Part shown: positions 1-64,000 of the stretch, piece after piece
How the letters are laid out: every line of letters begins with the position of its first letter
How positions within the stretch are numbered: the first letter of the stretch is position 1
Assembly (NCBI RefSeq): GCF_000820845.2
Contig: NZ_CBXV010000004.1
Span: forward strand, 496,001 to 560,000
From: Pyrinomonas methylaliphatogenes
Lineage (GTDB): Bacteria; Acidobacteriota; Blastocatellia; Pyrinomonadales; Pyrinomonadaceae
Length of the DNA: 64,000 nucleotides
Direction of reading: 5' to 3'
Position numbers and translations under genes: made by a program
Notes under the pieces: generated by a model
The model's database searches: none
Told to the model about the DNA's origin: nothing
Seen by the model: the letters and a program-made list of their open reading frames with translations, nothing else

Positions 1-246
1 GCTGGCTATCACGTCACGCTCGATGTCGATGTGCTCGATCCGAACGATGCCCCCGGATCTGGAACGGTCGTGCGCGGCGGTTTGACCTACCGCGAGGCCC
101 ATCTGGCGATGGAGAAGATCGCCGAGGCCGGTGGCATGCAAGCCCTCGAGGTCGTTGAGATCAATACCGTGCTTGATGTCAACAACAAAACGGCGGAACT
201 CGGCGTGGAGCTGATCCTTTCGGCCTTGGGGAAGACGATCCTCTAG
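1..246 (+). CDS. rocF: Arginase, C-terminal fragment (5' end outside window)
   Basis: The frame is open from base 1 and ends at TAG 244-246, so only the last 81 residues are seen. The fragment begins in the metal-binding strand of the ureohydrolase fold, with [16 protein letters not shown]; the two Asp residues of DVD match the Mn ligands of arginases. The spacing after it, and the ending with EINTVLD and [11 protein letters not shown], match Bacillus RocF-type arginase better than agmatinase. The enzyme would hydrolyse arginine to ornithine and urea in the cytoplasm. The next gene starts 90 bp downstream on the same strand, so co-transcription is possible but not shown. Confidence is limited only by the missing N-terminus. 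Confidence 0.85.
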
Positions 247-336
247 ACTTGAAGCATCGGTTTAAGAGTCGTAACGCCGACAAAAGTTCAGGTTATAGCT
301 TAACTTGGTACTGAAAAAGCCTCGAAGGAGAAGGAG

Positions 337-1464
337 TTGGGCAAACTGAGAGTGGGTCTCATCTTTGGCGGTCGGTCGGGCGAGCACGAGGTCTCGCTTC
401 GGTCGGCGCGGGCCGTCATCCAAGCGTTGGATGGCGAACGTTACGAGGTCATCCCGATCGCTATCGCCAAAGATGGACGGTGGCTTCCGCCCGCCGAATC
501 TTGGCGCATGTTACCGAGCGCTTCGATCCCCTCGACTCCTCACTCTTCACCTGAACGCGATGCGGTAACGATCATCGGCGATCTGAATTGGCAGGGACTC
601 GTCCACCTTGGCGAAGATGGCACGCGAGTGGAGCGATTGGATGTCGTCTTCCCGGTACTTCACGGAACGTATGGCGAAGACGGGACGATTCAAGGGTTGC
701 TCGAGATGGCCAATATCCCGTATGTCGGCTGCGGGGTCCTCGCTTCGGCTTGCGGCATGGATAAAGTGGCGATGAAGTCGCTTTTCCGCGCTGTCGGTCT
801 GCCGATCTGCCGTTATCTTTGGTTCCTGCGCGCCGAATGGGAGACCAAGCCGAGCGAGGTCATCAAGCGCATTGAGCATGAGATAGGTTTCCCGTGCTTT
901 GTTAAGCCGGCGAATTTGGGCTCTTCCGTCGGTGTAACGCGGGCGACGGATCGAGCTTCGCTCGAAGCGGCGCTCACCGAAGCTGCGCTTTATGACCGCA
1001 AAATCGTCGTCGAAGAGGCGCTCGATGTGCGTGAGATCGAATGCGCAGTGCTCGGGAACGAAGATCCACAAGCAAGTCTGCCGGGCGAGTACGTCGTCTT
1101 GGATCGACGCGCGGAGTTCCTCGATTATACGGAAAAATATGGGCAAACGGGGCACGTCGAATTCGTCACGCCGGCACCCGTCGCGGCTGAGCTCGTAAGG
1201 GAGATTCAACAGATGGCCTGTCGCGCCTTTCGCGCCATCGATGGGGCTGGGTTGGCCCGCGTCGATTTCTTCTTGCGTCGCGATACCGACGAACTCCTCA
1301 TCAACGAGATCAACACGATGCCCGGATTGACTGATGTTTCCGGATATCCGAAGATGTGGGCGGCTTCCGGGCTCGATTTCCCGCAGTTGCTCGATCGTCT
1401 GATCGAATTGGCGCTCGAACGCCACCGTGACAAGGCGCGCAATCGAACTAGCTTAGCTCATTAG
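337..1464 (+). CDS. ddl: D-alanine--D-alanine ligase
   Basis: This ATP-grasp ligase joins two D-alanines for peptidoglycan precursors in the cytoplasm. The 375 residues match the usual length. The N-terminal motif [14 protein letters not shown] lies near residue 7. The ATP-grasp core contains [13 protein letters not shown], and the metal-binding end has NEINTMPGL near residues 323-331. The start is a TTG at 337. It is preceded by two GAAGGAG-like stretches; the one at 324-330 has good spacing, while the one at 331-336 abuts the start codon. No ATG lies close by in this frame. A long antisense frame across the gene is a codon-bias shadow. Function is secure; ddlA versus ddlB type was not decided. 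Confidence 0.95.
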
Positions 1465-1839
1465 ATTAAGACACTTCATTTGAAACGGAGCGTGGATGAA
1501 AGGGCGTTATCGTGAGCCAGGTCAGCGTGTGAGATCGGGAGCGTCGTGGCGACTCAAGCGCCGGCTGAGATGAGATCCTTCGTGTGGCGGGCGACCTTTA
1601 CCATTGACGTTAAAGTCGGCGCTTAAAGAGTCCTTGCGCTGGTTAGCGCCCGAAGGGCCCGATGTCTGATGCGGGGCCGGACTCTCCCGTCGCCGAAGAC
1701 GAGGCGATCTATCTTGCAGCTTACGCTTGGGCCGCTCCGCAGTTGCCCGATCGCCGACAAAGCGTTGCGGTGTTGCATCGACGCGCGATCGAGGGATCGG
1801 CAGTCTCGTCCGCCATCTCTTACGGGGAAAGAGTTCTCC

Positions 1840-1946
1840 ATGAAAAACGCGCGAGAAGGCGAAGTCGCCCGGCCATGGTGTAGTTGATACGATGCTCGCT
1901 CTGATGCCGCATGAAAAAACGCGCGAGAAGGCGAAGCCGCCCGGCC
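1840..1946. repeat. Pair of ~35 bp direct repeats, 71 bp apart
   Basis: Copy 1 covers 1840-1874 and copy 2 covers 1911-1946. They share a core reading CGCGCGAGAAGGCGAAG, then a one-base difference (T/C), then CGCCCGGCC. Copy 2 has one extra A in its 5' A-run. The unit-to-unit distance of 71 bp equals that of the adjacent repeat set at 2017-2111. Confidence 0.8.
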
Positions 1947-2016
1947 TTTTACGCGCATCCCATGAAAATCTTCTCTTGTAACCGTTTCGAGAGGAGGGGA
2001 GTCTTTAAAAAATGCG

Positions 2017-2160
2017 GAATCCGCCGCTGGCTCGTTTCGCGAATGTCAGTGCTTAATCCGTTTGATGAACACCGAAGCGGAAGACATGAATCCGCCGCTG
2101 GCTCGTTTCGCTTATATCAATGCGCTATTGCGCGCCGTAAATCCAGAGTCCGCCGCTGAC
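2017..2160. repeat. Three direct repeats (two full 24-mers, one partial)
   Basis: Two identical 24 bp copies lie at 2017-2040 and 2088-2111, 71 bp apart, with core CCGCCGCTGGCTCGTTTC. A shorter degenerate copy sharing TCCGCCGCTG lies at 2146-2160, just before the permease start. With only two exact copies and unrelated sequence around them, this is not enough to call a CRISPR array. Confidence 0.75.
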
Positions 2161-2178
2161 CGCATCGTCTAACGGTCG

Positions 2179-3567
2179 ATGGCGACGTGGGAGGATCAGC
2201 GGATCGCGTTTGAGGCAAGGCGGTCTCGGATGGTCAGCGAAGCGATCGAAAAAGATGAGGGCGTGCCAAAAGCGACGCTATCCACGTTCGATGTGGTCGC
2301 GATCATCGTCGGCATAGTCGTCGGCGCTGGGATCTTCAAGACTCCGTCGCTCATCGCCGCGAACGTGAGCGATATTGTCGAAATGTTAGCGTTGTGGATG
2401 ATCGGCGGAGCTTTATCCTTTGTCGGCGCGCTCTGCTATGCGGAGTTAGCCACCACTTATCCGAATGCGGGCGGCGATTATCACTATCTGCATCGCGCCT
2501 TTGGGCGCGGCGTCTCGTTCCTGTTCGTTTGGGCGCGCATGACGGTGATCCAGACCGGATCGATCGCTTTCCTCGCTTTCGTCTTCGGCGATTACGCCTC
2601 GCAACTTGTGAGGCTCGGTCCGCACTCAGCGGCGATCTATGCGGGGGCGGTCGTCTTAGCGTTGACGATGTTGAACGTGGCCGGTATCGATCCGGGAAAG
2701 AGCGCGCAAAATCTGCTGACCTCAATCGAAATTTGCGGGTTGTTATCAGTCATCGTGGCGGGATTGATCCTAGTTGCGCCGATGGCGGATGGGACTGATG
2801 CCGTCGATACGATTGAGAATGGCGGCCATTCGATTGGCCTCGCGATGGTCTTCGTGCTGCTCACCTATGGCGGGTGGAATGAGGCGGCATACGTTTCGGC
2901 AGAGATAAGAGGCGAGCGCCGTATCGCTTGGGCGCTTTTCGTCAGCCTCGGTTTAATCACAACGCTTTATGTGCTGGCGAATTTGGCCTACTGGCGTGCG
3001 CTCGGGTTGGCCGGGATGGTCCGGTCAGAGGTCGTCGCCGCGGATCTGATGCGGCGCGCGGTTGGCGAAGGCGGTGGGCGTTTGATCAGCTTGATCATCG
3101 CGCTTTCGGCTTTGACCTCGGCGAACGCGACGGTGATCACCGGCGCACGCGCCGCATACGCGGTTGGGCGCGATTATCGCTTGTTCGGGTTTTTGGGGCG
3201 ATGGGATGAGCGGGCGGGAACGCCGGTCAATGCGCTGATAGCACAAGGTGCGGTGGCTTTGGCGCTCGTGGTCTTCGGGGCGATGACGCGCGACGGTTTC
3301 ACGACCATCGTCGAATACACGGCTCCGGTCTTTTGGCTCTTCTTCCTTCTGACGGGAGTCGCTTTGTTTGTTCTGCGCGTCAAGGAGAAGGAGCGGCAGC
3401 GCCCCTTCACCGTGCCCCTCTATCCGGTCGTGCCGCTCATCTTTTGCGCCTCTTCCGCCTATATGTTGCATTCGAGTCTGCGTTATACGGGAATCGGAGC
3501 CGTAGCTGGCGTCGCCGTTCTAGCTTGCGGTCTGCCGATCTTCGGTCTCGCGCGAAGGCGCGCGTAG
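2179..3567 (+). CDS. APC-superfamily amino acid permease
   Basis: The 462-residue protein is a polytopic inner-membrane transporter. About 40 polar N-terminal residues precede a first membrane segment containing IIVGIVVGAGIFKTPS, the glycine-rich substrate-binding motif of the amino acid-polyamine-cation family. Roughly twelve hydrophobic segments follow, including CYAELATTYPNAGGDYHYL, typical of LAT/APC-type exchangers. It should move amino acids across the cytoplasmic membrane; the substrate cannot be read from sequence. The ATG at 2179 lacks a strong Shine-Dalgarno; a further in-frame ATG at 2230 cannot be excluded as the start. The gene stands alone between a repeat-rich spacer and the methyltransferase gene 23 bp downstream. 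Confidence 0.9.
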   Translation: MATWEDQRIAFEARRSRMVSEAIEKDEGVPKATLSTFDVVAIIVGIVVGAGIFKTPSLIAANVSDIVEMLALWMIGGALSFVGALCYAELATTYPNAGGDYHYLHRAFGRGVSFLFVWARMTVIQTGSIAFLAFVFGDYASQLVRLGPHSAAIYAGAVVLALTMLNVAGIDPGKSAQNLLTSIEICGLLSVIVAGLILVAPMADGTDAVDTIENGGHSIGLAMVFVLLTYGGWNEAAYVSAEIRGERRIAWALFVSLGLITTLYVLANLAYWRALGLAGMVRSEVVAADLMRRAVGEGGGRLISLIIALSALTSANATVITGARAAYAVGRDYRLFGFLGRWDERAGTPVNALIAQGAVALALVVFGAMTRDGFTTIVEYTAPVFWLFFLLTGVALFVLRVKEKERQRPFTVPLYPVVPLIFCASSAYMLHSSLRYTGIGAVAGVAVLACGLPIFGLARRRA

Positions 3568-3590
3568 GTTAAGGATGAAAGGAGGCTATC

Positions 3591-4286
3591 ATGAGGAGGA
3601 ATCGCGATCTGATCGAAAGTCCCGGTTTGACTAGTCTGCGTCGGTGTCGGAATCACGATCTGATCGAAAGGGTAAGAGGTGGGGTGGGATTGCTATGTGG
3701 TCTCGTCGCCCTCTGCTGCATCATCTTCGCCGGGCAAGGCCAGCAGAAGTTCAGGCTTCCTGAACGAAGGCCGCCTCTCGGTCTGGGCCAGCAGGCGCCG
3801 CATCTCGATGTGCCATATGTCCCGACCCCGCCTGAAGTCGTCGATGCGATGTTGCGGTTGGCAGCGGTGACGAAAGATGATGTGGTTTACGATCTGGGGT
3901 GCGGCGATGGGCGGATCGTCATCGCTGCGGCCAAAAAGTACGGGGCGCGCGGCGTCGGCGTGGACATAGATCCGCAGCGCATTAGAGAGGCGAACGAGAA
4001 TGCGCGTAAAGAGGGCGTCGCCGATCGCGTGAGGTTCGTTCAACAGGATCTTTTCCAAACGGATATTCACGATGCGACCGTCGTCACGCTCTATCTGTTG
4101 CCGGATGTCAACATGAGGTTGCGCCCGAAACTGTGGCGTGAGCTCAGACCGGGCGCGCGCGTCGTCTCACACGCCTTCACGATGGGCGACTGGGAGCCGG
4201 AAAAGACAATAGATGTCAACGGGCGCATGATCTATCTGTGGACCATTCCACCGAAGAGAGTCGGTTCAGCGGGGACGGAGCGATGA
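3591..4286 (+). CDS. FAM173-like SAM-dependent methyltransferase with N-terminal membrane segment
   Basis: The 231-residue product has a hydrophobic stretch near residues 30-47 (LLCGLVALCCIIFAG), probably a membrane anchor or signal. A Rossmann methyltransferase domain follows, with SAM motif DLGCGDGR near residue 101 and the acidic ribose-binding GVDIDP after it. The flanking VPYVPTPPEVV and the closing GARVVSHAFTMGDW resemble the FAM173/ATPSCKMT family of protein-lysine methyltransferases, which act at membranes. The ATG at 3591 follows an AAAGGAGG at 3578-3585, so this start is well supported. An imperfect 21 bp direct repeat (3599-3619 and 3650-3670) is translated into the N-terminus as RNRDLIES and RNHDLIER. 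The substrate is unknown. Confidence 0.8.
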   Translation: MRRNRDLIESPGLTSLRRCRNHDLIERVRGGVGLLCGLVALCCIIFAGQGQQKFRLPERRPPLGLGQQAPHLDVPYVPTPPEVVDAMLRLAAVTKDDVVYDLGCGDGRIVIAAAKKYGARGVGVDIDPQRIREANENARKEGVADRVRFVQQDLFQTDIHDATVVTLYLLPDVNMRLRPKLWRELRPGARVVSHAFTMGDWEPEKTIDVNGRMIYLWTIPPKRVGSAGTER

Positions 4287-4314
4287 GCATGGCCGCGGAT
4301 GCCGGAGATCTCGT

Positions 4315-5280
4315 TCAGCTTTTGGGAACGCGATAGCCGCGGCGCGTGCGCACCGTCGCATCTGCGCGCGAGACTTTGACTTCAATCGTCCGCCAACGGC
4401 CATCGCGCGCGCGATTGCTCGGCTGATAGGTGAGCGTGTATTGATTGCTGAGTTCTTCGACGATGCTGGCGAAAGCGTCGCGCAACGCTTGTCCGCCGGG
4501 TGTCGAGATATAGCGCCCGCCGGTTTTATTGGCGAAGTTGCGGAGCGCTCCCGCTGCGATCTGCCTTTCGGGCGAAGGGCGATCGAGCGCGGCCATATCG
4601 ACCGCGTAGATGGTCGCTTGAGCTCCGAGCGCGGCGTTGAGCGCTTCTTCAGCCGAAGCGCGGCTATGCGTGTCAGCCCCATCCGACAGGATGATGATCG
4701 CACGCCGCTTCTCTGGGCGCTGAGCCAAATCTTGCGCCGCGCGCACGATGGCATCGTTCAGCGCCGTCATTCCATGCGCGCGCAGATTGTAAACGATGGG
4801 CGCTAGATCGCGCGTTGATGAGAAATCTTGAACCCGCTCGATCTCCGAATCGAAGCGATAAACCGCCGCCGCATCATCGCCTCTCAGCCCATCGAGAAAT
4901 CTGATAGCGGCAGAACGCGCAAGCGTTTCGCGGCCTTCCATGCTGCCCGAAGTGTCGATCAAGATCGCCGCCGCAAAGGGCGTCTCTTCGAAGCTGAAGC
5001 TGCTGATCTTCTGCTCCACGCCGTCTTCGAAGACGCGAAAGTCCGTCCGTTTGAGCCCGTGTATGTAGGCTCCCTTGACGTTTGTGACGGTGAGGTTGAG
5101 GACGACGAGATCGGAATTGATGCGTATCGTCTCCTCGTCCTGATCCTGAGCCGGAGCTAACGGGGACAGCGCCAATGGGAGGGTGAAGAAGAGCAGCCAA
5201 CGGTGCGCGGTCGGCCAAAGGGGGGCAGGGAACCGCCAGCGACGTTTCACTCTACCCGAATTGATCGCGGATCGCGACAT
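4315..5280 (-). CDS. Secreted VWFA-domain protein of the acidobacterial VWFA-related family
   Basis: The 321-residue protein begins with an extended signal peptide, hydrophobic near residues 29-44 and ending APAQ. A short beta domain follows, with the family hallmark of a ligand-like VFEDGVEQKI segment. The von Willebrand A domain starts at about residue 100 and has an intact MIDAS, DTSGS at 109-113, with the later conserved SDGADTHS. The C-terminus reads VRTRRGYR, typical of the acidobacterial VWFA-related family. Such proteins are periplasmic or exported and are thought to bind metal-dependent protein partners; the partner is unknown. It lies 16 bp downstream of the coiled-coil gene at 5827 and is probably co-transcribed. 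It converges with the methyltransferase gene, 28 bp away. Confidence 0.88.
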   Translation of the reverse strand: MSRSAINSGRVKRRWRFPAPLWPTAHRWLLFFTLPLALSPLAPAQDQDEETIRINSDLVVLNLTVTNVKGAYIHGLKRTDFRVFEDGVEQKISSFSFEETPFAAAILIDTSGSMEGRETLARSAAIRFLDGLRGDDAAAVYRFDSEIERVQDFSSTRDLAPIVYNLRAHGMTALNDAIVRAAQDLAQRPEKRRAIIILSDGADTHSRASAEEALNAALGAQATIYAVDMAALDRPSPERQIAAGALRNFANKTGGRYISTPGGQALRDAFASIVEELSNQYTLTYQPSNRARDGRWRTIEVKVSRADATVRTRRGYRVPKS

Positions 5281-5296
5281 CGCTTCAAGTAATCTC

Positions 5297-5827
5297 TCAA
5301 GAGAGGCGACGGATCAGACGTACAAGCTCGATGAGTTCGTTGCTCTTTTCGATGACGCTCGCCGAGATGACTTGTCGTGGTGTCTTTTCGACGCGCTCGC
5401 TCAAGTCTTTGGCGACATTGGCGAGCCTTCTCACCGCCTGTTCCAAGCTCTTCGGGAGATCGCTCCCCTCATCGTCGCCATCGGAGCCGCCAGCTTCGCT
5501 GCGTATGCGGCGCGCGAGCTTCTCGATGCGCTCCAGTTTGCGGAGATCGTCAGGGAAAAGGCCATGACGTTGCTCGAAGGCCTTCTGTAGCTCGGCGCTC
5601 AAGCGGGCGACCTCTTGGGCACGCTCAATGTTCTCTCGATACTCTTTCTTCTCGCGTTCGATGGCATAACGCGCCATCGCTTCGGCGGCTGGCGATCCGA
5701 TCGGCGGAAGACGCAACTCTTGCTCTGCGGCGTCGTTTGACTCTTGCGTCTGCGCGCGCGTTTGGGCAGGCGCCGGCGCGCCGCTCAGGACGAGGAGGAG
5801 ACCTAGAACAGCTAATCCATAGCCCAT
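5297..5827 (-). CDS. Secreted charged coiled-coil protein, unknown function
   Basis: The 176-residue product has a signal peptide (LAVLGLLLVLSGAPAPAQ) followed by an almost wholly hydrophilic helical region rich in Glu, Arg and Leu. The heptad-like spacing around residues 55-110 suggests a coiled coil, broken by an acidic loop (GGSDGDDEGSD) near 115-125 and followed by another helix. I recognise no family. Its stop lies 16 bp before the VWFA gene on the same strand, so the two are likely one operon and may act together in the periplasm. That link is inference from spacing only. Confidence 0.7.
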   Translation of the reverse strand: MGYGLAVLGLLLVLSGAPAPAQTRAQTQESNDAAEQELRLPPIGSPAAEAMARYAIEREKKEYRENIERAQEVARLSAELQKAFEQRHGLFPDDLRKLERIEKLARRIRSEAGGSDGDDEGSDLPKSLEQAVRRLANVAKDLSERVEKTPRQVISASVIEKSNELIELVRLIRRLS

Positions 5828-5870
5828 AATCCATCATCGAGTGTAGCGAAAAAGTAGATGGAGGTACAAG

Positions 5871-5963
5871 GGGGCGGTCAACTTTCGTCGTTTCGAAAGT
5901 CTGGAGCGGTGAAGACTGCCTTTGATCTCTATTAGGGGCGGTCGAGTTTCGTCGTTTCGAAAG
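5871..5963. repeat. Pair of 29 bp direct repeats, 64 bp apart
   Basis: Copies at 5871-5899 and 5935-5963 share GGGGCGGTC, differ at two or three bases, then share TTTCGTCGTTTCGAAAG. They lie in the 237 bp spacer upstream of the coiled-coil gene on the minus strand, and could overlap its promoter region. Confidence 0.8.
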
Positions 5964-6064
5964 GTTGAAAGCATAGCGCGTCCGACGCGGCTCGGATCCG
6001 ACTTGAGATCCTGTCGGCGCGACGACTCTTCAAGAACTACTTTAGGATCGCTTTTAGGATAGGC

Positions 6065-6601
6065 TCATGGGATATTGACCGGGTTATCGGGCGTGTTGAT
6101 GAATCCGCTAGGCGAGCGAGGGCGCGCGTCGTTTGTCTGCAGATGCGGCGGATCTGGTGGGCGACGTTCGCCGAGGCTCGCCTCGAAGGCGATCTCACGC
6201 CCATCTTCTCCGGCGCGAAGTTTGACCGGGCGCGCCAAACTCCAACGGTTCGGCGGCACGGAGAGGACATAGCGCCCCTTCTCCCCAGGCGCGAGCGAGT
6301 CGGGAGTTAGGCGGATCGTGTGCGTCTCGATGGTGCCTTCGATGCGCGGGATGAGTTCAACTTCGACTTGCACGTTCTCTAATCTCGAGTTCGATGCGTT
6401 GACCACCGTACCGCTGATGACGGCTTGGCCGCCGCGCAACACCGGCTCATCGGCGTAGATGTGGGCTAGAACTGGCGGTCTGGGAGCTTCGCGCGCTTTG
6501 GTCCAGCGCAGTTGGTTGCGATGCTGTAGGTAGAGGTAGAGGCTGAGCAGCGCAAGCGTTGTGAATGAGGCGATGATGAAAGCGATGAGTCTCTGCCGCA
6601 T
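6065..6601 (-). CDS. Membrane-anchored protein with Ig-like (FxLYD-type) domain, unknown function
   Basis: The 178-residue protein has one N-terminal membrane segment (IAFIIASFTTLALLSLYLYL). A beta-rich periplasmic domain at about residues 45-145 follows, with the pattern ISGTVVNASNSRLENVQVEVEL and a later LAPGEKGRYVLSVPP. These are features of FxLYD-like or CARDB-like Ig domains. The C-terminus is proline-rich and low-complexity. It lies 35 bp downstream of the next minus-strand gene (6637-7269), so co-transcription is plausible. No enzymatic motif is seen; a structural or binding role in the envelope is inferred. Confidence 0.65.
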   Translation of the reverse strand: MRQRLIAFIIASFTTLALLSLYLYLQHRNQLRWTKAREAPRPPVLAHIYADEPVLRGGQAVISGTVVNASNSRLENVQVEVELIPRIEGTIETHTIRLTPDSLAPGEKGRYVLSVPPNRWSLARPVKLRAGEDGREIAFEASLGERRPPDPPHLQTNDARPRSPSGFINTPDNPVNIP

Positions 6602-6636
6602 TTGGACCGATATTCAGAGAGGAACGCCTCTTGATT

Positions 6637-7269
6637 TCAGGGCACAGTCACCCCTTCCGCCGTCGAGCCGGTTAGCTTTTCGACGAGAGCGCGAAGCATC
6701 TCTTGTTCGGCGGCCCCTGTGCTTCGCAGCGTCACCCATTCCGTGCCGGAGATGCCATCGGTGCGCCCTTCGACGCGCGCGTTGACGGCTACATTGGTGG
6801 TCGTCCCGTCAACGGGTTGGACTTCGATGATGAGCGTGTAGCGTCCGCGCGTCCATCCTGTGCCGGGTAGATCTGAAGCTTCGGCATAGCGGCTCAGTTC
6901 TGAAGTGGCGACGATCGTCCCTTTAGCGAACGTGTAAGGCTGCGTGATGAAGATCCCCTCATCGGGTTTGGAAGCTGCCGTATCGAGCGTGAGTTTGCGT
7001 TCGCGCAAGACCTCTTTCAACGCCTCGATGACGGCATCGCGGCGAGCCGTGAAGCGATATGGGTTAGGTAATTCAACGGTCGCTGGCGTGCGCCCTTTGC
7101 CGAAGTCGATGCCGCGACCCGTTCCGACATTGGTCTTCGCTCCGTTGGTTCCCCGTTCCGCGCCGACATCGCGGATGCGCTCATTCTGCGTATCGACGCC
7201 CTTCTCTTGAGCGAGCGCGCTGGTGGCGATGAGAATCAAGGTGAAGCCGATCGTTAAAACTCTTCTCAT
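6637..7269 (-). CDS. Secreted protein of unknown function
   Basis: I place the start at the ATG at 7269, because it begins a textbook signal peptide (RRVLTIGFTLILIATSALAQ); the frame is open 20 codons further upstream, but that extension carries no signal features. The mature part of ~190 residues starts with a Gly/Arg/Asn-rich linker. From about residue 85 there is an alpha/beta domain that includes VIEALKEVLRERKLTLD and later TLIIEVQPVDG and NVAVNARVEG. This layout resembles periplasmic lipoprotein-like domains of the BamC/NlpB kind, but I cannot name a family. It is likely cotranscribed with 6065-6601. Confidence 0.65.
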   Translation of the reverse strand: MRRVLTIGFTLILIATSALAQEKGVDTQNERIRDVGAERGTNGAKTNVGTGRGIDFGKGRTPATVELPNPYRFTARRDAVIEALKEVLRERKLTLDTAASKPDEGIFITQPYTFAKGTIVATSELSRYAEASDLPGTGWTRGRYTLIIEVQPVDGTTTNVAVNARVEGRTDGISGTEWVTLRSTGAAEQEMLRALVEKLTGSTAEGVTVP

Positions 7270-7449
7270 AAATCCCAAAGACTTCGATTGAATGCTCAGT
7301 GCGAGGGAAGATGAGCGAAAAGCGCGCAAGGCTTCGATCGTCTTCCATCGTCTCGCGTACTCACCCGGTGAGCATAGAACAACCGATCGAGCAATTCAAG
7401 ATGCGCTCGCCATAGGAGCGAGCGGTTTGGTGCGGATGGCTGGCGAGCG

Positions 7450-8370
7450 CTATAAGGCCCGGGCGATCTGCCGAACCTTTCGTCTCAGGCGAAGGCTCGC
7501 TTGGTATCCGCTAAAGGACAGCAGCCACAAAACCCGATCCGCAAAAGGTGGGTTGTCCGATGGATTGGCGGAGTATCCGGTTCGAGGGAGCTTCCCCCGA
7601 CGGAGTTCGGCGAGAGCCAGTTGTAATCTGAGGTTAAATAAGATGTGTTTAATCAATCGCGCGGTTTCGCCGTCGGCTTGCGTAAGGATTTCGGCGAACG
7701 CTTCGATCCGCGCGCGAAGCGACGCGCAGATGTCGCGGCTGATGCCGTCGGCATGAAGAGCGTATGCAAAAACCGGAGTCGGGACGTAATCCAGTTCGTA
7801 GCGCAGAGCGATTTCGAACCACTTGACGTGATCGGCGCTGAGCGTCGGCGCGAATCCCCCCACATCTTCGAAACAGGAGCGACGCACGATGACTGAGGAG
7901 AGGGGGACGAAGTTGCTATAGGCAAATCTGGCGGCGACTTGACCGCGGCTCGGCGGTGCGTTGTCGAAGAAGGTCGTCGCGAGTTCAACCGGAGGCGACG
8001 CGGAATGATCTACGAGGACAGCATCGCCGAAGACGAGCCCGATCCCGCGACGTTCGAAGAGCGGGATCTGTCGTTCAAGTTTATCGGGGAACCATAGATC
8101 ATCCGAGTCGATGAATGCTATCAGATCGCCGCGCGCTCGCTCTATCGCATAGTTGCGCGCGCGGTATGGGCCGACGTGGGGGAGCGTGAAGATGGACAGC
8201 GAGTCGGCATAGCTTCGTAGGACCGCGGGCGTTTCATCGGTTGAACCGTCATCCACAACTAGCAGCTCTAGTTTCTCGTAAGTTTGGGCGAAGACGCTTT
8301 CGATGGCACGGCGCACCCATCGGGCGCGATTGCGAACTGGCATCACGACGGAAACCAATGGTTGCGGCAT
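7450..8370 (-). CDS. Family 2 glycosyltransferase
   Basis: The 306-residue protein is a GT-A fold transferase. It opens with VSVVMPVRNRARWVRRAIESV, has the nucleotide-binding VVDDGSTDET near residue 38, and the metal-binding DXD-like AFIDSDDLW near residue 86. It would add a sugar from a nucleotide donor at the cytoplasmic face of the inner membrane. It is the last of four minus-strand genes (12297 to 7450) that look like one surface-polysaccharide cluster. The donor and acceptor cannot be read. The spacing of 69 bp to the upstream GT4 gene allows an operon. Confidence 0.9.
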   Translation of the reverse strand: MPQPLVSVVMPVRNRARWVRRAIESVFAQTYEKLELLVVDDGSTDETPAVLRSYADSLSIFTLPHVGPYRARNYAIERARGDLIAFIDSDDLWFPDKLERQIPLFERRGIGLVFGDAVLVDHSASPPVELATTFFDNAPPSRGQVAARFAYSNFVPLSSVIVRRSCFEDVGGFAPTLSADHVKWFEIALRYELDYVPTPVFAYALHADGISRDICASLRARIEAFAEILTQADGETARLIKHILFNLRLQLALAELRRGKLPRTGYSANPSDNPPFADRVLWLLSFSGYQASLRLRRKVRQIARAL

Positions 8371-8439
8371 GATCGTCAGCTATTGAACCGAAAACCGTAA
8401 TGATTCACCGCCAACGCGGTGATGATCAACGAGATCATC

Positions 8440-9540
8440 TTACAGACTTCTTCTTGACGCATCGGCGATGATCTCTCGAAGCCGTTCGATGCTTCGTGCG
8501 ATGGAATAGAACTCGATGGCGCGCCGCCGCGCCGCTCGCCCGAGCGCCTGGGCTAGACCTGGATCTTCGAGCAGACGAACCATGTGCGCGGCCATCGCGG
8601 TTACATCCCCTTCGTCGACGAGATAGCCAGTCTGTCCTTCGACGACTATTTCCGGGATTCCAGCATGGCGCGTCGAAATGATCGGCAGCCCGCTCGCGCT
8701 CGCTTCAAGGATCGCCACGGGCGTGCCCTCTGAATCTCCAGAGCGCGCGCGGACGGAATGTTGGACGAACGCGCGCGCTCGTCGCATCTCGGCTTGGACG
8801 ACGGATGGCGGTTGGTGACCTAAGAATGTGACGGCGTGCGCGATCTTGAGGTCACTGGCCAGTTTGCGGCACTCGCTCAGTAGCGGACCATCGCCTATCA
8901 TACGCAGATGGGCCTGCGGATAAGCTTTGTGCGCCAGCGTGAAAGCGCGCAGCGTCAGGTGCGGAGCTTTCTTTTCAACGAAACGTCCGACATGGAGTAG
9001 GGTTGGTGGGGCGGTCTGAGGATTGGCTCCAGAGAACTCAGCGCAATCTACCCCGTAAGGGTTGTAGATGACTTTCTTTCGATCTGCGCCCAGAGAGATC
9101 AAGCGTTCACGCATCTCATGCGAGACGGCGATGATGGCCTCGGCATACTTCCATAACGCCGCATAACGTGTCCTGTAACTATCGAGCACGCGGCGATCGC
9201 TCGCGTCGTAACCGTGGAAGTGGACGATCAATGGGATATTGAGCTGTCGACAAGCGTCCATGATCAGGGCGCCGGTTGTGCCGTATTCGGCGAGAACGGC
9301 CTCCGGGGATAGTCTTTTTAGAACTCGGAGGTAAAGTTGTGTGGCCTGCTCTTGGTAACTGCGGTTGCGCAACATACGATCCACCCGCCCGATCAAGCGT
9401 CGAGAGAAAGCGAGATAGGGATGGCTCTTTTCGCCGATCACAGGGGGCCAATCTTGCACTATCGTGGCGGGCAAGCGTTCGGCGTGCGCACGAATAAATG
9501 TTTCTGTGATCGGACCGTGCTTGACAAGGCAAATGGACAT
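8440..9540 (-). CDS. Family 4 glycosyltransferase
   Basis: The 366-residue GT-B protein shows the GT4 signatures: an N-terminal domain with VHFHGYDAS, an inter-domain LLHVGRFVEKKAPHLTLRAF, and the C-terminal donor-binding EGTPVAILEASASGLPIIST followed by EIVVEGQTGYLV. These retaining transferases build exopolysaccharide or O-antigen units in the cytoplasm. It lies 25 bp from the flippase gene stop, in the same direction, so the two are probably translated from one mRNA. The start at 9540 gives the short N-terminus SICLVKHGPITETFIRAH, which fits colanic-acid-type WcaL relatives. Confidence 0.9.
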   Translation of the reverse strand: MSICLVKHGPITETFIRAHAERLPATIVQDWPPVIGEKSHPYLAFSRRLIGRVDRMLRNRSYQEQATQLYLRVLKRLSPEAVLAEYGTTGALIMDACRQLNIPLIVHFHGYDASDRRVLDSYRTRYAALWKYAEAIIAVSHEMRERLISLGADRKKVIYNPYGVDCAEFSGANPQTAPPTLLHVGRFVEKKAPHLTLRAFTLAHKAYPQAHLRMIGDGPLLSECRKLASDLKIAHAVTFLGHQPPSVVQAEMRRARAFVQHSVRARSGDSEGTPVAILEASASGLPIISTRHAGIPEIVVEGQTGYLVDEGDVTAMAAHMVRLLEDPGLAQALGRAARRRAIEFYSIARSIERLREIIADASRRSL

Positions 9541-9565
9541 TATCTCGGATAGCTTCCCTCCGAAA

Positions 9566-11035
9566 CTAACGGGAAAGCGCAGCTATGTATCTCGCCCGGA
9601 GCAAAAAGTATAGTACGCTGCTCAGCGTGAGCGATAATGCTAGCAGCCAAGCGCTTGTTTTGCTCAGTCCCGGCAGCGAATATCTGAGCGTAATTAGGGC
9701 GACAAGCAGGGCGAAGCTCTGACCACACGCTAAAAGCAGCCCGCGGGGGAGTTTCTTGCTGTCGAATATGGCAATCCGTTGAATGAAGCAAAGCAGCAGC
9801 GGTGCATTTAACATGAGATAGGATAGAGAATATGAGATGGCGACCCCGAGGGGCCCCCAAGGTAGACCGGCGATGATGGATAGCAAGCTGATCGCGCTAG
9901 AAGCGAGATTCCACCACATCAACTCTCGTGTGCGCCCTTGCGAGATGAAGAGCCAACCGGTGGTGTTGGCTAATGGTTGAACCAAGGCGGCGAGACCAAG
10001 CCATCGGAAGATACGGCTGGTCTCACCCCATTGAGGGCCGAGAAGCAAACTTATAGTCCAGTCTGCAGTCACAAGCAGAAAGATGACCAGCGGCATGGCG
10101 AGCAGCGAGGTAAGTCGAAGAAGCTTCAGGTAAGCTTCTTCATAGCTTTCGGGCGTTTTTCGAAGACGACTGAGCAGCGGGATGGCGACAAAGCTGAGCG
10201 GCGTGTTGATTAGATAGATTGGAAGGAACATGAGTTGGTATGCGCGATCGTAAAAGCCGAGCTGTTGCGCGCCCCAGTACCAACCGATGAGCATATTATC
10301 GGCGTTGCGCGAGAAGTAGTTGATGATGTTGGATCCCGTGAGATAGCCGCCAAAGCGAATCATCTCTCGCACGGGCGTCTGTGGGGGGCGAAGCGACGGT
10401 CGCCAACGACAGGCGATCCACGTTACGAGCACGGCGCTGGCGCTCGATGTTAGACTCATCGCGACAAGCGCCCAGTACCTGAGACCCTGAAGGGCGGCGA
10501 CGATCGCTATCGCGGTTCCCGCCGCAAGAGGCAGCAGATCGATCATCGCCAGAGTGAGGAAGCGCATCTGGCGTTTGAGCAGCGCTTGATGTTGGACCGT
10601 GAGGCTGCTGAGGAAGAGATTAACCGATAGTGCGAGCGTCACTGGACAGAGTCTGGCATCGGAGTACAGCTTTGCTAGGATCGGAGCGCATAGCGCGACG
10701 AGGAGCATTAAAAGCGCGCCGCTGATGGCATTGATCCAGAATAGGGCGCTGATTTGCGCTTGATCTATCTCTTCGCGTTGTATGGTGGCGGCGGAAAGCC
10801 CCAAATCTTTGAAGAGGAGCAGAAAATTCGTGAACGCCGTGACGATGGCGAACAGGCCGAAATCTTCTGGGGCGAGCGCGCGGGCCAGTGCGACGGTTGA
10901 GATCAAGTAAACCGCTGATTTGCCGATCTGCGCGCCGATGGTGATGCTGCTGCCAAGGATCATGTTGCGGTCGATTTCGACCGCTCGAGCGTCTGCCCCA
11001 CAACTCGTCGCTTGCGTGCGTGCTGTTCTCTTCAT
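9566..11035 (-). CDS. Polysaccharide flippase of the MOP superfamily (Wzx/PST type)
   Basis: The 489-residue protein has about twelve to fourteen hydrophobic segments with the PST-family opening GSSITIGAQIGKSAVYLIS and LARALAPEDFGLFAIVTAF. This identifies an oligosaccharide-lipid flippase that turns lipid-linked repeat units across the inner membrane. The start codon overlaps the stop of the upstream glycosyltransferase by 4 bp (ATGA), evidence for translational coupling. No Wzy polymerase or Wzz gene is visible in the window, so the pathway must be completed elsewhere. Confidence 0.9.
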   Translation of the reverse strand: MKRTARTQATSCGADARAVEIDRNMILGSSITIGAQIGKSAVYLISTVALARALAPEDFGLFAIVTAFTNFLLLFKDLGLSAATIQREEIDQAQISALFWINAISGALLMLLVALCAPILAKLYSDARLCPVTLALSVNLFLSSLTVQHQALLKRQMRFLTLAMIDLLPLAAGTAIAIVAALQGLRYWALVAMSLTSSASAVLVTWIACRWRPSLRPPQTPVREMIRFGGYLTGSNIINYFSRNADNMLIGWYWGAQQLGFYDRAYQLMFLPIYLINTPLSFVAIPLLSRLRKTPESYEEAYLKLLRLTSLLAMPLVIFLLVTADWTISLLLGPQWGETSRIFRWLGLAALVQPLANTTGWLFISQGRTRELMWWNLASSAISLLSIIAGLPWGPLGVAISYSLSYLMLNAPLLLCFIQRIAIFDSKKLPRGLLLACGQSFALLVALITLRYSLPGLSKTSAWLLALSLTLSSVLYFLLRARYIAALSR

Positions 11036-12297
11036 CTCGCGTGGAAAGCATCACTCCCGGCGGCGAGGTGACGTTCGATGATTGCGCACATCTTCTCCAA
11101 TCTCGAAGACCAATCGGCCAGCGCGGCAACGGCGCGGCGTCGAGAGCGCGCCGTCGCATCGTCAGGCGCCTGCAAAGCTTCTTCGATGGCTCGCAGGAAA
11201 GCCTCGGGCGTGGCTGGCGTAAGTGTAAGGATTTTATGCCTATCGTTGAATTCGCGGACGCTCGGCAGTTCGGTCGAGACCACTGGCTTGCCGACGGCGA
11301 GGTACTCGTTGATTTTGGTGGGGAGAACTGTCTCTGTATAGGAGTTTTGAATGTACGGGACGATGCATACGTCGAACTCGCGTATGTAGAAGACGAGCCG
11401 CTCATGAGGAAGCTGCCCGAAGATGTGGACATTGGGAAGCGCCGACAATTCTCTGAGGTCAGTCTGTTTGGGACCGATGAAGAGCCACGACCAATGGGCG
11501 CGCGCGCGTGCCATTTGAACTACCAGATCGAAGTCAACGTGTCGGTGTAAGCCTCCGACATAGCCGATGATCGGACGGGGCAGCGACTGTAGCCGCCGAA
11601 CCGCGTCATCGCCGAGGGCATGGCCGTTCTCTTCGCGTTCGAACGGGAAAGCTTGCAAGTTGACGCCGAAAGGGAAGATATGCACGTTGCTGTTATACTG
11701 CATGCAGTGTTTGGCGAGTTGGTTGTTCTGCGCGAAAACTATATCGCTCGTTTCGATAAGAGCGCGCTCGCTTTCGCGCAGTTGTGCGCGATATGGGGTA
11801 AGCTGCGAAAAGTCGGCGATGCAGTAATAGATGACGCGGCTCTGTGGCGTGCGCAGCATGCGTACTAGGTTCAACGCTGTATCGGTCGGCAGATAGGTCC
11901 AGATCAATGGATCGCGCATGCCGAGTTTACGCGCCGCCCTTTTGATCAGCGGTAGAAGCAGGTGGCGATTGATCTGTTGTCGCCAGCTTGGACCGAAAGG
12001 TGGAAGAACGAGGGGTGAACATACATGGAGGTTATCTTCGATAGAGCGCACTCCGCCAGATTCGAGCGATTCTATCCACTTGCCTAGGCGATTGATCACA
12101 CGGCGCGAATCGCTCAATCTTGGTGAGCGCACGCCGGTGTTCTCGATGTATAGGACACGATTTCCGGCGCGTGCGAAACGGATTGCTATCTCTTGATGCC
12201 CTTGCCAAACGAAATCCCATTCGATGCTGGAGATGTAGATTATATCTCGACCGCTGATCATGAAGATTATGTCGCGAGTGTCTTTGATCAAGCGCAA
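11032..12297 (-). CDS. GT4-like glycosyltransferase
   Basis: The protein has a GT-B layout: an N-terminal segment IIYISSIEWDFVWQGHQEIA, a middle IGYVGGLHRHVDFDLVVQMA that starts the C-terminal Rossmann domain, and TVLPTKINEYLAVGKPVVST, the donor-site region. Two starts are possible. The longest frame begins at a TTG at 12297 (421 residues), while an ATG at 12261 would remove 12 residues and put the conserved part closer to the N-terminus; neither has a clear ribosome site. This is the first gene of the four-gene glycan cluster and overlaps the flippase by 4 bp. Confidence 0.88.
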   Translation of the reverse strand: MRLIKDTRDIIFMISGRDIIYISSIEWDFVWQGHQEIAIRFARAGNRVLYIENTGVRSPRLSDSRRVINRLGKWIESLESGGVRSIEDNLHVCSPLVLPPFGPSWRQQINRHLLLPLIKRAARKLGMRDPLIWTYLPTDTALNLVRMLRTPQSRVIYYCIADFSQLTPYRAQLRESERALIETSDIVFAQNNQLAKHCMQYNSNVHIFPFGVNLQAFPFEREENGHALGDDAVRRLQSLPRPIIGYVGGLHRHVDFDLVVQMARARAHWSWLFIGPKQTDLRELSALPNVHIFGQLPHERLVFYIREFDVCIVPYIQNSYTETVLPTKINEYLAVGKPVVSTELPSVREFNDRHKILTLTPATPEAFLRAIEEALQAPDDATARSRRRAVAALADWSSRLEKMCAIIERHLAAGSDAFHAR

Positions 12298-12864
12298 TGG
12301 GTTTTAAAGGCGTCAATGCTAAACCAAGTCTAGCTAAAGAGTAAAGGCGCGCGTGGCAAATGAAGGGCTCTACCCTTGGTTGTGTGGCGGAAAGTCTTGG
12401 CGCGATCGAACGGATGTGACGCGCGTCATTCAGTGGCAATGGACGAGTCGATGGCTTCCGCGCATCGGCCCTAGTCGCGGATGATCACACGTCTGCGATT
12501 GCGCGCTAATTATCCTCACCTCCGCACGCTTCGCCCGTTATAGGGCGAAGCAAAGCCCCATTCGAATCGAAGAGAACATTGAGCGATGGTCGTCGCCTGA
12601 GATACGCGCGACTTTTGTCTGCCCTCGAGCCGTCCAAGTCACCTGTCGATCGAGTAAGATCAAGTGTGTGGCTGATGAGGGACGGGGTTGTTCGATGGCG
12701 CGGATGGACCCCGCCGTCTGTGTGCTGGCCGCATGCAGAATCACGATCAGCAGAAGATCTATCCCAACGCGCACGGTTTGAGGGCTTATCCTCATTCCGC
12801 TAGAATACTCGCATCTTGCCTGGTATTCGCCTCTGTCGGGAGCTGCCTCTTGCAAGGAGGAGAC
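12298..12864. other. Intergenic region of ~570 bp between divergent genes
   Basis: This spacer separates the minus-strand glycan cluster from the plus-strand glycosidase and should hold promoters for both. The glycosidase frame stays open upstream to 12688, but the segment before 12865 lacks the homology seen between the two cassette copies and is treated as non-coding. The one clear structure is the hairpin at 12529-12550. Confidence 0.5.
12529..12550. promoter_or_regulatory. Perfect 8 bp inverted repeat, possible operator or hairpin
   Basis: CTTCGCCC at 12529-12536 and GGGCGAAG at 12543-12550 are perfectly complementary around a 6-base loop. No T-run follows on either strand, so an intrinsic terminator is unlikely. 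Its place between divergent transcription units would fit an operator or a leader hairpin. No regulator is known for it. Confidence 0.4.
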
Positions 12865-15396
12865 ATGGAGGGATCGCGTGTTAATACGGCAGCTCGCGTG
12901 AAGGCGGTTCGTGAAGGGGAGCGCGGCAGAGAACAGATCTTCGTTTACGAATTATCGGAGCAAGATTTAGGGGCCGGCTCGAGCCTCGGCAATGACAAGT
13001 GTTGGGTCACTTCTAAAGCGACCGGAGCGATCGAACAATTATTCAGCCTAGATATAGGTCGCGCCGTCGCCGGTGCGGTGAATATTCGTTACAGCACAGC
13101 ACAACATGGAGTAAGGCATCGCTCCGACTCGGTAGCTGGCACACACCAGGCACAAGTTCCTTTCTGTGGTCCGGAGACGCGCGTGCAGTTGGAGGAAACA
13201 AGGCACGGGCGATTCCGCCTACATCCAGCTTACCAAAGGAAAACCTTTGAATTGGTCGGCGGGCTTGAGGTAAGCGAGACGCTCTTCGTCCCGCACACGC
13301 CGCAGACAGATCCGGTGGCCGTCTATCAGCTGATCACCGTGCGCAACAAAACGGTCCGTGCGCGCTCAGTTCGAGTCTTTGCCTATGCCAATCTTCGAGG
13401 TGGGACAGCAGGCGACATTGTAGGTAAGTTCGATGATTCGCTTGGGGCGTTGCTCGCTCGGAACGAGAGCGAACCTGATTGGGTGCGGATCTTCGGTTTC
13501 AATCTTCCGGCCACGGCATATATGACAACACACGACGTGAACCGCGCCTATGATCCAGTGAACGTCTTGCCGCTAACCAACGATCTTTCGGCGCGTGGCA
13601 CCATCTTCGGCGTCGTTCAAGTTGATCTGGAAGTCGCTCCGGGCGAAGAGGAGGAGCTAGCCGTCATTCTTGTCTTTTCGCCAGAGGGTGAGGCGCTGGC
13701 CCGTGAGACGTTCGCCGCCGCGCGCGACTTTCGGCGCGCATTTCAGGAAACGCTCGAGCATTATCGCGCTAAGCTTTCGATCTCACAATTGGCGACGCCC
13801 GATCCGATCATCAATCAGGGCGTGCAGTGGGCTAAAGCGAACATGTTGCGCGTGATGGGCGACTATCCGGTCGCGCGCGCTTTCACGAATGAGCCGGGCG
13901 TCTCATCGAACGTTGTCATCCGCGATCTCGCTTGGTTCGTTTATGGTTGCGATTGGCTGGACCCATCTTTCAGTCGCGATATGTTGCGTGTCGCCGCGCG
14001 TATGCGCTATCCGACGGGGAAGCTCGCCGAATTCTTTAACGCCATCGACGGGCGCATCGAGGATTATGGATTGAATATCAATGATGATACGCCGCTCTTC
14101 GTGCTCGCCGTCGGGCACCACTATCACGCGACTGGCGATCTAGATTTCCTGCGGGAGATCTTCCCGACGGTCGAGATGGCGATCAGATACATCCTCTCGC
14201 AGCGCGATAGCCGAGGGCTGATCTTCTGTACAGCGCGCGGCGAAAACGTCTGGGGGATCGCTTCATGGCGCAACGTCATCCCGGATTATTCAATAAACGG
14301 CGCGGTGACTGAACTTAACTCGCTCTGTTACGGCGCGCTGCGCGAAGCGGCGCATTTGGCGCGCGCCATCGAGCGGGATGAACTGAGCGCAGAGCTGGAC
14401 CAGAAAGCTGAAGAGTTGAAAAGGGCCATCAACGAGCATTTGATCAACCCAGACAACGGCATGTACTACCTCAATATAGACGCTGACGGCAATCGTCACA
14501 CGGATGTGACGAGCGACGAGGTTTCCCCTGTTATGTTTAAAGTCGCGCCGGAAGCGGTCGCTTTTCGCATCATCTCGCGTTTGAACGGGAGCGATTTTTG
14601 GACCGAAGCGGGCTTGCGCACGGTCTCGCGCCATAGCCCGTACTACGATCCATCAAAGCATGTCGGTCTTCTCGGCGGCGTCTGGCCCGGCGTCGTCTTC
14701 TGGTATGCATTCGCTGCGGCGAAGTACCATCCCGAAGCGATGATCCGTGGATTACACGACGGTTACCGTGCTTACCTTAGCGATCCGCGCAAGAATAACA
14801 CCGTGCCGGGCCAATTCAGCGAATGGTTCGATGGGGAAAGTCTTGTCAATCGTGGGATGCGGCTGTCGCCGTGGGAGCCACCGCGTTACCTTTGGGCGGC
14901 GCTCGAGGGATTGGCTGGCGTCAATATTGAAGGTGGCCAGTTGCAGATTGAACCGCGCTTGCCGCCTGATTGGAAATGGTTGGCGCTTCGCAACCTCCCC
15001 TATTGCGGGCGCGCGATAAGCTTCGTCATCGTGCGCGAAGGTAACACGCAACGCATATATGCGACGGAGCCACTCGCATCGCAAAGAGACGTGACCGTTT
15101 GCGGTCAGGATGTTTCTGACGGAGTGGAAGTCTGGAGCGATCTGGCGACCGTGATCGCTTTCGCTCAAGATGGACAGTTATATGTTTTTATTGGCAATAA
15201 TTCATCGCGCACGCTCATCGTCCCGTTCGAGCTCGGCGGATTGATCGAAGATAATCGCACCTATAAAGTGCATACATTCAGTAGCGAATATGGCGGATGG
15301 GTTGAAAGCGGGGAAAGCGCTGGCAGAGAATTGACCGGGCTGGCTGCTTCGATCGAACCTCAGGGTTTCTTCATCATCCGCTTTCAACTGAAGTGA
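12865..15396 (+). CDS. Six-hairpin (alpha/alpha)6-barrel glycosidase or glycoside phosphorylase, copy 1
   Basis: The 843-residue protein has an N-terminal beta-sandwich like those of GH15/GH94-type enzymes (AGSSLGNDKCWVTSKATGAI near residue 39). A helical barrel follows, with VIRDLAWFVYGCDWL, GLNINDDTPLFVLAVGHHYH, GENVWGIASWRNVIPDYS and EWFDGESLVNRGMRLSPWEP. The last third ends in a beta domain. The start is the ATG at 12865, behind AAGGAGG at 12854-12860. There is no signal peptide, so it should act in the cytoplasm on an imported or internal oligosaccharide; the linkage is unknown. Nineteen bases downstream lies a glucose-1-dehydrogenase, suggesting that glucose released here is oxidised. 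A near-identical cassette sits at 46186-49626. Confidence 0.8.
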   Translation: MEGSRVNTAARVKAVREGERGREQIFVYELSEQDLGAGSSLGNDKCWVTSKATGAIEQLFSLDIGRAVAGAVNIRYSTAQHGVRHRSDSVAGTHQAQVPFCGPETRVQLEETRHGRFRLHPAYQRKTFELVGGLEVSETLFVPHTPQTDPVAVYQLITVRNKTVRARSVRVFAYANLRGGTAGDIVGKFDDSLGALLARNESEPDWVRIFGFNLPATAYMTTHDVNRAYDPVNVLPLTNDLSARGTIFGVVQVDLEVAPGEEEELAVILVFSPEGEALARETFAAARDFRRAFQETLEHYRAKLSISQLATPDPIINQGVQWAKANMLRVMGDYPVARAFTNEPGVSSNVVIRDLAWFVYGCDWLDPSFSRDMLRVAARMRYPTGKLAEFFNAIDGRIEDYGLNINDDTPLFVLAVGHHYHATGDLDFLREIFPTVEMAIRYILSQRDSRGLIFCTARGENVWGIASWRNVIPDYSINGAVTELNSLCYGALREAAHLARAIERDELSAELDQKAEELKRAINEHLINPDNGMYYLNIDADGNRHTDVTSDEVSPVMFKVAPEAVAFRIISRLNGSDFWTEAGLRTVSRHSPYYDPSKHVGLLGGVWPGVVFWYAFAAAKYHPEAMIRGLHDGYRAYLSDPRKNNTVPGQFSEWFDGESLVNRGMRLSPWEPPRYLWAALEGLAGVNIEGGQLQIEPRLPPDWKWLALRNLPYCGRAISFVIVREGNTQRIYATEPLASQRDVTVCGQDVSDGVEVWSDLATVIAFAQDGQLYVFIGNNSSRTLIVPFELGGLIEDNRTYKVHTFSSEYGGWVESGESAGRELTGLAASIEPQGFFIIRFQLK

Positions 15397-15415
15397 AAGG
15401 CGAGGGGAGGCAGGA

Positions 15416-16198
15416 ATGAGATTAAAAGGTCGAGTTGCACTGATCACCGGAGCTTCAAGCGGCATCGGGCGCGCCATCGCGCTCCGATTTGCCGAAGAGG
15501 GCGCGCATATCGTCGTCAATCACTTTGGACAGGAAGAGCGAGCGAAAAGAGTGTGTGAACGAATCGAGGCATATGGTGGGCGCGCGCTCAGCATCGAAGC
15601 GGACGTCTCGCAGGTGGTCGAAATCCACCGCATGGTTGATGAGACCATTCGCCATTTTGGGCGTGTGGATATCTGCGTCAATAACGCTGGCGTGCAACGT
15701 GAGGTCCCTTTCCTCGAAGTGACGGAGGATGATTGGGAGTTGATGACCAAGGTCGATCTCAAAGGCGCATTCTTCGTCGCGCAAGCCTGCGCGCGCGACA
15801 TGGTAAAACGGCGGCGCGGCAAGATCATCAACATCTCATCGGTTCATCAGGAGATCGCGAAACCGCGTTTCGCGCCTTACTGCGCGGCCAAGGGCGGACT
15901 CGGCATGTTGACGAAAACGCTGGCGATGGAACTGGCCGAGTACAAGATCAACGTCAACGGGATCGCTCCCGGCGCGATCGCGACGCCGATGAACGAGGAC
16001 GTGTTGGAAGATCCAGAAGCAGAAGCCTCCGTCTGCCGTGAGATCCCGTGGGGCCGATTCGGTCGTCCGGCAGAAGTCGCCGCGTTGGCGGCGTGGTTGG
16101 CTTCGGATGAAGCCGATTACGTCACGGGCGCGACCTATTTCATCGACGGCGGATTGACGCAGCAGGTCGTCGAATATAAGTCGCCACATAAGGGTTGA
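15416..16198 (+). CDS. Glucose 1-dehydrogenase-like short-chain dehydrogenase, copy 1
   Basis: The 260-residue classical SDR has the cofactor motif TGASSGIG at 11-18, NNAG at 89-92, catalytic Ser142 in ISSVH, and the YxxxK pair Tyr155 and Lys159. The stretch after it (NVNGIAPGAIATPMN) and the SDEADYVTGATYFIDGG end closely parallel Bacillus glucose 1-dehydrogenase, including the SSVHQEI turn. It would oxidise glucose to gluconolactone with NAD(P)+ in the cytoplasm; the exact sugar is inferred. GGGGAGGCAGGA before the ATG is a good ribosome site, and the 19 bp gap to the glycosidase indicates one operon. Confidence 0.85.
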   Translation: MRLKGRVALITGASSGIGRAIALRFAEEGAHIVVNHFGQEERAKRVCERIEAYGGRALSIEADVSQVVEIHRMVDETIRHFGRVDICVNNAGVQREVPFLEVTEDDWELMTKVDLKGAFFVAQACARDMVKRRRGKIINISSVHQEIAKPRFAPYCAAKGGLGMLTKTLAMELAEYKINVNGIAPGAIATPMNEDVLEDPEAEASVCREIPWGRFGRPAEVAALAAWLASDEADYVTGATYFIDGGLTQQVVEYKSPHKG

Positions 16199-16499
16199 GG
16201 CTCATAGTTACTGACTTCGAAGGGGCTCCTCGCCAAGCGCGTCGCTCGCATCCTCTGATTATCGAGGTCACGTTTGATGATTGGATAGGATGGCCATGCC
16301 TCTTGCAGGCAGCACGGCACATTGTACAGGCCGAACAAGGGTACCGACATCTTCAGGTCAACGACCATCTTGCAGATGGGATCTAACTATAACCGAAGTT
16401 CTATTGGAATATTTAACATCAGGTTGATGTCAAGAAGATGTTTTCGGCTTATCCATTGAAAGAAATTGAAGATCTAGAGAGGATCAGGAGGTTGCCTCG
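16199..16499. other. Intergenic region of ~300 bp with a palindromic site
   Basis: No supported gene lies here. A perfect inverted repeat ACATCA/TGATGT with a 3-base spacer occupies 16416-16430, in an AT-rich patch some 70 bp before the AhpD-like gene. This fits a promoter with an operator, but no -35/-10 pair can be fixed with confidence. Confidence 0.4.
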
Positions 16500-17162
16500 A
16501 TGTCGATTGACGGGACGAGACAGATCTATCTTCGGGAGGTACAGAATAATCCTCAGCCATGCCACTATCTGAGCCTTATCCGCGCTTCTCAGGAGAGTGG
16601 GCGGGAGGTTTGCGACATCTGGTATCTTTTCGCTTACAGACCGGCGATGACGCAGCATCTTCAAAACTTCACGCAAGAGGTGATGCGGGGCGAGTCGCCG
16701 CTCAGCGTTGGACTTCGTGAGTTGATCGCTGCTTACACTTCATACCTGAATGAGTGTGAGTTTTGCACGAAGGCTCATGCAGCGGTGGCGGCTGAGTTGC
16801 TAGGTAGCGAGGAGTTGGTTTGGGCGGCGTTGCGCGATCCGGAACAGGCAGACCTGAAGGACGAGGAGAAAGCCTTGCTTCGTTTCGTTCGGCAAATAAC
16901 CAAAGACCTTTCGGGGATAAGTGAAAAGGACGTACAAGCCGTGAGGGATGCCGGTTGGAGCGACGAGGCGATCTTCTATGCTATAACGGTTTGCGCCTTG
17001 TTCAATCTTTACAATCGATGGGTGGGCGCTTCGGGCGTACATGCAATTTCCGATGAAGGACATCGTTTCTATGGGAGATCGATGGCGCTGCGTGGGTATG
17101 ATCCCAAAGCGCGGGAAGAGTATGTGACCGGGTTCAGAAGCGAAGGGGGTGGGCGATCGTAA
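16500..17162 (+). CDS. AhpD-like (carboxymuconolactone decarboxylase family) peroxidase-related protein
   Basis: The 220-residue all-helical protein carries the redox motif LNECEFCTKAH with Cys86, Cys89 and His93. This is the CxxC-x3-H active site of AhpD-type alkylhydroperoxidase proteins, which reduce peroxides or hand electrons to a peroxiredoxin. The rest, with an LIAAYTSYLN helix before the motif, fits the peroxidase-related (PqqD-independent, uncharacterised) subgroup. The ATG at 16500 follows AGGAGG with suitable spacing. It is a lone gene converging on ftsK, 13 bp away. The physiological substrate is unknown. Confidence 0.85.
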   Translation: MSIDGTRQIYLREVQNNPQPCHYLSLIRASQESGREVCDIWYLFAYRPAMTQHLQNFTQEVMRGESPLSVGLRELIAAYTSYLNECEFCTKAHAAVAAELLGSEELVWAALRDPEQADLKDEEKALLRFVRQITKDLSGISEKDVQAVRDAGWSDEAIFYAITVCALFNLYNRWVGASGVHAISDEGHRFYGRSMALRGYDPKAREEYVTGFRSEGGGRS

Positions 17163-17175
17163 GCTGATGAGCGAT

Positions 17176-19662
17176 TCAGCCCCCTTCTTCACGCAGGCGA
17201 TCCCAATGTGCGACCGTTTCATAAGCGCGACTTAGAACGGGACGCGGGCGCGCGCCATCGGCTGGGCCAATGTAACCCTGGCGTTCCATCGCATCGAGGA
17301 TGGCGGCGGCGCGCCCATATCCGATGCGCAGTCGGCGTTGTAGAACGGAGGTCGAAGCCCGCTTCATTTCGACGCAGATGCGCAGCGCGTCTTCGAACAG
17401 TTCGTCTTGAAAACCTGCCACTCCATCTTCGCCTTCAGCCTCATCATCCGATTGCGTGATCGTTTCGTCATAGACTGGAGTCCCTTGATTCTTAATGTGG
17501 GCGACGATGCGGTTGATCTCAGTTTCGTCGACGTAGGCGCCGTGCACCCTGACGAGCCGCGAAGTTCCCGGCGGAAGAAAGAGCATGTCGCCGCGACCGA
17601 GCAGTTGTTCCGCCCCATTGGTGTCGAGGATCGTGCGCGAATCGACCTTTGACGAGACGCGGAACGAGATGCGCGATGGGAAATTGGCTTTGATCAGACC
17701 GGTGATGACATCGACCGATGGACGTTGGGTGGCGATGACCAGATGGATGCCGACCGCCCGCGCCATTTGCGCCAATCTCGTGATCGCTTCTTCCACCTCG
17801 TGCCCCGAAACCATCATCAGATCCGCCAGCTCATCGATGATGATCACGATGTAGGGAAGCGGTTTGTGGGGTTCGCCGTTTTCGTCAAAATCGAGCACAT
17901 CGTTGCGCCGTTCGACTTCGAGGTTATATCCATCGATATTGCGCACGCCCCATCGCGCGAGTTCTTTGTAGCGCTGTTCCATTTGCGAGACGGCCCATTT
18001 CAGCGCATTGGCGGCGCGTTTCGGGTCGGTGATGATCGGCGTGGCGAGATGCGGGATGTCGGCATACAGGCCGAGTTCGAGGCGTTTCGGATCGATCATG
18101 ATGAATTTCACTTCGTCGGGGCGCGCTTTGTAGAGGATCGAGACGACGATCGAGTTGAGGCAGACCGATTTGCCCGTGCCGGTCGCTCCGGCGATCAGCA
18201 GGTGCGGCATTTTGGTCAGATCGGTGACGTAGTTCATCCCATCGATGGTCTTTCCGAGCGCGATGGTGAGTTTCGAAGGCGATTCGCGGAAGGGGCGTGA
18301 TTCGATCACTTCGCGCAAAAAGATGGTCTCGCGCTGTGGGTTCGGCACTTCGATGCCGACGTGCGGCTTGCCGGGCAGACGGTCGATGCGGATAGATTCA
18401 GCGTGCAAGGCGAGGCAAAGGTCATCGACCAAACTGGTGACGCGCGAGTATTTCACCCCGGGATCGGGTTTGAATTCGTAAGTTGTCACCACTGGACCGG
18501 GGCAAATATGTTTGATCTGCCCCGTGACGTTGAACTCGCGACATTTTTCGGCCAATCGATGGGCGATTTCGAGCAACTCCTCGTCTTTCTGTTCGTATCT
18601 CGGGGGAGGCGAGTTCAGAAATTCTATATCTGGAAACTCGTAGTCATCGATAGGACGCTGGGCGGGGAGTTTGGAACTCCCCTCTTCGCGCGGCTCTTCG
18701 TTGATCTCTGTGCGCACTACGGCTGCCGTGCGCAGCATATCCTCGATCTCAGCTCTCGCTTGATCTTCCGTTGTGACGGCGCGTTCGGTGGCGGTTTCTG
18801 GAGATGCGCTCGCGCGAAGGTCGGCTCGAGAAGCGTTTGAGGCGGCGAAGCTGGGCATTATGGCCGGTTCGATGGATGGCGCATCGTTCGTTTCCATCGG
18901 TTGCGGCGTCGTCGCTCGCATGAACTCCGCGACTCGTTCGGCAGCCGTTTGCGACCGCTCGCGCCCTTTAAGCCTTCGCTCCTTCTCGCGCGCGGCGCGC
19001 GCTTGCCGACGAGCCTCGGCCCGTTCCAACGCGCGCCGATGCCGTTCTTCGCGCCAGTGACGGATGCGCTCGGCTGCGCGTGTGAAGAAAGCCAAGCGTT
19101 CGCGCAAAAGCTGTGCGATCTTCTCGTAAAAGAGGGCAAATGAGAAGTTCGTCGCCAGGAGCACGCCGACGGCGGCTAGCGCCGTAAGAAGCACGCTCGC
19201 GCCGACCGCGTTCAATCCTGCCGCAAATAGTTGCGCGATGGCGCGTCCGATGAATCCGCCCGGTTCGACGCTGCGATCGAAGATCGGCGTTGTGACAGCG
19301 AGCGAAAGCAAGGCCGCGCAGCTCAGCAGTAGGAGCGCTAAGCCGCAGGTGCGCGTCAGCGGGGCTTCTAACTCCCGTGTCCGAAAACGTCGCCATCCGA
19401 TGAAGAACAGGAGCGGAGGGAAGGCGTAGGCGATCAAGCCAAACGTTTGCAGAAACGCGGCGGAGAGATGGGCTCCGACAGCGCCGACGAGGTTGTGCAG
19501 ATTTTGGTTCGAGGCGGTATTCCACGATGGATCGTTGGGATTGAAAGAGAGCAAGCAGAGCAGAAGCAGTAGGCTCGAGGCGAAGAGCGCGATGGCGAGG
19601 ATCTCGTTGCGTCGTGTGTTACGCGACGTCTCGCGTTGCGCGTTCGTTTTCGCTGTGGCCAT
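17176..19662 (-). CDS. ftsK: DNA translocase FtsK/SpoIIIE
   Basis: The 828-residue protein starts with four hydrophobic membrane segments (about residues 20-190). A charged, Arg/Glu/Ala-rich linker of ~150 residues follows, then the RecA-like motor with Walker A GATGTGKS near residue 490 and Walker B YIVIIIDELADLM. The final ~65 residues form the winged-helix gamma domain (SVLQRRLRIGYGRAAAILD) that reads chromosome-polarity KOPS sites. It pumps DNA through the closing septum and activates dimer resolution. It lies 29 bp after prfB on the same strand, in a lnt-prfB-ftsK order that suggests one transcript. Confidence 0.97.
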   Translation of the reverse strand: MATAKTNAQRETSRNTRRNEILAIALFASSLLLLLCLLSFNPNDPSWNTASNQNLHNLVGAVGAHLSAAFLQTFGLIAYAFPPLLFFIGWRRFRTRELEAPLTRTCGLALLLLSCAALLSLAVTTPIFDRSVEPGGFIGRAIAQLFAAGLNAVGASVLLTALAAVGVLLATNFSFALFYEKIAQLLRERLAFFTRAAERIRHWREERHRRALERAEARRQARAAREKERRLKGRERSQTAAERVAEFMRATTPQPMETNDAPSIEPAIMPSFAASNASRADLRASASPETATERAVTTEDQARAEIEDMLRTAAVVRTEINEEPREEGSSKLPAQRPIDDYEFPDIEFLNSPPPRYEQKDEELLEIAHRLAEKCREFNVTGQIKHICPGPVVTTYEFKPDPGVKYSRVTSLVDDLCLALHAESIRIDRLPGKPHVGIEVPNPQRETIFLREVIESRPFRESPSKLTIALGKTIDGMNYVTDLTKMPHLLIAGATGTGKSVCLNSIVVSILYKARPDEVKFIMIDPKRLELGLYADIPHLATPIITDPKRAANALKWAVSQMEQRYKELARWGVRNIDGYNLEVERRNDVLDFDENGEPHKPLPYIVIIIDELADLMMVSGHEVEEAITRLAQMARAVGIHLVIATQRPSVDVITGLIKANFPSRISFRVSSKVDSRTILDTNGAEQLLGRGDMLFLPPGTSRLVRVHGAYVDETEINRIVAHIKNQGTPVYDETITQSDDEAEGEDGVAGFQDELFEDALRICVEMKRASTSVLQRRLRIGYGRAAAILDAMERQGYIGPADGARPRPVLSRAYETVAHWDRLREEGG

Positions 19663-19691
19663 CGTGATCCACCTCCGATGCGCGGAGCAGC

Positions 19692-20808
19692 CTATCGTTT
19701 GGCAGTGCGACGCGAAAGCAGATAGGCTTTGATGAAATCATCGAGATCGCCGTCGAGCACGGCATCGACATCGCCACGCTCATAGCCCGTGCGCGTATCT
19801 TTGACTAAACGGTAAGGCGCGAGCACGTAGCTTCTGATTTGCGACCCGAAAGAGATGTCGGCTTTGCTGGCCTCCAGTTCCGCCGTCTCGGCGCGCCTCT
19901 TCTCCAGTTCGAGTTCATAAAGACGCGCGCGCAAGATCTGCATGGCGACGGCGCGATTCTGATGTTGCGATCGCTGATTCTGACATTGCACGACTATGCC
20001 TGTCGGCAGATGCGTGATGCGCACGGCGGAATCGGTCTTGTTGACGTGTTGCCCGCCAGCGCCGGTCGAACGGAAAGTGTCGATGCGGAGATCCTTCTCA
20101 TTGATCTCGATCTCGATCTCTTCATCTATCTCCGGGTAAACGAAGAGCGAGGCGAAGGATGTGTGGCGACGTGCGGCCTGGTCGAAAGGCGAGATGCGCA
20201 CCAAACGATGCACGCCGGCTTCGGCTGAAAGCAGGCCGTAGGCATATGGCCCTTCGACGCGGAAGGTGGCGCTCTTCAGCCCCGCCTCTTCGCCCGGTTG
20301 GTAGTCGAGGATCTCGGTCTTGAAACCGCGCCGTTCGGCCCAGCGAAGATACATGCGGAGCAGCATTTCGGCCCAATCCTGCGCATCGACGCCACCGGCG
20401 CCCGGATGGATCGTGCAGATGGCATTGCGCGCATCGTTTTCGCCCGAAAGGAGCGCTTCCGTCTCGGCTTGGCTCACCTCCTTCTCTAGCTTTTCGATGA
20501 GCGATAAAGCCTCGTGTAAGCTAGCCTCGTCCTCTTCGGCGAATTCGAGGAGCACATGAACGTCCTCGATGGCGCGCTCGAATCCCTCTTGGCGTGAGAT
20601 GATGCGTTCGAGACGGCTACGCTGCTGGAGAAGCTTCTGCGCCTCTTCTTGATCAGACCAAAAATCTTGAGACGCGGCGCGCTCCTCGATTCGCGCTAAT
20701 TCCTCGCGCTGGCGATCGATTTCAAAGGAACCTCCCGAGTTGCGCGATACGGTCGCGCAGATCGTCATACTTCGTGTGAAGTTCCTGTAGATCCAAAACC
20801 TCTCTCAT
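19692..20808 (-). CDS. prfB: Peptide chain release factor 2, with programmed +1 frameshift
   Basis: The true gene starts at the ATG at 20808, not in the frame of the main body. Codons 1-28 encode a short helix ending QLGRFL. Codon 29 is TGA (20724-20722), and the body continues in the +1 frame from GAA. Joined, the protein is 371 residues, close to the 365 of E. coli RF2. The GGQ peptidyl-hydrolysis motif is near residue 250 (GGQHVNKTDSAVRI), and the SPF-type codon-recognition region precedes it. RF2 ends translation at UGA and UAA. GGAG sits just upstream of the ATG. The gene is between lnt and ftsK. Confidence 0.95.
20722..20736 (-). promoter_or_regulatory. prfB: prfB +1 frameshift site (autoregulation)
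   Basis: On the minus strand the sequence reads GGG AGG TTC CTT TGA. The internal Shine-Dalgarno-like GGGAGG lies a few bases before the slippery CTT, and the in-frame TGA follows at once. This is the classical RF2 control: when RF2 is scarce, ribosomes pause at UGA and slip +1. The codon between the SD and CTT is TTC here rather than the TAT seen in E. coli. Confidence 0.92.
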
Positions 20809-20868
20809 CGCTCCAATTCCTCTTCAAGAATCTTCTCGTTAGCAAGATCGCGGTCGAAAGTGCGAACG

Positions 20869-22587
20869 TTAAATTTTAATGCGGCCCGGGAGTCTGGACA
20901 AAGTTAACCGGTCGGCGGCGCGGGCGACGCTCAACAGGCTGATGAGCGCGCATAGGGCGACGAACAGGTCGCCATGTGCAGCGTAGAACGTCATCTCTTC
21001 ACTGGCGCGCTCTACGGGCCAGATGCGCACATCGGCCTGAAAGCTCGGCGTTGCGTCGAGAACTTCGCCGCGCGGCGAAATCCAAGCGCTGATCCCCGTG
21101 TTGGTCACGCGCAAAACCGGCCGCCCTGTCTCGACGGCGCGCATGATAGCGTTTGCCAAGTGTTGATGCAATACCGGCGTTTCGCCCAGATAACCATCGT
21201 TCGAGATGTTGACCAGTAGATCGGCCCCCCTTCGGACGAACTCGCGCGCGATGGTCGGAAAGGCCGATTCGAAGCAGATGAAGACGCCAGCGCGCAGATC
21301 GCCGATAGGCATTAAAGTGTAGCGCGTCCCCGGAGTGAAATCTCCGACGATCGCGCTGATCAAGCTGACGCCGGGCAGCCATTTAGGCAGCGGGATGTAC
21401 TCGCCGAAGGGCAGCAGTTTGATCTTATTGTACTGCGCGACCAGTTGACCCGATTCATCAAGAAGTATCGCCGAATTGTAGACGCCATTCGCTGGCGCCG
21501 GTTCCATCGCGTTAAAGAGCATGAAGACGCGATTGGCTCGCGCAAATTCTGCGATGAACTCGCGAAAACTCGCGTCGCGCGCGTACCGGAAGTTCATCGG
21601 CGATTCAGGCCAGATGACGACCCGTCGTGTGTGATCTTCGCTAGATGGCGAGGTCGTGCGAGATGCCGAAGAGTCGATCGAAGTGGCGCGTCGTGTCTGA
21701 TCTTCGCTAGATAGCGAGGCCGCATCTGACGGAGAAGACGAAGAAGTCGCCGAGCCGAGCGTTGCTCTCAACCCTTCGAGACTCAGTTGGACATGTCGTC
21801 GGAGCAGGATCTCGGTTTCGGAAAGCGTGCGCTGAAAATCGGCTGGCACGTTCGGTTGGACGGCGATGAAAAGAGTTGTCGGAGCGGAAAACGCTACGTC
21901 CCGCCGATAGCGGGCGCTCAAGATAATCGCTGTCAGGACCGATAAGAGAGCCACGATGCAGATCGAGACTGCGCCCCTCCTTCGCTCAGCAAGCGCTAGA
22001 GCGAGAGCCGAATTGGTCATCGCGATCAAGAAACCGACGGCGTAGACTCCGCCCCAGCGGGCCGATTGAATTAGAAACGGGACGTAGGCTTGCGAGTAAC
22101 CGAGGGCATTCCAGAGTTGACCCGTAACAAAAAAGCGCGCCCATTCAAATGTCGCCCAGAGGAGCGGGAAGAGAAGAAGCGCGCGCCTTCCTAATTTTTG
22201 ACAGAGCCAGGCCAGAAGCGCTCCCGAAGCGGCTGGGAAGAGACCGAGGATGAGCGCGCCGGGAACGAGCAGGGGAAAGGCCACCCAAGCGGGAAGATCG
22301 CCGTAATAGATCATCGCGTGGGTTAGCCACCAGCATGAGCCGTAGAAGAAGAGCGCGCCAATCGCCCACCAGAGGAGAAAGGCCCGTTTTGCGCTTTTCA
22401 TACGCGCGGTCGTGATGAGGATGGGAATGAAGGCGACCCACGCGAGGAACCAGAGATCGAAGTCGGGAAAAGACGAAACGAGAAGCGCTGCCGACAGCAG
22501 CCCGCTTGCCCATTCGGTCGGTTTAGGAACCCGGACCGGTCTCTCACGCAACAAGGCAACTTGGCTGGTTCGTTTGAGCTCTCGCAC
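20869..22587 (-). CDS. lnt: Apolipoprotein N-acyltransferase
   Basis: The 572-residue protein has an N-terminal block of about eight membrane segments and a C-terminal nitrilase domain facing the periplasm. The nitrilase triad is visible as Glu328 (WPESP), Lys390 (KLLPFGEY) and Cys438 (FICFES). It adds the third acyl chain to lipoproteins, completing the Lgt-LspA-Lnt path. Between membrane block and active-site Glu there is a low-complexity Ser/Asp/Arg insert (about residues 275-322). Two ~31 bp direct repeats in that insert (21623-21653 and 21689-21719) encode similar SSED-TRR segments. It is followed by prfB after 60 bp. Confidence 0.95.
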   Translation of the reverse strand: MRELKRTSQVALLRERPVRVPKPTEWASGLLSAALLVSSFPDFDLWFLAWVAFIPILITTARMKSAKRAFLLWWAIGALFFYGSCWWLTHAMIYYGDLPAWVAFPLLVPGALILGLFPAASGALLAWLCQKLGRRALLLFPLLWATFEWARFFVTGQLWNALGYSQAYVPFLIQSARWGGVYAVGFLIAMTNSALALALAERRRGAVSICIVALLSVLTAIILSARYRRDVAFSAPTTLFIAVQPNVPADFQRTLSETEILLRRHVQLSLEGLRATLGSATSSSSPSDAASLSSEDQTRRATSIDSSASRTTSPSSEDHTRRVVIWPESPMNFRYARDASFREFIAEFARANRVFMLFNAMEPAPANGVYNSAILLDESGQLVAQYNKIKLLPFGEYIPLPKWLPGVSLISAIVGDFTPGTRYTLMPIGDLRAGVFICFESAFPTIAREFVRRGADLLVNISNDGYLGETPVLHQHLANAIMRAVETGRPVLRVTNTGISAWISPRGEVLDATPSFQADVRIWPVERASEEMTFYAAHGDLFVALCALISLLSVARAADRLTLSRLPGRIKI

Positions 22588-23122
22588 GAACCTAAAGTTT
22601 AGCAGAACATCGGTTGCTGCGCAGTCCTGACCAAAAGGTCGTGTGGCGCGCAGGATTGGACCCGATCTTCCGAAAAAGGTTTGCTAGTTCACCGAAATCT
22701 TCTGATGATGTTCGCGGCCCACATCAGTTTGAACGAAATCGTTCAACTGACGTTTCAAAATGAACAGAAAGTGTCAATCAGACAGTGACAAATTTTGTTC
22801 GGCTGTCAAGGGCGCGACACTTGCTGTGGATTGAAGGACGGTCTCTTCTTCAGATCGATTTGGACGTTCGGAGCGAGCCGTTTCGAGAAGGGCGCTTGAA
22901 AAATGCGGGAGAACCCGGCCCCATTCGAGACCGGGTTCCGAGAAGGAGGGCGCGACGGAGGGGACGCACGGCAGGTTACTGGCGCAGCGGCAGGCTACGC
23001 TCAGAGGAGTGTTGGCGGCGGGGTCACGAAAGTTCTTAATAGCCTTTCGTGCTTGCCACCCTCGTATAAGCACATCGCGTGCCAAAACTCGGTCGGGAAG
23101 CTGGTTCGGTTAGCCACATGGG

Positions 23123-23214
23123 GTTCGAAGGTCTGCTTGCGGCCAAGATGGTATACATCTCGAATTTCTTTTCAGAGATGTCATTAGCGTTCGAGGGTCT
23201 GCTTGCGGCCAAGA
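23123..23214. repeat. Pair of 26 bp direct repeats around an inverted repeat
   Basis: Copies at 23123-23148 and 23189-23214 differ at one base and share GGTCTGCTTGCGGCCAAGA. They are 66 bp apart. The 40 bp between them contain a perfect inverted repeat ACATCTC/GAGATGT. The arrangement of direct repeats around a stem-loop is orderly but too short for an insertion sequence. Confidence 0.8.
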
Positions 23215-23241
23215 CGGACCACTGGTTGCCGTCCTTTTTAG

Positions 23242-23423
23242 GGTTGAGACCTGCTTGCTGAACAATGGACAAACACAGCTAAATCGGTCATGCTATCTGC
23301 CTACCGCCAGTTCGGCGGGGAAGTGACGCCTGTGGACATTGGCTGCAGTGTCGGTGGATGAAGCAGGAAGCAATCGGGACAGGTGTTGTGTGACATTTGT
23401 CCATGAGTTGCAGAACGCCTACG
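23242..23423. repeat. Direct repeat flanking HicBA, left copy
   Basis: This ~180 bp block recurs nearly unchanged at 23907-24072, 665 bp away, with hicBA exactly between. It includes a perfect stem CCGCC-AGTTC-GGCGG at 23304-23318. The copies match base for base over long stretches; this copy has about 16 extra bases near its right end, after which both share TGCAGAACG. The left copy ends shortly before the hicB ribosome site and may contribute its promoter. Confidence 0.85.
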
Positions 23424-23456
23424 CAAACAGTCTATAGTGGCCGACAGGAGGCAAGC

Positions 23457-23663
23457 ATGAACGAGATCATCTTCGTCGTGGAAGAAGCCCCTGAGGGCGG
23501 GTACACCGCACGCGCACTGGGGGCCTCCATTTACACGCAAGCGGAAACAGTAGAATCCTTGCGCGAGCAAGTACGTGACGCCGTGCGCTGTCATTTCGAC
23601 GAGGAAGACAGACCGCAATTGATCCGCTTGCATTTTGTTCATCAAGAAGTGATCGCAGCATGA
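23457..23663 (+). CDS. hicB: HicB-family antitoxin
   Basis: The 68-residue protein has the partial RNase H-like HicB fold: MNEIIFVVEEAPEGGYTARA with the typical glycine turn, then a helix ETVESLREQVRDAVRCHF. It lacks a C-terminal DNA-binding domain, so repression of its own promoter would need another mechanism or the short end. The ATG at 23457 is behind AGGAGG. Its stop overlaps the hicA start by 4 bp (ATGA), the usual coupling of these pairs. It should bind and block HicA in the cytoplasm. The frame upstream of 23457 is open but without support. Confidence 0.85.
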   Translation: MNEIIFVVEEAPEGGYTARALGASIYTQAETVESLREQVRDAVRCHFDEEDRPQLIRLHFVHQEVIAA

Positions 23664-23896
23664 AGCTGCCGCGCGATGTCTCTGGTGATGATCTTGCCCG
23701 GGCGCTTGAGCATTTCGGTTACGATGTCGTGCGCACAACCGGCAGCCACATGCGCTTGCGCACCTACAGGAACGGCGAACATTACGTTACCATTCCGCGC
23801 CACCCCACTCTGTACGTCGGCACGTTGGCTTCGATTTTGCGCGACGTGTGTGATCACCTAAAAATCAACAAAGAAGAAATCATCCGCTATCTTTAG
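23660..23896 (+). CDS. hicA: HicA-family mRNA interferase toxin
   Basis: The 78-residue protein has the small double-stranded-RNA-binding fold of HicA, with the catalytic His in RTTGSHMRL near residue 30, the strand HYVTIPRHP, and the helix GTLASILRDVCDHL. It cleaves mRNA independent of translation unless bound by HicB. It is of full family length with an intact active-site motif, so it is likely functional. The pair is bounded on both sides by a ~170 bp direct repeat, suggesting movement or duplication as a unit. Confidence 0.9.
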   Translation: MKLPRDVSGDDLARALEHFGYDVVRTTGSHMRLRTYRNGEHYVTIPRHPTLYVGTLASILRDVCDHLKINKEEIIRYL

Positions 23897-23906
23897 AAAA
23901 ACTGGA

Positions 23907-24072
23907 GGTTGAGACCTGCTTACTGAACAATGGACAAACACAGCTAAATCGGTCATGCTATCTGCCTACCGCCAGTTCGGCGGGAAGTGACGCCTGTGGA
24001 CATTGGCTGCAGTGTCAGTGGATGAAGCAGGAAGCGGCCGGGGCAGGTCCTGGACGAATGAGCTGCAGAACG
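23907..24072. repeat. Direct repeat flanking HicBA, right copy
   Basis: This copy matches the one at 23242-23423, beginning at GGTTGAGACCTGCTT just after the hicA stop and ending near GCTGCAGAACG. It keeps the CCGCC/GGCGG stem, but has one G fewer after it and is shorter near its end. A frame on the minus strand runs through each copy and yields a shared peptide LLHP-TLQPMSTGVTS; the frames are not convincing genes. Confidence 0.85.
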
Positions 24073-24254
24073 GGAAAAGATGGCAGAATCGTCGTTATGT
24101 CCATTTTGGCGAAGCGATTGTAGTGTGATGGCGCATGATGGAAGAGATGATCGCACCACTGAGCTGCTCTCTCGCCGGTCCGATAACGCTTGTCAGCGCA
24201 GGTCTGCGTGGCTAGGAGTCATCCGAAGATAAGTTGCTGCATCCGGTTTCTGGC

Positions 24255-25994
24255 TCATTTGATGCCGGTCTCGACTTGGCGTTGAAGCGCGATAGCTTCC
24301 GGATTGTTCGGATCTATTTGGAGCGCGTTCTTCGCGTAGGTCATAGCTTGGGCGCGGTCGCCGCGATCGAGAAAGATGCGACCCAAGGCGATATGCGCTT
24401 CGATTAGCCGCGGGTTCCAAAAGATCGCCGTGCGGAGCGCGCTGACGGCGGCATCGAGATCGCCGCGCCGTTGGTGAATGTAGCCGAGAATTAGATAGGC
24501 TTCAGCGCTCATCGGCTCTATCGTCAGCGCGCGGCGCAGTTCCGGCAGCGCTTCATCGTCGCGCCCGGCGGCGTACAGCTCACGCGCTTTGGCGAGAAGG
24601 TTCTTCGCATCGACATTTGTGCCCTCATCTTGAGCCAGACGATCGCGCGCGGCATCATAGTAGTCTAAACGGTTGAAGTTTTGATAAAGCCGGAGCGGGA
24701 CTTGACTCAAGGTTTGCGAACGCAGCCACTCTGTCTGCCATCTCGCGTAGGCTGGGAGGAAACGTCTCGATTCGTTATCAGCGGAATTGGCGGCCTCGGC
24801 CTTGCCCATCTTCTCGAGCGCTTTGGCGAAGAGAAAGAGGGCTTCGCCATCCCGCGGATTGGCCGTGATGACAGGGCGAAGCTGGTCCGCCGCTTCCGCA
24901 TATTTGCCCAGCAGCAGGAGGGCGTAAGCGTAGTTGAAGCGAACGAGGGGATCTTCCGGTGCGGATTCGGAAGCCCTTTGCAGAAGGGCCGCGCCCTGTT
25001 TCAACAGGCGGTCGCGCTCTTCGACTTTGGCTTCGCTGCGCGCGGCCTGAATGGAGATCGCGCCCGCGTTGTTATAGACGCTCTTCATGCGCGTCTCCGT
25101 CGTCAAAGGCAGAAGCGCGCCGAGCGCGCGCGTGAGATCGTTCATGCGCCAATAGGCGATGGCGGCGTAGAAGGCCGCTTCAGCGTAGTGGCGATCGCGT
25201 TTCTGTAGTCTGGAGAGATACTCCGCCGCCTCCTTCCAATCTTGACGCTCGAAATAGAATTGGCCCAGCTCGAAAGCCGCCTGCGTGTAGGTCGCTCCTC
25301 CGTTGACGCGCGCATATTCGAGCAGCGCGTTCTGCAGATAGGCCTTCTTCTTCTCTGGATCGGTCGTCAGCGTGCCCTTCACATAGCTTTCGAAGGCGCG
25401 AGCGGGGACTTTGGTCGCGCGCTCGATGAACTGATTGAGCGAGAAGGGAAAAGCTTTGTCGCGTTGATAGAGGATCTGGTAGGCGAGGCGACCTTGCATC
25501 GCTTGTAGCGTCTTGAGCGGTCCGCCGAAATCGAATTGTTGACTGGCCCAACGTCCGTCTGCTAGTTGCTCGCCCAGCAAACGCCCTTCATTGACGCGGA
25601 TGACGCGCGCCGTCCCCTGTATCTCCGCGGGAGCGTTTTCGCCTTGGACCGGCGTGACTCGATAGGCACCATAAACGACGAGCGTCGCTTGGGCTTCGCG
25701 CCCGATCTTGATCGCCGTCGCGCGTGTCGGAATGACGGTCAGCGGCAAACGCAGGCGCTGATAGATCAATTCGCGTTCATCGCTTGCGACGACGCGCAAT
25801 CCCGGAACGCTCAGAAGCTCCGACAACGCATCGACGAAGCTCTCTCCGATCCAGTTGTATTCTTTGAAGTTCGATGTATTCTCGAACGGTAGGACCAGGA
25901 CCGTATCGCTGCCGGACGTTTGGGCTACGGCGATCCGGGAGGCCAGATAAAAGCAAAGGCTCAAGATCGAAACGGCATTTAACAACCTTTTCAT
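24255..25994 (-). CDS. Secreted TPR-repeat protein with N-terminal TolB-like domain
   Basis: The 579-residue protein has a signal peptide (hydrophobic near residues 8-24, ending AVAQ). A domain at about residues 30-150 with VLVLPFENTSN and WIGESFVDALSELLS is typical of the CsgG/TolB-like domain that precedes TPR regions. From about residue 210 there are many tetratricopeptide repeats, clearest at the C-terminus (AEAYLILGYIHQRRGDLDAA, then ALQIDPNNPEAIALQ). It would serve as a periplasmic or outer-membrane scaffold. It is monocistronic; the upstream tRNA gene is on the same strand with a terminator-like hairpin between. Confidence 0.82.
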   Translation of the reverse strand: MKRLLNAVSILSLCFYLASRIAVAQTSGSDTVLVLPFENTSNFKEYNWIGESFVDALSELLSVPGLRVVASDERELIYQRLRLPLTVIPTRATAIKIGREAQATLVVYGAYRVTPVQGENAPAEIQGTARVIRVNEGRLLGEQLADGRWASQQFDFGGPLKTLQAMQGRLAYQILYQRDKAFPFSLNQFIERATKVPARAFESYVKGTLTTDPEKKKAYLQNALLEYARVNGGATYTQAAFELGQFYFERQDWKEAAEYLSRLQKRDRHYAEAAFYAAIAYWRMNDLTRALGALLPLTTETRMKSVYNNAGAISIQAARSEAKVEERDRLLKQGAALLQRASESAPEDPLVRFNYAYALLLLGKYAEAADQLRPVITANPRDGEALFLFAKALEKMGKAEAANSADNESRRFLPAYARWQTEWLRSQTLSQVPLRLYQNFNRLDYYDAARDRLAQDEGTNVDAKNLLAKARELYAAGRDDEALPELRRALTIEPMSAEAYLILGYIHQRRGDLDAAVSALRTAIFWNPRLIEAHIALGRIFLDRGDRAQAMTYAKNALQIDPNNPEAIALQRQVETGIK

Positions 25995-26100
25995 GATTCA
26001 GCCCCCGCTCGGCACGAACGAAGATCTACGCTCGCGCTAGGTTCCGCTCGGATGAATCTCGATGCGCGCGCGTTGCTCGAAAGTTCCCGCTAAAGCGATC

Positions 26101-26134
26101 AAGGCCGCAACCCTTTTGAGAGTTCTGCGGCCTT
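26101..26134 (-). terminator. Hairpin downstream of tRNA-Glu, terminator-like
   Basis: AAGGCCGCA at 26101-26109 and TGCGGCCTT at 26126-26134 form a perfect 9 bp stem with a 16-base loop, beginning 13 bp past the tRNA 3' end. The following minus-strand sequence has only a short T-run (CGCTTTAG), so termination strength is uncertain; it may instead mark a processing site. Confidence 0.55.
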
Positions 26135-26147
26135 TAAGATTCAAATC

Positions 26148-26223
26148 TGGCGTCCCCGACGGGAATCGAACCCGTGTTACCGCCTTGAAAGAGCGGTGTC
26201 CTAGGCCACTAGACGACGGGGAC
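26148..26223 (-). tRNA. tRNA-Glu (anticodon TTC)
   Basis: Read on the minus strand, the gene starts GTCCCCGTCGTCTAGTGGCC and folds into a full cloverleaf. The 7 bp acceptor stem is GTCCCCG paired with CGGGGAC, the anticodon loop CTTTCAA gives anticodon TTC, and the T arm is ACGGG-TTCGATT-CCCGT. The discriminator G and an encoded CCA follow at 26151-26148. It closely matches E. coli tRNA-Glu. Confidence 0.97.
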
Positions 26224-26491
26224 GTGGGCGAACTTCCTGTTCATAATTTAATGACCGGCCCAGTAGTTTCCGCTGCCGGCCATCTTTGATCCGCCATGAG
26301 ACGGCAGCTTTCGCTTGAGGACCGATCGCTCTTTATCATGTGGATCGAGCGGTGATCAGCCCAAGATTTTGTAAGTTAACTCAACCGTTCCGCCTCTGTC
26401 AAATGCGGACGCGACGCTCGATAGAAGGGATGCGCGCCAATCGGAACGCTTCTGAGATATTCCGCTTGCGCCCTCTGGCCGAACAAGCGCT

Positions 26492-27544
26492 TTAAATGTA
26501 TTCAAGCGCGACGAGGAGTTCGGCGTTCAAGATCGCCGCGCCCGCTGCGCCGCGTATCGTGTTGTGACTGAGCGCGACGAAACGAAGATCGAAGATCGGA
26601 TCGGGTTTAATGCGCCCCACGGTAACGCTCATGCCGCCACCCGCATCACGATCTAGGCGTGGTTGCGGTCGGTCCGGTTCCGTGCGGACGATGATCGGAT
26701 GAGATGGCGCAGAGTGCAACTCAAGCTCTTGCGGCAAGCTGCGCCATGAAGCGAGCGCGTCGGTGATCTCCTCGAGCGAAGCGGCGCGTTTCAATTTAAC
26801 GCGGATGGCCGCCATGTGGCCATCCGTCACGTTGACGCGATGGCATTGAGCGCTCACCTTCATCGGCGCCTCTTCGATCGATTCGCCGCGCAGTTTGCCG
26901 AGTATCTTCAGCGTTTCGGTTTCGATCTTCTCCTCCTCTTTCTCGATGAACGGCAGGACGTTATCGCAGATATCAAGCGATGGGACGCCCGGGTAGCCCG
27001 CGCCGGAAAGGGCTTGCAACGTCGTCACGACCGAAGCTTCCACGCCGAAACGCTGATGGAGCGGGGCGAGCGCTAAGGCCAACATGATCGTCGAGCAGTT
27101 AGGATTGGTGACGATAAATCCACGGTCGAAGCCGCGCTCGCGCTTTTGTCGTTCGATCAGCGAGAGGTGTTCATGATTGATTTCCGGGATGACCAGCGGA
27201 ACATCGCGATCCATGCGAAATGCCGATGAATTGCTCAGCACCGGATAACCGGCTCGCGCGAAGCTCTCTTCGATCTCGCGCGCGATGCCGGCGGGAAGGC
27301 TCGAAAAGACGAGATCGCAATCGAGCGGCGGCTCCGGCGCCGCGACTTCGAGCGCGCGCACGCCACTCGGCATCTCGCCTGAAAGGCGCCACGCGCAAGC
27401 CTCCGCGTAAGGTTTGCCTTGCGAACGATCCGATGCGGCGAGCGCCGTCACTTCAAACAGCGGATGACCGTCGAGCAATTGGATGAAGCGTTGTCCTACG
27501 GTCCCAGTCGCACCTAGTATGCCGACGCGATATTTTCTCACCAT
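26492..27544 (-). CDS. asd: Aspartate-semialdehyde dehydrogenase (archaeal/fungal type)
   Basis: The 350-residue enzyme reduces aspartyl phosphate to aspartate semialdehyde with NADPH. The nucleotide loop is GILGATGTVGQRF at 8-20; the catalytic Cys150 is in TNPNCST; the conserved acid/base region includes INHEH and, later, QCHRVNVTDGHMA with the active-site His. This pattern fits the archaeal/fungal subtype rather than the E. coli subtype. The gene is the last of the minus-strand run lysC-dapE-dapB-dapA-dapD-asd. The 45 bp gap to dapD suggests co-transcription. It feeds dapA with its product. Confidence 0.95.
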   Translation of the reverse strand: MVRKYRVGILGATGTVGQRFIQLLDGHPLFEVTALAASDRSQGKPYAEACAWRLSGEMPSGVRALEVAAPEPPLDCDLVFSSLPAGIAREIEESFARAGYPVLSNSSAFRMDRDVPLVIPEINHEHLSLIERQKRERGFDRGFIVTNPNCSTIMLALALAPLHQRFGVEASVVTTLQALSGAGYPGVPSLDICDNVLPFIEKEEEKIETETLKILGKLRGESIEEAPMKVSAQCHRVNVTDGHMAAIRVKLKRAASLEEITDALASWRSLPQELELHSAPSHPIIVRTEPDRPQPRLDRDAGGGMSVTVGRIKPDPIFDLRFVALSHNTIRGAAGAAILNAELLVALEYI

Positions 27545-27589
27545 CGAACTAAAAAATGATTCTCCTTCGAGAGATTCGAAACGCGAATT

Positions 27590-28450
27590 CTACCTCAAGT
27601 AATCTTCCAATTGCACTGCGGCATCGGTCTTCTCGTCGCGGTATTTGACGATGATCGGCGCATAAAGCGAAAGCCCCCAGTCACGTCCGCGCTCGCTCGC
27701 GATGGCGCGCGCGCCCGGAACGACGACTGCGCCTTCGGGGATTTCGAGCGGGCGTTCGGCTGTGCGTCGGTAGATCTGCCCGCGGACCAGGTCGTAGACC
27801 GGCGTCGAACCGGTCAGCACTACGCCTGGAGCGAGCACGGCGCGCCGCCGCACGATGGTCCCTTCGTAAACGCCACAGCCGCCGCCGATCAAAACTTCAT
27901 CTTCGATGATGACCGGCAAGGCTCCGACAGGTTCGAGCACGCCGCCGATCTGCGCCGCCGCCGAAAGATGCACGCGCTTGCCGATTTGCGCGCACGACCC
28001 GACGAGCGCGTGGCTGTCGATCATCGTCCCTTCATCCACGTATGCGCCGACGTTGATGTACATGGGCGGCATGCAGACGACTCCGGGCGCGACATAGGCG
28101 CCATCGCGTATGCTCGAGCCGCCGGGCACAATGCGCACGCGATCTTGAAGGGTCAAAGCTTTGATCGGATAAGTGTCCTTGTCGAAGAAGCGTAGCGACC
28201 TATCGTGCGGCGACATCTCGACGAGCGCGCCCATGCGGAATCCAAGGAGGATGCCCTGTTTGACCCAGACGTGGGCGCGCCAGGCTCCATCATCGCCGCG
28301 TTCGGCGGCGCGGATCTCGCCGCGCCCGAGCGCCGCTTTGAACTCCTCGAAGAGCGCTCGATCCGCTTCGGAGAACTTCTGTTTCTCGCTCGCCGCCAAC
28401 GTTTCGATGCGTTGGCGAAGCATCGCGACTCGCCCTTCAGCTTGCGCCAT
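27590..28450 (-). CDS. dapD: 2,3,4,5-tetrahydropyridine-2,6-dicarboxylate N-succinyltransferase
   Basis: The 286-residue protein has an N-terminal helical part and a left-handed beta-helix of hexapeptide repeats from about residue 100, with [39 protein letters not shown] and [14 protein letters not shown]. It succinylates tetrahydrodipicolinate, committing the cell to the succinylase route of diaminopimelate and lysine synthesis. The start codon lies 14 bp inside the end of dapA, so the genes are translationally coupled. Its presence agrees with the DapE-like desuccinylase in the same operon. Confidence 0.95.
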
Positions 28451-29357
28451 GAGAGACCCCCTTTAACGCGCCCAATTCGGTGAGAATCTCGCGCAGACGC
28501 GCTTTGGTCTTCTCTTGAACGGGGACGAGCGGCAAGCGGTAGCGCTCTTCGATAAGTCCCATCATCGCGAGCGCGGCTTTGACTGGCCCGGGACTCGATT
28601 CCATGAAGTTGGCCTCCATCAACGGCAGCAAACGATAGTGCATCTGTCGTGCAGCGGCCCAGTCGCCAGCTAGCGCCATGTCGATCATACGCGAAGTCAG
28701 GTCCGGCACCTCGTTCGAAACGACTGAGATTAACCCATCCGCGCCGAGCGCGATGAGCGGAAGCGCGAGCGAATCATCGCCCGAGAAGACGCGAAATCCG
28801 TTGGGTCGCTCGCGCAGAATGGTCATGATCTGCGCGAAGTCGCCCGAAGCCTCCTTGATGCCGACGATGTTGGGCACTTCGCGCGCCAGCCTCAATGTGG
28901 TCTGAGCGGCGATGTTGCACCCGGTGCGCCCAGGGACGTTGTAGATGATGACCGGCAGATCTTGGACTGCTTCGGCGACGGCGCGAAAATGCGCATAGAG
29001 TCCCTCTTGCGTCGGTTTGTTGTAATAAGGCGCAACGAGCATCACGCCATCGACGCCGAGCGAGCGTGCGGCCTGTGAGTAGCGGATGGCATCGACCGTC
29101 GAGTTGCTGCCCGTCCCCGCGATCACGCGCGCGCGTCCGCGAGCTACCTCAACGGTGATTGCGATCACGCGCTGGTCTTCCTCTTCAGTCATCGTCGCCG
29201 ATTCGCCCGTCGTCCCGCATGGCACGAGGAGGCGCACGCCGCCGACGATTTGTCGTTCGATCAAACGGCGCAGAGCCTCTTCATCAACTGCGCCATCGAG
29301 TTTGAACGGCGTCACCAAGGCCGTCGCGCAACCGCGCAGCCAATCGGTCTTGATCAT
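28437..29357 (-). CDS. dapA: 4-hydroxy-tetrahydrodipicolinate synthase
   Basis: The 306-residue TIM-barrel enzyme condenses pyruvate with aspartate semialdehyde. Pyruvate-binding Lys168 is in GIKEASGD; Tyr139 is in IIYNVPGRT; the phosphate-like loop [10 protein letters not shown] lies at 48-56. It overlaps dapB by 4 bp upstream (ATGA) and dapD by 14 bp downstream. Lysine feedback residues cannot be judged with certainty from sequence alone. Confidence 0.96.
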
Positions 29358-30070
29358 GATCTTTTCCCCCTTTCTTCTATGATTCGATCGATCAGTTCGG
29401 AAAATTCATAACAGCCGCCCTGTTTCGTCACGATCCACTCTGCGGCGAGAAGCGCTCCGGCGGCGAACCCTTCGCGCGTGCGCGCTTCGTGTTGGAGGAG
29501 GATCTGATCATCCGTCGAATCGAAACCGACACGATGCGTGCCGGGGATGTGACCGGCGCGCGTGGCCGCAATCGAGATCTCCGCTGGCCAGTGCGGCGCA
29601 AGAAGCGCGCGCAGCTTCAATGCCGTCCCCGAAGGGGCGTCGCGTTTTCCCGCATGATGCGCCTCTTCGATGAACGGAGCGTAGTCGCTAAATGGCGCGA
29701 TCAGCTTCGCCGCATGTGCGACGATGCGATAGAAGAGGTTGGCGCCGATGGAGAAGTTCGCTCCGTAGACCATCGCCCCGCCGCGCTCGTCGAGTATAGC
29801 TTGGGCCTGCGGCAGACGCTCATTCCAGCCGGTCGTCCCTTCGACAAGCGGGACGCGCGCGCGTGCGCAAGCTTCGATGTTCCGTAAGACCGCATGCGCC
29901 ACGGAAAAATCAACCGCTACGGAGCATCCTTGCAGACGACCGGCCAACTCTTCCGCCGTGCGTTCGGCATCGCGCGAAGTGGCGATCACGACGGTCTGAT
30001 GTCCGCGCGCCTGCGCACGCGCTTCGACGAGTCTGCCCATCCTGCCGTATCCGATCAGTCCGATCTTCAT
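29354..30070 (-). CDS. dapB: 4-hydroxy-tetrahydrodipicolinate reductase
   Basis: The 238-residue protein has an NAD(P)H-binding opening IGLIGYGRMGRLV and the substrate motif EEAHHAGKRDAPSGTA at 135-150, whose usual form is EAHHxxKxDAPSGTA. The conserved His pair and Lys are intact. EGTTGW near residue 77 is the cofactor-site loop. It reduces the DapA product to tetrahydrodipicolinate. It is slightly shorter than E. coli DapB (273), as in many non-proteobacterial forms. The gap of 70 bp to the upstream dapE-like gene is the largest inside the operon. Confidence 0.95.
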   Translation of the reverse strand: MKIGLIGYGRMGRLVEARAQARGHQTVVIATSRDAERTAEELAGRLQGCSVAVDFSVAHAVLRNIEACARARVPLVEGTTGWNERLPQAQAILDERGGAMVYGANFSIGANLFYRIVAHAAKLIAPFSDYAPFIEEAHHAGKRDAPSGTALKLRALLAPHWPAEISIAATRAGHIPGTHRVGFDSTDDQILLQHEARTREGFAAGALLAAEWIVTKQGGCYEFSELIDRIIEERGKRS

Positions 30071-30140
30071 CGTAGCTTAAACGGGACATTCATTTTACTT
30101 ATGGGTCGCTCGGCAAAAATACGAAAAAAGGCTTTCACTT

Positions 30141-31169
30141 TCAACGGTCGAGCGCTTTGAGTCGATAGACCAAGCGAACGTACAGGTCAACGGCTTCGAG
30201 CAGATCGCGTTTTTCGACATACTCGTGCGGCGTGTGCGCGACGAGGATCGAGCCGGGGCCGAGAAGGGCAGGTTGGCCCCAGTTCCTCAGGTGCGGGATG
30301 TCGGTCGCAAAGCGCACGACGCAGGTTTCAAACCCATCGACCGTTATCGTCCGCACGACGGGTGAAAGGGCTTTATACTCTAGTTCGGCATGGCCGGCCA
30401 CGGCTCGTTCGAGTTGTCTTTTGACCGTCTCAACTTCCGTTACCAGTCGAATATGGAGATCGGCCTGAGCGTGATCGGGGATGACGTTTGGACGTGTGCC
30501 GCCGCTGATGACGCCGATGTTGCAGGTCGTTTCACCCAGCAGGTCATCGGCGGGCCAAGTGATGCGGCGCACGGCTTCGAGCGCATCGAGAAGCTTTTCG
30601 ATCGCCGATTCGCCCTGCTCGGGATAGGCCGAATGCGCGGCGCGTCCAGTGGCACGGAGGCGAACGTGAAGCGCGCCTTTGGTCCCGATCGCCAATTTGT
30701 TCTCGGTCGGCTCCCCGTTGATGAGGAAGCGACACTCGGCGGCGAGCGGATGCCCGTTGGCCTTTTGGGCGCCCAGACTCGCCAACTCTTCGTCAACCGT
30801 GAAGAGAAGCCCGACATCGCGCACGCCTTCGGCGCGCAATCTCTCCACCGCCGTGATCTGTGCGGCGATGATGCCCTTAGCATCGCAGGCGCCGCGCCCG
30901 TAGATCCGCGCCGCATCTTCGCGCGAAGCGATGAAGGGCGGAACGGTGTCCATATGGGTTGACAAGACGATGCGCGGGGAGGCTTTCGGCTGATGCGCGA
31001 TGACGTTGCTTCGCCCTTCAGCGATCGCTTGCAGTTCGACCTCGTAGCCGAGATGATCGAGATGATCGGCGAGAAAGAGCCCGATCTCCTTCTCCTCGCC
31101 GGTGATAGAGGGGATATCGACCAGTTTGCGCGTCAGTGTGAAAAGATCCATCGATCGTTTCCGTCCCAT
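30141..31169 (-). CDS. dapE: M20 metallopeptidase, probable succinyl-diaminopimelate desuccinylase
   Basis: The 342-residue dizinc amidohydrolase has His72 and Asp74 in STHMDTVPP, the bridging Asp96 in GACDAKG, and the Glu pair 127-128 in TVDEELA. The dimerisation domain is inserted at about residues 165-275. Members of this family hydrolyse N-succinyl-diaminopimelate (DapE), acetylornithine (ArgE) or LysW-bound lysine (LysK). The neighbours dapD and lysC favour DapE, an inference. The first 6 residues may be dispensable, since a second ATG at 31151 begins MDLFTLTRKLVDIPS. It lies 14 bp after lysC. Confidence 0.82.
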   Translation of the reverse strand: MGRKRSMDLFTLTRKLVDIPSITGEEKEIGLFLADHLDHLGYEVELQAIAEGRSNVIAHQPKASPRIVLSTHMDTVPPFIASREDAARIYGRGACDAKGIIAAQITAVERLRAEGVRDVGLLFTVDEELASLGAQKANGHPLAAECRFLINGEPTENKLAIGTKGALHVRLRATGRAAHSAYPEQGESAIEKLLDALEAVRRITWPADDLLGETTCNIGVISGGTRPNVIPDHAQADLHIRLVTEVETVKRQLERAVAGHAELEYKALSPVVRTITVDGFETCVVRFATDIPHLRNWGQPALLGPGSILVAHTPHEYVEKRDLLEAVDLYVRLVYRLKALDR

Positions 31170-31183
31170 CCGGTTCCGCGGCG

Positions 31184-32575
31184 TTATCCTTGCTGGGCCG
31201 CTTGCTTTTCGTCTTCCGTTTCGAAGATCGCTCGGTGGAGGCGCGCGACCGCTTCTGCGACCCTCTCTTGATCGATGACGAAGGTCAAATTGATGCTCGA
31301 AGCGCCTTGCGAGATGAGCGAGATGTTGATGTCGCGCATAGCGCTAAAAACGCGCGCGGCGATGCCGGGCGTTGTGCGCAACCCTTCGCCGACGACGCAG
31401 ATGATCGCGCGGCGCGGTTCGACTTGGACCGTGCCGAGTCTTTCGAGTTCGCGAACGATCGAATCGAGGGCACGTGTGTCATCAAGCGTCAGCGAAACGC
31501 TCACCTCTGAAGTCGTGACGACATCGACGACCGTGCGGTAACGGTCGAAGACTTCGAACAGCGCGCGCAAGAAACCGTAAGCGCCGAGCATGCGCGCCGA
31601 TGTCACTTGAATGACGGTGATGCCGGTCTTGTGCGCGATCGCCTTGATGCGCGAGACTGAAGTTGACGATTCGGCACAGATCAAAGTGCCTTCCTCGGTT
31701 GGGCGGCGCGAATTGCAGACGCGCACGGGGATAAAACGCGCGACCGCCGGCTCGATCGTCTTCGGGTGAAGGACCTTGGCGCCGAAATAGGCCAATTCGG
31801 CGGCCTCTGCGTAAGACAAGCGCGGGATCGTGCGCGCCTTAGGCACAAGGCGCGGATCAGCCGTCATCACGCCATCGACGTCGGTCCAGATCTGAACCTC
31901 GCTTGCGCGAAGGGCGGCGCCGATGATCGCCGCCGAATAATCGGATCCGCCGCGCCCGAGCGTGGTGGTCCGCCCAGCGGTCGAAGAGGCGATGAAACCG
32001 CCGAGGACGGGTATTTCGCCACGCTCGATGAGCGGCAGAAGGTGATTGCGTGTGCTCGCTTCGGTCTCCGACATCAAGGGCGTGGCGCAGCCAAAGGTCT
32101 CATCCGTGATGATGCACTGACGCGCATCGATGTTGATCGCGGGCAGTCCCCTGGCGCGAAGGACGGCGGTCAACAGCATGGAGGAGAGTCGTTCGCCGTA
32201 GGAGGCGACCTCATCCTGCAGTGCGGGAAGTAGGGCTTCGCGCCTCGCCGCACGCTGCAAGATCTGTTTGAGGTCGGCCTTGGCATCTTCGAGCCGCCGC
32301 GCGATCATTTGCGCTTCTTCAGAAGGCAAGAGCGCATTGGCGACGGCGGCGTGACGCGCAAAGTGCGGTTCGAGCTTGAGCGTCGCTTCCTCTACCGCTC
32401 CATCGGAAGCGAGATGGAAACTTTCGATCAAAGCGTCGGTCAATTTGCTCATGGCTGAGACGACGATGACCGGCGCTCGGTCCTTATTCGTTTCGATGAT
32501 CGTCGCGACGCGCGCAAACGCGGCTTCATCCTCGACCGACGTCCCGCCGAATTTCATGATCAGAGGCGTCTTCAT
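31184..32575 (-). CDS. lysC: Aspartate kinase (monofunctional)
   Basis: I set the start at the ATG at 32575, giving MKTPLIMKFGGTSV, the usual N-terminus of the family. The open frame extends 27 codons upstream without homology or a clear ribosome site. The 463-residue protein has the kinase domain (KFGGTSV at 8-14, later GRGGSDYSAAIIGAAL and WTDVDGVMTADPR). Two C-terminal ACT domains are expected to bind lysine or threonine for feedback control. It phosphorylates aspartate, the first step of the pathway completed by asd, dapA, dapB, dapD and dapE downstream. Confidence 0.94.
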   Translation of the reverse strand: MKTPLIMKFGGTSVEDEAAFARVATIIETNKDRAPVIVVSAMSKLTDALIESFHLASDGAVEEATLKLEPHFARHAAVANALLPSEEAQMIARRLEDAKADLKQILQRAARREALLPALQDEVASYGERLSSMLLTAVLRARGLPAINIDARQCIITDETFGCATPLMSETEASTRNHLLPLIERGEIPVLGGFIASSTAGRTTTLGRGGSDYSAAIIGAALRASEVQIWTDVDGVMTADPRLVPKARTIPRLSYAEAAELAYFGAKVLHPKTIEPAVARFIPVRVCNSRRPTEEGTLICAESSTSVSRIKAIAHKTGITVIQVTSARMLGAYGFLRALFEVFDRYRTVVDVVTTSEVSVSLTLDDTRALDSIVRELERLGTVQVEPRRAIICVVGEGLRTTPGIAARVFSAMRDINISLISQGASSINLTFVIDQERVAEAVARLHRAIFETEDEKQAAQQG

Positions 32576-32873
32576 GTCACTGCTCGGCGATCCGAATGGA
32601 GATCCTCTTTGTTTTTTGTTAAGGGACGCACAAGGGCCGACATCGGGCCGGAACATCCTCAGCGCGCTATTGCGGAAATATAGCGCATGCGTCGCCGAGA
32701 CGAAAAGCTCAGAGGCGGCGCTGACTGGTTGCCGAGCGGTCGTTCGTAACGTCTCCGGGAGAAGCGGGGGCTCATTTGCGCGATCACTTTATGAAACCGC
32801 GCGCGGGCAAGCGACGTAGTAATCTTGTGCACGTTCACCTTCGGGTAGTTCAACCAGCAGGAGATGGAAGTAG
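32576..32873. other. Divergent intergenic region between lysC and a TolC-type gene
   Basis: The ~300 bp spacer should contain promoters for the lysine operon and for the efflux gene. I looked for a lysine riboswitch upstream of lysC and see no convincing conserved core. No gene is supported inside it. Confidence 0.45.
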
Positions 32874-34784
32874 ATGCTTAAAGGTCTTCTCTTTTGGCAA
32901 GCCCGTTCTTCGATGAAAATAGGACGGTGCGCCGCGCTGATCCTTTTGAGCGGCGCGATGGTTCTAGCGCAAACGCCCCCGCCCGCTTCGGCGAAAGAGC
33001 CTGTTACGCCAAGGCAGGAAGGTTCTGCTGCTCCTCAAGAGCCGCGCGAGCCGAATCTGCCACAGGTCGAACCGCGTCCCGTGCCGCCATTGCCAAGTTT
33101 GCAAAGGGTGGGCGTACAGAAGGATCGCACGCTCTCTTTGTCGCTCAATCAAGCTATACGCTTGGCTTTGGCCAATAACAACGAGATCGAGGTGGCGCGC
33201 GACGATGTGCGCTTTGCGGAGAGCGTGTTGCGTTCGCTGGAGGGCATCTATGATCCGGTGATCAGTTTCACGCCGCAAATCTCCAGCACGATCGAACCCG
33301 TCTCCAGCGTGTTAGCCGGATCAGACCAGCGTGGAACGGTCAAGACGACCGATTTCAATTTCGGGCCGGCGATGAGCCAGCAGCTAAGGTTTGGCGGAGG
33401 CCAGTATCAAATCTTCTTCAACAACCTTCGCCGTTCGACGACTTCAACTTTCAGTCAACTCAATCCGTTCTATTCGTCGAGCCTTGGCGTGCAATTCACG
33501 CAGCCATTGTGGCGCAATCGGGCGATCGATCAGAACAGACGGCAGATCAGGATTCAGAAGAAAAGGCTCGAACAATCGGACGCCGATTTCCGTCGGCGCG
33601 TAAGCGAAATCATCGCGCAAGTCGAACAGGCTTATTGGGATTTGGTCTTCGCTTTGAAGGATCAGCAGAATAAACTCTCGAATCTCGAGCTGGCGCGCGA
33701 ACAGTTCAGACAAACGGAAGCGCGTGTGGCGGCTGGGGCCGCTGCGCCGATCGAACGGGCTGAGGTCGCCACTGAGCTTGCCAGTCGCGAGACGGATCTG
33801 CTGCAATCGGCGCAGAACGTTTCGATCGCGGAGAACAATCTGAAACAGCTCATCCTCCGCGATCCTTTAGCGCCCGAATGGGCCGCGCAGATTACGCCGA
33901 CCGATGAACCTAATTTCGATCCGACGCCGATAGATCTAGCGGCTTTGTTGACTGAAGCGAGAGAGAATAGACCCGAACTACAGCGTTTGCGCTTAGAAGA
34001 AGATATCAATCGCATCGATCTCGAGTTTTACCGGAATCAGACGCGCCCGCGCATCGACCTGCAGGCAACGGTGGCGACGACGGGATTGGCGGGGACGGCG
34101 GTCGTCCCGACCGGCACTTTGACCGGCGGATTAGCGGGCGTGTCGGGGAGCGCGAGCGGGCAAGTGCCGTTGATCTTCGGCGATCCGAACCTCAACGCGA
34201 ACGCTTTCTTGCTCGCACAGATCAATCAACTGCGGGCGGCGCAAGGGCTGCCACCCGCTGAAGTGCCGCTCATCACGCCGCAGACGCAGACCGTTCCGAC
34301 CCGCTTGGTCGGCGGGTACGCGCAGACGTTGCATAACCTCTTCAGTTTCGAAACGCGGAACGTGGTCGTGGGAGTGCGGATCGAATTGCCGTTGCGCAAT
34401 CGGACGGCGGAGGCTAATCTCGCCGGGGCACTGGTCCAGCGCGAACAGTTGGCCGCGACGCGAAGATCGCAAGAGCAGCAGGTCGCGGTCGAAGTGCGCA
34501 ACGCGGCGCAAGCCGTCGAGACGGCGCGCCAGCGAGTTTTAGCGGCGCGCGAGGCGCGCCGTAACGCCGAGTTGCAGTTGGAAGGGGAGCGGCGCTTATA
34601 TCAAGTCGGGCGCTCGACGACCTTCCTCCTGTTCCAGCGTGAGAATCAGCTGGCGAATGCGCGTAACGCCGAGATCAGAGCCGAGACCGATTACAATAAA
34701 GCCGTCGCGCAGTTGCGCCGCGCCGTCGGCACGATCTTGCGTATGAACAACATCACGATACAATCGCCGCTGACGAAAAGATAG
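32874..34784 (+). CDS. TolC-family outer-membrane efflux protein
   Basis: The 636-residue protein has a signal peptide (the hydrophobic core IGRCAALILLSGAMVLAQ sits after a short N-region). A proline-rich linker follows, then two long helical regions typical of the OEP fold. The first contains RLALANNNEIEVARDDVRFA, the second QVAVEVRNAAQAVETARQRV. Such trimeric channels span the outer membrane and periplasm for tripartite efflux or type I secretion. No inner-membrane pump is encoded nearby. The ATG at 32874 is preceded by AGGAG; a second ATG at 32913 is also possible. Confidence 0.9.
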   Translation: MLKGLLFWQARSSMKIGRCAALILLSGAMVLAQTPPPASAKEPVTPRQEGSAAPQEPREPNLPQVEPRPVPPLPSLQRVGVQKDRTLSLSLNQAIRLALANNNEIEVARDDVRFAESVLRSLEGIYDPVISFTPQISSTIEPVSSVLAGSDQRGTVKTTDFNFGPAMSQQLRFGGGQYQIFFNNLRRSTTSTFSQLNPFYSSSLGVQFTQPLWRNRAIDQNRRQIRIQKKRLEQSDADFRRRVSEIIAQVEQAYWDLVFALKDQQNKLSNLELAREQFRQTEARVAAGAAAPIERAEVATELASRETDLLQSAQNVSIAENNLKQLILRDPLAPEWAAQITPTDEPNFDPTPIDLAALLTEARENRPELQRLRLEEDINRIDLEFYRNQTRPRIDLQATVATTGLAGTAVVPTGTLTGGLAGVSGSASGQVPLIFGDPNLNANAFLLAQINQLRAAQGLPPAEVPLITPQTQTVPTRLVGGYAQTLHNLFSFETRNVVVGVRIELPLRNRTAEANLAGALVQREQLAATRRSQEQQVAVEVRNAAQAVETARQRVLAAREARRNAELQLEGERRLYQVGRSTTFLLFQRENQLANARNAEIRAETDYNKAVAQLRRAVGTILRMNNITIQSPLTKR

Positions 34785-34815
34785 GTCGTTCGGCAGTTTG
34801 GCCGGACGGCTTTCC
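34785..34815 (+). terminator. Terminator-like hairpin after the TolC-type gene
   Basis: GTCGTTCGGC at 34785-34794 pairs, with two G-U pairs, with GCCGGACGGC at 34801-34810 around a 6-base loop, beginning at once after the TAG stop. TTTCC follows directly. It lies just before the next gene, which may therefore have its own promoter or depend on readthrough. Confidence 0.5.
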
Positions 34816-34816
34816 T

Positions 34817-35611
34817 GTGCTTTTCGCCGAAGTCGCGGATGTGAAGATAACGGCGACCATCATCACGTTCAACGAGGAGGAGAATATCGCGGCAGCTTGC
34901 GAATCGGTCGCTTGGGCCGATGAGATCCTCGTCGTTGATGCCGGATCGAGCGATCGAACGCGCGAAGTGGCCCGTTCGTGCGGCGCGCGCGTGATCGAAC
35001 GGGAGTGGCCGGGCTTCGCCGCGCAGAAGCAGTTCGCTGCCGAAGCGGCGAGCCATGACTGGATCTTCAGCCTCGATGCCGACGAGCGCGTCTCGCCGCG
35101 CTTACGTGAATCGATCCTTAGTCTTCGCCATCTCGATGAGGGCGCTTTGGCCGATGGATATCGCGTCGCCCGCCGCTCCTTCTACATGGGGCGTTGGATT
35201 CGCGGCGGCGGTTGGTATCCGGACTATCAATTGCGCCTTTATCATCGCGCGCGCGGGCGTTGGCAGGGAGCTTATGTGCATGAGTCGGTGAAGATGGTCG
35301 AAGGGGCGCGGGTGGTGATTCTGGAAGGCGAGATTTTGCATTACAGCGTGCGCGATGCGGCGCACCATCACCGCATGATCGGCGAGCGATACGCGCCGCT
35401 CGGCGCGCGGCAGATGTATGAAGCCGGTCAACGCACATCACCCATCAAGATCGCGCTCGCTGGTCCAGCCGCTTTCCTGCGCAGTTTCATCCTTAAGGGC
35501 GGCTTTCGCGATGGGTTGGCCGGATATGCGATCGCTCGTTTCGCCGCGCATCACGCTTTCCTCAAACATCTGCTGTTGTGGGAGATGCAGCGCAAAGGTG
35601 AGAGCGAATGA
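34817..35611 (+). CDS. Family 2 glycosyltransferase (LPS-core WaaE/KdtX-like)
   Basis: The GT-A protein of 264 residues has the pattern of WaaE/KdtX-type transferases: ATIITFNEEENIAAACESV, LVVDAGSSDRT, then FSLDADERVSPRLRESI, which carries the DxD metal site. GGWYPDYQLRLYHRARGRW follows. It would transfer a sugar to lipopolysaccharide core at the inner membrane. Both possible starts are GTG: 34817, or 34841, which gives VKITATIITF. The shorter form fits the family better, but no ribosome site decides it. The gene sits directly after a terminator-like hairpin. Confidence 0.85.
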   Translation: MLFAEVADVKITATIITFNEEENIAAACESVAWADEILVVDAGSSDRTREVARSCGARVIEREWPGFAAQKQFAAEAASHDWIFSLDADERVSPRLRESILSLRHLDEGALADGYRVARRSFYMGRWIRGGGWYPDYQLRLYHRARGRWQGAYVHESVKMVEGARVVILEGEILHYSVRDAAHHHRMIGERYAPLGARQMYEAGQRTSPIKIALAGPAAFLRSFILKGGFRDGLAGYAIARFAAHHAFLKHLLLWEMQRKGESE

Positions 35612-35734
35612 TCAATTCGCCACTTTTTCAGCGATCAATCTATCTAGCTCCATGTTTCAATGTGGGGATAAACAGACCCGATGAGGGTAGAGTCGTTAGG
35701 GTGCGGAGATCGCCCGGAAACGCCGGAGCTTCGG

Positions 35735-35941
35735 TTACTTGATCCAATTCCCGCCCAGTCTGAATTCGCGCCACACCTCGCTGACGGCGCCGAAGAGGAT
35801 AAAGAGCCCTAAGGCCGCTAAGAAAATGGCAAACGAGAGGACCAGCCATGACGCGACGCCGCGGCTTCTATAGGTCCTGACCGTGGTCCATGCGGCGCCG
35901 CCTAAAAGAATTAAGCCTGTTGCTATTTCCAGAATGCGCAT
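35735..35941 (-). CDS. Small two-helix membrane protein, unknown
   Basis: The 68-residue frame encodes two hydrophobic segments (IATGLILLGGAAWTTV and LSFAIFLAALGLFILFGAV) with a charged loop between them and a short cytoplasmic-looking tail. Such length and layout are common for real small membrane proteins, but no family is recognised and no clear ribosome site precedes the ATG at 35941. It is isolated between a glycosyltransferase and dacB. Confidence 0.5.
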   Translation of the reverse strand: MRILEIATGLILLGGAAWTTVRTYRSRGVASWLVLSFAIFLAALGLFILFGAVSEVWREFRLGGNWIK

Positions 35942-36094
35942 AAATTTGAGGTGCCGATCATCACACTAGAGCTACTCAGCTAGCGTAGATCGGCTATCAT
36001 TCGTTTGTTTCGGTGAAGATACACCGAGAAGGATGCTATTGCAAACGAATTGGATCGAGGCGTCGCCGCGCGAATGGGCTTGGCGAGATTTGAT

Positions 36095-37360
36095 CTACTC
36101 GCCGCTCTCTTTGGTTCCATCCATCTCGCTGAGCGAAGGAAGAAGCTGACGGCGCGTGAACGATTTAAGCGAAGCGCGCGGCAGGCTATGCGTGGCCAGC
36201 AACTCCGTTAGCAATTCATCCTCCATCTGGCGGCTCTCCCACACGCGGGGACCTTGGTTGAGCAGGGCGAAAAGGACTAATCCGTAGTCGTTCGTGTAGA
36301 CGATACCCGCCAAGCTGGCCATCCCGCCATCGATCGTCGTCAACGTGCCGGTTTTGCCGACCAGCGCGCCCTCGAGCGGCGTGCCGCGCAAGCGATGGCG
36401 AAGCGTCCCGGCATCGGTTCCGGCAAACGGCAGGATGTCCTCCGGATCGAGCCCTTGTCGCTGAAGCTCTTCGACGAGCGCGCGAAGTATCGCGACGATG
36501 CCGCGCGGCGTCAGTCGGTTATGGCCCAGACCGGAGCCGCTCTCGAAGAGGAGTTGGTGATTGGGAATGCTGATCTGCTCGGCGAGGAAACGTTGGATCT
36601 CTGCTGGGCCGCCGACGAACGCCGCCAAGCGATCGGCGACGAAATTGCTCGAGTGAGCGTTCATGTAAAGCAGGACGTCACGCAAACGATAAGAGTCAAT
36701 TGTGAAAGTTGGTTCGGTGTCGGGCGGAGCCGCGACAGCCGTCTTCATCGGACCGAGTTTCAGCGCCCGATTCAAGCGCGCCGCGGCTTCCGCGGGCGCG
36801 TCGGTGAAGTTGAAACAGAGGCCGGGGGCGACGAAAAGCGTCCCTATCGCCCTTTTGATGCCGAACTTGCGGCGGAGATCGTTGGCGATCAAGCTGGCCT
36901 GAATGTCGCCGAAGAGCGGATCGTCGCTCGCTACGTAGAGATCGCCGCGGAAGGTGCCGTTCTCAGTTGTGCCATCGAGATAGACGCGAGTGCGGAAGCG
37001 ATAGTTAGCTCCGAATCTCTTCAGCGCGGCGAGCGAGGTGGCAAGCTTCGATAGCGAGGCGGGATTGAAGGTGACATCCGCGTTGAGCGAAGCAAGTGTG
37101 TGTTTGCCATCGAGCGTCTCGATGAGGACGCCATGGCGCTCGAGCTCTTCGCCGCGCGCCGCGTACCAAGCGGCAACGTCAAAGAGAGGCTTTTCGATCG
37201 CCGGCGTTTCGACATCCGCAGCGTATGTGGCGAAAGAGCGCGTGACGATCGGACGCGCGTCGCGTTGGCGTATCTTGAGCGAATAGGGAACGAAGCTGAG
37301 CGCCGCGATGATGATCAGACCGCTGAAGACCATCAGCGACACGGACCAGCGAGGCCTCAA
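36095..37360 (-). CDS. dacB: D-alanyl-D-alanine carboxypeptidase/endopeptidase, PBP4 family (S13)
   Basis: The 421-residue protein has an N-terminal membrane anchor or signal (MVFSGLIIIAALSFVPYS) and the three penicillin-binding motifs of class C low-mass PBPs: SLSK with nucleophile Ser102 and Lys105, SSN at 237-239, and KTG at 336-338. In the periplasm it trims the terminal D-Ala or cuts cross-links. It is shorter than E. coli PBP4 (477), so the inserted domains are reduced. It is divergent from the prepilin peptidase, with 130 bp between. Confidence 0.92.
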   Translation of the reverse strand: MRPRWSVSLMVFSGLIIIAALSFVPYSLKIRQRDARPIVTRSFATYAADVETPAIEKPLFDVAAWYAARGEELERHGVLIETLDGKHTLASLNADVTFNPASLSKLATSLAALKRFGANYRFRTRVYLDGTTENGTFRGDLYVASDDPLFGDIQASLIANDLRRKFGIKRAIGTLFVAPGLCFNFTDAPAEAAARLNRALKLGPMKTAVAAPPDTEPTFTIDSYRLRDVLLYMNAHSSNFVADRLAAFVGGPAEIQRFLAEQISIPNHQLLFESGSGLGHNRLTPRGIVAILRALVEELQRQGLDPEDILPFAGTDAGTLRHRLRGTPLEGALVGKTGTLTTIDGGMASLAGIVYTNDYGLVLFALLNQGPRVWESRQMEDELLTELLATHSLPRASLKSFTRRQLLPSLSEMDGTKESGE

Positions 37361-37490
37361 GGTCGAATTCCTCCTCTAAATTTTTTATCTTCGATCGACA
37401 CGCCTTCCCCTCGAGGACGCGAAGCGTTATCATGCGAAAAGCTGGCGCGCGCGTCAAGTTTCGCGAAGAGCGCTGGCGAATGATTCATAG

Positions 37491-38333
37491 ATGATGGTTC
37501 AGCAAAACGGCGAGTACGCTCTCCCGATCGTCATCGTCCTCAGCGCCATTTTCGGCGCGGCTATCGGCAGTTTCTTGAACGTCGTCATTCATCGCGTCCC
37601 ACGCCGGGAGTCGATCATCCGACCGCGTTCCCGTTGCCCGCAGTGTGGCGCGTTGATCGGCGTGCGCGATAACATCCCGATCCTAAGTTTCCTCATCCTC
37701 AGAGGGCGTTGCCGTCGGTGCCGGTCGCCGATCCCATTCCGCTACCTTTTGGTCGAAGCGCTGACCGCGATCCTTTTCGTCGTCGCCGCGATGCGCGCAG
37801 GGCTCCCGCTAGAACTCGCGTTCGATCTGGCTTTCATCGCCGCCATCGTCGCGCTTATCTTCATCGATGCCGAACACATGCTGCTTCCGAACGCGATCAC
37901 CTATCCGGGATTCATCGGCGCACTCATAGCGCGCATCTTGGTGCCGCAGGTCGGTGGATCGCATCTTCTAGCCTCATGGCCCGCTTGGGCTCTCTCTCTC
38001 TTCGGCGGTTTGATCGGAGCGGCGTTCGGCGGTGGTTTGCTCTGGGTGCTCGGATGGTTCTGGCGACGGGCCCGCGGTATCGAAGCGATGGGATTAGGCG
38101 ATGTGAAGATGATGATGATGGTGGGCGCCTACCTTGGGTTGGCACGCACGGCCGTCGCGCTGTTTCTCGCTTTCCTCATCGGCGCTGTGGTCGGCGTCGC
38201 GCTTTTGCTTCGTCGTCGTGAACGCGATTGGCAGATGATGTTGCCTTTCGGCATCTTCCTCGGGATCGGCGCGCTCGTGAGCCTGTTCTTTGGCGAGGCG
38301 ATGCTCGCTTGGTACTTGAGCTATTTCGATTGA
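37491..38333 (+). CDS. pilD: Type IV prepilin peptidase/N-methyltransferase (A24)
   Basis: The 280-residue polytopic protein has the cytoplasmic zinc site formed by Cys49, Cys52, Cys74 and Cys77, which marks the bifunctional form that also N-methylates. The aspartyl-protease pair is Asp126 in LIFIDAEHMLLP and Asp204 in GLGDVKM. It cuts leader peptides of type IV pilins and type II secretion pseudopilins. No pilin gene lies in the window. The next gene is a histidine kinase 94 bp on; a pilus-linked role for that kinase is only suggested by position. Confidence 0.95.
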   Translation: MMVQQNGEYALPIVIVLSAIFGAAIGSFLNVVIHRVPRRESIIRPRSRCPQCGALIGVRDNIPILSFLILRGRCRRCRSPIPFRYLLVEALTAILFVVAAMRAGLPLELAFDLAFIAAIVALIFIDAEHMLLPNAITYPGFIGALIARILVPQVGGSHLLASWPAWALSLFGGLIGAAFGGGLLWVLGWFWRRARGIEAMGLGDVKMMMMVGAYLGLARTAVALFLAFLIGAVVGVALLLRRRERDWQMMLPFGIFLGIGALVSLFFGEAMLAWYLSYFD

Positions 38334-38427
38334 CGGGAAGCGGGCCGACATCTTCAATCATCGGGCTTTGTGTAGTAAGGTTGTGGTGGTCCGAGTTAGT
38401 TGAACATTTCGCATCGCGTCTGATCAT

Positions 38428-39867
38428 ATGCTGTCACGTTACGAAAACCGCGCGCAGTTGGCTCTGGCCCTGCTTATCGGTTTGCTTCTGTTGGGGAATC
38501 TTTTCGCCCTCGCTTTCGTCGCCTTCGCTCCGGGTGCGCAAAATTCGCGCGCGGCGCTTCTGCTCTCGGTCTCGGTCGTGACGTTGATGGTCAGCGTGCC
38601 TTTCATCTTGCTCTTCCCGCGCTGGCTTTTGCGCCCTTTCAGGCAGCTTTTCGATGAGGCCGCGCGCGCGCCCATCGCGCAGCCACCGGTTAAAGCGCGC
38701 GACGAGACGGAGTTCGTGTTGGAAACCTTTCAAGCAATCGTCGCCGAACTGCGTGCTAAGGCAAATGAGCTAGAGCGACTGAACGAACAAGTGCGCGCGC
38801 GCGCCAGATCCGCCGAAGAGCTCAACGCGCGCATCATCGCCAGCATCCCTTCGGGATTGATCGCCTTCAACTCTCAAGGATATGCGACGGTCATCAACGA
38901 TCCGGCAGCCAAGCTGCTTCAACTCGAAGGCGAGGCGATAGGCAAACGAGCGGACGAGCTTTTTCTGATCGCCCCAGAACTCGTCGAGATGGTAGACGCC
39001 TGTTTACAGCGTGGCGAGATCTATCGCCGCGAAGAGGTGACCGCCACCGGAGTTGACGGACGGGCGCGGCGCTTGGGCGTGACGGTAGCACCGATTGCGA
39101 CGCAGGGCGGCGATGAGGGTAGGGGCGCCTTGTGCTTGATGACCGATATAACCGAGATACTGGAGCTGCGCGAAGCCGTGGCGCGCAAAAAGAACCTCGA
39201 AAGCTTAGGCGAGATGGCCGCGGGGCTGGCCCACGAATTCAAGAACGCGCTCGCCACGCTACAAGGGTATGCGCAGCTCCTTCAACGGACGGATCCAGAG
39301 GGCGTGCGAAACGTGGCGATCACCGCACTGCTCGAAGAGGTGCGCGATCTTTCGGCGATCGTGACCGCATTCCTCAATTTCGCGCGCCCGCGCCCTTTAA
39401 CTTTGGAGGAGATTGAACTGCGCGGTCTGCTCGACGAATGTCGGGAGGAGCTAGGGCGATTCTACGAAGAGCGTCTCATCGAATTGATATTCGAGGGCGC
39501 TTTCGGTCGCGTCCGTGCCGATGCGATCCTCATGCGCCAAGCTCTGCTCAATATCTTGCGCAATGCGGCTGAAGCGATCCCTGACGGCGCGGCAGAGAGG
39601 AAGGTCTTCGTGCGCGGTAGATACGAGCTGGACCAGCGTGGCAACGGTTGGAACGTCATCGAGATCGAAGATACCGGGCCGGGCATCCCGCCGCAGAATC
39701 TGGAGCGGATCTTCATACCGTTCTTTACGACCAAACGACAGGGGCATGGCATCGGCCTAGCGTTAGCGCATCGCGTCATCGCCGATCATAATGGCACGTT
39801 ACTGGCCGCCAACTCGAATCGCGGCGGAGCGGTCTTTACGATAAGACTGCCAGCTTTGGCAGGTTGA
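38428..39867 (+). CDS. Sensor histidine kinase with PAS domain (NtrB/PilS-like)
   Basis: The 479-residue protein has two N-terminal membrane segments (about residues 10-35 and 48-70) and a PAS domain at about 130-235 (IIASIPSGLIAFNSQGYATVI). A HisKA helix carries the phospho-acceptor His269 in AAGLAHEFKNALATLQGY. The ATPase domain has the N-box LLNILRNAAEAIPDG and the G-boxes DTGPGIPP and GHGIGLALAH. The AHEFKN form of the H-box fits NtrB/PilS-type kinases that feed NtrC-family regulators. No response regulator is encoded nearby, so it is an orphan in this window. Confidence 0.92.
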   Translation: MLSRYENRAQLALALLIGLLLLGNLFALAFVAFAPGAQNSRAALLLSVSVVTLMVSVPFILLFPRWLLRPFRQLFDEAARAPIAQPPVKARDETEFVLETFQAIVAELRAKANELERLNEQVRARARSAEELNARIIASIPSGLIAFNSQGYATVINDPAAKLLQLEGEAIGKRADELFLIAPELVEMVDACLQRGEIYRREEVTATGVDGRARRLGVTVAPIATQGGDEGRGALCLMTDITEILELREAVARKKNLESLGEMAAGLAHEFKNALATLQGYAQLLQRTDPEGVRNVAITALLEEVRDLSAIVTAFLNFARPRPLTLEEIELRGLLDECREELGRFYEERLIELIFEGAFGRVRADAILMRQALLNILRNAAEAIPDGAAERKVFVRGRYELDQRGNGWNVIEIEDTGPGIPPQNLERIFIPFFTTKRQGHGIGLALAHRVIADHNGTLLAANSNRGGAVFTIRLPALAG

Positions 39868-39921
39868 ATCGCCTTAATGTATCATCTGCCGCAGGCAATT
39901 TACACTAGAGGAGCCTTTCAG

Positions 39922-40110
39922 ATGAATAAGATCGGTCCAGTCATTCTCGGCATCGTCGGCATTGTCGTCGTCTATATCACCTTTCACTTGCAGAATATCA
40001 ACGGTTCCAGAGGTTGGGGCGCGATCGGCGTCGATATCGTTTTCATCCTGCTGACGCTCTTTTTGCTCGCGACAGTGATCTGGCTACTTCGATCTCCCGA
40101 AAGACGTTGA
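39922..40110 (+). CDS. Small membrane protein, two segments, unknown
   Basis: I choose the ATG at 39922, preceded by AGAGGAG with an 8-base spacing, over the upstream ATG at 39877. The 62-residue product has two strong hydrophobic segments (GPVILGIVGIVVVYITFHL and DIVFILLTLFLLATVIWLL) and a short basic tail SPERR. It starts 54 bp after the kinase stop and may belong to its transcript. No family is recognised; a modulating role for the kinase would be speculation. Confidence 0.6.
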   Translation: MNKIGPVILGIVGIVVVYITFHLQNINGSRGWGAIGVDIVFILLTLFLLATVIWLLRSPERR

Positions 40111-40689
40111 GCCTCGGTGCCCGACTAAAAACAATGTGGCGTTAGCTCTGCCGTTTCCGCTCTTTGGAGGAGTGGCTTACGACGATAGAGGGGTGCGCCG
40201 CCAGCGGGATGGGCGAACCAGTACTACCAGCGCGAGCGCAACCATGAGGTTGGTTTCATGATTCGAGTGAGAACGTTGATTGGCGGTGGAGAGATGAAGA
40301 GCGAAGGGCGGAGAGGCGTTATGGTCGGTGGGCTTTTCAAGCTGCAAGGCGCGTCGCTTGCTGGCGATGTCTCGCTCGAGGATTTTGGAGCCTATCCGGT
40401 TTGACGCTGAACGCGCGCACACAGGCGTCGGTTAACTCAGAGGATTTTGATCTTGAATCCATCTTGCCAGAAACAGCGATCGCTCTCGATAGAAAAAAAG
40501 CGTTGACTTCTTCTGGGATAACGTGCTAGATCTTAACTGACCCTCGCTTTGCGGCAAGCGAATAGTTTGCCGGACCACTTCGTTAAGTGTCACTTCAGGT
40601 CCGCCGTCGCCTCTAAAACACGCCGCAACTTTTTCGCAGTGAATCGAAATGCTTTTGCACCTTCACCGGAAGCGAAAGGAGATTCGATT
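40111..40689. other. Intergenic region of ~580 bp, nothing supported
   Basis: Two short frames exist, on opposite strands (40177-40422 minus, about 40258-40404 plus), without recognisable products. The frame of the next gene is also open to 40549 but lacks a start signal there. I see no RNA gene or clear terminator. Confidence 0.45.
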
Positions 40690-42864
40690 TTGATCGCCAA
40701 CTCATGCACGCCAGGTAGCTTTGATCCCTTGTCGCCATCGCTCGCACGCCGAAGCCGTTCGAACTTGATTCGACTTCTGGTTTTGAAGATCGCTCTCGGT
40801 TTATGGTCATTAGGGAAGGTTGTTTCCATTACGGCTGCCCAAGGTTGCGTGCAGCTTCCGACAGGCGCCGTCGGCTGGTGGCCGCTCAACGAGCAGAACG
40901 GAGCGACTTCGATCAGCGAATTGGTTGGCGGGCACACGGGTGTGCCAGTGAGCGGCCCGGTCGGACCGCTCGGTTCCAACTCACCGGCGCCCGTCGCAGG
41001 CGTGGTCGGCGGTGCGCTCCACTTCTATCAAGCGAACACCTACGTGCGCGTCCCAAACCATCCGGCCTTTAATTTCGGCGCGGGCGACTTCACCATCGAT
41101 GCGTGGATCAATCCCGTTCAGGTCAACGCGCAGCTTTATCAGCCGATCATCGAGAAAGCGCAGGCGCTCAACGCGAGCGGGACCAGCGTCGCCGGTTACA
41201 AGATGTTCGTCAAAAACGCCAAGGTCCACTTCGCCGTCTCCGATGGGGCGAGCGTTGTGACCGCCGCCGCGCCCATCGCTTACGGCACATGGCAGTTCGT
41301 CGTCGCCGAACGCGCCGGCAACACGCTGCGCCTCTTCGTCAATGGCACGCTCGCCGCCACCGCCGCGCTTCCATCGGGATTTGGGAGCACAAACAACGGT
41401 GCGGATCTGTTGATCGGCGGGATCACGCCGCTCGGGCTTCCCGCGGTGCCGCCCATCGGCGAGATCGATCTAGACGAAGTGGAGCTTTTCAATCGCGCGC
41501 TCACGCCGGCGGAGATCCAAGCGATATACAATGCTGGTCCAGCCGGCAAATGCTCCGCCGCTTCGGGGCAACCCGATCCAGCCGTGAATAAAGTGATGAT
41601 CAATCCATCGTCTGGACCGGTCTTTCCGGGCCAGCAGATCACCTATCAAATCACGGTCGGCAACATCGGCTCAGGGCCGTTTGTGGCGCCCTACGTCGGC
41701 GTGAGCGATCCGCTTCCGGCGGGATTGACCGGCGTGACCTTCAACGCTCCGCCTCCTTGGAACTGCAGCATCAGCGGCAACGCGCTCATGTGCCAATATC
41801 CCGGCCCGGTGACGTTGAATCCGGGACAACAGCTTCCGTCCATCACAATCACGGGCACGGTGAGCGCGGGCGTCGCCGGCATCAAGAATTGCGCGCGCAT
41901 CTTCTTCCCCGGCGGCGTCGCGGATGCCAATCCGAATAACAATATCAAATGCGATGGACAACAAGTTGCCTCGTGCGTCGCGCCCCCACCGGGCATGGTC
42001 GCATGGTATTGGATGGATGGAAGCGCCATCGATACTGCGGCCCTCGGAGGCTTCAACAATCCATCGGCCACCAATGCGATCAGCTTCGTCGCGGGCAAGG
42101 TCGGGCAAGGCGTGACGTTCGGCACGGGCGGTTACATCGACATCCCGCATTCGCCAGCTCTCGCCAATCAGCAGTTCACCATCGATGCCTGGGTCGAGCC
42201 GAACGGCGCGCCGCTGGGGCCGGCGTCGAACAACGACTTTTGGGGCAGCGTCATCGTCCAGAAAGGATTGCCGCCGCCAGCCGGATACACGAACGTCCCG
42301 ATCTCGCTTGGGTGGAGCGCGCAACAGCAGAAGTTCGTCTTTACGTTTGGCATCATGACCACAGAGCGAATCGTTTCGACCTCAACTTTCCCGGCAGGGC
42401 AGTGGTACCACGTCGCGGCGAGCTACGACGGCAGCACCTTCAAGCTCTACGTCAACGGCGCGCTTGAAGCGCAGATGAATTTGGTCAAAACCATCACATA
42501 CAGTCCCGCCATTCCGTGGACCATCGGCTCAACAGCGGCTCCGATTCGCGCCGTCGGTTATCCGCGCACGTTCAATGGCATCATCGACGAGGTGGAGATC
42601 TTCAACCGGGCGCTCACGCAGGCCGAGATTCAAGCCATCTACAACGCCGGAGCAGCGGGCAAGTGCAAGGCGACGCTTGCGAATCCCAATTCGCCTTCGT
42701 CCACATCGCGCCGCGCGCAGAGGCGGAGGAACCTGATATTGGGCGTCGCGGGCGCGGCGCTCGGAGCGGTGCAGATCTTTCAGCGGCGTCGCGGCGAGAG
42801 CGCCCCGCAGTCATCGGGCAAGGTCGATACGCCGACGAAAACGCCCCAGCAAGGGCGACCATGA
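40690..42864 (+). CDS. Exported protein with two LamG domains and a DUF11-like domain
   Basis: A TTG at 40690, behind AAAGGAG at 40675-40681, gives a 724-residue protein whose long basic N-region precedes a hydrophobic signal core (IRLLVLKIALGLWSLGKVVS). The order is LamG/jellyroll 1 (TGAVGWWPLNEQNG to FNRALTPAEIQAIYNAGPAG), a DUF11-like Ig domain (TYQITVGNIGSGPF, DPLPAGLTGVTF), LamG 2 (ending FNRALTQAEIQAIYNAGAAG), and an Arg-flanked short hydrophobic tail (NLILGVAGAALGAVQIF) before a polar end. LamG folds bind carbohydrate or protein. It is probably surface-exposed or periplasmic. The next gene, 71 bp on, is a one-domain relative. Confidence 0.8.
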   Translation: MIANSCTPGSFDPLSPSLARRSRSNLIRLLVLKIALGLWSLGKVVSITAAQGCVQLPTGAVGWWPLNEQNGATSISELVGGHTGVPVSGPVGPLGSNSPAPVAGVVGGALHFYQANTYVRVPNHPAFNFGAGDFTIDAWINPVQVNAQLYQPIIEKAQALNASGTSVAGYKMFVKNAKVHFAVSDGASVVTAAAPIAYGTWQFVVAERAGNTLRLFVNGTLAATAALPSGFGSTNNGADLLIGGITPLGLPAVPPIGEIDLDEVELFNRALTPAEIQAIYNAGPAGKCSAASGQPDPAVNKVMINPSSGPVFPGQQITYQITVGNIGSGPFVAPYVGVSDPLPAGLTGVTFNAPPPWNCSISGNALMCQYPGPVTLNPGQQLPSITITGTVSAGVAGIKNCARIFFPGGVADANPNNNIKCDGQQVASCVAPPPGMVAWYWMDGSAIDTAALGGFNNPSATNAISFVAGKVGQGVTFGTGGYIDIPHSPALANQQFTIDAWVEPNGAPLGPASNNDFWGSVIVQKGLPPPAGYTNVPISLGWSAQQQKFVFTFGIMTTERIVSTSTFPAGQWYHVAASYDGSTFKLYVNGALEAQMNLVKTITYSPAIPWTIGSTAAPIRAVGYPRTFNGIIDEVEIFNRALTQAEIQAIYNAGAAGKCKATLANPNSPSSTSRRAQRRRNLILGVAGAALGAVQIFQRRRGESAPQSSGKVDTPTKTPQQGRP

Positions 42865-42935
42865 ACAGGCAGGCTTTTCGTCACGGAGGCGAACCGGTTT
42901 CATGCAATCCTTCGATCCCGAAAGGAGCAAGTTTT

Positions 42936-43868
42936 ATGGAAAGTCTCACCCCATCTGCCCAATCTTCACGCCATCGAAGAAGAGCGCTCGGCGCGGCGCT
43001 TTCACTAGCGAAGTTTATTGTTTGCTTGATGATCGGCACCGCGATTGCGCGCTCTCAGATCATCAATCCTAATCCGGTCCCTTTGCCGTGTATGCGGGTG
43101 CCACCAGGCATTGTTGCTTGGTGGCCAATGGATGATCCAGCCGGAAGCGCCGTTCTGAAAGATATCATCGGTGGGCACAACGCTGCTCCGGTGAAGTCAC
43201 CCGTCGGCGCCGCGCAAGCGCCTCAACCGACGGCAGGTAAAGTCGGTGGCGCGATCAACTTCGCCAAGTACTCTGGATCTGGGTACAGCGGCGCCATCGT
43301 CGCCAACATCAGCGGGCCGCTGGCGCTCGTCGGATCTGCCGATCTCTCCATCGATGCGTGGATCAAATTCCCGCCGACGTCGGCCCCGGGCGGGCGGCAC
43401 TACATCATCAACAAGTACGACGCCCCAAACAAAAAGGGTTACGCGCTCTACATCGTGCGTCCCCCCAGTAGCAGTTCTTCGTATCTGGAGTTTTTGTGGG
43501 GCGACGGCAACAACGTTTCGACAGTGCAATCGAGTGCATCCATTACGCCTAATCAATGGCACCTGGTCGCTGTGACCTTTGCGCGCAACGTCGGCGGGAA
43601 CGCGCTCGTCGTCCGCTTATATGTTGACGGCGCACAGCAGGGAATGCAAACCAGCAACGTGTCGAACTTGGGGTCGCTCGCCAACGCCATCGCGATGATG
43701 ATCGGTTATCAGCCGAGTTCGGCCGATGAGCCGATCACCATCGACGAACTGGAGATCTTCAACCGGGCGCTCACGGCGCAAGAAGTGCAGCATCTCTACA
43801 GCTTCGGCTCAGCAGGCAAGTGCAGGTTCAATGTGGTTAATCCAAATCCCAACACCAACCCGAATTGA
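42936..43868 (+). CDS. Exported single-LamG-domain protein
   Basis: The start is the ATG at 42936, with AAAGGAG at 42921-42927; the frame is open further upstream only as a shadow of the preceding gene. The 310-residue protein has a basic N-region, a signal core (AKFIVCLMIGTAIARS), and one LamG domain from PGIVAWWPMDDPAG to FNRALTAQEVQHLYSFGSAG. It closes in a short Asn/Pro tail. The motif order equals that of each LamG unit in the upstream gene, so the two are paralogues, likely from tandem duplication. Confidence 0.78.
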   Translation: MESLTPSAQSSRHRRRALGAALSLAKFIVCLMIGTAIARSQIINPNPVPLPCMRVPPGIVAWWPMDDPAGSAVLKDIIGGHNAAPVKSPVGAAQAPQPTAGKVGGAINFAKYSGSGYSGAIVANISGPLALVGSADLSIDAWIKFPPTSAPGGRHYIINKYDAPNKKGYALYIVRPPSSSSSYLEFLWGDGNNVSTVQSSASITPNQWHLVAVTFARNVGGNALVVRLYVDGAQQGMQTSNVSNLGSLANAIAMMIGYQPSSADEPITIDELEIFNRALTAQEVQHLYSFGSAGKCRFNVVNPNPNTNPN

Positions 43869-44225
43869 GGATGGAGATGATCTTGCAGAAAGGCGAAACG
43901 AAGGCACTTCGCCTCGATTTGCGCTCGCTCTCAACAGAGCGGCCGCTGCATTGAGCGCAAGGTTGATTCACTGTTGTTCGATCAACTCAGCTCGAAACAC
44001 GAGGAAAAATACCCTAAGCAGCAGGCTATGCGCTTCAACTAGTCGGAGAGGGACAATCTCTGTGAACGAATTAAAAGTTCAAGTTTAGGGCAGATCGAGT
44101 ACATCGAACCTTTCGCCCAGGCGCGAAGCAGCAGATGGAAGTTTATCTTTTACTTCTTTTGAAGAGGGAAGAGTCGGCAAAGCAAGATTTCTCTCCCGTC
44201 CGAAACGTTTGGAGGATTTCGATCA
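43869..44225. other. Intergenic region of ~360 bp, nothing supported
   Basis: Between the LamG gene and the convergent HxlR gene only short frames without signals are present, and no RNA gene or clear terminator is visible. Confidence 0.4.
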
Positions 44226-44615
44226 TCATGCTGGTGCGCCCTTGCGGCGTTTGATCTCGTTCACTATTGCCTCCTTTTCCGCTACGCACTCTCTTTCCAA
44301 CTCTTGTATGGCATCGAGTATGCGCACGAATTTCTGACCGAAAGATGTCAATCTGTATTCAACGCGCGGCGGTATTTCGGGATACGCGCAACGTTCGATG
44401 ATTCGGTAGCGGACCAGCTTTCGCAGCCTTTCGTTCATCACCTTGGCCGTCAAGCCTTCAATGCTCCGTTCGATAGCGCCAGGCCGACACACGCCTTGCC
44501 GGATCAACTCTATGATGGTCAAAGTCCACTTGCAACCTATGACATCTTCAACCATGCGGCTGACGGTCGGCCTTAAGGGCGATTCAGCCGGTGCGATCTT
44601 CCCTCTCGCTTTCAT
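44226..44615 (-). CDS. HxlR-family winged-helix transcriptional regulator
   Basis: The 129-residue protein has the HxlR core: VSRMVEDVIGCKWTLTIIEL with Cys28 at the usual position of redox-sensing members, a recognition helix region RSIEGLTAKVMNERLRKLV, and the wing around VEYRLTSFGQKF. HxlR dimers often sense electrophiles, quinones, disulfide stress or formaldehyde. It is transcribed away from the protoglobin gene. The shared region holds an inverted repeat at 44696-44711, so it may control itself and the protoglobin; this is inferred from position. Confidence 0.88.
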   Translation of the reverse strand: MKARGKIAPAESPLRPTVSRMVEDVIGCKWTLTIIELIRQGVCRPGAIERSIEGLTAKVMNERLRKLVRYRIIERCAYPEIPPRVEYRLTSFGQKFVRILDAIQELERECVAEKEAIVNEIKRRKGAPA

Positions 44616-44695
44616 AAATTTACACCGAAAAGTAACTACCTAACCGAATTGTGCCTACTTACGAGTCTTCCCCCGCTCAGCTAAATTGTATGACA

Positions 44696-44711
44696 CACCA
44701 CGACGGTGGTG
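44696..44711. promoter_or_regulatory. Inverted repeat in the HxlR/protoglobin spacer, candidate operator
   Basis: CACCAC and GTGGTG are perfect complements around the 4-base centre GACG. The site is 30 bp before the protoglobin ATG and in the region the HxlR regulator would be expected to bind. It could instead be an mRNA hairpin near the ribosome site. Confidence 0.4.
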
Positions 44712-44740
44712 AAACAGAGATGGTTGACGGAGGAAGCAAG

Positions 44741-45334
44741 ATGAAGGAGAACAAGATCACCGGCTACACTTATGGGACCGATGAAGTGGCGCGCTCGCCT
44801 TTGAGCGAACAGGAGTTCGACCTGCTCAAGCAGACCGTGCTCTTCACGGATGAAGACGTTCATTATCTGCGGATGGCGGGCGAGGTGTTTGCCGATCAGG
44901 TCGAGGATGTGCTGGATGTGTGGTACGGCTTCGTCGCTTCACATCCTCACTTGGTCTATTATTTCAGCGATCGCGATGGGAAGCCGATCCCGGAGTATCT
45001 GACCTCCGTGCGCGCGCGGTTCGGTCAGTGGATACGGGATACGTGCGCCGCGCGTTATGATCGGGCTTGGCTTGATTATCAGCAGGAGATCGCGCTTCGT
45101 CATACGCGCGCCAAAAAGAATCGGACCGACCGAGTCGAGTCGATCGCCGATCACATCCCGCTTCGCTACATGATCGCGTTTATCTACCCGATCACAGCGA
45201 CGATCAAACCGTTTTTGGCGAAGAAGGGGCACGCCGAAGAGGATGTTGAAAAGATGCATCAAGCGTGGTTCAAATCGGTGGTAATGCAAGTCGCGCTGTG
45301 GAGCGCGCCATACGCTAGACCGGGAGACTTTTGA
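44741..45334 (+). CDS. Protoglobin-domain protein
   Basis: From the ATG at 44741 (GGAGGA at 44729-44734) the product is 197 residues, the full length of a single protoglobin. It has the N-terminal ITGYTYGTDEVARSPLSEQE, the long helices of the globin-sensor fold, and EIALRHTRAKKNRTD, where the His matches the proximal heme ligand of Methanosarcina protoglobin. HIPLRYMIAFIYPI closes the conserved part. It should bind heme and O2, CO or NO in the cytoplasm. There is no fused output domain, so it would act as a carrier, scavenger or stand-alone sensor. An upstream in-frame start (44651) is less likely. Confidence 0.88.
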   Translation: MKENKITGYTYGTDEVARSPLSEQEFDLLKQTVLFTDEDVHYLRMAGEVFADQVEDVLDVWYGFVASHPHLVYYFSDRDGKPIPEYLTSVRARFGQWIRDTCAARYDRAWLDYQQEIALRHTRAKKNRTDRVESIADHIPLRYMIAFIYPITATIKPFLAKKGHAEEDVEKMHQAWFKSVVMQVALWSAPYARPGDF

Positions 45335-45492
45335 TCTCAGAGCGAAGCCTTGAGCGATACGGGCGAATCGCCACGCGCCCGCTTTGACCGGATAGAGCGC
45401 ATCTTCCGATGTAAACCTCTTCATAAAACCGGTTTCGCTTTCGAGCGCATTCTCGTTCCCATCGAGAGAAGATTTCAGGTATTTTTATCTCG

Positions 45493-46107
45493 ATGGCGAG
45501 AGGTTGGATCGTTTCAGTTCTGTTTTTGCCGATCGTGATGAGCGGGTGTATAACGGCAGTTCGCGGACCTGCCGTCAGCGTTTCGCCCACGATCACGCCG
45601 GATGCGATCTATGTCGCCGATTCGAGCGGGCGCATACATTCTTTCGGCACAGATGGCCGCGAAGCGTGGGTTTACCCATTGGCCGATGAGTTGGCTCGCT
45701 CCTACGGGCGGAGTTCGCGTGATTTTCAGGTACAGTCATTGGTCGCCGAAGGCGATAAGCTTTACGGCCTCGCTGTGCAGTTGACCGGCGGACATGCCGG
45801 TGAGGTCTATCTCTTCGCGCTCGATGGCGCGCGCCTCGCATGGCGACAGGTCGTGCCGACGCCAACTCGACAGGGGAGAGCTTTGGCTATCGGCGCGCGA
45901 GCGCTTTTCATGGCGGGTGATGATGGCACCCTATACGCTTTTTCGCTCGCGGACGGTCGTTTGCTCTGGCAGCATCAGACGAGCGGTGGACCGCTCGGGC
46001 CACCGTTGGTTGGCGCTGACGGGAACGTTTACGTGGTTGGCGCAGGCAATCGCTTGCACGCCATCGCACCCGACGGACGGGAATTGTGGCGTGTTGAGGT
46101 GCGTTAG
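45493..46107 (+). CDS. PQQ/BamB-like beta-propeller lipoprotein
   Basis: The 204-residue protein begins with a lipoprotein signal ending in the lipobox VMSGC near residue 19. Repeated PQQ-type blades follow (IYVADSSGRIHSFGTDGREAW, then LFMAGDDGTLYAFSLADGRLLWQ, then NVYVVGAGNRLHAIAPDGRELW), enough for a partial propeller of three to four blades. It should sit on the inner or outer membrane facing the periplasm. It is much shorter than BamB (about 390), so it is not BamB itself. No strong ribosome site is seen. Confidence 0.72.
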   Translation: MARGWIVSVLFLPIVMSGCITAVRGPAVSVSPTITPDAIYVADSSGRIHSFGTDGREAWVYPLADELARSYGRSSRDFQVQSLVAEGDKLYGLAVQLTGGHAGEVYLFALDGARLAWRQVVPTPTRQGRALAIGARALFMAGDDGTLYAFSLADGRLLWQHQTSGGPLGPPLVGADGNVYVVGAGNRLHAIAPDGRELWRVEVR

Positions 46108-46185
46108 AAGCACGTTTTGATCTCAGCGGTTGCTTTCGCTAAAATCCCTAGCCTGAGCGAACAAGGAGCTGCGAGGAGGGGGAAC

Positions 46186-48707
46186 GTGCGCCCGTATCCC
46201 GGTAGCGCGGCGCGTGTAAAGGCCGCGCGTGAAGGCGAGCTAGGGGGGGACAGCTCTTCGTCTATGACCTGGCAGAGCAGGACTTAGGAGCGGGTTCCAG
46301 TCTCGGCAACGACAAGTGTTGGGTCACTTCGAAAGCCACCGGAGCAATCGAACAGCTCTTCAGCCTTGATGCTGGTCGTGCCATCGCTGGCGCCGTGAAC
46401 ATTAGGTACAGCACGGCGCAACACGGTGTGTCTTACCGCGCAGCGGCAGCGAGGGGCGATGAAACGCTCCGTTTCTGCCGCCCGGAAGCGCGCGTGCAGC
46501 TCGAAGAGAGCCGGCATGGTCGATTCCGGTTGCATCCCGCCTATCAGAAAAGGAGCTTTGAATTGGTCGGCGGGTTGGAGGTCAGCGAAACGCTCTTCGT
46601 CCCGCACACGGCGCGGGTAGACCCGGCGGTTGTCTACCAATCGATCACGCTGCGGAATCAGGCGGCGCGGCGACGTGCGGTGCGCATTTACGCCTACGCC
46701 AATCTTCGCGGCGAGGCGGCGAACGATGTCGTGGGTCGATTCGACGAATCGCTCGGCGCGTTGTTCGCTTGGAACGAGAGCGTGTCCGATTGGGTGCGCG
46801 TTTTCGGCTTCAGCTCGCCCGCCACGGCGTACATGACAACGCACGATGTGAGCCGCGCTTACGATCCGGTGAACGTGTTGCCGTTGACCAACGACGTTTC
46901 GGCGCGCGGTTCCATCTTCGGCATCGTTCAGGTTAATCTTGAACTCGCTCCGGGCGAGGAGGCGGAGCTGGCTGTCATCCTCGCCTTTTCGCCCGCAGGC
47001 GAGGGGGCGGCGCGCGAGACGTTCGCTGCGGCGCGCGATTTCCGTCGCGCCTTTCAGGAGACAGTCGAGCATTACCGCGCGAAGCTGGCGACTTCGCAGC
47101 TTGCGACGCCGGATCCGATCATCACGCAGGGTGTGCAATGGGCTAAAGCAAACATGTTGCGCGTAATGGGCGATTACCCGGTGGCGCGCGCCTTCACCAA
47201 CGAACCGGGCGTTTCGTCGAACGTCGTCATCCGCGATCTCGCTTGGTTCGTCTATGGTTGCGATTGGTTGGACCAGTCAGCCAGCCGGGAGATGTTGCGC
47301 GTCGCCGCGCGTATGCGCTACCCGACGGGCAAGCTCGCCGAATTCTTCAACGCGCTCGACGGTCGGATCGAAGATTACGGACTGAACATCAACGATGATA
47401 CGCCGCTTTTCATCCTCGCCGTCGGCCATCACTACCAAGCGACCGGCGAGGCAGATTTTCTGCAAGAGACTTTCCCGGCAGTCGAGGCGGCAGCGCGCTA
47501 TATCCTGTCGCAGCGCGATGAACGCGGGCTGGTCTTCTGCACGGCGCATGGCGAAAACGTTTGGGGGATCGCCTCATGGCGCAACGTCATCCCGGATTAT
47601 TCAATCAACGGTGCGGTGACGGAAATCAACTCGCTCTGCTACGGCGCGTTGCGCGAAGCGGCCCAGCTAGCGCGTGCCAGCGGGCACGACGAGCTAGGCA
47701 GGGAGTTCGACCAGCAAGCGGAGCGGTTGAAAGCGGCCATCAACGAGCATCTTCTCAACCCCGACAACGGCATCTACTACCTCAACATCGACGTTGATGG
47801 AAATCGTCATACGGATGTCACAAGCGATGAGGTCTTCCCGGTGATGTTCAAAGTGGCTCCCGAAGAGGTCGCTTTTCGGATCATCTCACGCTTGAACGGC
47901 AGCGATTTTTGGACCGAAGCCGGGTTGCGCACCGTCTCGCGACAGAGCCCATATTACGATCCATCGAAGCACGTCGGACTGCTCGGCGGCGTCTGGCCGG
48001 GCGTGGTCTTCTGGTATGCGTTTGCCGCCGCGAAATACCACCCAGAGGCGATGGTGCGTGGGTTGCACGATGGCTATCGCGCGTATCTGGCTGATCCACG
48101 CAAGAACAACACCGTGCCGGGTCAGTTTAGCGAGTGGTTCGACGGCGAAAGCCTCGTCAACCGCGGGATGCGTTTGTCTCCGTGGGAACCGCCGCGATAC
48201 CTCTGGGCCGCGATCGAAGGACTGGCGGGCGTCAACATTGAAGGCGAGCGGTTACGCATCGAGCCGCGCTTGCCGCCCGATTGGAAGTGGTTGGTGTTGC
48301 GCCGTCTCCCTTATCGCGGGCGCACGATCAGCTTCGTCGCCGTGCGCGAAGACGGCGCGCTGCACATCTACGCGACCGATCTGCTCGACTCGCCGCATGC
48401 CGTGACCGCGTGCGGCGAAGATGTTTCCGAAAGGGTCGGAGTCTGGAGCGATCAAGCGTCGGTGGCGGCTTTCGCTTGTGATGAGGAGCTATGCTTGTTC
48501 ATCGGCAACAGTGCAGCGCAGACGTTGATCGTCCCGTTCGACCTCGATGATCTCATCGATGGCGAGCGCGTTTATAAATTGCGCGTCTATAACAGCGAAT
48601 ACAGTGGATGGGTCGAAGGCGGAGAGAACCGGGGCGAAGATCTCCGCGTACTCGCGGTTTCGATTGAACCGCACGGTTTCTTCATCGTCCATTTTCGACA
48701 AAGATGA
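46186..48707 (+). pseudogene. Six-hairpin glycosidase, copy 2, with a one-base frameshift
   Basis: This paralogue of the glycosidase at 12865-15396 aligns along its whole length. The natural start is the GTG at 46186, behind GAGGAGGGG at 46173-46182. The frame is lost at a G7 run (46243-46249): the first 21 codons match copy 1 (SAARVKAAREGE), and from CAG at 46251 the other frame matches again (LFVYDLAEQDLGAGSSLGND). One more G would restore an 840-residue protein. As it stands, translation from the GTG meets a stop about 40 bases later; otherwise only an internal ATG (46395) is available. All catalytic-region motifs are kept, so the loss is recent, a sequencing slip, or programmed. Confidence 0.8.
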
Positions 48708-48843
48708 GGCAGATCAAAGACCGCCGACTCAAGCCGGAGGTGTTCAGCCGAATGAGGGTGTCGCGAAGAAGCGGCGGCGGACGCCGCTGCGCGGCTGCTA
48801 CATCATCCAGCTCCGACGGGAACGAAGAGCAGGAGGGGAGCAA

Positions 48844-49626
48844 ATGAGATTGAAGGATCGGATCGCATTGATCACCGGGGCTTCCAGCGGAATCGGACGC
48901 GCCATCGCGCTGCGCTTCGCCGGGGAAGGCGCCCATATCGTCATCAACCATTTTGGGCAGCAAGCGCAGGCGAAGAATGTCTGTGAAAGGATCGCGGCGC
49001 ACGGGGTGCGCGCGCTCAACATCGAAGCTGATGTGTCACAAGTGGCAGAGGTCGGCCGCATGGTTGATGCGGCCGTCAACCACTTCGGACGCATCGATAT
49101 CTGCGTCAACAATGCTGGCGTGCAACGTGAGGTCCCTTTCCTCGAAGTGACGGAGGATGACTGGGAGTTGATGACCAAGGTCGATCTCAAAGGCGCATTC
49201 TTCGTCGCGCAAGCCTGTGCGCGCGACATGGTAAAACGGCGGCGTGGAAAGATCATCAACATCTCATCGGTCCATCAGGAGATCGCGAAACCGCGTTTCG
49301 CGCCCTACTGCGCGGCCAAGGGCGGACTCGGCATGTTGACGAAAACGCTGGCGATGGAGCTGGCCGAGTACAAGATCAACGTCAACGGGATCGCTCCCGG
49401 CGCGATCGCGACACCGATGAACGAGGACGTATTGGAAGACCCTGAGGCCAAAGCCTCCGTTTGCCGTGAGATCCCGTGGGGCCGATTCGGTCGTCCGGCA
49501 GAAGTCGCCGCGTTGGCGGCGTGGTTGGCTTCGGATGAAGCCGATTACGTCACGGGCGCGACCTATTTCATCGACGGCGGACTGACCCAACAGGTGGTTG
49601 AGTACCGGTCGCCGCATGGCGGTTGA
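48844..49626 (+). CDS. Glucose 1-dehydrogenase-like short-chain dehydrogenase, copy 2
   Basis: This 260-residue SDR is the paralogue of the one at 15416-16198, with all motifs intact: TGASSGIG at 11-18, NNAG, ISSVH, YCAAK. The ATG at 48844 follows AGGAGGGG; the frame is open upstream but unsupported. The spacer from the glycosidase is 136 bp, versus 19 bp in copy 1. The first ~270 bp differ from copy 1 at roughly one base in four to five, but the remaining ~510 bp are nearly identical, with a run of more than 100 bp lacking differences. This points to gene conversion. Confidence 0.85.
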   Translation: MRLKDRIALITGASSGIGRAIALRFAGEGAHIVINHFGQQAQAKNVCERIAAHGVRALNIEADVSQVAEVGRMVDAAVNHFGRIDICVNNAGVQREVPFLEVTEDDWELMTKVDLKGAFFVAQACARDMVKRRRGKIINISSVHQEIAKPRFAPYCAAKGGLGMLTKTLAMELAEYKINVNGIAPGAIATPMNEDVLEDPEAKASVCREIPWGRFGRPAEVAALAAWLASDEADYVTGATYFIDGGLTQQVVEYRSPHGG

Positions 49627-50297
49627 GGATTGCCGGATTGTTGAAACAAGCAGACAGGTGCAGCGAAGTTTGTCGAACAACGTCCCCTGTCGAAAACCGA
49701 CTTCCGCCACCAGCGTCGCTTATCACGCTCATTAATCTGGTGGCCGGACGCGAAAGAAATATCGTCGTCACGGCCAGCGCACGCCGCGTCGCTTTGCTAA
49801 GCGAATAAGATCGACCTCGCTGCCGGAGCCTGCTTGGCTACCATTAGCAAGCTGCGAAAAAAAGACCTTGACAAGGGATGATCGCAAGTCGTGTTGTTTG
49901 CTCGTCCCACCTTTCGATTCAGGAGAGAAAGGCTCCTCGCCACGGTGGCGCACGTCGTACTCTCTCGAAGTCGACGATGATGATCGGTCGCAGGGGAGCC
50001 GTTGGCTCACGGCATGCTCGTCGAGCTAGTCCTTCGTGGTGACCGTCTAGCTCCACCGGCGACGAAATCCACCCGTGAATCGGGAGGCGAGCACTGAGGT
50101 TGTTTTTGATTTTGCGAGCGCGAACCGTTGGGCGGTTCGGTGTTCGGTTCATCCAAGTTCATCAAAGGCTTGCTTCGCGACCCCGACCGAGACGATCCCT
50201 CGACGCGAAGAGCACACTCGAAGAGCACAGTGGCTGACCGGATAACTCCGGTTCGATGCTGATTTAATCTCTCTGTTCCATCTAGGAGGAGATGGTC
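49627..50297. other. Intergenic region of ~670 bp before the RHS gene
   Basis: No gene is supported here. The minus-strand frame that extends into the RHS gene is a shadow. A short doubled CGAAGAGCACA stands near 50205-50230. The region probably holds the RHS promoter, followed by AGGAGGAG at 50284-50291. Confidence 0.45.
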
Positions 50298-53200
50298 ATG
50301 ACGCACTCGCCGCGCGTGGTCCATCGTTCGGTCATTGAATTCGGCAAGCGATTCCTCAGTATCGCGCTTGTCTGCATGCTGCCCGTTGCGCAGGCTCCGG
50401 CGGCACCCAAGATGCTCCACATGCAGGCTACCGTGTGGTGGGCCGATGTCGTCTTTTGGCTGCGCGCTGTCGAGGCTGGCAACCGCGCTAAACCCCGGGC
50501 TGAGTTGCGCCAAGAGCAACAGAGCGAACGGGCGGCGCGGCTTGCGCGGTTGGAGATCTTGCCGGGCACGGCGACGGTGGTCGCGGGCAGTCGCGTCGTC
50601 TTCACGGCCATCGGGCGAGACCGACAAGGCAATCCCATCGGCGGACTGGAGGTTGTCTGGTGGTGTCGCGAGGTCGAAGGCGACAAGCAATGGCGGTTGA
50701 TCGGCGGAGCGTTCGATGCTCGCGTCGCTGGCAGTTACACGGTCACGGCCGAAAGCGGCGGTCTGGTAGCGCAGGCGAGCGTGACGGTGACTGGCGAAAA
50801 CGGGCAAACGAGCGGCGGCGCGCGCCGTCGCGCTTTGCGCGCGCGTGCGAGTCGGCGCGTATCGTCGAAAGATGGTCCAGCGGCACGCTCTTCAGCCGAA
50901 GGCGCCGAGCGTGCCGGGTCGCCCGACGGCAGCGGCGTGGAGCAGGCGCTTATGCGTCCGCCGGACGATTCCGGTTGGGGTGAAGACAACTACTGGGCGG
51001 CGGATGATCCGGTGAATCGCGTCGGTGATCCACCCGGTTATCCGCAAGACGACGGTGCCGGCAGCGGCAACTTTCAACTGGCAGCGCCCGTGGTGAGCCT
51101 GCCGGGGCGTGGCCTGTCGGTCGCGCTGACGCTCGCCTACAACTCGCGCGTTTGGACCAAAGCCGGAAACGAGATCAGTTTCGATGCCGACCGCGGATGG
51201 CCCGCGCCCGGTTGGGCTTTGGGGTTCGGCAAGGTCGTCGGCATGGGGCTGGGTGGTTCGATGATCATCGAGCCGGACGGGACGCGCCGCGCTTTCACAG
51301 GAAGCGTGACCAACTACGGCAACGGCACGGTCTACTTCACTGGACACACCACCGACGGTAGTCTGATCGATTACCAGACCCATTCGTACAACGGCGTCAT
51401 CAGTTGGGCACAAGCGAAGCTGCCGAATGGGACTGTGGTCAATTACGGCGCGGCGGGCGATGGAGCGGTCTATCCGACTCAGATCATCGACGCGAGCGGC
51501 AACTACATCACGGTCGCCTATGTCGACAACCGCGGACCGCGAATTCAAGCCGTCACCGATACGCTCGGGCGCGTGATCGAGTTCCACTACGACGCCAACG
51601 GTCTGTTGACGGCGGTCACCGGGCCGGGACTCGGCGGCGCGCAGCGCACGCTTGTGCGTTTGCACTATCGGCCGCTCGCGTTGAACTACGGTTTCACTGG
51701 GCTCAACGTTCACGTTCGCGCTTCTACAGTGTGGGTCTTAGATGCAATCTACTATCCGGCAACTCAGACGGGCTACTGGTTCGGCGACGCGGAGTCGTAT
51801 TCATCTTACGGGATGTTGGCCAAGGTCGAAGAGCACCGGGCGATGAACTTCACGGCTGCCTCGTTGACCGAGCAGGGCACAGTCGAACCAGGCCTGATGA
51901 CGCGCCGACAAGTGTACAACTACACGCTCGGACCAGACTACAGTTTAACGGACGCGCCGACCTACACGACGCTCACCGAAAGTTGGGCCAGCATGGACAC
52001 TGATCCGGCCGTCACGCAGTACGCCATCTACCAGAACGCATCTCCGCGGCGAGTGGAGATCACGCGCCCGGACGGAACCAAAAGTATTCAATACTCGTTC
52101 AACGCCCCCAATCAGTACAACGACGGGTTGCTCTATCAAGACGAGTTGCGCGACGCGAGCAACAACCTGCTCATGCGCAGCGCGGTCACATGGGAGCGCG
52201 GCGCTTACGATTCGCCGCGCCCGGCGCGCATTGAGATCACGGATGAGCGCGGGCAGATGACGGCGACCGAATTCAGCTACGGTCCGGCCTACAACCAAGT
52301 GACGGAGACGCGCGAGTACGACTACGGCGGGGCGAGTCTCCGGCGTGCAACGCGCACCGAATACGAGACGAGTGCGAACTACACTAACCGGCACATCTTC
52401 AACCTCGCGCGCGTGGTGGAGACTTACGCGGGCGACGGTACGACGCGGCTTTCGCGCGTCGAATACGTTTACGATTCGGCGACGCTGCAAGATGCCCCCG
52501 GCGTGGTGCAGCACCTGCCGTCGCACAACCCGTACGCGCCGCCTGTGGAACTATGCCAGTGGCAAGACGATCCGAACGATCCAGATTACCAGAACCCGGG
52601 ATGCGTCGCTTGGGATCCGCGTTGCGATGGCTACGTCGATCAGATCTATGTGTGCGACACATATCCACAGTACGATCCGAGCACGGCCTATCGCGGCAAC
52701 GTCACGCAGATCAAGAAGTACGTTGATGCCGCCAACTTAGCTGATCCGATCACCGAAACGCGCCGCTACGACATCGCGGGCAATCTAGTCGCCGCTTCGA
52801 CCAGTTGTTGTGAGCAGACTTCGTGGAACTACACCGTCGATACGCAGTACGCTTATCCGCAAGGGCAAACGCGCGGCGCGGCCGATGCTTCCGGCCCGCG
52901 GGTGACGACCAGCACCGTCTACGATTTCAGCACCGGCCTAGTGCTTTCGACGACGGACGCCAATGGTCGGACCAGTCAGACCGTTTACGATGCGAATACG
53001 CTGCGACCGCAGATGGTCTACGCGCCGACCGGAGCCTACACCGCTTACGCCTATGATGATGTGGCGATGGTCGTCAGTGAGACGACGCGCACCGCCGACG
53101 GCGCGATCGCGAGTCAGAGCGTACGGCGGTTGAGCGGGCTGGGCCAGATCAAGCGCGAAGAAGCGCTGGCGCCGGGCGGCGCGTGGGATGTGGTCGAGTC

Positions 53201-56200
53201 GCAGTACGACGAGCTGGGCCGACTCTGGCGCCAGACGCGTCCGTATCGGGCTGGGCAAGAACAGCCGCAGTGGAGCGAGACCGTCTACGATACGCTGGGG
53301 CGCGTCGTCCTCGTGCGCATGCCCGATGGGAGCGAGGCGCGCGTCTTCTACAACGAGAGTCAGCGACCTGACGTGGCCAGCAACGAGCCGGGGCAGACCG
53401 AACGCCATGTGGATGCATGGGGGCGACAACGGTGGTTAAGATCGGATGCGGACGGACGTTTGGTCGAAGTCGTCGAACCCAATCCGCAAGGTGATGGATC
53501 AGTCTGGTCCGGCGGTTTGGCGACGCGCTACGTCTACGATCCGCTCGGCAATCTGGTGGAAGTGGTTCAAGGGGCGCAGCGGCGGCGCTTCCGCTACGAC
53601 TCTCTAGGCCGACTGACACATCAGAAGCTGGCCGAACAAACGGCGACATTGAACGACGCTGGGCAGTATGTCGGAAATGGTAGCTGGGGTGAAGTCTTCG
53701 CCTACGACGAGCGCTCGAATTTGATCTGGCGCGTCGACGCCCGCGGCGTGCGCACCGTCTTCAACTACAACGGCGATCCGCTCAACCGGTTGCAATCGGT
53801 CACGTACGACACGAGCGGCGCCGGACAGCCGGTGGCGCCCGCCGCCACGGTGCGTTACGAATACATGACCACCGGTGACCTGACGCGCGTTCGGCGCGTA
53901 GTGGCCGAAGGCGTGAGCACCGAGGAGTACGAGTACGACGGCGAGGGTCGAGTTAGCCGCCAGCGCGTGATCTTGGCCACGCGCCCGAACCACCCGCTCG
54001 AGACCGACTACCTTTACGACACGCTGGACCGCGTGACGGACGTGCGTTATCCGGCGCAATACGGCCTGGGTACGGCACCGCGCAAGGTGGTCCACCACGA
54101 TTACGATGTTGCGAGTCGGTTGAGCAGTTTGAAGGTCGATGGCACGCCTTTCGCTTCGAACCTGCAGTACAACGCCGCGAGTCAGACCACCTCGCTAACG
54201 GTCGGCAGCGGCGCCGGTCAGTCGGTCGAAAACTACTCGTACGATCCGGCGACCGGACTCCTCGTCAACCAGCAGGTCCTGCGCGGTGGCACACGGCTGC
54301 TCGATCTCAGCTACGACTACGTGCGTCCGGGGACGACGGGTGGGCGGACCGGGCAGCTGACGCGGCTCATCAACAATCTGGATCGCAACAAAGACAAGAC
54401 GTATGAGTACGACATGCTGGGACGTTTGATGCGCGTGACGAGCGGCAACAACCGATGGTGGCAGCAATACAGTTACGACCGCTACGGCAACCGCACGCGC
54501 GTCGATGTCGGCGGGCAACTGGCGCTCGGCGCGGTGGAAGGCGCCGGTCAGCAGTCAGTCGGCGCAGCGAGCGACAAAGGGAAAGACGCCAGCGGCGCGC
54601 GGCTGATCGCCATGCCCAAGGTGGAATTGCCGACCGAGTTGCTTGCGTGGCGCTTGAATCCGCTCGAAGGATTGGATCCGTGGCGCGTCGTGAGCGACGC
54701 GCCCTTTTCGCCCTTTGCCGGCTTGTGGCAAGCGACGGGGACCGCCCAGCGCGTGGAGATAAGACCCGGCAACATCACATTGCGCGTGGGCGAACGGGTC
54801 CGTTTTCAAGCCACGGCGCATGATGCACTGGGGCGCGCAGTGCAGACGGGCCGCCTCGTCTGGCGTGCTTTCGATCTCGGCACGGGGCGTCCGGTGGTGA
54901 TGCCGCCGACGGGCGAGTTCACAGCGCGGAGGGTGGGACGCTACCGTCTCTTCGCCAAACATCAAGCCGGGCCGCGCGCCCACGCCGTCTGGAGCAGCGT
55001 GACGGTGACGGTGATCGAAGCGCGCGCCGGAGCGAACACAACAAAGACGAGCCAAGCGACGGGCGACGCAGCGCCACGTGAGCCGAACGCCGCGACGACA
55101 GTAGAACCAACGCGGCCCAATTGCCCGCCGGAAGATCCGTGCTATCCGACGTGCGATTGCGGCGGGTGGAACGAGCCGCCGGTGGCAGTGCCGGGCGGTC
55201 CATACGGCGGCATGGCCGGGCAAGCGATCCAGTTCGACGGCTCGGGCTCGTACGATCCGGACGGCTGGATCACCGACTACTGGTGGGATTTCGGCGATGG
55301 CAACACAGGCAGCGGCCCCACCGTGCCGCACAGCTACGCGCAGGCCGGAACCTACACCGTGCAGTTGACGGTGCGCGATGACAGTGGGCAGATGCGCAGC
55401 GCTACGACAAGCGTCACGGTGAGCGCTCCGCCGCCAGCGCCTTACAACAACGCCGCCTTCGTCACACAATCGGTGCCGACGACGTTGATCACCGGGCAAG
55501 GGACGGCCGTTTCGATCACGATGCGCAACACGGGGACGACGACATGGCGCGCAGCGGATGGATACAAACTAGGTTCGCAGAACCCGCAAGACAACACCAT
55601 CTGGCGCGATGGGCGCGTCATGTTGCCGCACGACGTCGCTCCGGGGCAAGAGGTGACGTTCGAGTTTTCGATCACGGCACCCGCACAGGCTGGGACGTAC
55701 AATTTTCAGTGGCGGATGGTGCGCGAAGGGGTCGAATGGTTCGGCGACTGGACGCCTAACTTAGCCATCACCGTTTCGGAGCCACCACCGCAATACGAGG
55801 GCTGGTTCGATGGGGCTGACTGCGTTCGGCTCACAGGTTGGACCTGGGATCGTGTTCGACCCGGCGTCCGGCAGTCGGTGGATCTATTTGTTGATGGAAA
55901 CTTCCTCGCGCGGGTGGTGGCGGATCAGTACCGTGCGGATCTGGCAACAGCGGGCATCGGCGATGGGCAGTACGGGTGGAGTTACGCCCTGCCTGAGAGC
56001 TTGCGCGACCGTCAAACCCACACGATCGTTGCACGCATCGCCAACAGCGGGTATGAGTTGGGTAGTTCACCTAGACAGGTGCAGTGTGCGCCGTGGCGCG
56101 CAGCCAGCTTCGTCCGGCAGGAAGTCGCCACTGAGATGGTGGTGGGGCAGCAATACAACGTGTCGGTGACGTTGCGCAACAGCGGGAGCGGAGTGTGGCG

Positions 56201-58532
56201 CGCGGCGGACGGATACAGGTTAGGGTCACAGAATCCGCCGGACAACACGACATGGGGAGTGAATCGGGTGGCGGTGCCGACGGATGTGTCGCCCGGCGCG
56301 GAAGTGACGTTTCAATTCACAGTGCGAGCACCGGCCACGGTTGGACAGTACAACTTCCAGTGGCAGATGGGGCAGGATGGAGCCGGGTGGTTTGGCGACG
56401 TGACGCCGAATGTAGTTGTCAACGTGGTGCCGCCGCCGAACCAAACGCCAGTGGCGGTTGCAGGCGGGCCGTACAGCGGGCAAGCGGGGCAAGCTGTTCA
56501 GTTCGATGGGCGCGGTTCATACGACCCGGATGGCCAGATCACGAGCTACGTGTGGATGTTCGGCGATGGAACGGGAGCGAGTGGAGCGACGCCTGTGCAC
56601 GCCTATTCGCAAGCTGGCACCTATACAGTGACGCTCACGGTGACGGACAACAATGGTGCGCAAGCGAGCGCACAGAGCACGGCGACCATCAGCAATCCGC
56701 CGCCCGCACCGACCCCGACGCCAACACCAACACCAACACCTACGCCGACACCACCGAATCGCAGGCCCATCGGCTGGCTTGATGGGATCGACAGCAATGG
56801 CATGGCCTTTGGTTGGACGCTTGATCCGGACGCGGCGGCCGAATCGATCGAGGTGCTTTTCTATGTCGATGGTCCAGCGGGCACAGGGCGGTTTGCTGGC
56901 ACGGCGCGTGCCAATCAGCCACGTCCGGATGTCAATCAGGTGACCGGCTATCCTGGCGATCATGGTTTCAATTGGCGGATAGGGGAGGAGTTTCGCGATG
57001 GAGTGAGTCATAGTTTGTGGGTTTATGGGGTTGACAGAGCGGGACAAGGTGGAGAGGTTGAGTTGTTATCGGGGGCGCCAAAGCAGTTTAGGCTGAGCCC
57101 TGGGGGAGTAACGCGCGACGGGCACGCGTCGTTGAGCTATGATGAAGCGAGCAACCGGATCAGCGTGGCTGGGTGGGAGTACGATGCGGCAGGCAATCAG
57201 ACGCGTATTCAGACAGGCAGTGGCGGGTGGCAGCGGCTAGAGTACGATGCGGCCGGTCGTCTGGTCAGAGTTAGAGATGAAGCAGGAGGTGTGCTGGCAA
57301 GCTACACGTATGGTGCGACGACCGAGAGATTGATCAGTGAGGAAGGGGATGTACGCACCTACTATCTGTGGAGCGGGAGCAGAGTCATCACAGAGTACAC
57401 GGAAGTCGGCAGTTCTACAGAGCCGGTCTGGACGAAGCAGTACGTCTATCTAGGTGCGAGACTGTTAGCGACAATCCACCCATCAGGTGAAGGAAATGAG
57501 AGAGTAGAATTCCATCATCCGGACAGGCTTGGGACACGACTAGTGACCAACAATCAAGATGGCTCGTACTATGAGCAGGTGACGCTGCCATTCGGAGTAG
57601 GACTCGAAGCTGAATCGAGTGGTGCGACGAACAGGCGGTTTACCTCGTATGATCGCTCGTCAGTGACAGGGTTAGACTATGCGGTGAATCGGCACTACGA
57701 TCCACAGCAAGGTAGATTCACGCAGGTCGATCCGATCGGGATGAAGTCGGTTGACCTGACCGATCCACAGACGTTGAATCTGTATGCCTACGTCAAGAAT
57801 GATCCGGTAAACTTCACCGATCCGAGTGGGTTATTGCGGGTTGCGGTGGTGGTCAACTGTCGGACGAACTGGGTGTGGAAGGAGCATGTGGAGGGTGGAG
57901 GCGATTGGTACGACAAGGGCGAGGTGTGCGAGTTGATGGTGATCGAGGTCGGTGGAGGAGGTGAGGTTGGTGGCGGCGGAGGCGGCGCGCCTGTGCCGGT
58001 GCAGAGGCAGAACAACGCGCCACAACAGAATGATTGTCAGCGGTTTGCCAGCATTGTTGAGCGAATTGCAAATGAAACTATCGGGTTACGTCCCGACATT
58101 CCGGGGTTAGATGTTCAGTTGTTCATGAATCGGATGGCTACTACATTCACTGAATTTCCTAGCGCCACGCTTCCAGCTGTAATTGGTCTTGAAGGGCGCA
58201 GTCGCCCTGCCATGACGTTTGGAAGCAGCGGATTTGCTCGACCATATTTCGAGCCGGATGCTAATCAGGTGAGGCACGCAGTTGGTGGGCTGATCGCTGG
58301 TTACGTGGGAATTCCGCTTGATGATCCAGTATTTGGCCTGGGGATGAACAACAGAGAGAACCCTGCTGACCCTGTACATGGGGTGCCGGACATCAACTTG
58401 AACAATCAAACAGTGCCAATGGGGCGGAGATTAGCTATGAACGCTAATAGTCTCGCTGTTCGTGGACCCGTTGGCGCAGCAGCCGCGAGAGCGCTGGCAG
58501 ATTGGATCAGGAACACCCTTTGTGAGGGTTAA
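50298..58532 (+). CDS. Secreted RHS/YD-repeat protein with PKD and Ig insert and a variable C-terminal tip
   Basis: The ATG at 50298 (8 bases after AGGAGG; another ATG at 50292 is too close) gives 2744 residues. In order: a signal peptide (KRFLSIALVCMLPVAQAPAAP); an Ig-like domain (nt 50535-50790); the RHS opening NFQLAAPVVSLPGRGLSVAL; and many YD repeats to about 54520. A ~2.6 kb insert follows: a second Ig-like domain, PKD 1 (55170-55430), an NBR1-Ig-like domain, a GWFDGADC module, another NBR1-like domain, PKD 2 (56440-56700), a Thr-Pro stretch and a GWLDGIDS module. The RHS core resumes (NRISVAGWEYDAAGNQTRI) to YVKNDPVNFTDPSGL at about 57830. The last ~230 residues are an unrecognised tip after a poly-Gly hinge. 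Such shells enclose and release toxic tips. Confidence 0.88.
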   Translation: MTHSPRVVHRSVIEFGKRFLSIALVCMLPVAQAPAAPKMLHMQATVWWADVVFWLRAVEAGNRAKPRAELRQEQQSERAARLARLEILPGTATVVAGSRVVFTAIGRDRQGNPIGGLEVVWWCREVEGDKQWRLIGGAFDARVAGSYTVTAESGGLVAQASVTVTGENGQTSGGARRRALRARASRRVSSKDGPAARSSAEGAERAGSPDGSGVEQALMRPPDDSGWGEDNYWAADDPVNRVGDPPGYPQDDGAGSGNFQLAAPVVSLPGRGLSVALTLAYNSRVWTKAGNEISFDADRGWPAPGWALGFGKVVGMGLGGSMIIEPDGTRRAFTGSVTNYGNGTVYFTGHTTDGSLIDYQTHSYNGVISWAQAKLPNGTVVNYGAAGDGAVYPTQIIDASGNYITVAYVDNRGPRIQAVTDTLGRVIEFHYDANGLLTAVTGPGLGGAQRTLVRLHYRPLALNYGFTGLNVHVRASTVWVLDAIYYPATQTGYWFGDAESYSSYGMLAKVEEHRAMNFTAASLTEQGTVEPGLMTRRQVYNYTLGPDYSLTDAPTYTTLTESWASMDTDPAVTQYAIYQNASPRRVEITRPDGTKSIQYSFNAPNQYNDGLLYQDELRDASNNLLMRSAVTWERGAYDSPRPARIEITDERGQMTATEFSYGPAYNQVTETREYDYGGASLRRATRTEYETSANYTNRHIFNLARVVETYAGDGTTRLSRVEYVYDSATLQDAPGVVQHLPSHNPYAPPVELCQWQDDPNDPDYQNPGCVAWDPRCDGYVDQIYVCDTYPQYDPSTAYRGNVTQIKKYVDAANLADPITETRRYDIAGNLVAASTSCCEQTSWNYTVDTQYAYPQGQTRGAADASGPRVTTSTVYDFSTGLVLSTTDANGRTSQTVYDANTLRPQMVYAPTGAYTAYAYDDVAMVVSETTRTADGAIASQSVRRLSGLGQIKREEALAPGGAWDVVESQYDELGRLWRQTRPYRAGQEQPQWSETVYDTLGRVVLVRMPDGSEARVFYNESQRPDVASNEPGQTERHVDAWGRQRWLRSDADGRLVEVVEPNPQGDGSVWSGGLATRYVYDPLGNLVEVVQGAQRRRFRYDSLGRLTHQKLAEQTATLNDAGQYVGNGSWGEVFAYDERSNLIWRVDARGVRTVFNYNGDPLNRLQSVTYDTSGAGQPVAPAATVRYEYMTTGDLTRVRRVVAEGVSTEEYEYDGEGRVSRQRVILATRPNHPLETDYLYDTLDRVTDVRYPAQYGLGTAPRKVVHHDYDVASRLSSLKVDGTPFASNLQYNAASQTTSLTVGSGAGQSVENYSYDPATGLLVNQQVLRGGTRLLDLSYDYVRPGTTGGRTGQLTRLINNLDRNKDKTYEYDMLGRLMRVTSGNNRWWQQYSYDRYGNRTRVDVGGQLALGAVEGAGQQSVGAASDKGKDASGARLIAMPKVELPTELLAWRLNPLEGLDPWRVVSDAPFSPFAGLWQATGTAQRVEIRPGNITLRVGERVRFQATAHDALGRAVQTGRLVWRAFDLGTGRPVVMPPTGEFTARRVGRYRLFAKHQAGPRAHAVWSSVTVTVIEARAGANTTKTSQATGDAAPREPNAATTVEPTRPNCPPEDPCYPTCDCGGWNEPPVAVPGGPYGGMAGQAIQFDGSGSYDPDGWITDYWWDFGDGNTGSGPTVPHSYAQAGTYTVQLTVRDDSGQMRSATTSVTVSAPPPAPYNNAAFVTQSVPTTLITGQGTAVSITMRNTGTTTWRAADGYKLGSQNPQDNTIWRDGRVMLPHDVAPGQEVTFEFSITAPAQAGTYNFQWRMVREGVEWFGDWTPNLAITVSEPPPQYEGWFDGADCVRLTGWTWDRVRPGVRQSVDLFVDGNFLARVVADQYRADLATAGIGDGQYGWSYALPESLRDRQTHTIVARIANSGYELGSSPRQVQCAPWRAASFVRQEVATEMVVGQQYNVSVTLRNSGSGVWRAADGYRLGSQNPPDNTTWGVNRVAVPTDVSPGAEVTFQFTVRAPATVGQYNFQWQMGQDGAGWFGDVTPNVVVNVVPPPNQTPVAVAGGPYSGQAGQAVQFDGRGSYDPDGQITSYVWMFGDGTGASGATPVHAYSQAGTYTVTLTVTDNNGAQASAQSTATISNPPPAPTPTPTPTPTPTPTPPNRRPIGWLDGIDSNGMAFGWTLDPDAAAESIEVLFYVDGPAGTGRFAGTARANQPRPDVNQVTGYPGDHGFNWRIGEEFRDGVSHSLWVYGVDRAGQGGEVELLSGAPKQFRLSPGGVTRDGHASLSYDEASNRISVAGWEYDAAGNQTRIQTGSGGWQRLEYDAAGRLVRVRDEAGGVLASYTYGATTERLISEEGDVRTYYLWSGSRVITEYTEVGSSTEPVWTKQYVYLGARLLATIHPSGEGNERVEFHHPDRLGTRLVTNNQDGSYYEQVTLPFGVGLEAESSGATNRRFTSYDRSSVTGLDYAVNRHYDPQQGRFTQVDPIGMKSVDLTDPQTLNLYAYVKNDPVNFTDPSGLLRVAVVVNCRTNWVWKEHVEGGGDWYDKGEVCELMVIEVGGGGEVGGGGGGAPVPVQRQNNAPQQNDCQRFASIVERIANETIGLRPDIPGLDVQLFMNRMATTFTEFPSATLPAVIGLEGRSRPAMTFGSSGFARPYFEPDANQVRHAVGGLIAGYVGIPLDDPVFGLGMNNRENPADPVHGVPDINLNNQTVPMGRRLAMNANSLAVRGPVGAAAARALADWIRNTLCEG

Positions 58533-58548
58533 CCGGAGGGCAAACATC

Positions 58549-59004
58549 GTGGAACGCAATCCAGGCTTTCGCGCGCTCGTCTGGACGTCGATAGTGACTG
58601 CCGCCATCGGCATAGGGGTGTTGTTCGTTGCACGCGCGCGTCACGAAGCGATCAGCAGCAACCCGAGCCAACCAGCGGCCTACGAAATCCTTTCCGACGA
58701 GATGGGGACTCTGATTTGTATTGGGGTTCCGGTAGATACAAACGAAGAACAGCTACGGGCGACGTTGGTCAAGGTTGCCGATGAGCATCAAGACGACGCG
58801 GCCAGAGATTACATGACGTCAATGTATCTTTGGGTGGAGGCTTATCTCGTCAAAGATGGGCAGCGGAGCCGCGTCCCTGCGGGAAGCTTACGAAGGTTCG
58901 TACCGCCCGGAAACGCTGAGGAAAGAAGAAGGATGAAGATCGATCGAGGGGCGTGGGATAGTTTTGCCATCACACTTGATGAGGCTAAACGCACTCTGCA
59001 GTGA
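58549..59004 (+). CDS. Small membrane-anchored protein, candidate RHS-tip immunity protein
   Basis: The GTG at 58549 follows CGGAGGG with good spacing and lies 16 bp after the RHS stop, giving 151 residues. It has one membrane segment near residues 13-29 (TSIVTAAIGIGVLFVARA) and a mixed alpha/beta soluble part with RATLVKVADEHQDDAARDYM. No family is recognised. Position right behind an RHS tip is where cognate immunity genes lie in polymorphic toxin loci, so that is my inference; it could equally be an assembly partner. Confidence 0.6.
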   Translation: MERNPGFRALVWTSIVTAAIGIGVLFVARARHEAISSNPSQPAAYEILSDEMGTLICIGVPVDTNEEQLRATLVKVADEHQDDAARDYMTSMYLWVEAYLVKDGQRSRVPAGSLRRFVPPGNAEERRRMKIDRGAWDSFAITLDEAKRTLQ

Positions 59005-59013
59005 CAAACGGTC

Positions 59014-59677
59014 CTGCAATCGTTCAACCGATACAGCTATTGTGAGAATGATCTGGTGTGTAGGTCCAGAAGGGTTAGTGCCGAAGATCATGTGTGAGGT
59101 GATAGGGAATAGTGAGACAGGCTATAACGTGTATTGTGTGTGGGGGATTGGAGATGGTTTAAATGAAGTTGGTGGCAAGGGTTGAGTAAATGAGGCTAAT
59201 GGCGGAGGCGGCGCGCCTGCTCCGCTGCAAGGCTCTGCTTCGCAGCCACATCCAGCGCCATCAGTCAGACCGGAGCAGAAGGAGTTCGATGATTGTGTGA
59301 AGCATGCCTATGCAGAGTATCGGAAACAGTGCCCGAAGACAACTGGCAACGCCATCGTCGGTGGCATTGGCTTGGGGTTGGGCGCAAGCTTCTTCATCGG
59401 AATTCGAGGGCTTGGGCTGGGCTTAAGGGGAGGGCAACATGCACTTGAGGACACCACGCTACCGTTTGTTGGGCGCTTGTTACAGGCGGGTGATGAACTA
59501 TCCAAAGGCTGGATATGGAGCGGTGCAGTTGGCGCTTTCAGTGGCAAGCTCGCTTGGGAGGCCATCAAACAAGCTTTTGCGAATGATCGGAAGTTGACGG
59601 AAGCTATAGGAGAATTGCAAGAAGAAGTATCCTTTGGCCGAACACCGGATCCCGTTCTTCACGATATGAGGAGGTAG
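59014..59677 (+). pseudogene. Displaced RHS C-terminal module (orphan tip 2), core end degraded
   Basis: The DNA encodes LQSFNRYSYCEND, the end of an RHS core, then loses frame by one base near 59055 and resumes with PEGLVPKIMCEVIGNSETG. An in-frame TGA at 59183-59185 interrupts the linker. After it the frame stays open to TAG 59675-59677, with the hinge GGGGAPAPLQGSAS and a tip of ~125 residues that contains a glycine-rich hydrophobic stretch (AIVGGIGLGLGASFFIGI). The core differs from that of the big RHS gene upstream, so this is a tip from another RHS allele. Without a start it is likely silent, but could be recombined onto the full gene. Confidence 0.75.
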
Positions 59678-59678
59678 C

Positions 59679-59984
59679 GTGGATGAGTCAACGTGGCAGG
59701 GTGCGCTGTTTACACGCCAGTTCGTTTTGATTTTTCTCGCCGTGTTCATCGTGTGGGGAGTGCTGGAAATGATCGGCGGGCTGCTGCTGCTCAAGGGAAA
59801 GAAGCTAGAAGAGCGGATCTTCGGGCGGCTCTTTTTACGTGGGATGGCGACATTCTTTTTCAGCTTGCTCTCGCTAGGGATTCTGTTGACAGGCGGCGAG
59901 ATCGATCCAGAAGCGCTGTTGTTCATCACGATCGGGATGTACGTGGTGGCGGAGTACGCCATCTGGCGCGCACTCAAACGGTGA
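59679..59984 (+). CDS. Small three-segment membrane protein, candidate immunity for orphan tip 2
   Basis: The GTG at 59679 is 2 bp after the orphan-tip stop and behind GAGGAGG. The 101-residue product has three hydrophobic segments (VLIFLAVFIVWGVLEMIGGL, ATFFFSLLSLGILLTGG, LLFITIGMYVVAEYAIW). The tight spacing to the tip mimics toxin-immunity pairs; a membrane immunity protein would suit a membrane-active tip, consistent with the hydrophobic stretch there. No family is recognised. Confidence 0.55.
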   Translation: MDESTWQGALFTRQFVLIFLAVFIVWGVLEMIGGLLLLKGKKLEERIFGRLFLRGMATFFFSLLSLGILLTGGEIDPEALLFITIGMYVVAEYAIWRALKR

Positions 59985-60003
59985 TCCTGCGACGAGGAAG
60001 TGA

Positions 60004-60228
60004 ATGCTGAAGCTGGCAGACCTCAAATTCAATCTCTGGCGAGCGATGAATAGAAGGTGGGTGGTAGGTTTGCGGGATGAAAGCAGCGAACTGGCGATCA
60101 ATGGCGGGGGGCGAGGAGTCACCATCGTTGCCCGTTATGACGAGCAAGTGTGGGGAGTATGTTTGCTTCGTCTTCGATGGTTTATACTTGCTGAGCAAAC
60201 GAAGTCGGAGCAGAAGAGAGGGGGATGA
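60004..60228 (+). CDS. Hypothetical protein of 74 residues, doubtful
   Basis: The frame starts at the ATG at 60004, with GAGGAAG close upstream, and overlaps the start of the DUF433 gene by 4 bp. The product (LADLKFNLWRAMNRRWVVGL, later VARYDEQVWGVCLLRLRW) has no recognised family. It may be real or chance. Confidence 0.3.
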   Translation: MLKLADLKFNLWRAMNRRWVVGLRDESSELAINGGGRGVTIVARYDEQVWGVCLLRLRWFILAEQTKSEQKRGG

Positions 60229-60548
60229 GCTTTATGAACCGAGCGACAGCTTACGAGCACATCGTTCTTGACGAGGCTGGCGTGCCGACGATCGAAGGGA
60301 CGACGATGAAGGTCGTCGAGTTAGTGTTGGAGATGTTGGCTTATGGGTGGAGTGCTGAGGAGTTGCAGTTTCAGCATCCATACTTGACGTTAGGGCAGAT
60401 CCATTCAGCATTGGCTTACTATTGGGATCATCGAGAGGAGTTCGAACGCGAGATCGAGCGACGGCTAGAGCGGGTTGAGCAGATTAGGCGTGATGTTGGT
60501 CCGTCGGAGTTGGTCGAGCGTCTCAGGAAGAGAGGGTTGCTGGCATAG
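60225..60548 (+). CDS. DUF433-domain antitoxin
   Basis: The 107-residue protein has the DUF433 winged helix: ATAYEHIVLDEAGVPTIEGT, the helix VVELVLEMLAYGWSAEELQ, and HPYLTLGQIHSALAYYWDH with the recognition helix. The C-terminal charged helix probably blocks the toxin. A second ATG at 60234 has better spacing behind GAGAGGGGG than the one at 60225. Its stop overlaps the next start by one base (TAGTG). DUF433 proteins are paired with DUF5615 PIN-like partners in VapBC-type modules, as here. Confidence 0.85.
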   Translation: MSFMNRATAYEHIVLDEAGVPTIEGTTMKVVELVLEMLAYGWSAEELQFQHPYLTLGQIHSALAYYWDHREEFEREIERRLERVEQIRRDVGPSELVERLRKRGLLA

Positions 60549-60895
60549 TGTCGGTCATTCTCTACATGGATGTTCACATCCCACGGGCAATCAGTGTTGG
60601 ACTGCGCGCGCGCGGCGTTGAGGTGATAACAGCGCAGGAGGACGGAGCTGCGGAATTAGATGACGCGGCACTGCTCGATCGAGCGACCGAGATCGGCTGC
60701 CCACTCTATAAGCAAGATGATGATTTATTGGCCGAAGCGCATCGGCGGTGGCTTGCCGGGGAGCGGTTTGCTGGGGTTATTTACTCGCATCAATTGCGCA
60801 GTCCGATTGGCAAATGCATTGCCGCTCTCGAATTAATTGCAAAGGCTTGTGATCCTGCTGATTTGGAGAACAGGATCGAATTCATTCCGTTCTAG
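60548..60895 (+). CDS. DUF5615 PIN-like toxin (predicted RNase)
   Basis: The 115-residue protein starts with GTG and has the PIN-like layout: YMDVHIPRAISVGLRARGVE with the first acidic residue, AALLDRATEIGCPLYKQDDDLL with the acidic cluster, and a closing hydrophobic strand-helix. These acidic residues are the presumed metal site for RNA cleavage. It is coupled to the DUF433 gene. The pair separates two RHS fragments and so may have been inserted among the tips. Confidence 0.85.
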   Translation: MSVILYMDVHIPRAISVGLRARGVEVITAQEDGAAELDDAALLDRATEIGCPLYKQDDDLLAEAHRRWLAGERFAGVIYSHQLRSPIGKCIAALELIAKACDPADLENRIEFIPF

Positions 60896-61811
60896 CTGTT
60901 ACTCAACTACCGCACACGCAGAGTTTTCTCACGATCAATGTCTTTACTTTCGTTATGTGGTGAACTGCGGGACAGTGCGGCAGATAGACAAGGTGGTAGG
61001 TTACAGTCGGGACCAAGCCGGGCAGGTGGTGGCGGTGACGGGGGCGAACCGTGGCGGGGAGAGAGTGTATGCGCAGAAGATTCGGTATCGGGCTTCGGGG
61101 TTGGTGAAGCAGGTGAGCTACGGGAATGGGCGACTGAACTTCGTGGATCCGATGGGTATGTTTAGACAAGGGCCATGTCGCAGTGGATACGACTACGCAA
61201 CCGGTGCGTGTCGGGACACGGACGGAGGCGGTGGAGGAGTTAATTGGTTGCTGTGGCGATCTTACTTTGGCAGTAGTCCACAGCCCTCCATCTCGGACGA
61301 TTGGAGCGGAGGTGGTGGCGGCGGAGGCGGCGCGGCTGCGCCGGTGCTGACTCAGACTGTGTCGATTAAGGGCCCTTGTAATGTGCCGGACTTTGCTAGT
61401 CTTTCTCAGGTAAAACAGAGTCAATTAGAGCAACTCGGGGTAAGCGCGAGTCAGTGGAATAGCTTGAGCAATAATCAACGGCTTGGATTTTTCAATGTTA
61501 CCGGAGCCATCGCTGCCGCAGGGCTGTCACTGAGCGGATGGAGAGTACATTGGGATGCCGGAGGTATTCAGCAAGATCGTACGATCTTCGTTGCTGGTGC
61601 AGGGGCCACCAATTTATTAGTTCAAGTACAAGCATCAAATTCTTTCTCCCGCGACATTGGAGGTAGGCATGGAGCACACAGTGAGAGCTACCGACGGAAT
61701 GTGTTCAGCAAGAGTTTGCAGCTTTCTTTCACTCGCGATGGTAAGTACCTTGATGCAGACATTGACCGCTTCTCGCCATTGGCCGTTGATCGGCTATCCC
61801 ATGATAGGTAA
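60896..61811 (+). pseudogene. RHS fragment with internal deletion and truncated tip (orphan tip 3)
   Basis: From about 60960 the frame encodes YD-repeat sequence (VVGYSRDQAGQVVAVTG, IRYRASGLVKQVSYGNG) and jumps directly to the core end LNFVDPMGMFRQ near 61135, so the usual core of ~150 residues is missing. A Gly-rich hinge follows (DDWSGGGGGGGGAAAPV), then a ~160-residue tip which ends in SFTRDGKYLDADIDRFSP and stops soon after, at TAA 61809. The tail looks truncated. There is no start codon with signals, and no immunity-like gene follows. It is probably a silent remnant. Confidence 0.72.
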
Positions 61812-61895
61812 AATGTTTCATCGGAGCGTCGTGTGCGGCTGTAAGACGCGTGTTCCGGCACGCGCGACACCGCAAAACGATCGAATGGATTAGAC

Positions 61896-62205
<310 letters not shown>

Positions 62206-62347
62206 GCCTGTCACAATGACACTACCGGCAACCCGAGAGGGGCCGATGTCTTTTGTTGCTCTTGCACGAGCCTCGACGGCGGGGCGCCGAAACTAGTATT
62301 ACTTCGTTTACCATCAACTATCGCGGAAAAGGAGGCAAACTCTCGCC

Positions 62348-64000
62348 ATGACATCTAAACCGAAGTGGTATTTCGAACCTGTCGGACCGATGGGCGGCGC
62401 GACGGGGAATGCGTTCGCGAATGTCCTCCAGGCTGCCGGAATCGACCCCGAAGCAGAACTCGCCCGGGAGGCGATCCAGAATTCGTGCGACGCCGCGAAG
62501 GAGGGGCCGAGACGAGTGCGTGTGGTGTTCCGTATCGTAGCGCTCGAGGGAGACGCCAAACAGCGCTTCATCGAGGCTCTTTCGCTCGCGCAGGGGATCG
62601 GGAAACGCATGAACTATGTCAGCCTCGCGCGCGACAACTGTCTCGCCGAGCCTGAGCGCCCCCTCCATCTGCTCTTCGTAGAAGATTACGAGACCAAAGG
62701 GTTGTCCGGCGACCCCCACCAGCGGTGGTCGCACTTCCATCGACTCTTGTTGTCCGTCGGTGACAGCACTAAAGCGCTCGAGTCGAGAGCAACCGGTGGC
62801 TCCTACGGCTACGGTAAGTCCGCACTGAGCCTCAATTCGCGCCTGCGCACGATCGTCGCCTACAGCGCATTCAGGCCCGATGAAACCGGCGCCACCGCCC
62901 GACTCATGGGCTGCGCGTATTTGGATGCTCACGAATTCAAAGGCAAGCAGTGGACGGGCCGGGGCTGGTTCGGGGTTCGGCGCGCCGGCCACGAGATTAT
63001 CGTCGACCCACTCCGGGACGAGGAGGCGCACGCGTTCGCGGAACTGCTCGGGTTCCGCAGCCGCCGCAATGAAGAGCATGGAACTTCGATTCTCATCGTC
63101 GACTCTCACGCCCACGATCACCAGCGGATCCTCCGCGGGATAGAAGAGTGGTGGTGGCCCCGGCTTCTGGACCAAGAGCTCGAAGTGGTGGTGGAAGCTG
63201 AAGGCAAGGAATATTTTCCCCAGCCGAAGCAGCGTCAGGATCTCCTGCCGTTCATCGAGTGCTATTCGCTCGCTGTCGAGCGTGCGCAGCCAGCCGGGCC
63301 GCATCAAAAAAGCGACAGGTTCAATCGACTGCGGGGGCTTTCTCTCGGCGGTTACGGCTTGCAGGTTCTGCCTGCCGATCTGGCCGACGAGTTCCCGGAA
63401 GAGAAGCTCGGCCGTGTCGCGCTGATCCGCTCGCCCAAGATGGTGGTGGAGTACGCGCAGATGGGAAGGTCGACCCCCGCAGCGGTCGGCGTGTTCCTGG
63501 CTGACTCCGACATCGACGACATCCTGAAGCTGTCGGAACCACCGAATCATGACCGCTGGGATCCGGAGTCGCGACGGCTCGAGGTCGCGAAGCCCGACGA
63601 GGACACTGCACGCGAAGTCGTGCGGCAGGTTCGAAAGCGCCTGAAGGACCAGATGCGGAAGCTCCAGGCGCAGGCGAGCCCGCCGAGACCGAGGGAGGAG
63701 CGTCGGCTGCGCTTCCTGGAGCGAGAGCTCGGTGCTCTGTTCCGGCCGCCGATGCGGGGCGACGGCTGGGAAGGCGTTACGGACCCTGTGGAGATCCGCT
63801 TCCGCGAAGGGCCTGCTATTCGACCATGCAAATCCGACAGCATCGAAACCTTCGCCACAGTGGCACTGAGGCTCCGGTCGGATGCAGAAGACGATTCGAC
63901 CGAAGCCATCGTTCGAGTTCGTGTCCCGGTTCTCGAAGACGATCACGGTAGGGAAGGCGACCTTTTGCAGGTCACGATCGAATTCGAGAACGGCAATCCA
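62348..64000 (+). CDS. GHKL (Bergerat-fold) ATPase, MORC/MutL-like, partial at window end
   Basis: From the ATG at 62348 the frame is open to the end of the window (551 residues, 3' end outside). The N-terminal domain has the GHKL motifs: AREAIQNSCDAA with Glu41, Asn45 and Asp48; LFVEDYETKGL with Asp113; and ATGGSYGYGKSAL with the lid glycines. The rest has no obvious membrane segment or nuclease motif. AAAAGGAGG lies 12 bases upstream of the ATG. Related prokaryotic MORC-like ATPases occur in restriction-type islands next to Z1, DUF4420 or AIPR genes; whether these follow cannot be seen. A long minus-strand frame here is its shadow. The high GC suggests transfer. Confidence 0.72.
   Translation, partial: MTSKPKWYFEPVGPMGGATGNAFANVLQAAGIDPEAELAREAIQNSCDAAKEGPRRVRVVFRIVALEGDAKQRFIEALSLAQGIGKRMNYVSLARDNCLAEPERPLHLLFVEDYETKGLSGDPHQRWSHFHRLLLSVGDSTKALESRATGGSYGYGKSALSLNSRLRTIVAYSAFRPDETGATARLMGCAYLDAHEFKGKQWTGRGWFGVRRAGHEIIVDPLRDEEAHAFAELLGFRSRRNEEHGTSILIVDSHAHDHQRILRGIEEWWWPRLLDQELEVVVEAEGKEYFPQPKQRQDLLPFIECYSLAVERAQPAGPHQKSDRFNRLRGLSLGGYGLQVLPADLADEFPEEKLGRVALIRSPKMVVEYAQMGRSTPAAVGVFLADSDIDDILKLSEPPNHDRWDPESRRLEVAKPDEDTAREVVRQVRKRLKDQMRKLQAQASPPRPREERRLRFLERELGALFRPPMRGDGWEGVTDPVEIRFREGPAIRPCKSDSIETFATVALRLRSDAEDDSTEAIVRVRVPVLEDDHGREGDLLQVTIEFENGNP

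Follow-up and report, generated by a model that had tools for sequence, protein, structure and literature searches.

The GHKL ATPase gene at the end of the window opens a five-gene operon that we read, with a probability of about 0.6, as a restriction-like anti-phage system of the paraMORC/PDC-M33 class, in which a methylase would mark self DNA and the products of the first three genes (A, B and C) would act on unmarked DNA. The parts of this reading differ in strength: the assignment of the operon to its family is very probable, a role in defence is likely, and the proposal that A, B and C form the restricting arm is tentative, falling a little short of even odds. The window is the whole 64,000-nucleotide stretch that was analysed (G000:C4:496001-560000, G000 being the source genome, Pyrinomonas methylaliphatogenes). 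The same contig was read onward past position 64000, and positions in L002, the locus that includes this further region, become window-equivalent positions on addition of 57999. The features discussed below are:

61954-62205 of the window, plus strand: hsdM C-terminal remnant, upstream flank of the cassette (Pfam N6_Mtase, 6e-13)
62329-62335 of the window, plus strand: good ribosome-binding site of gene A, AAGGAGG, read from the sequence
62348-64000 of the window, plus strand: gene A, first 551 of 599 codons, GHKL ATPase (paraMORC-type/PDC-M33A), from the open reading frame, motifs and PADLOC
L002 6148-7092, plus strand: gene B, 314 aa, no known family
L002 7100-7849, plus strand: gene C, 249 aa, Pfam DUF6339
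L002 7846-9123, plus strand: C5 cytosine methylase, 425 aa, Pfam DNA_methylase PF00145 (1.4e-37)
L002 9136-9564, plus strand: Vsr, 142 aa, Pfam Vsr
L002 about 9600-11424, with a frame break: hsdR remnant, downstream flank (SWI2/SNF2 region, T1R_D3, T1RH C-terminus)

The ATPase and the genes that follow it

The preliminary description had noticed an intact GHKL signature in a frame cut by the window end, and reading onward confirmed it: the frame stays open up to position 64000 and continues intact to a stop at window-equivalent position 64147 (L002 4349-6148), giving a protein of 599 aa. EAIQNSCDA, VEDYETKGL and GGSYGYGKS are all found in A, together with a fourth GHKL motif, GTS, at residues 245-247. 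An alignment of A with eight relatives, the majority from distant phyla (n=9), shows invariant residues in every motif (R40, E41, Q44, N45 and D48; D113, T116, G118 and L119; G150, G151, G154, G156 and K157; G245 and T246), so that the motifs are not a chance occurrence. The minus strand has a 560-aa frame at 62318-64000, most likely no more than a shadow cast by the ATPase gene.

The label "MutL/MORC-like" given to this protein holds, judged by sequence, at superfamily level only. Where MORC proper carries the S5 motif GhXhhpXXRhl, A reads RVALIRSPKMV (R for G, K for R), and by its motifs A is a paraMORC-type relative, not MORC proper. It has an ExxxH motif (E397-H401) near the end of the S5 region, invariant in the nine-sequence alignment; the article by Iyer, Abhiman and Aravind presents ExxxH as the hallmark of paraMORC2 (PMC2292703). 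The motif is present in 27 of 27 aligned relatives, nine of them outside the trio A-B-C, and is therefore non-discriminating in this set, which leaves the paraMORC2 label for A plausible, not proven. Against the PADLOC model PDC-M33A (PDLC04582) A scored 9.4e-32, a partial match with its best stretch at 35-252 of 599. A Pfam search of A gave no family match, a profile search against solved structures gave a weak topoisomerase IV match and nothing else, and no nuclease domain was detected. The AlphaFold model of A (window part plus its nearest relative, L003) had a pLDDT of 33, and the S5 fold is unreadable from it.

Downstream of A on the same strand lie B, C, the C5 cytosine methylase and Vsr, with gaps of -1, +7, -4 and +12 bases; this tight spacing indicates a single operon. 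The suggestion that the ATPase might be the first gene of a paraMORC-type defence operon is thus supported, both by these neighbours and by the PDC-M33 matches of A and C. Of the partners anticipated downstream (Z1, DUF4420, AIPR or a methylase), the methylase was found, and the other three are absent from the operon.

The individual genes differ in how readily they are recognised. C scores 31.7 bits against Pfam DUF6339 (cut-off 23.2) and 1.3e-6 against PDC-M33C (PDLC04586); a profile search against solved structures returned weak, chance-like armadillo-repeat matches, none convincing. B had no family match in Pfam, no match to PDC-M33B (PDLC04583) at E<=1, and nothing in the same structure search. 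The methylase has the catalytic motifs PPC, ENV and QTR, with the DruM-type methylase DruM2 as its best PADLOC model (2.4e-95), and Vsr, which retains the PD and HGCFWH positions, gives 6e-30 in alignment with E. coli Vsr (1cw0). Among the operon genes no nuclease was recognised besides Vsr, and no cognate restriction endonuclease; nor did alignments of B and C contain a nuclease-like set of conserved residues. The operon looks self-contained, since no C5 methylase other than its own was detected in the genome and Z1 was undetected there by a search whose positive control worked. DUF4420 was also undetected in the genome, a weak negative because its control was silent.

Genomic setting and nearest relative

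The hsdM gene preceding A is indeed dead, as first described: the remnant covers only positions 253-309 of 311 of the N6_Mtase profile, the end of the model. With this tail before it and the hsdR remnant after it, the five-gene cassette appears to sit intact inside a wrecked type I system. A second hsdR-type C-terminal remnant, with an internal TAG, lies elsewhere in the genome (G000:C8:570562-571404); the one beside the cassette is frameshifted.

The stretch further upstream, called toxin-rich in the preliminary description, is so in part. DUF433 and DUF5615 genes overlap by 1 base at 60225-60895, the usual make-up of a toxin-antitoxin-like pair, and a 2746-aa open reading frame at 50292-58532 has many YD/Rhs-like repeats and PKD-like stretches, recognised by eye. 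A shorter fragment at 60837-61811 has similar Rhs-core-like sequence and a different tail; together the two look like an Rhs protein whose alternative C-terminus has been displaced.

The nearest relative, L003, is a Limisphaera metagenome contig, possibly mis-binned, with 76% identity in A, 67% in the methylase and 59% in Vsr. Its cassette also lies between type I pieces, preceded by an HsdR N-terminus and a scrap of hsdM and followed by the C-terminal part of hsdR. Its A ends early and its methylase lacks the first part. In place of B and C, which are absent, it has a Schlafen group 3 helicase gene (L003 9445-11289), between the shortened ATPase and the N-truncated methylase. The hsdM remnant at 61954-62205 has 81% DNA identity to L003 1964-2148. 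The comparison does not bear out a shared insertion junction: the two loci are homologous in the hsdR flank downstream but differ in their upstream hsdM pieces. A low dN/dS of 0.16/1.23 for A between G000 and L003 does not show selection specific to the cassette, since the hsdR remnant is just as low (0.15/1.05).

The A-B-C trio in other genomes

A, B and C occur in constant order in Halomicrobium, Synechococcus, Rhizobium, Agrobacterium, Halobaculum, Haloplanus, Halobacterium, Priestia, Planococcus, Lactococcus and Ligilactobacillus plasmids. An unverified faecal "phage" scaffold and two further genomes of the host's phylum also carry them in this order, as does, probably, a Deinococcus plasmid. 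This range includes Haloarchaea, Cyanobacteria, Bacillota and Rhizobiaceae, and restriction-modification genes usually adjoin the trio. The Priestia proteins match PDC-M33A, PDC-M33B and PDC-M33C over their full length (1e-209, 1e-81 and 2e-94). Relatives of C were found by way of the ATPase and of the DUF6339 protein from Priestia, because direct tblastn with C found no match in plasmids or phages (with B, none in plasmids); viral contigs scanned with C proteins and the ATPase alignment yielded no relatives.

A leave-one-out DUF6339 profile recovered C of G000 at an E value of 1.7e-32 (one-sequence search), and on such profile evidence DUF6339 can confidently be regarded as one family across all trio loci. 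The same cannot confidently be said of B: the G000 protein scores only 5.0 bits in the leave-one-out profile of B-position proteins, and the PDC-M33B match is also missing for those of L010, L016 and L017. Conservation of P14, R90, G145 and A149 in a 14-sequence alignment, and of the position of the gene, hints at, and does not prove, one fast-evolving family.

Within the phylum, DUF6339 was found in 3 of 396 genomes, always adjoining A; it was seen in no other genome sampled from the family of the host. This rare and patchy occurrence fits lateral spread, and it is one reason why we consider it very improbable that the operon serves the upkeep of methylation, with a solitary methylase, repair by Vsr, and A as a MutL-like partner of Vsr. 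C5 methylase and Vsr pairs do exist outside defence, as in E. coli Dcm-Vsr, and A has GHKL motifs in common with MutL; a role in upkeep would nevertheless leave aside the apparently lateral distribution, the position of the cassette inside type I remnants and its co-occurrence with restriction genes.

The neighbourhoods bear on which protein might do the cutting; the counts, taken from annotation and tblastn, are small and have no formal background. Nine of the 14 trio loci have a C5 methylase no more than about 10 kb away, and in three of them (G000, the Synechococcus locus L016 and G342/L035) it follows directly in the operon. Vsr was seen nearby in three (G000, L018 and L054), and it also adjoins A in L003. 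These associations, together with the retained core motifs of Vsr, would suit a scheme in which Vsr is itself the restriction nuclease, loaded or activated by A, B and C where sites are unmethylated, in the way that MutL stimulates Vsr and MutH during repair; the link between MutL and Vsr is discussed in PMC2292703. We regard this scheme as improbable, given that Vsr was not seen near the trio in 11 of 14 loci, including L035, the closest intact operon, and that C5 methylases are commonly accompanied by Vsr for repair.

Other trios keep more varied company. L054 has a C5 methylase, AlwI and Vsr as neighbours, L020 a MutH/Sau3AI enzyme and a C5 methylase, L051 an AlwI enzyme, and L052 type I-like and helicase/GIY-YIG genes; Z1 adjoins the trio in L017 and L045. 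In the tree, A of G000 groups with L003 and L035, and then with L017 and L034 (support 99/96). The gene order is Z1-A-B-C in L017 and, running to the contig end, Z1-DUF4420-A-B in L034, which places the Z1 and DUF4420 neighbours, as far as the tree tells, in the sister clade of G000 A. These two predicted neighbours of the ATPase thus do occur in the sister clade, and neither was detected in G000.

Such diversity, and the lack of an obvious nuclease in B or C, argue for the chief rival to our preferred reading, namely that the trio serves as an accessory or guard module to whichever restriction-modification system lies nearby, looping DNA to help cutting, or sensing a failure of restriction and stopping the cell. 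We hold this to be rather unlikely: G000, L016 and L035 have the trio and a methylase in one operon, with no restriction enzyme recognised in the vicinity, and the G000 genome has no detected Z1. Carrying a similarly low probability is the broader idea of A-B-C as a portable, nuclease-agnostic, ATP-driven module swapped among restriction systems, with G000 as a reduced form holding the trio and methylase alone. If true, C5-methylase type II, MutH-type, Z1/DUF4420 and GIY-YIG systems would share a DNA-clamping or licensing step, and the G000 trio would work without any classical restriction enzyme.

Two haloarchaeal plasmids each hold two ATPase copies with a C5 methylase between them (L015 699-2597, minus strand, and 8992-10881, plus strand; L046 606-2498, minus strand, and 8965-10869, plus strand). 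The tree pairs these copies crosswise, L015_A with L046_A2 and L046_A with L015_A2, which makes the double arrangement common to both plasmids. A second, separate GHKL clade of the host's phylum (L038, L040 and L041) has similar company, adjoining C5 methylase and/or Vsr genes, and lacks DUF6339 save for a weak match in L038.

Proposed mechanism and comparison with known systems

It is established that C5 methylases place marks on DNA, that Vsr nicks it at the T:G mismatches left by deaminated 5-methylcytosine, and that GHKL-S5 ATPases form dimers on ATP and clamp DNA. Mechanistically, the methylase of the operon would mark host DNA, and A would dimerise on ATP and clamp or loop DNA like the ATPase modules of MutL, MORC and topoisomerases. 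Together with B and C, A would then act on unmarked incoming DNA, triggering its cleavage or blocking its use, and Vsr most likely repairs the T:G mismatches arising from deaminated 5-methylcytosine. Besides this general knowledge, the scheme draws on the proposal that paraMORCs loop DNA between recognition and cleavage sites (PMC2292703) and on VcSduA, a GHKL-Shedu protein (paraMORC3) whose ATPase mutant lost activity and whose ATPase and fused nuclease are both needed for phage restriction (PMC12137116).

Taken globally, the defence-operon reading is favoured by the tight operon, the Pfam and PADLOC matches, the full-length match of the Priestia trio, the co-occurrence with methylases, the constant adjacency of the rare DUF6339 to A, and the preserved motifs of methylase and Vsr. 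It is weakened by Vsr being the only nuclease recognised in the operon, by the missing PDC-M33B match of B, and by the AlwI-type, MutH-type, Z1 and GIY-YIG genes near other trios, each of which may be the real nuclease partner.

As to whether the operon is known or a new variant, the paraMORC/PDC-M33 class has already been described computationally. PDC systems are computational candidates whose validation is mostly pending (PMC12988326, PMC10855318); our literature search found no mention of DUF6339 or PDC-M33, no report of PDC-M33 tested for defence activity, and no biochemistry for the trio. A compact operon with the sole C5 methylase detected in its genome offers a convenient test case for a MutL/MORC-type clamp in DNA restriction and for the role of DUF6339, in a group of prokaryotic ATPases from which, as PMC2292703 argues, the MORC chromatin proteins of eukaryotes likely arose.

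Compared with classical type II restriction-modification, the operon has the DNA methyltransferase but no recognised restriction endonuclease. With Druantia it shares a DruM2-like methylase, without a large helicase (the DruE-type partner) among the operon genes. VcSduA resembles A as a GHKL ATPase used in phage restriction, but has its own DUF4263 nuclease domain. Mza (MzaABCDE) is approached through the sister-clade ATPase of L034, which stands beside Mza-like Z1 and DUF4420 proteins (MzaC 4e-87, MzaD 2e-9), whereas A of G000 is not recognised as MzaB and its operon lacks Z1, DUF4420 and AIPR. The putative defence system type I, as outlined in PMC9523054, comprises Z1, PD-(D/E)XK, a cytosine methylase and three further genes, and is linked to DNA-repair endonucleases. 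Our operon likewise has a C5 methylase, a repair endonuclease and three extra uncharacterised genes, and the relative L034 shows the Z1-DUF4420-A-B order; of the core, however, our operon holds only the methylase. The three further genes may be A-B-C.

The paraMORC2 and related restriction-modification operons, described in 2008 with methylases and Vsr (PMC2292703), share the GHKL motifs, ExxxH and the methylase and Vsr neighbours. The G000 operon differs in having no superfamily II helicase, as do a minority of the MORC neighbourhoods in that source, and in DUF6339 and B, which its accessible text does not mention. The PADLOC-DB 2.0.0 phage defence candidate PDC-M33 is alike in the matches of A and C and in the one-strand order A-B-C, as in the Priestia locus and L020; the matches differ in B and in the partial coverage of A, and in G000 the trio shares its operon with a methylase and Vsr. 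The operon belongs to a family predicted from genomes, and is set apart within it by a divergent B and a reduced gene set.
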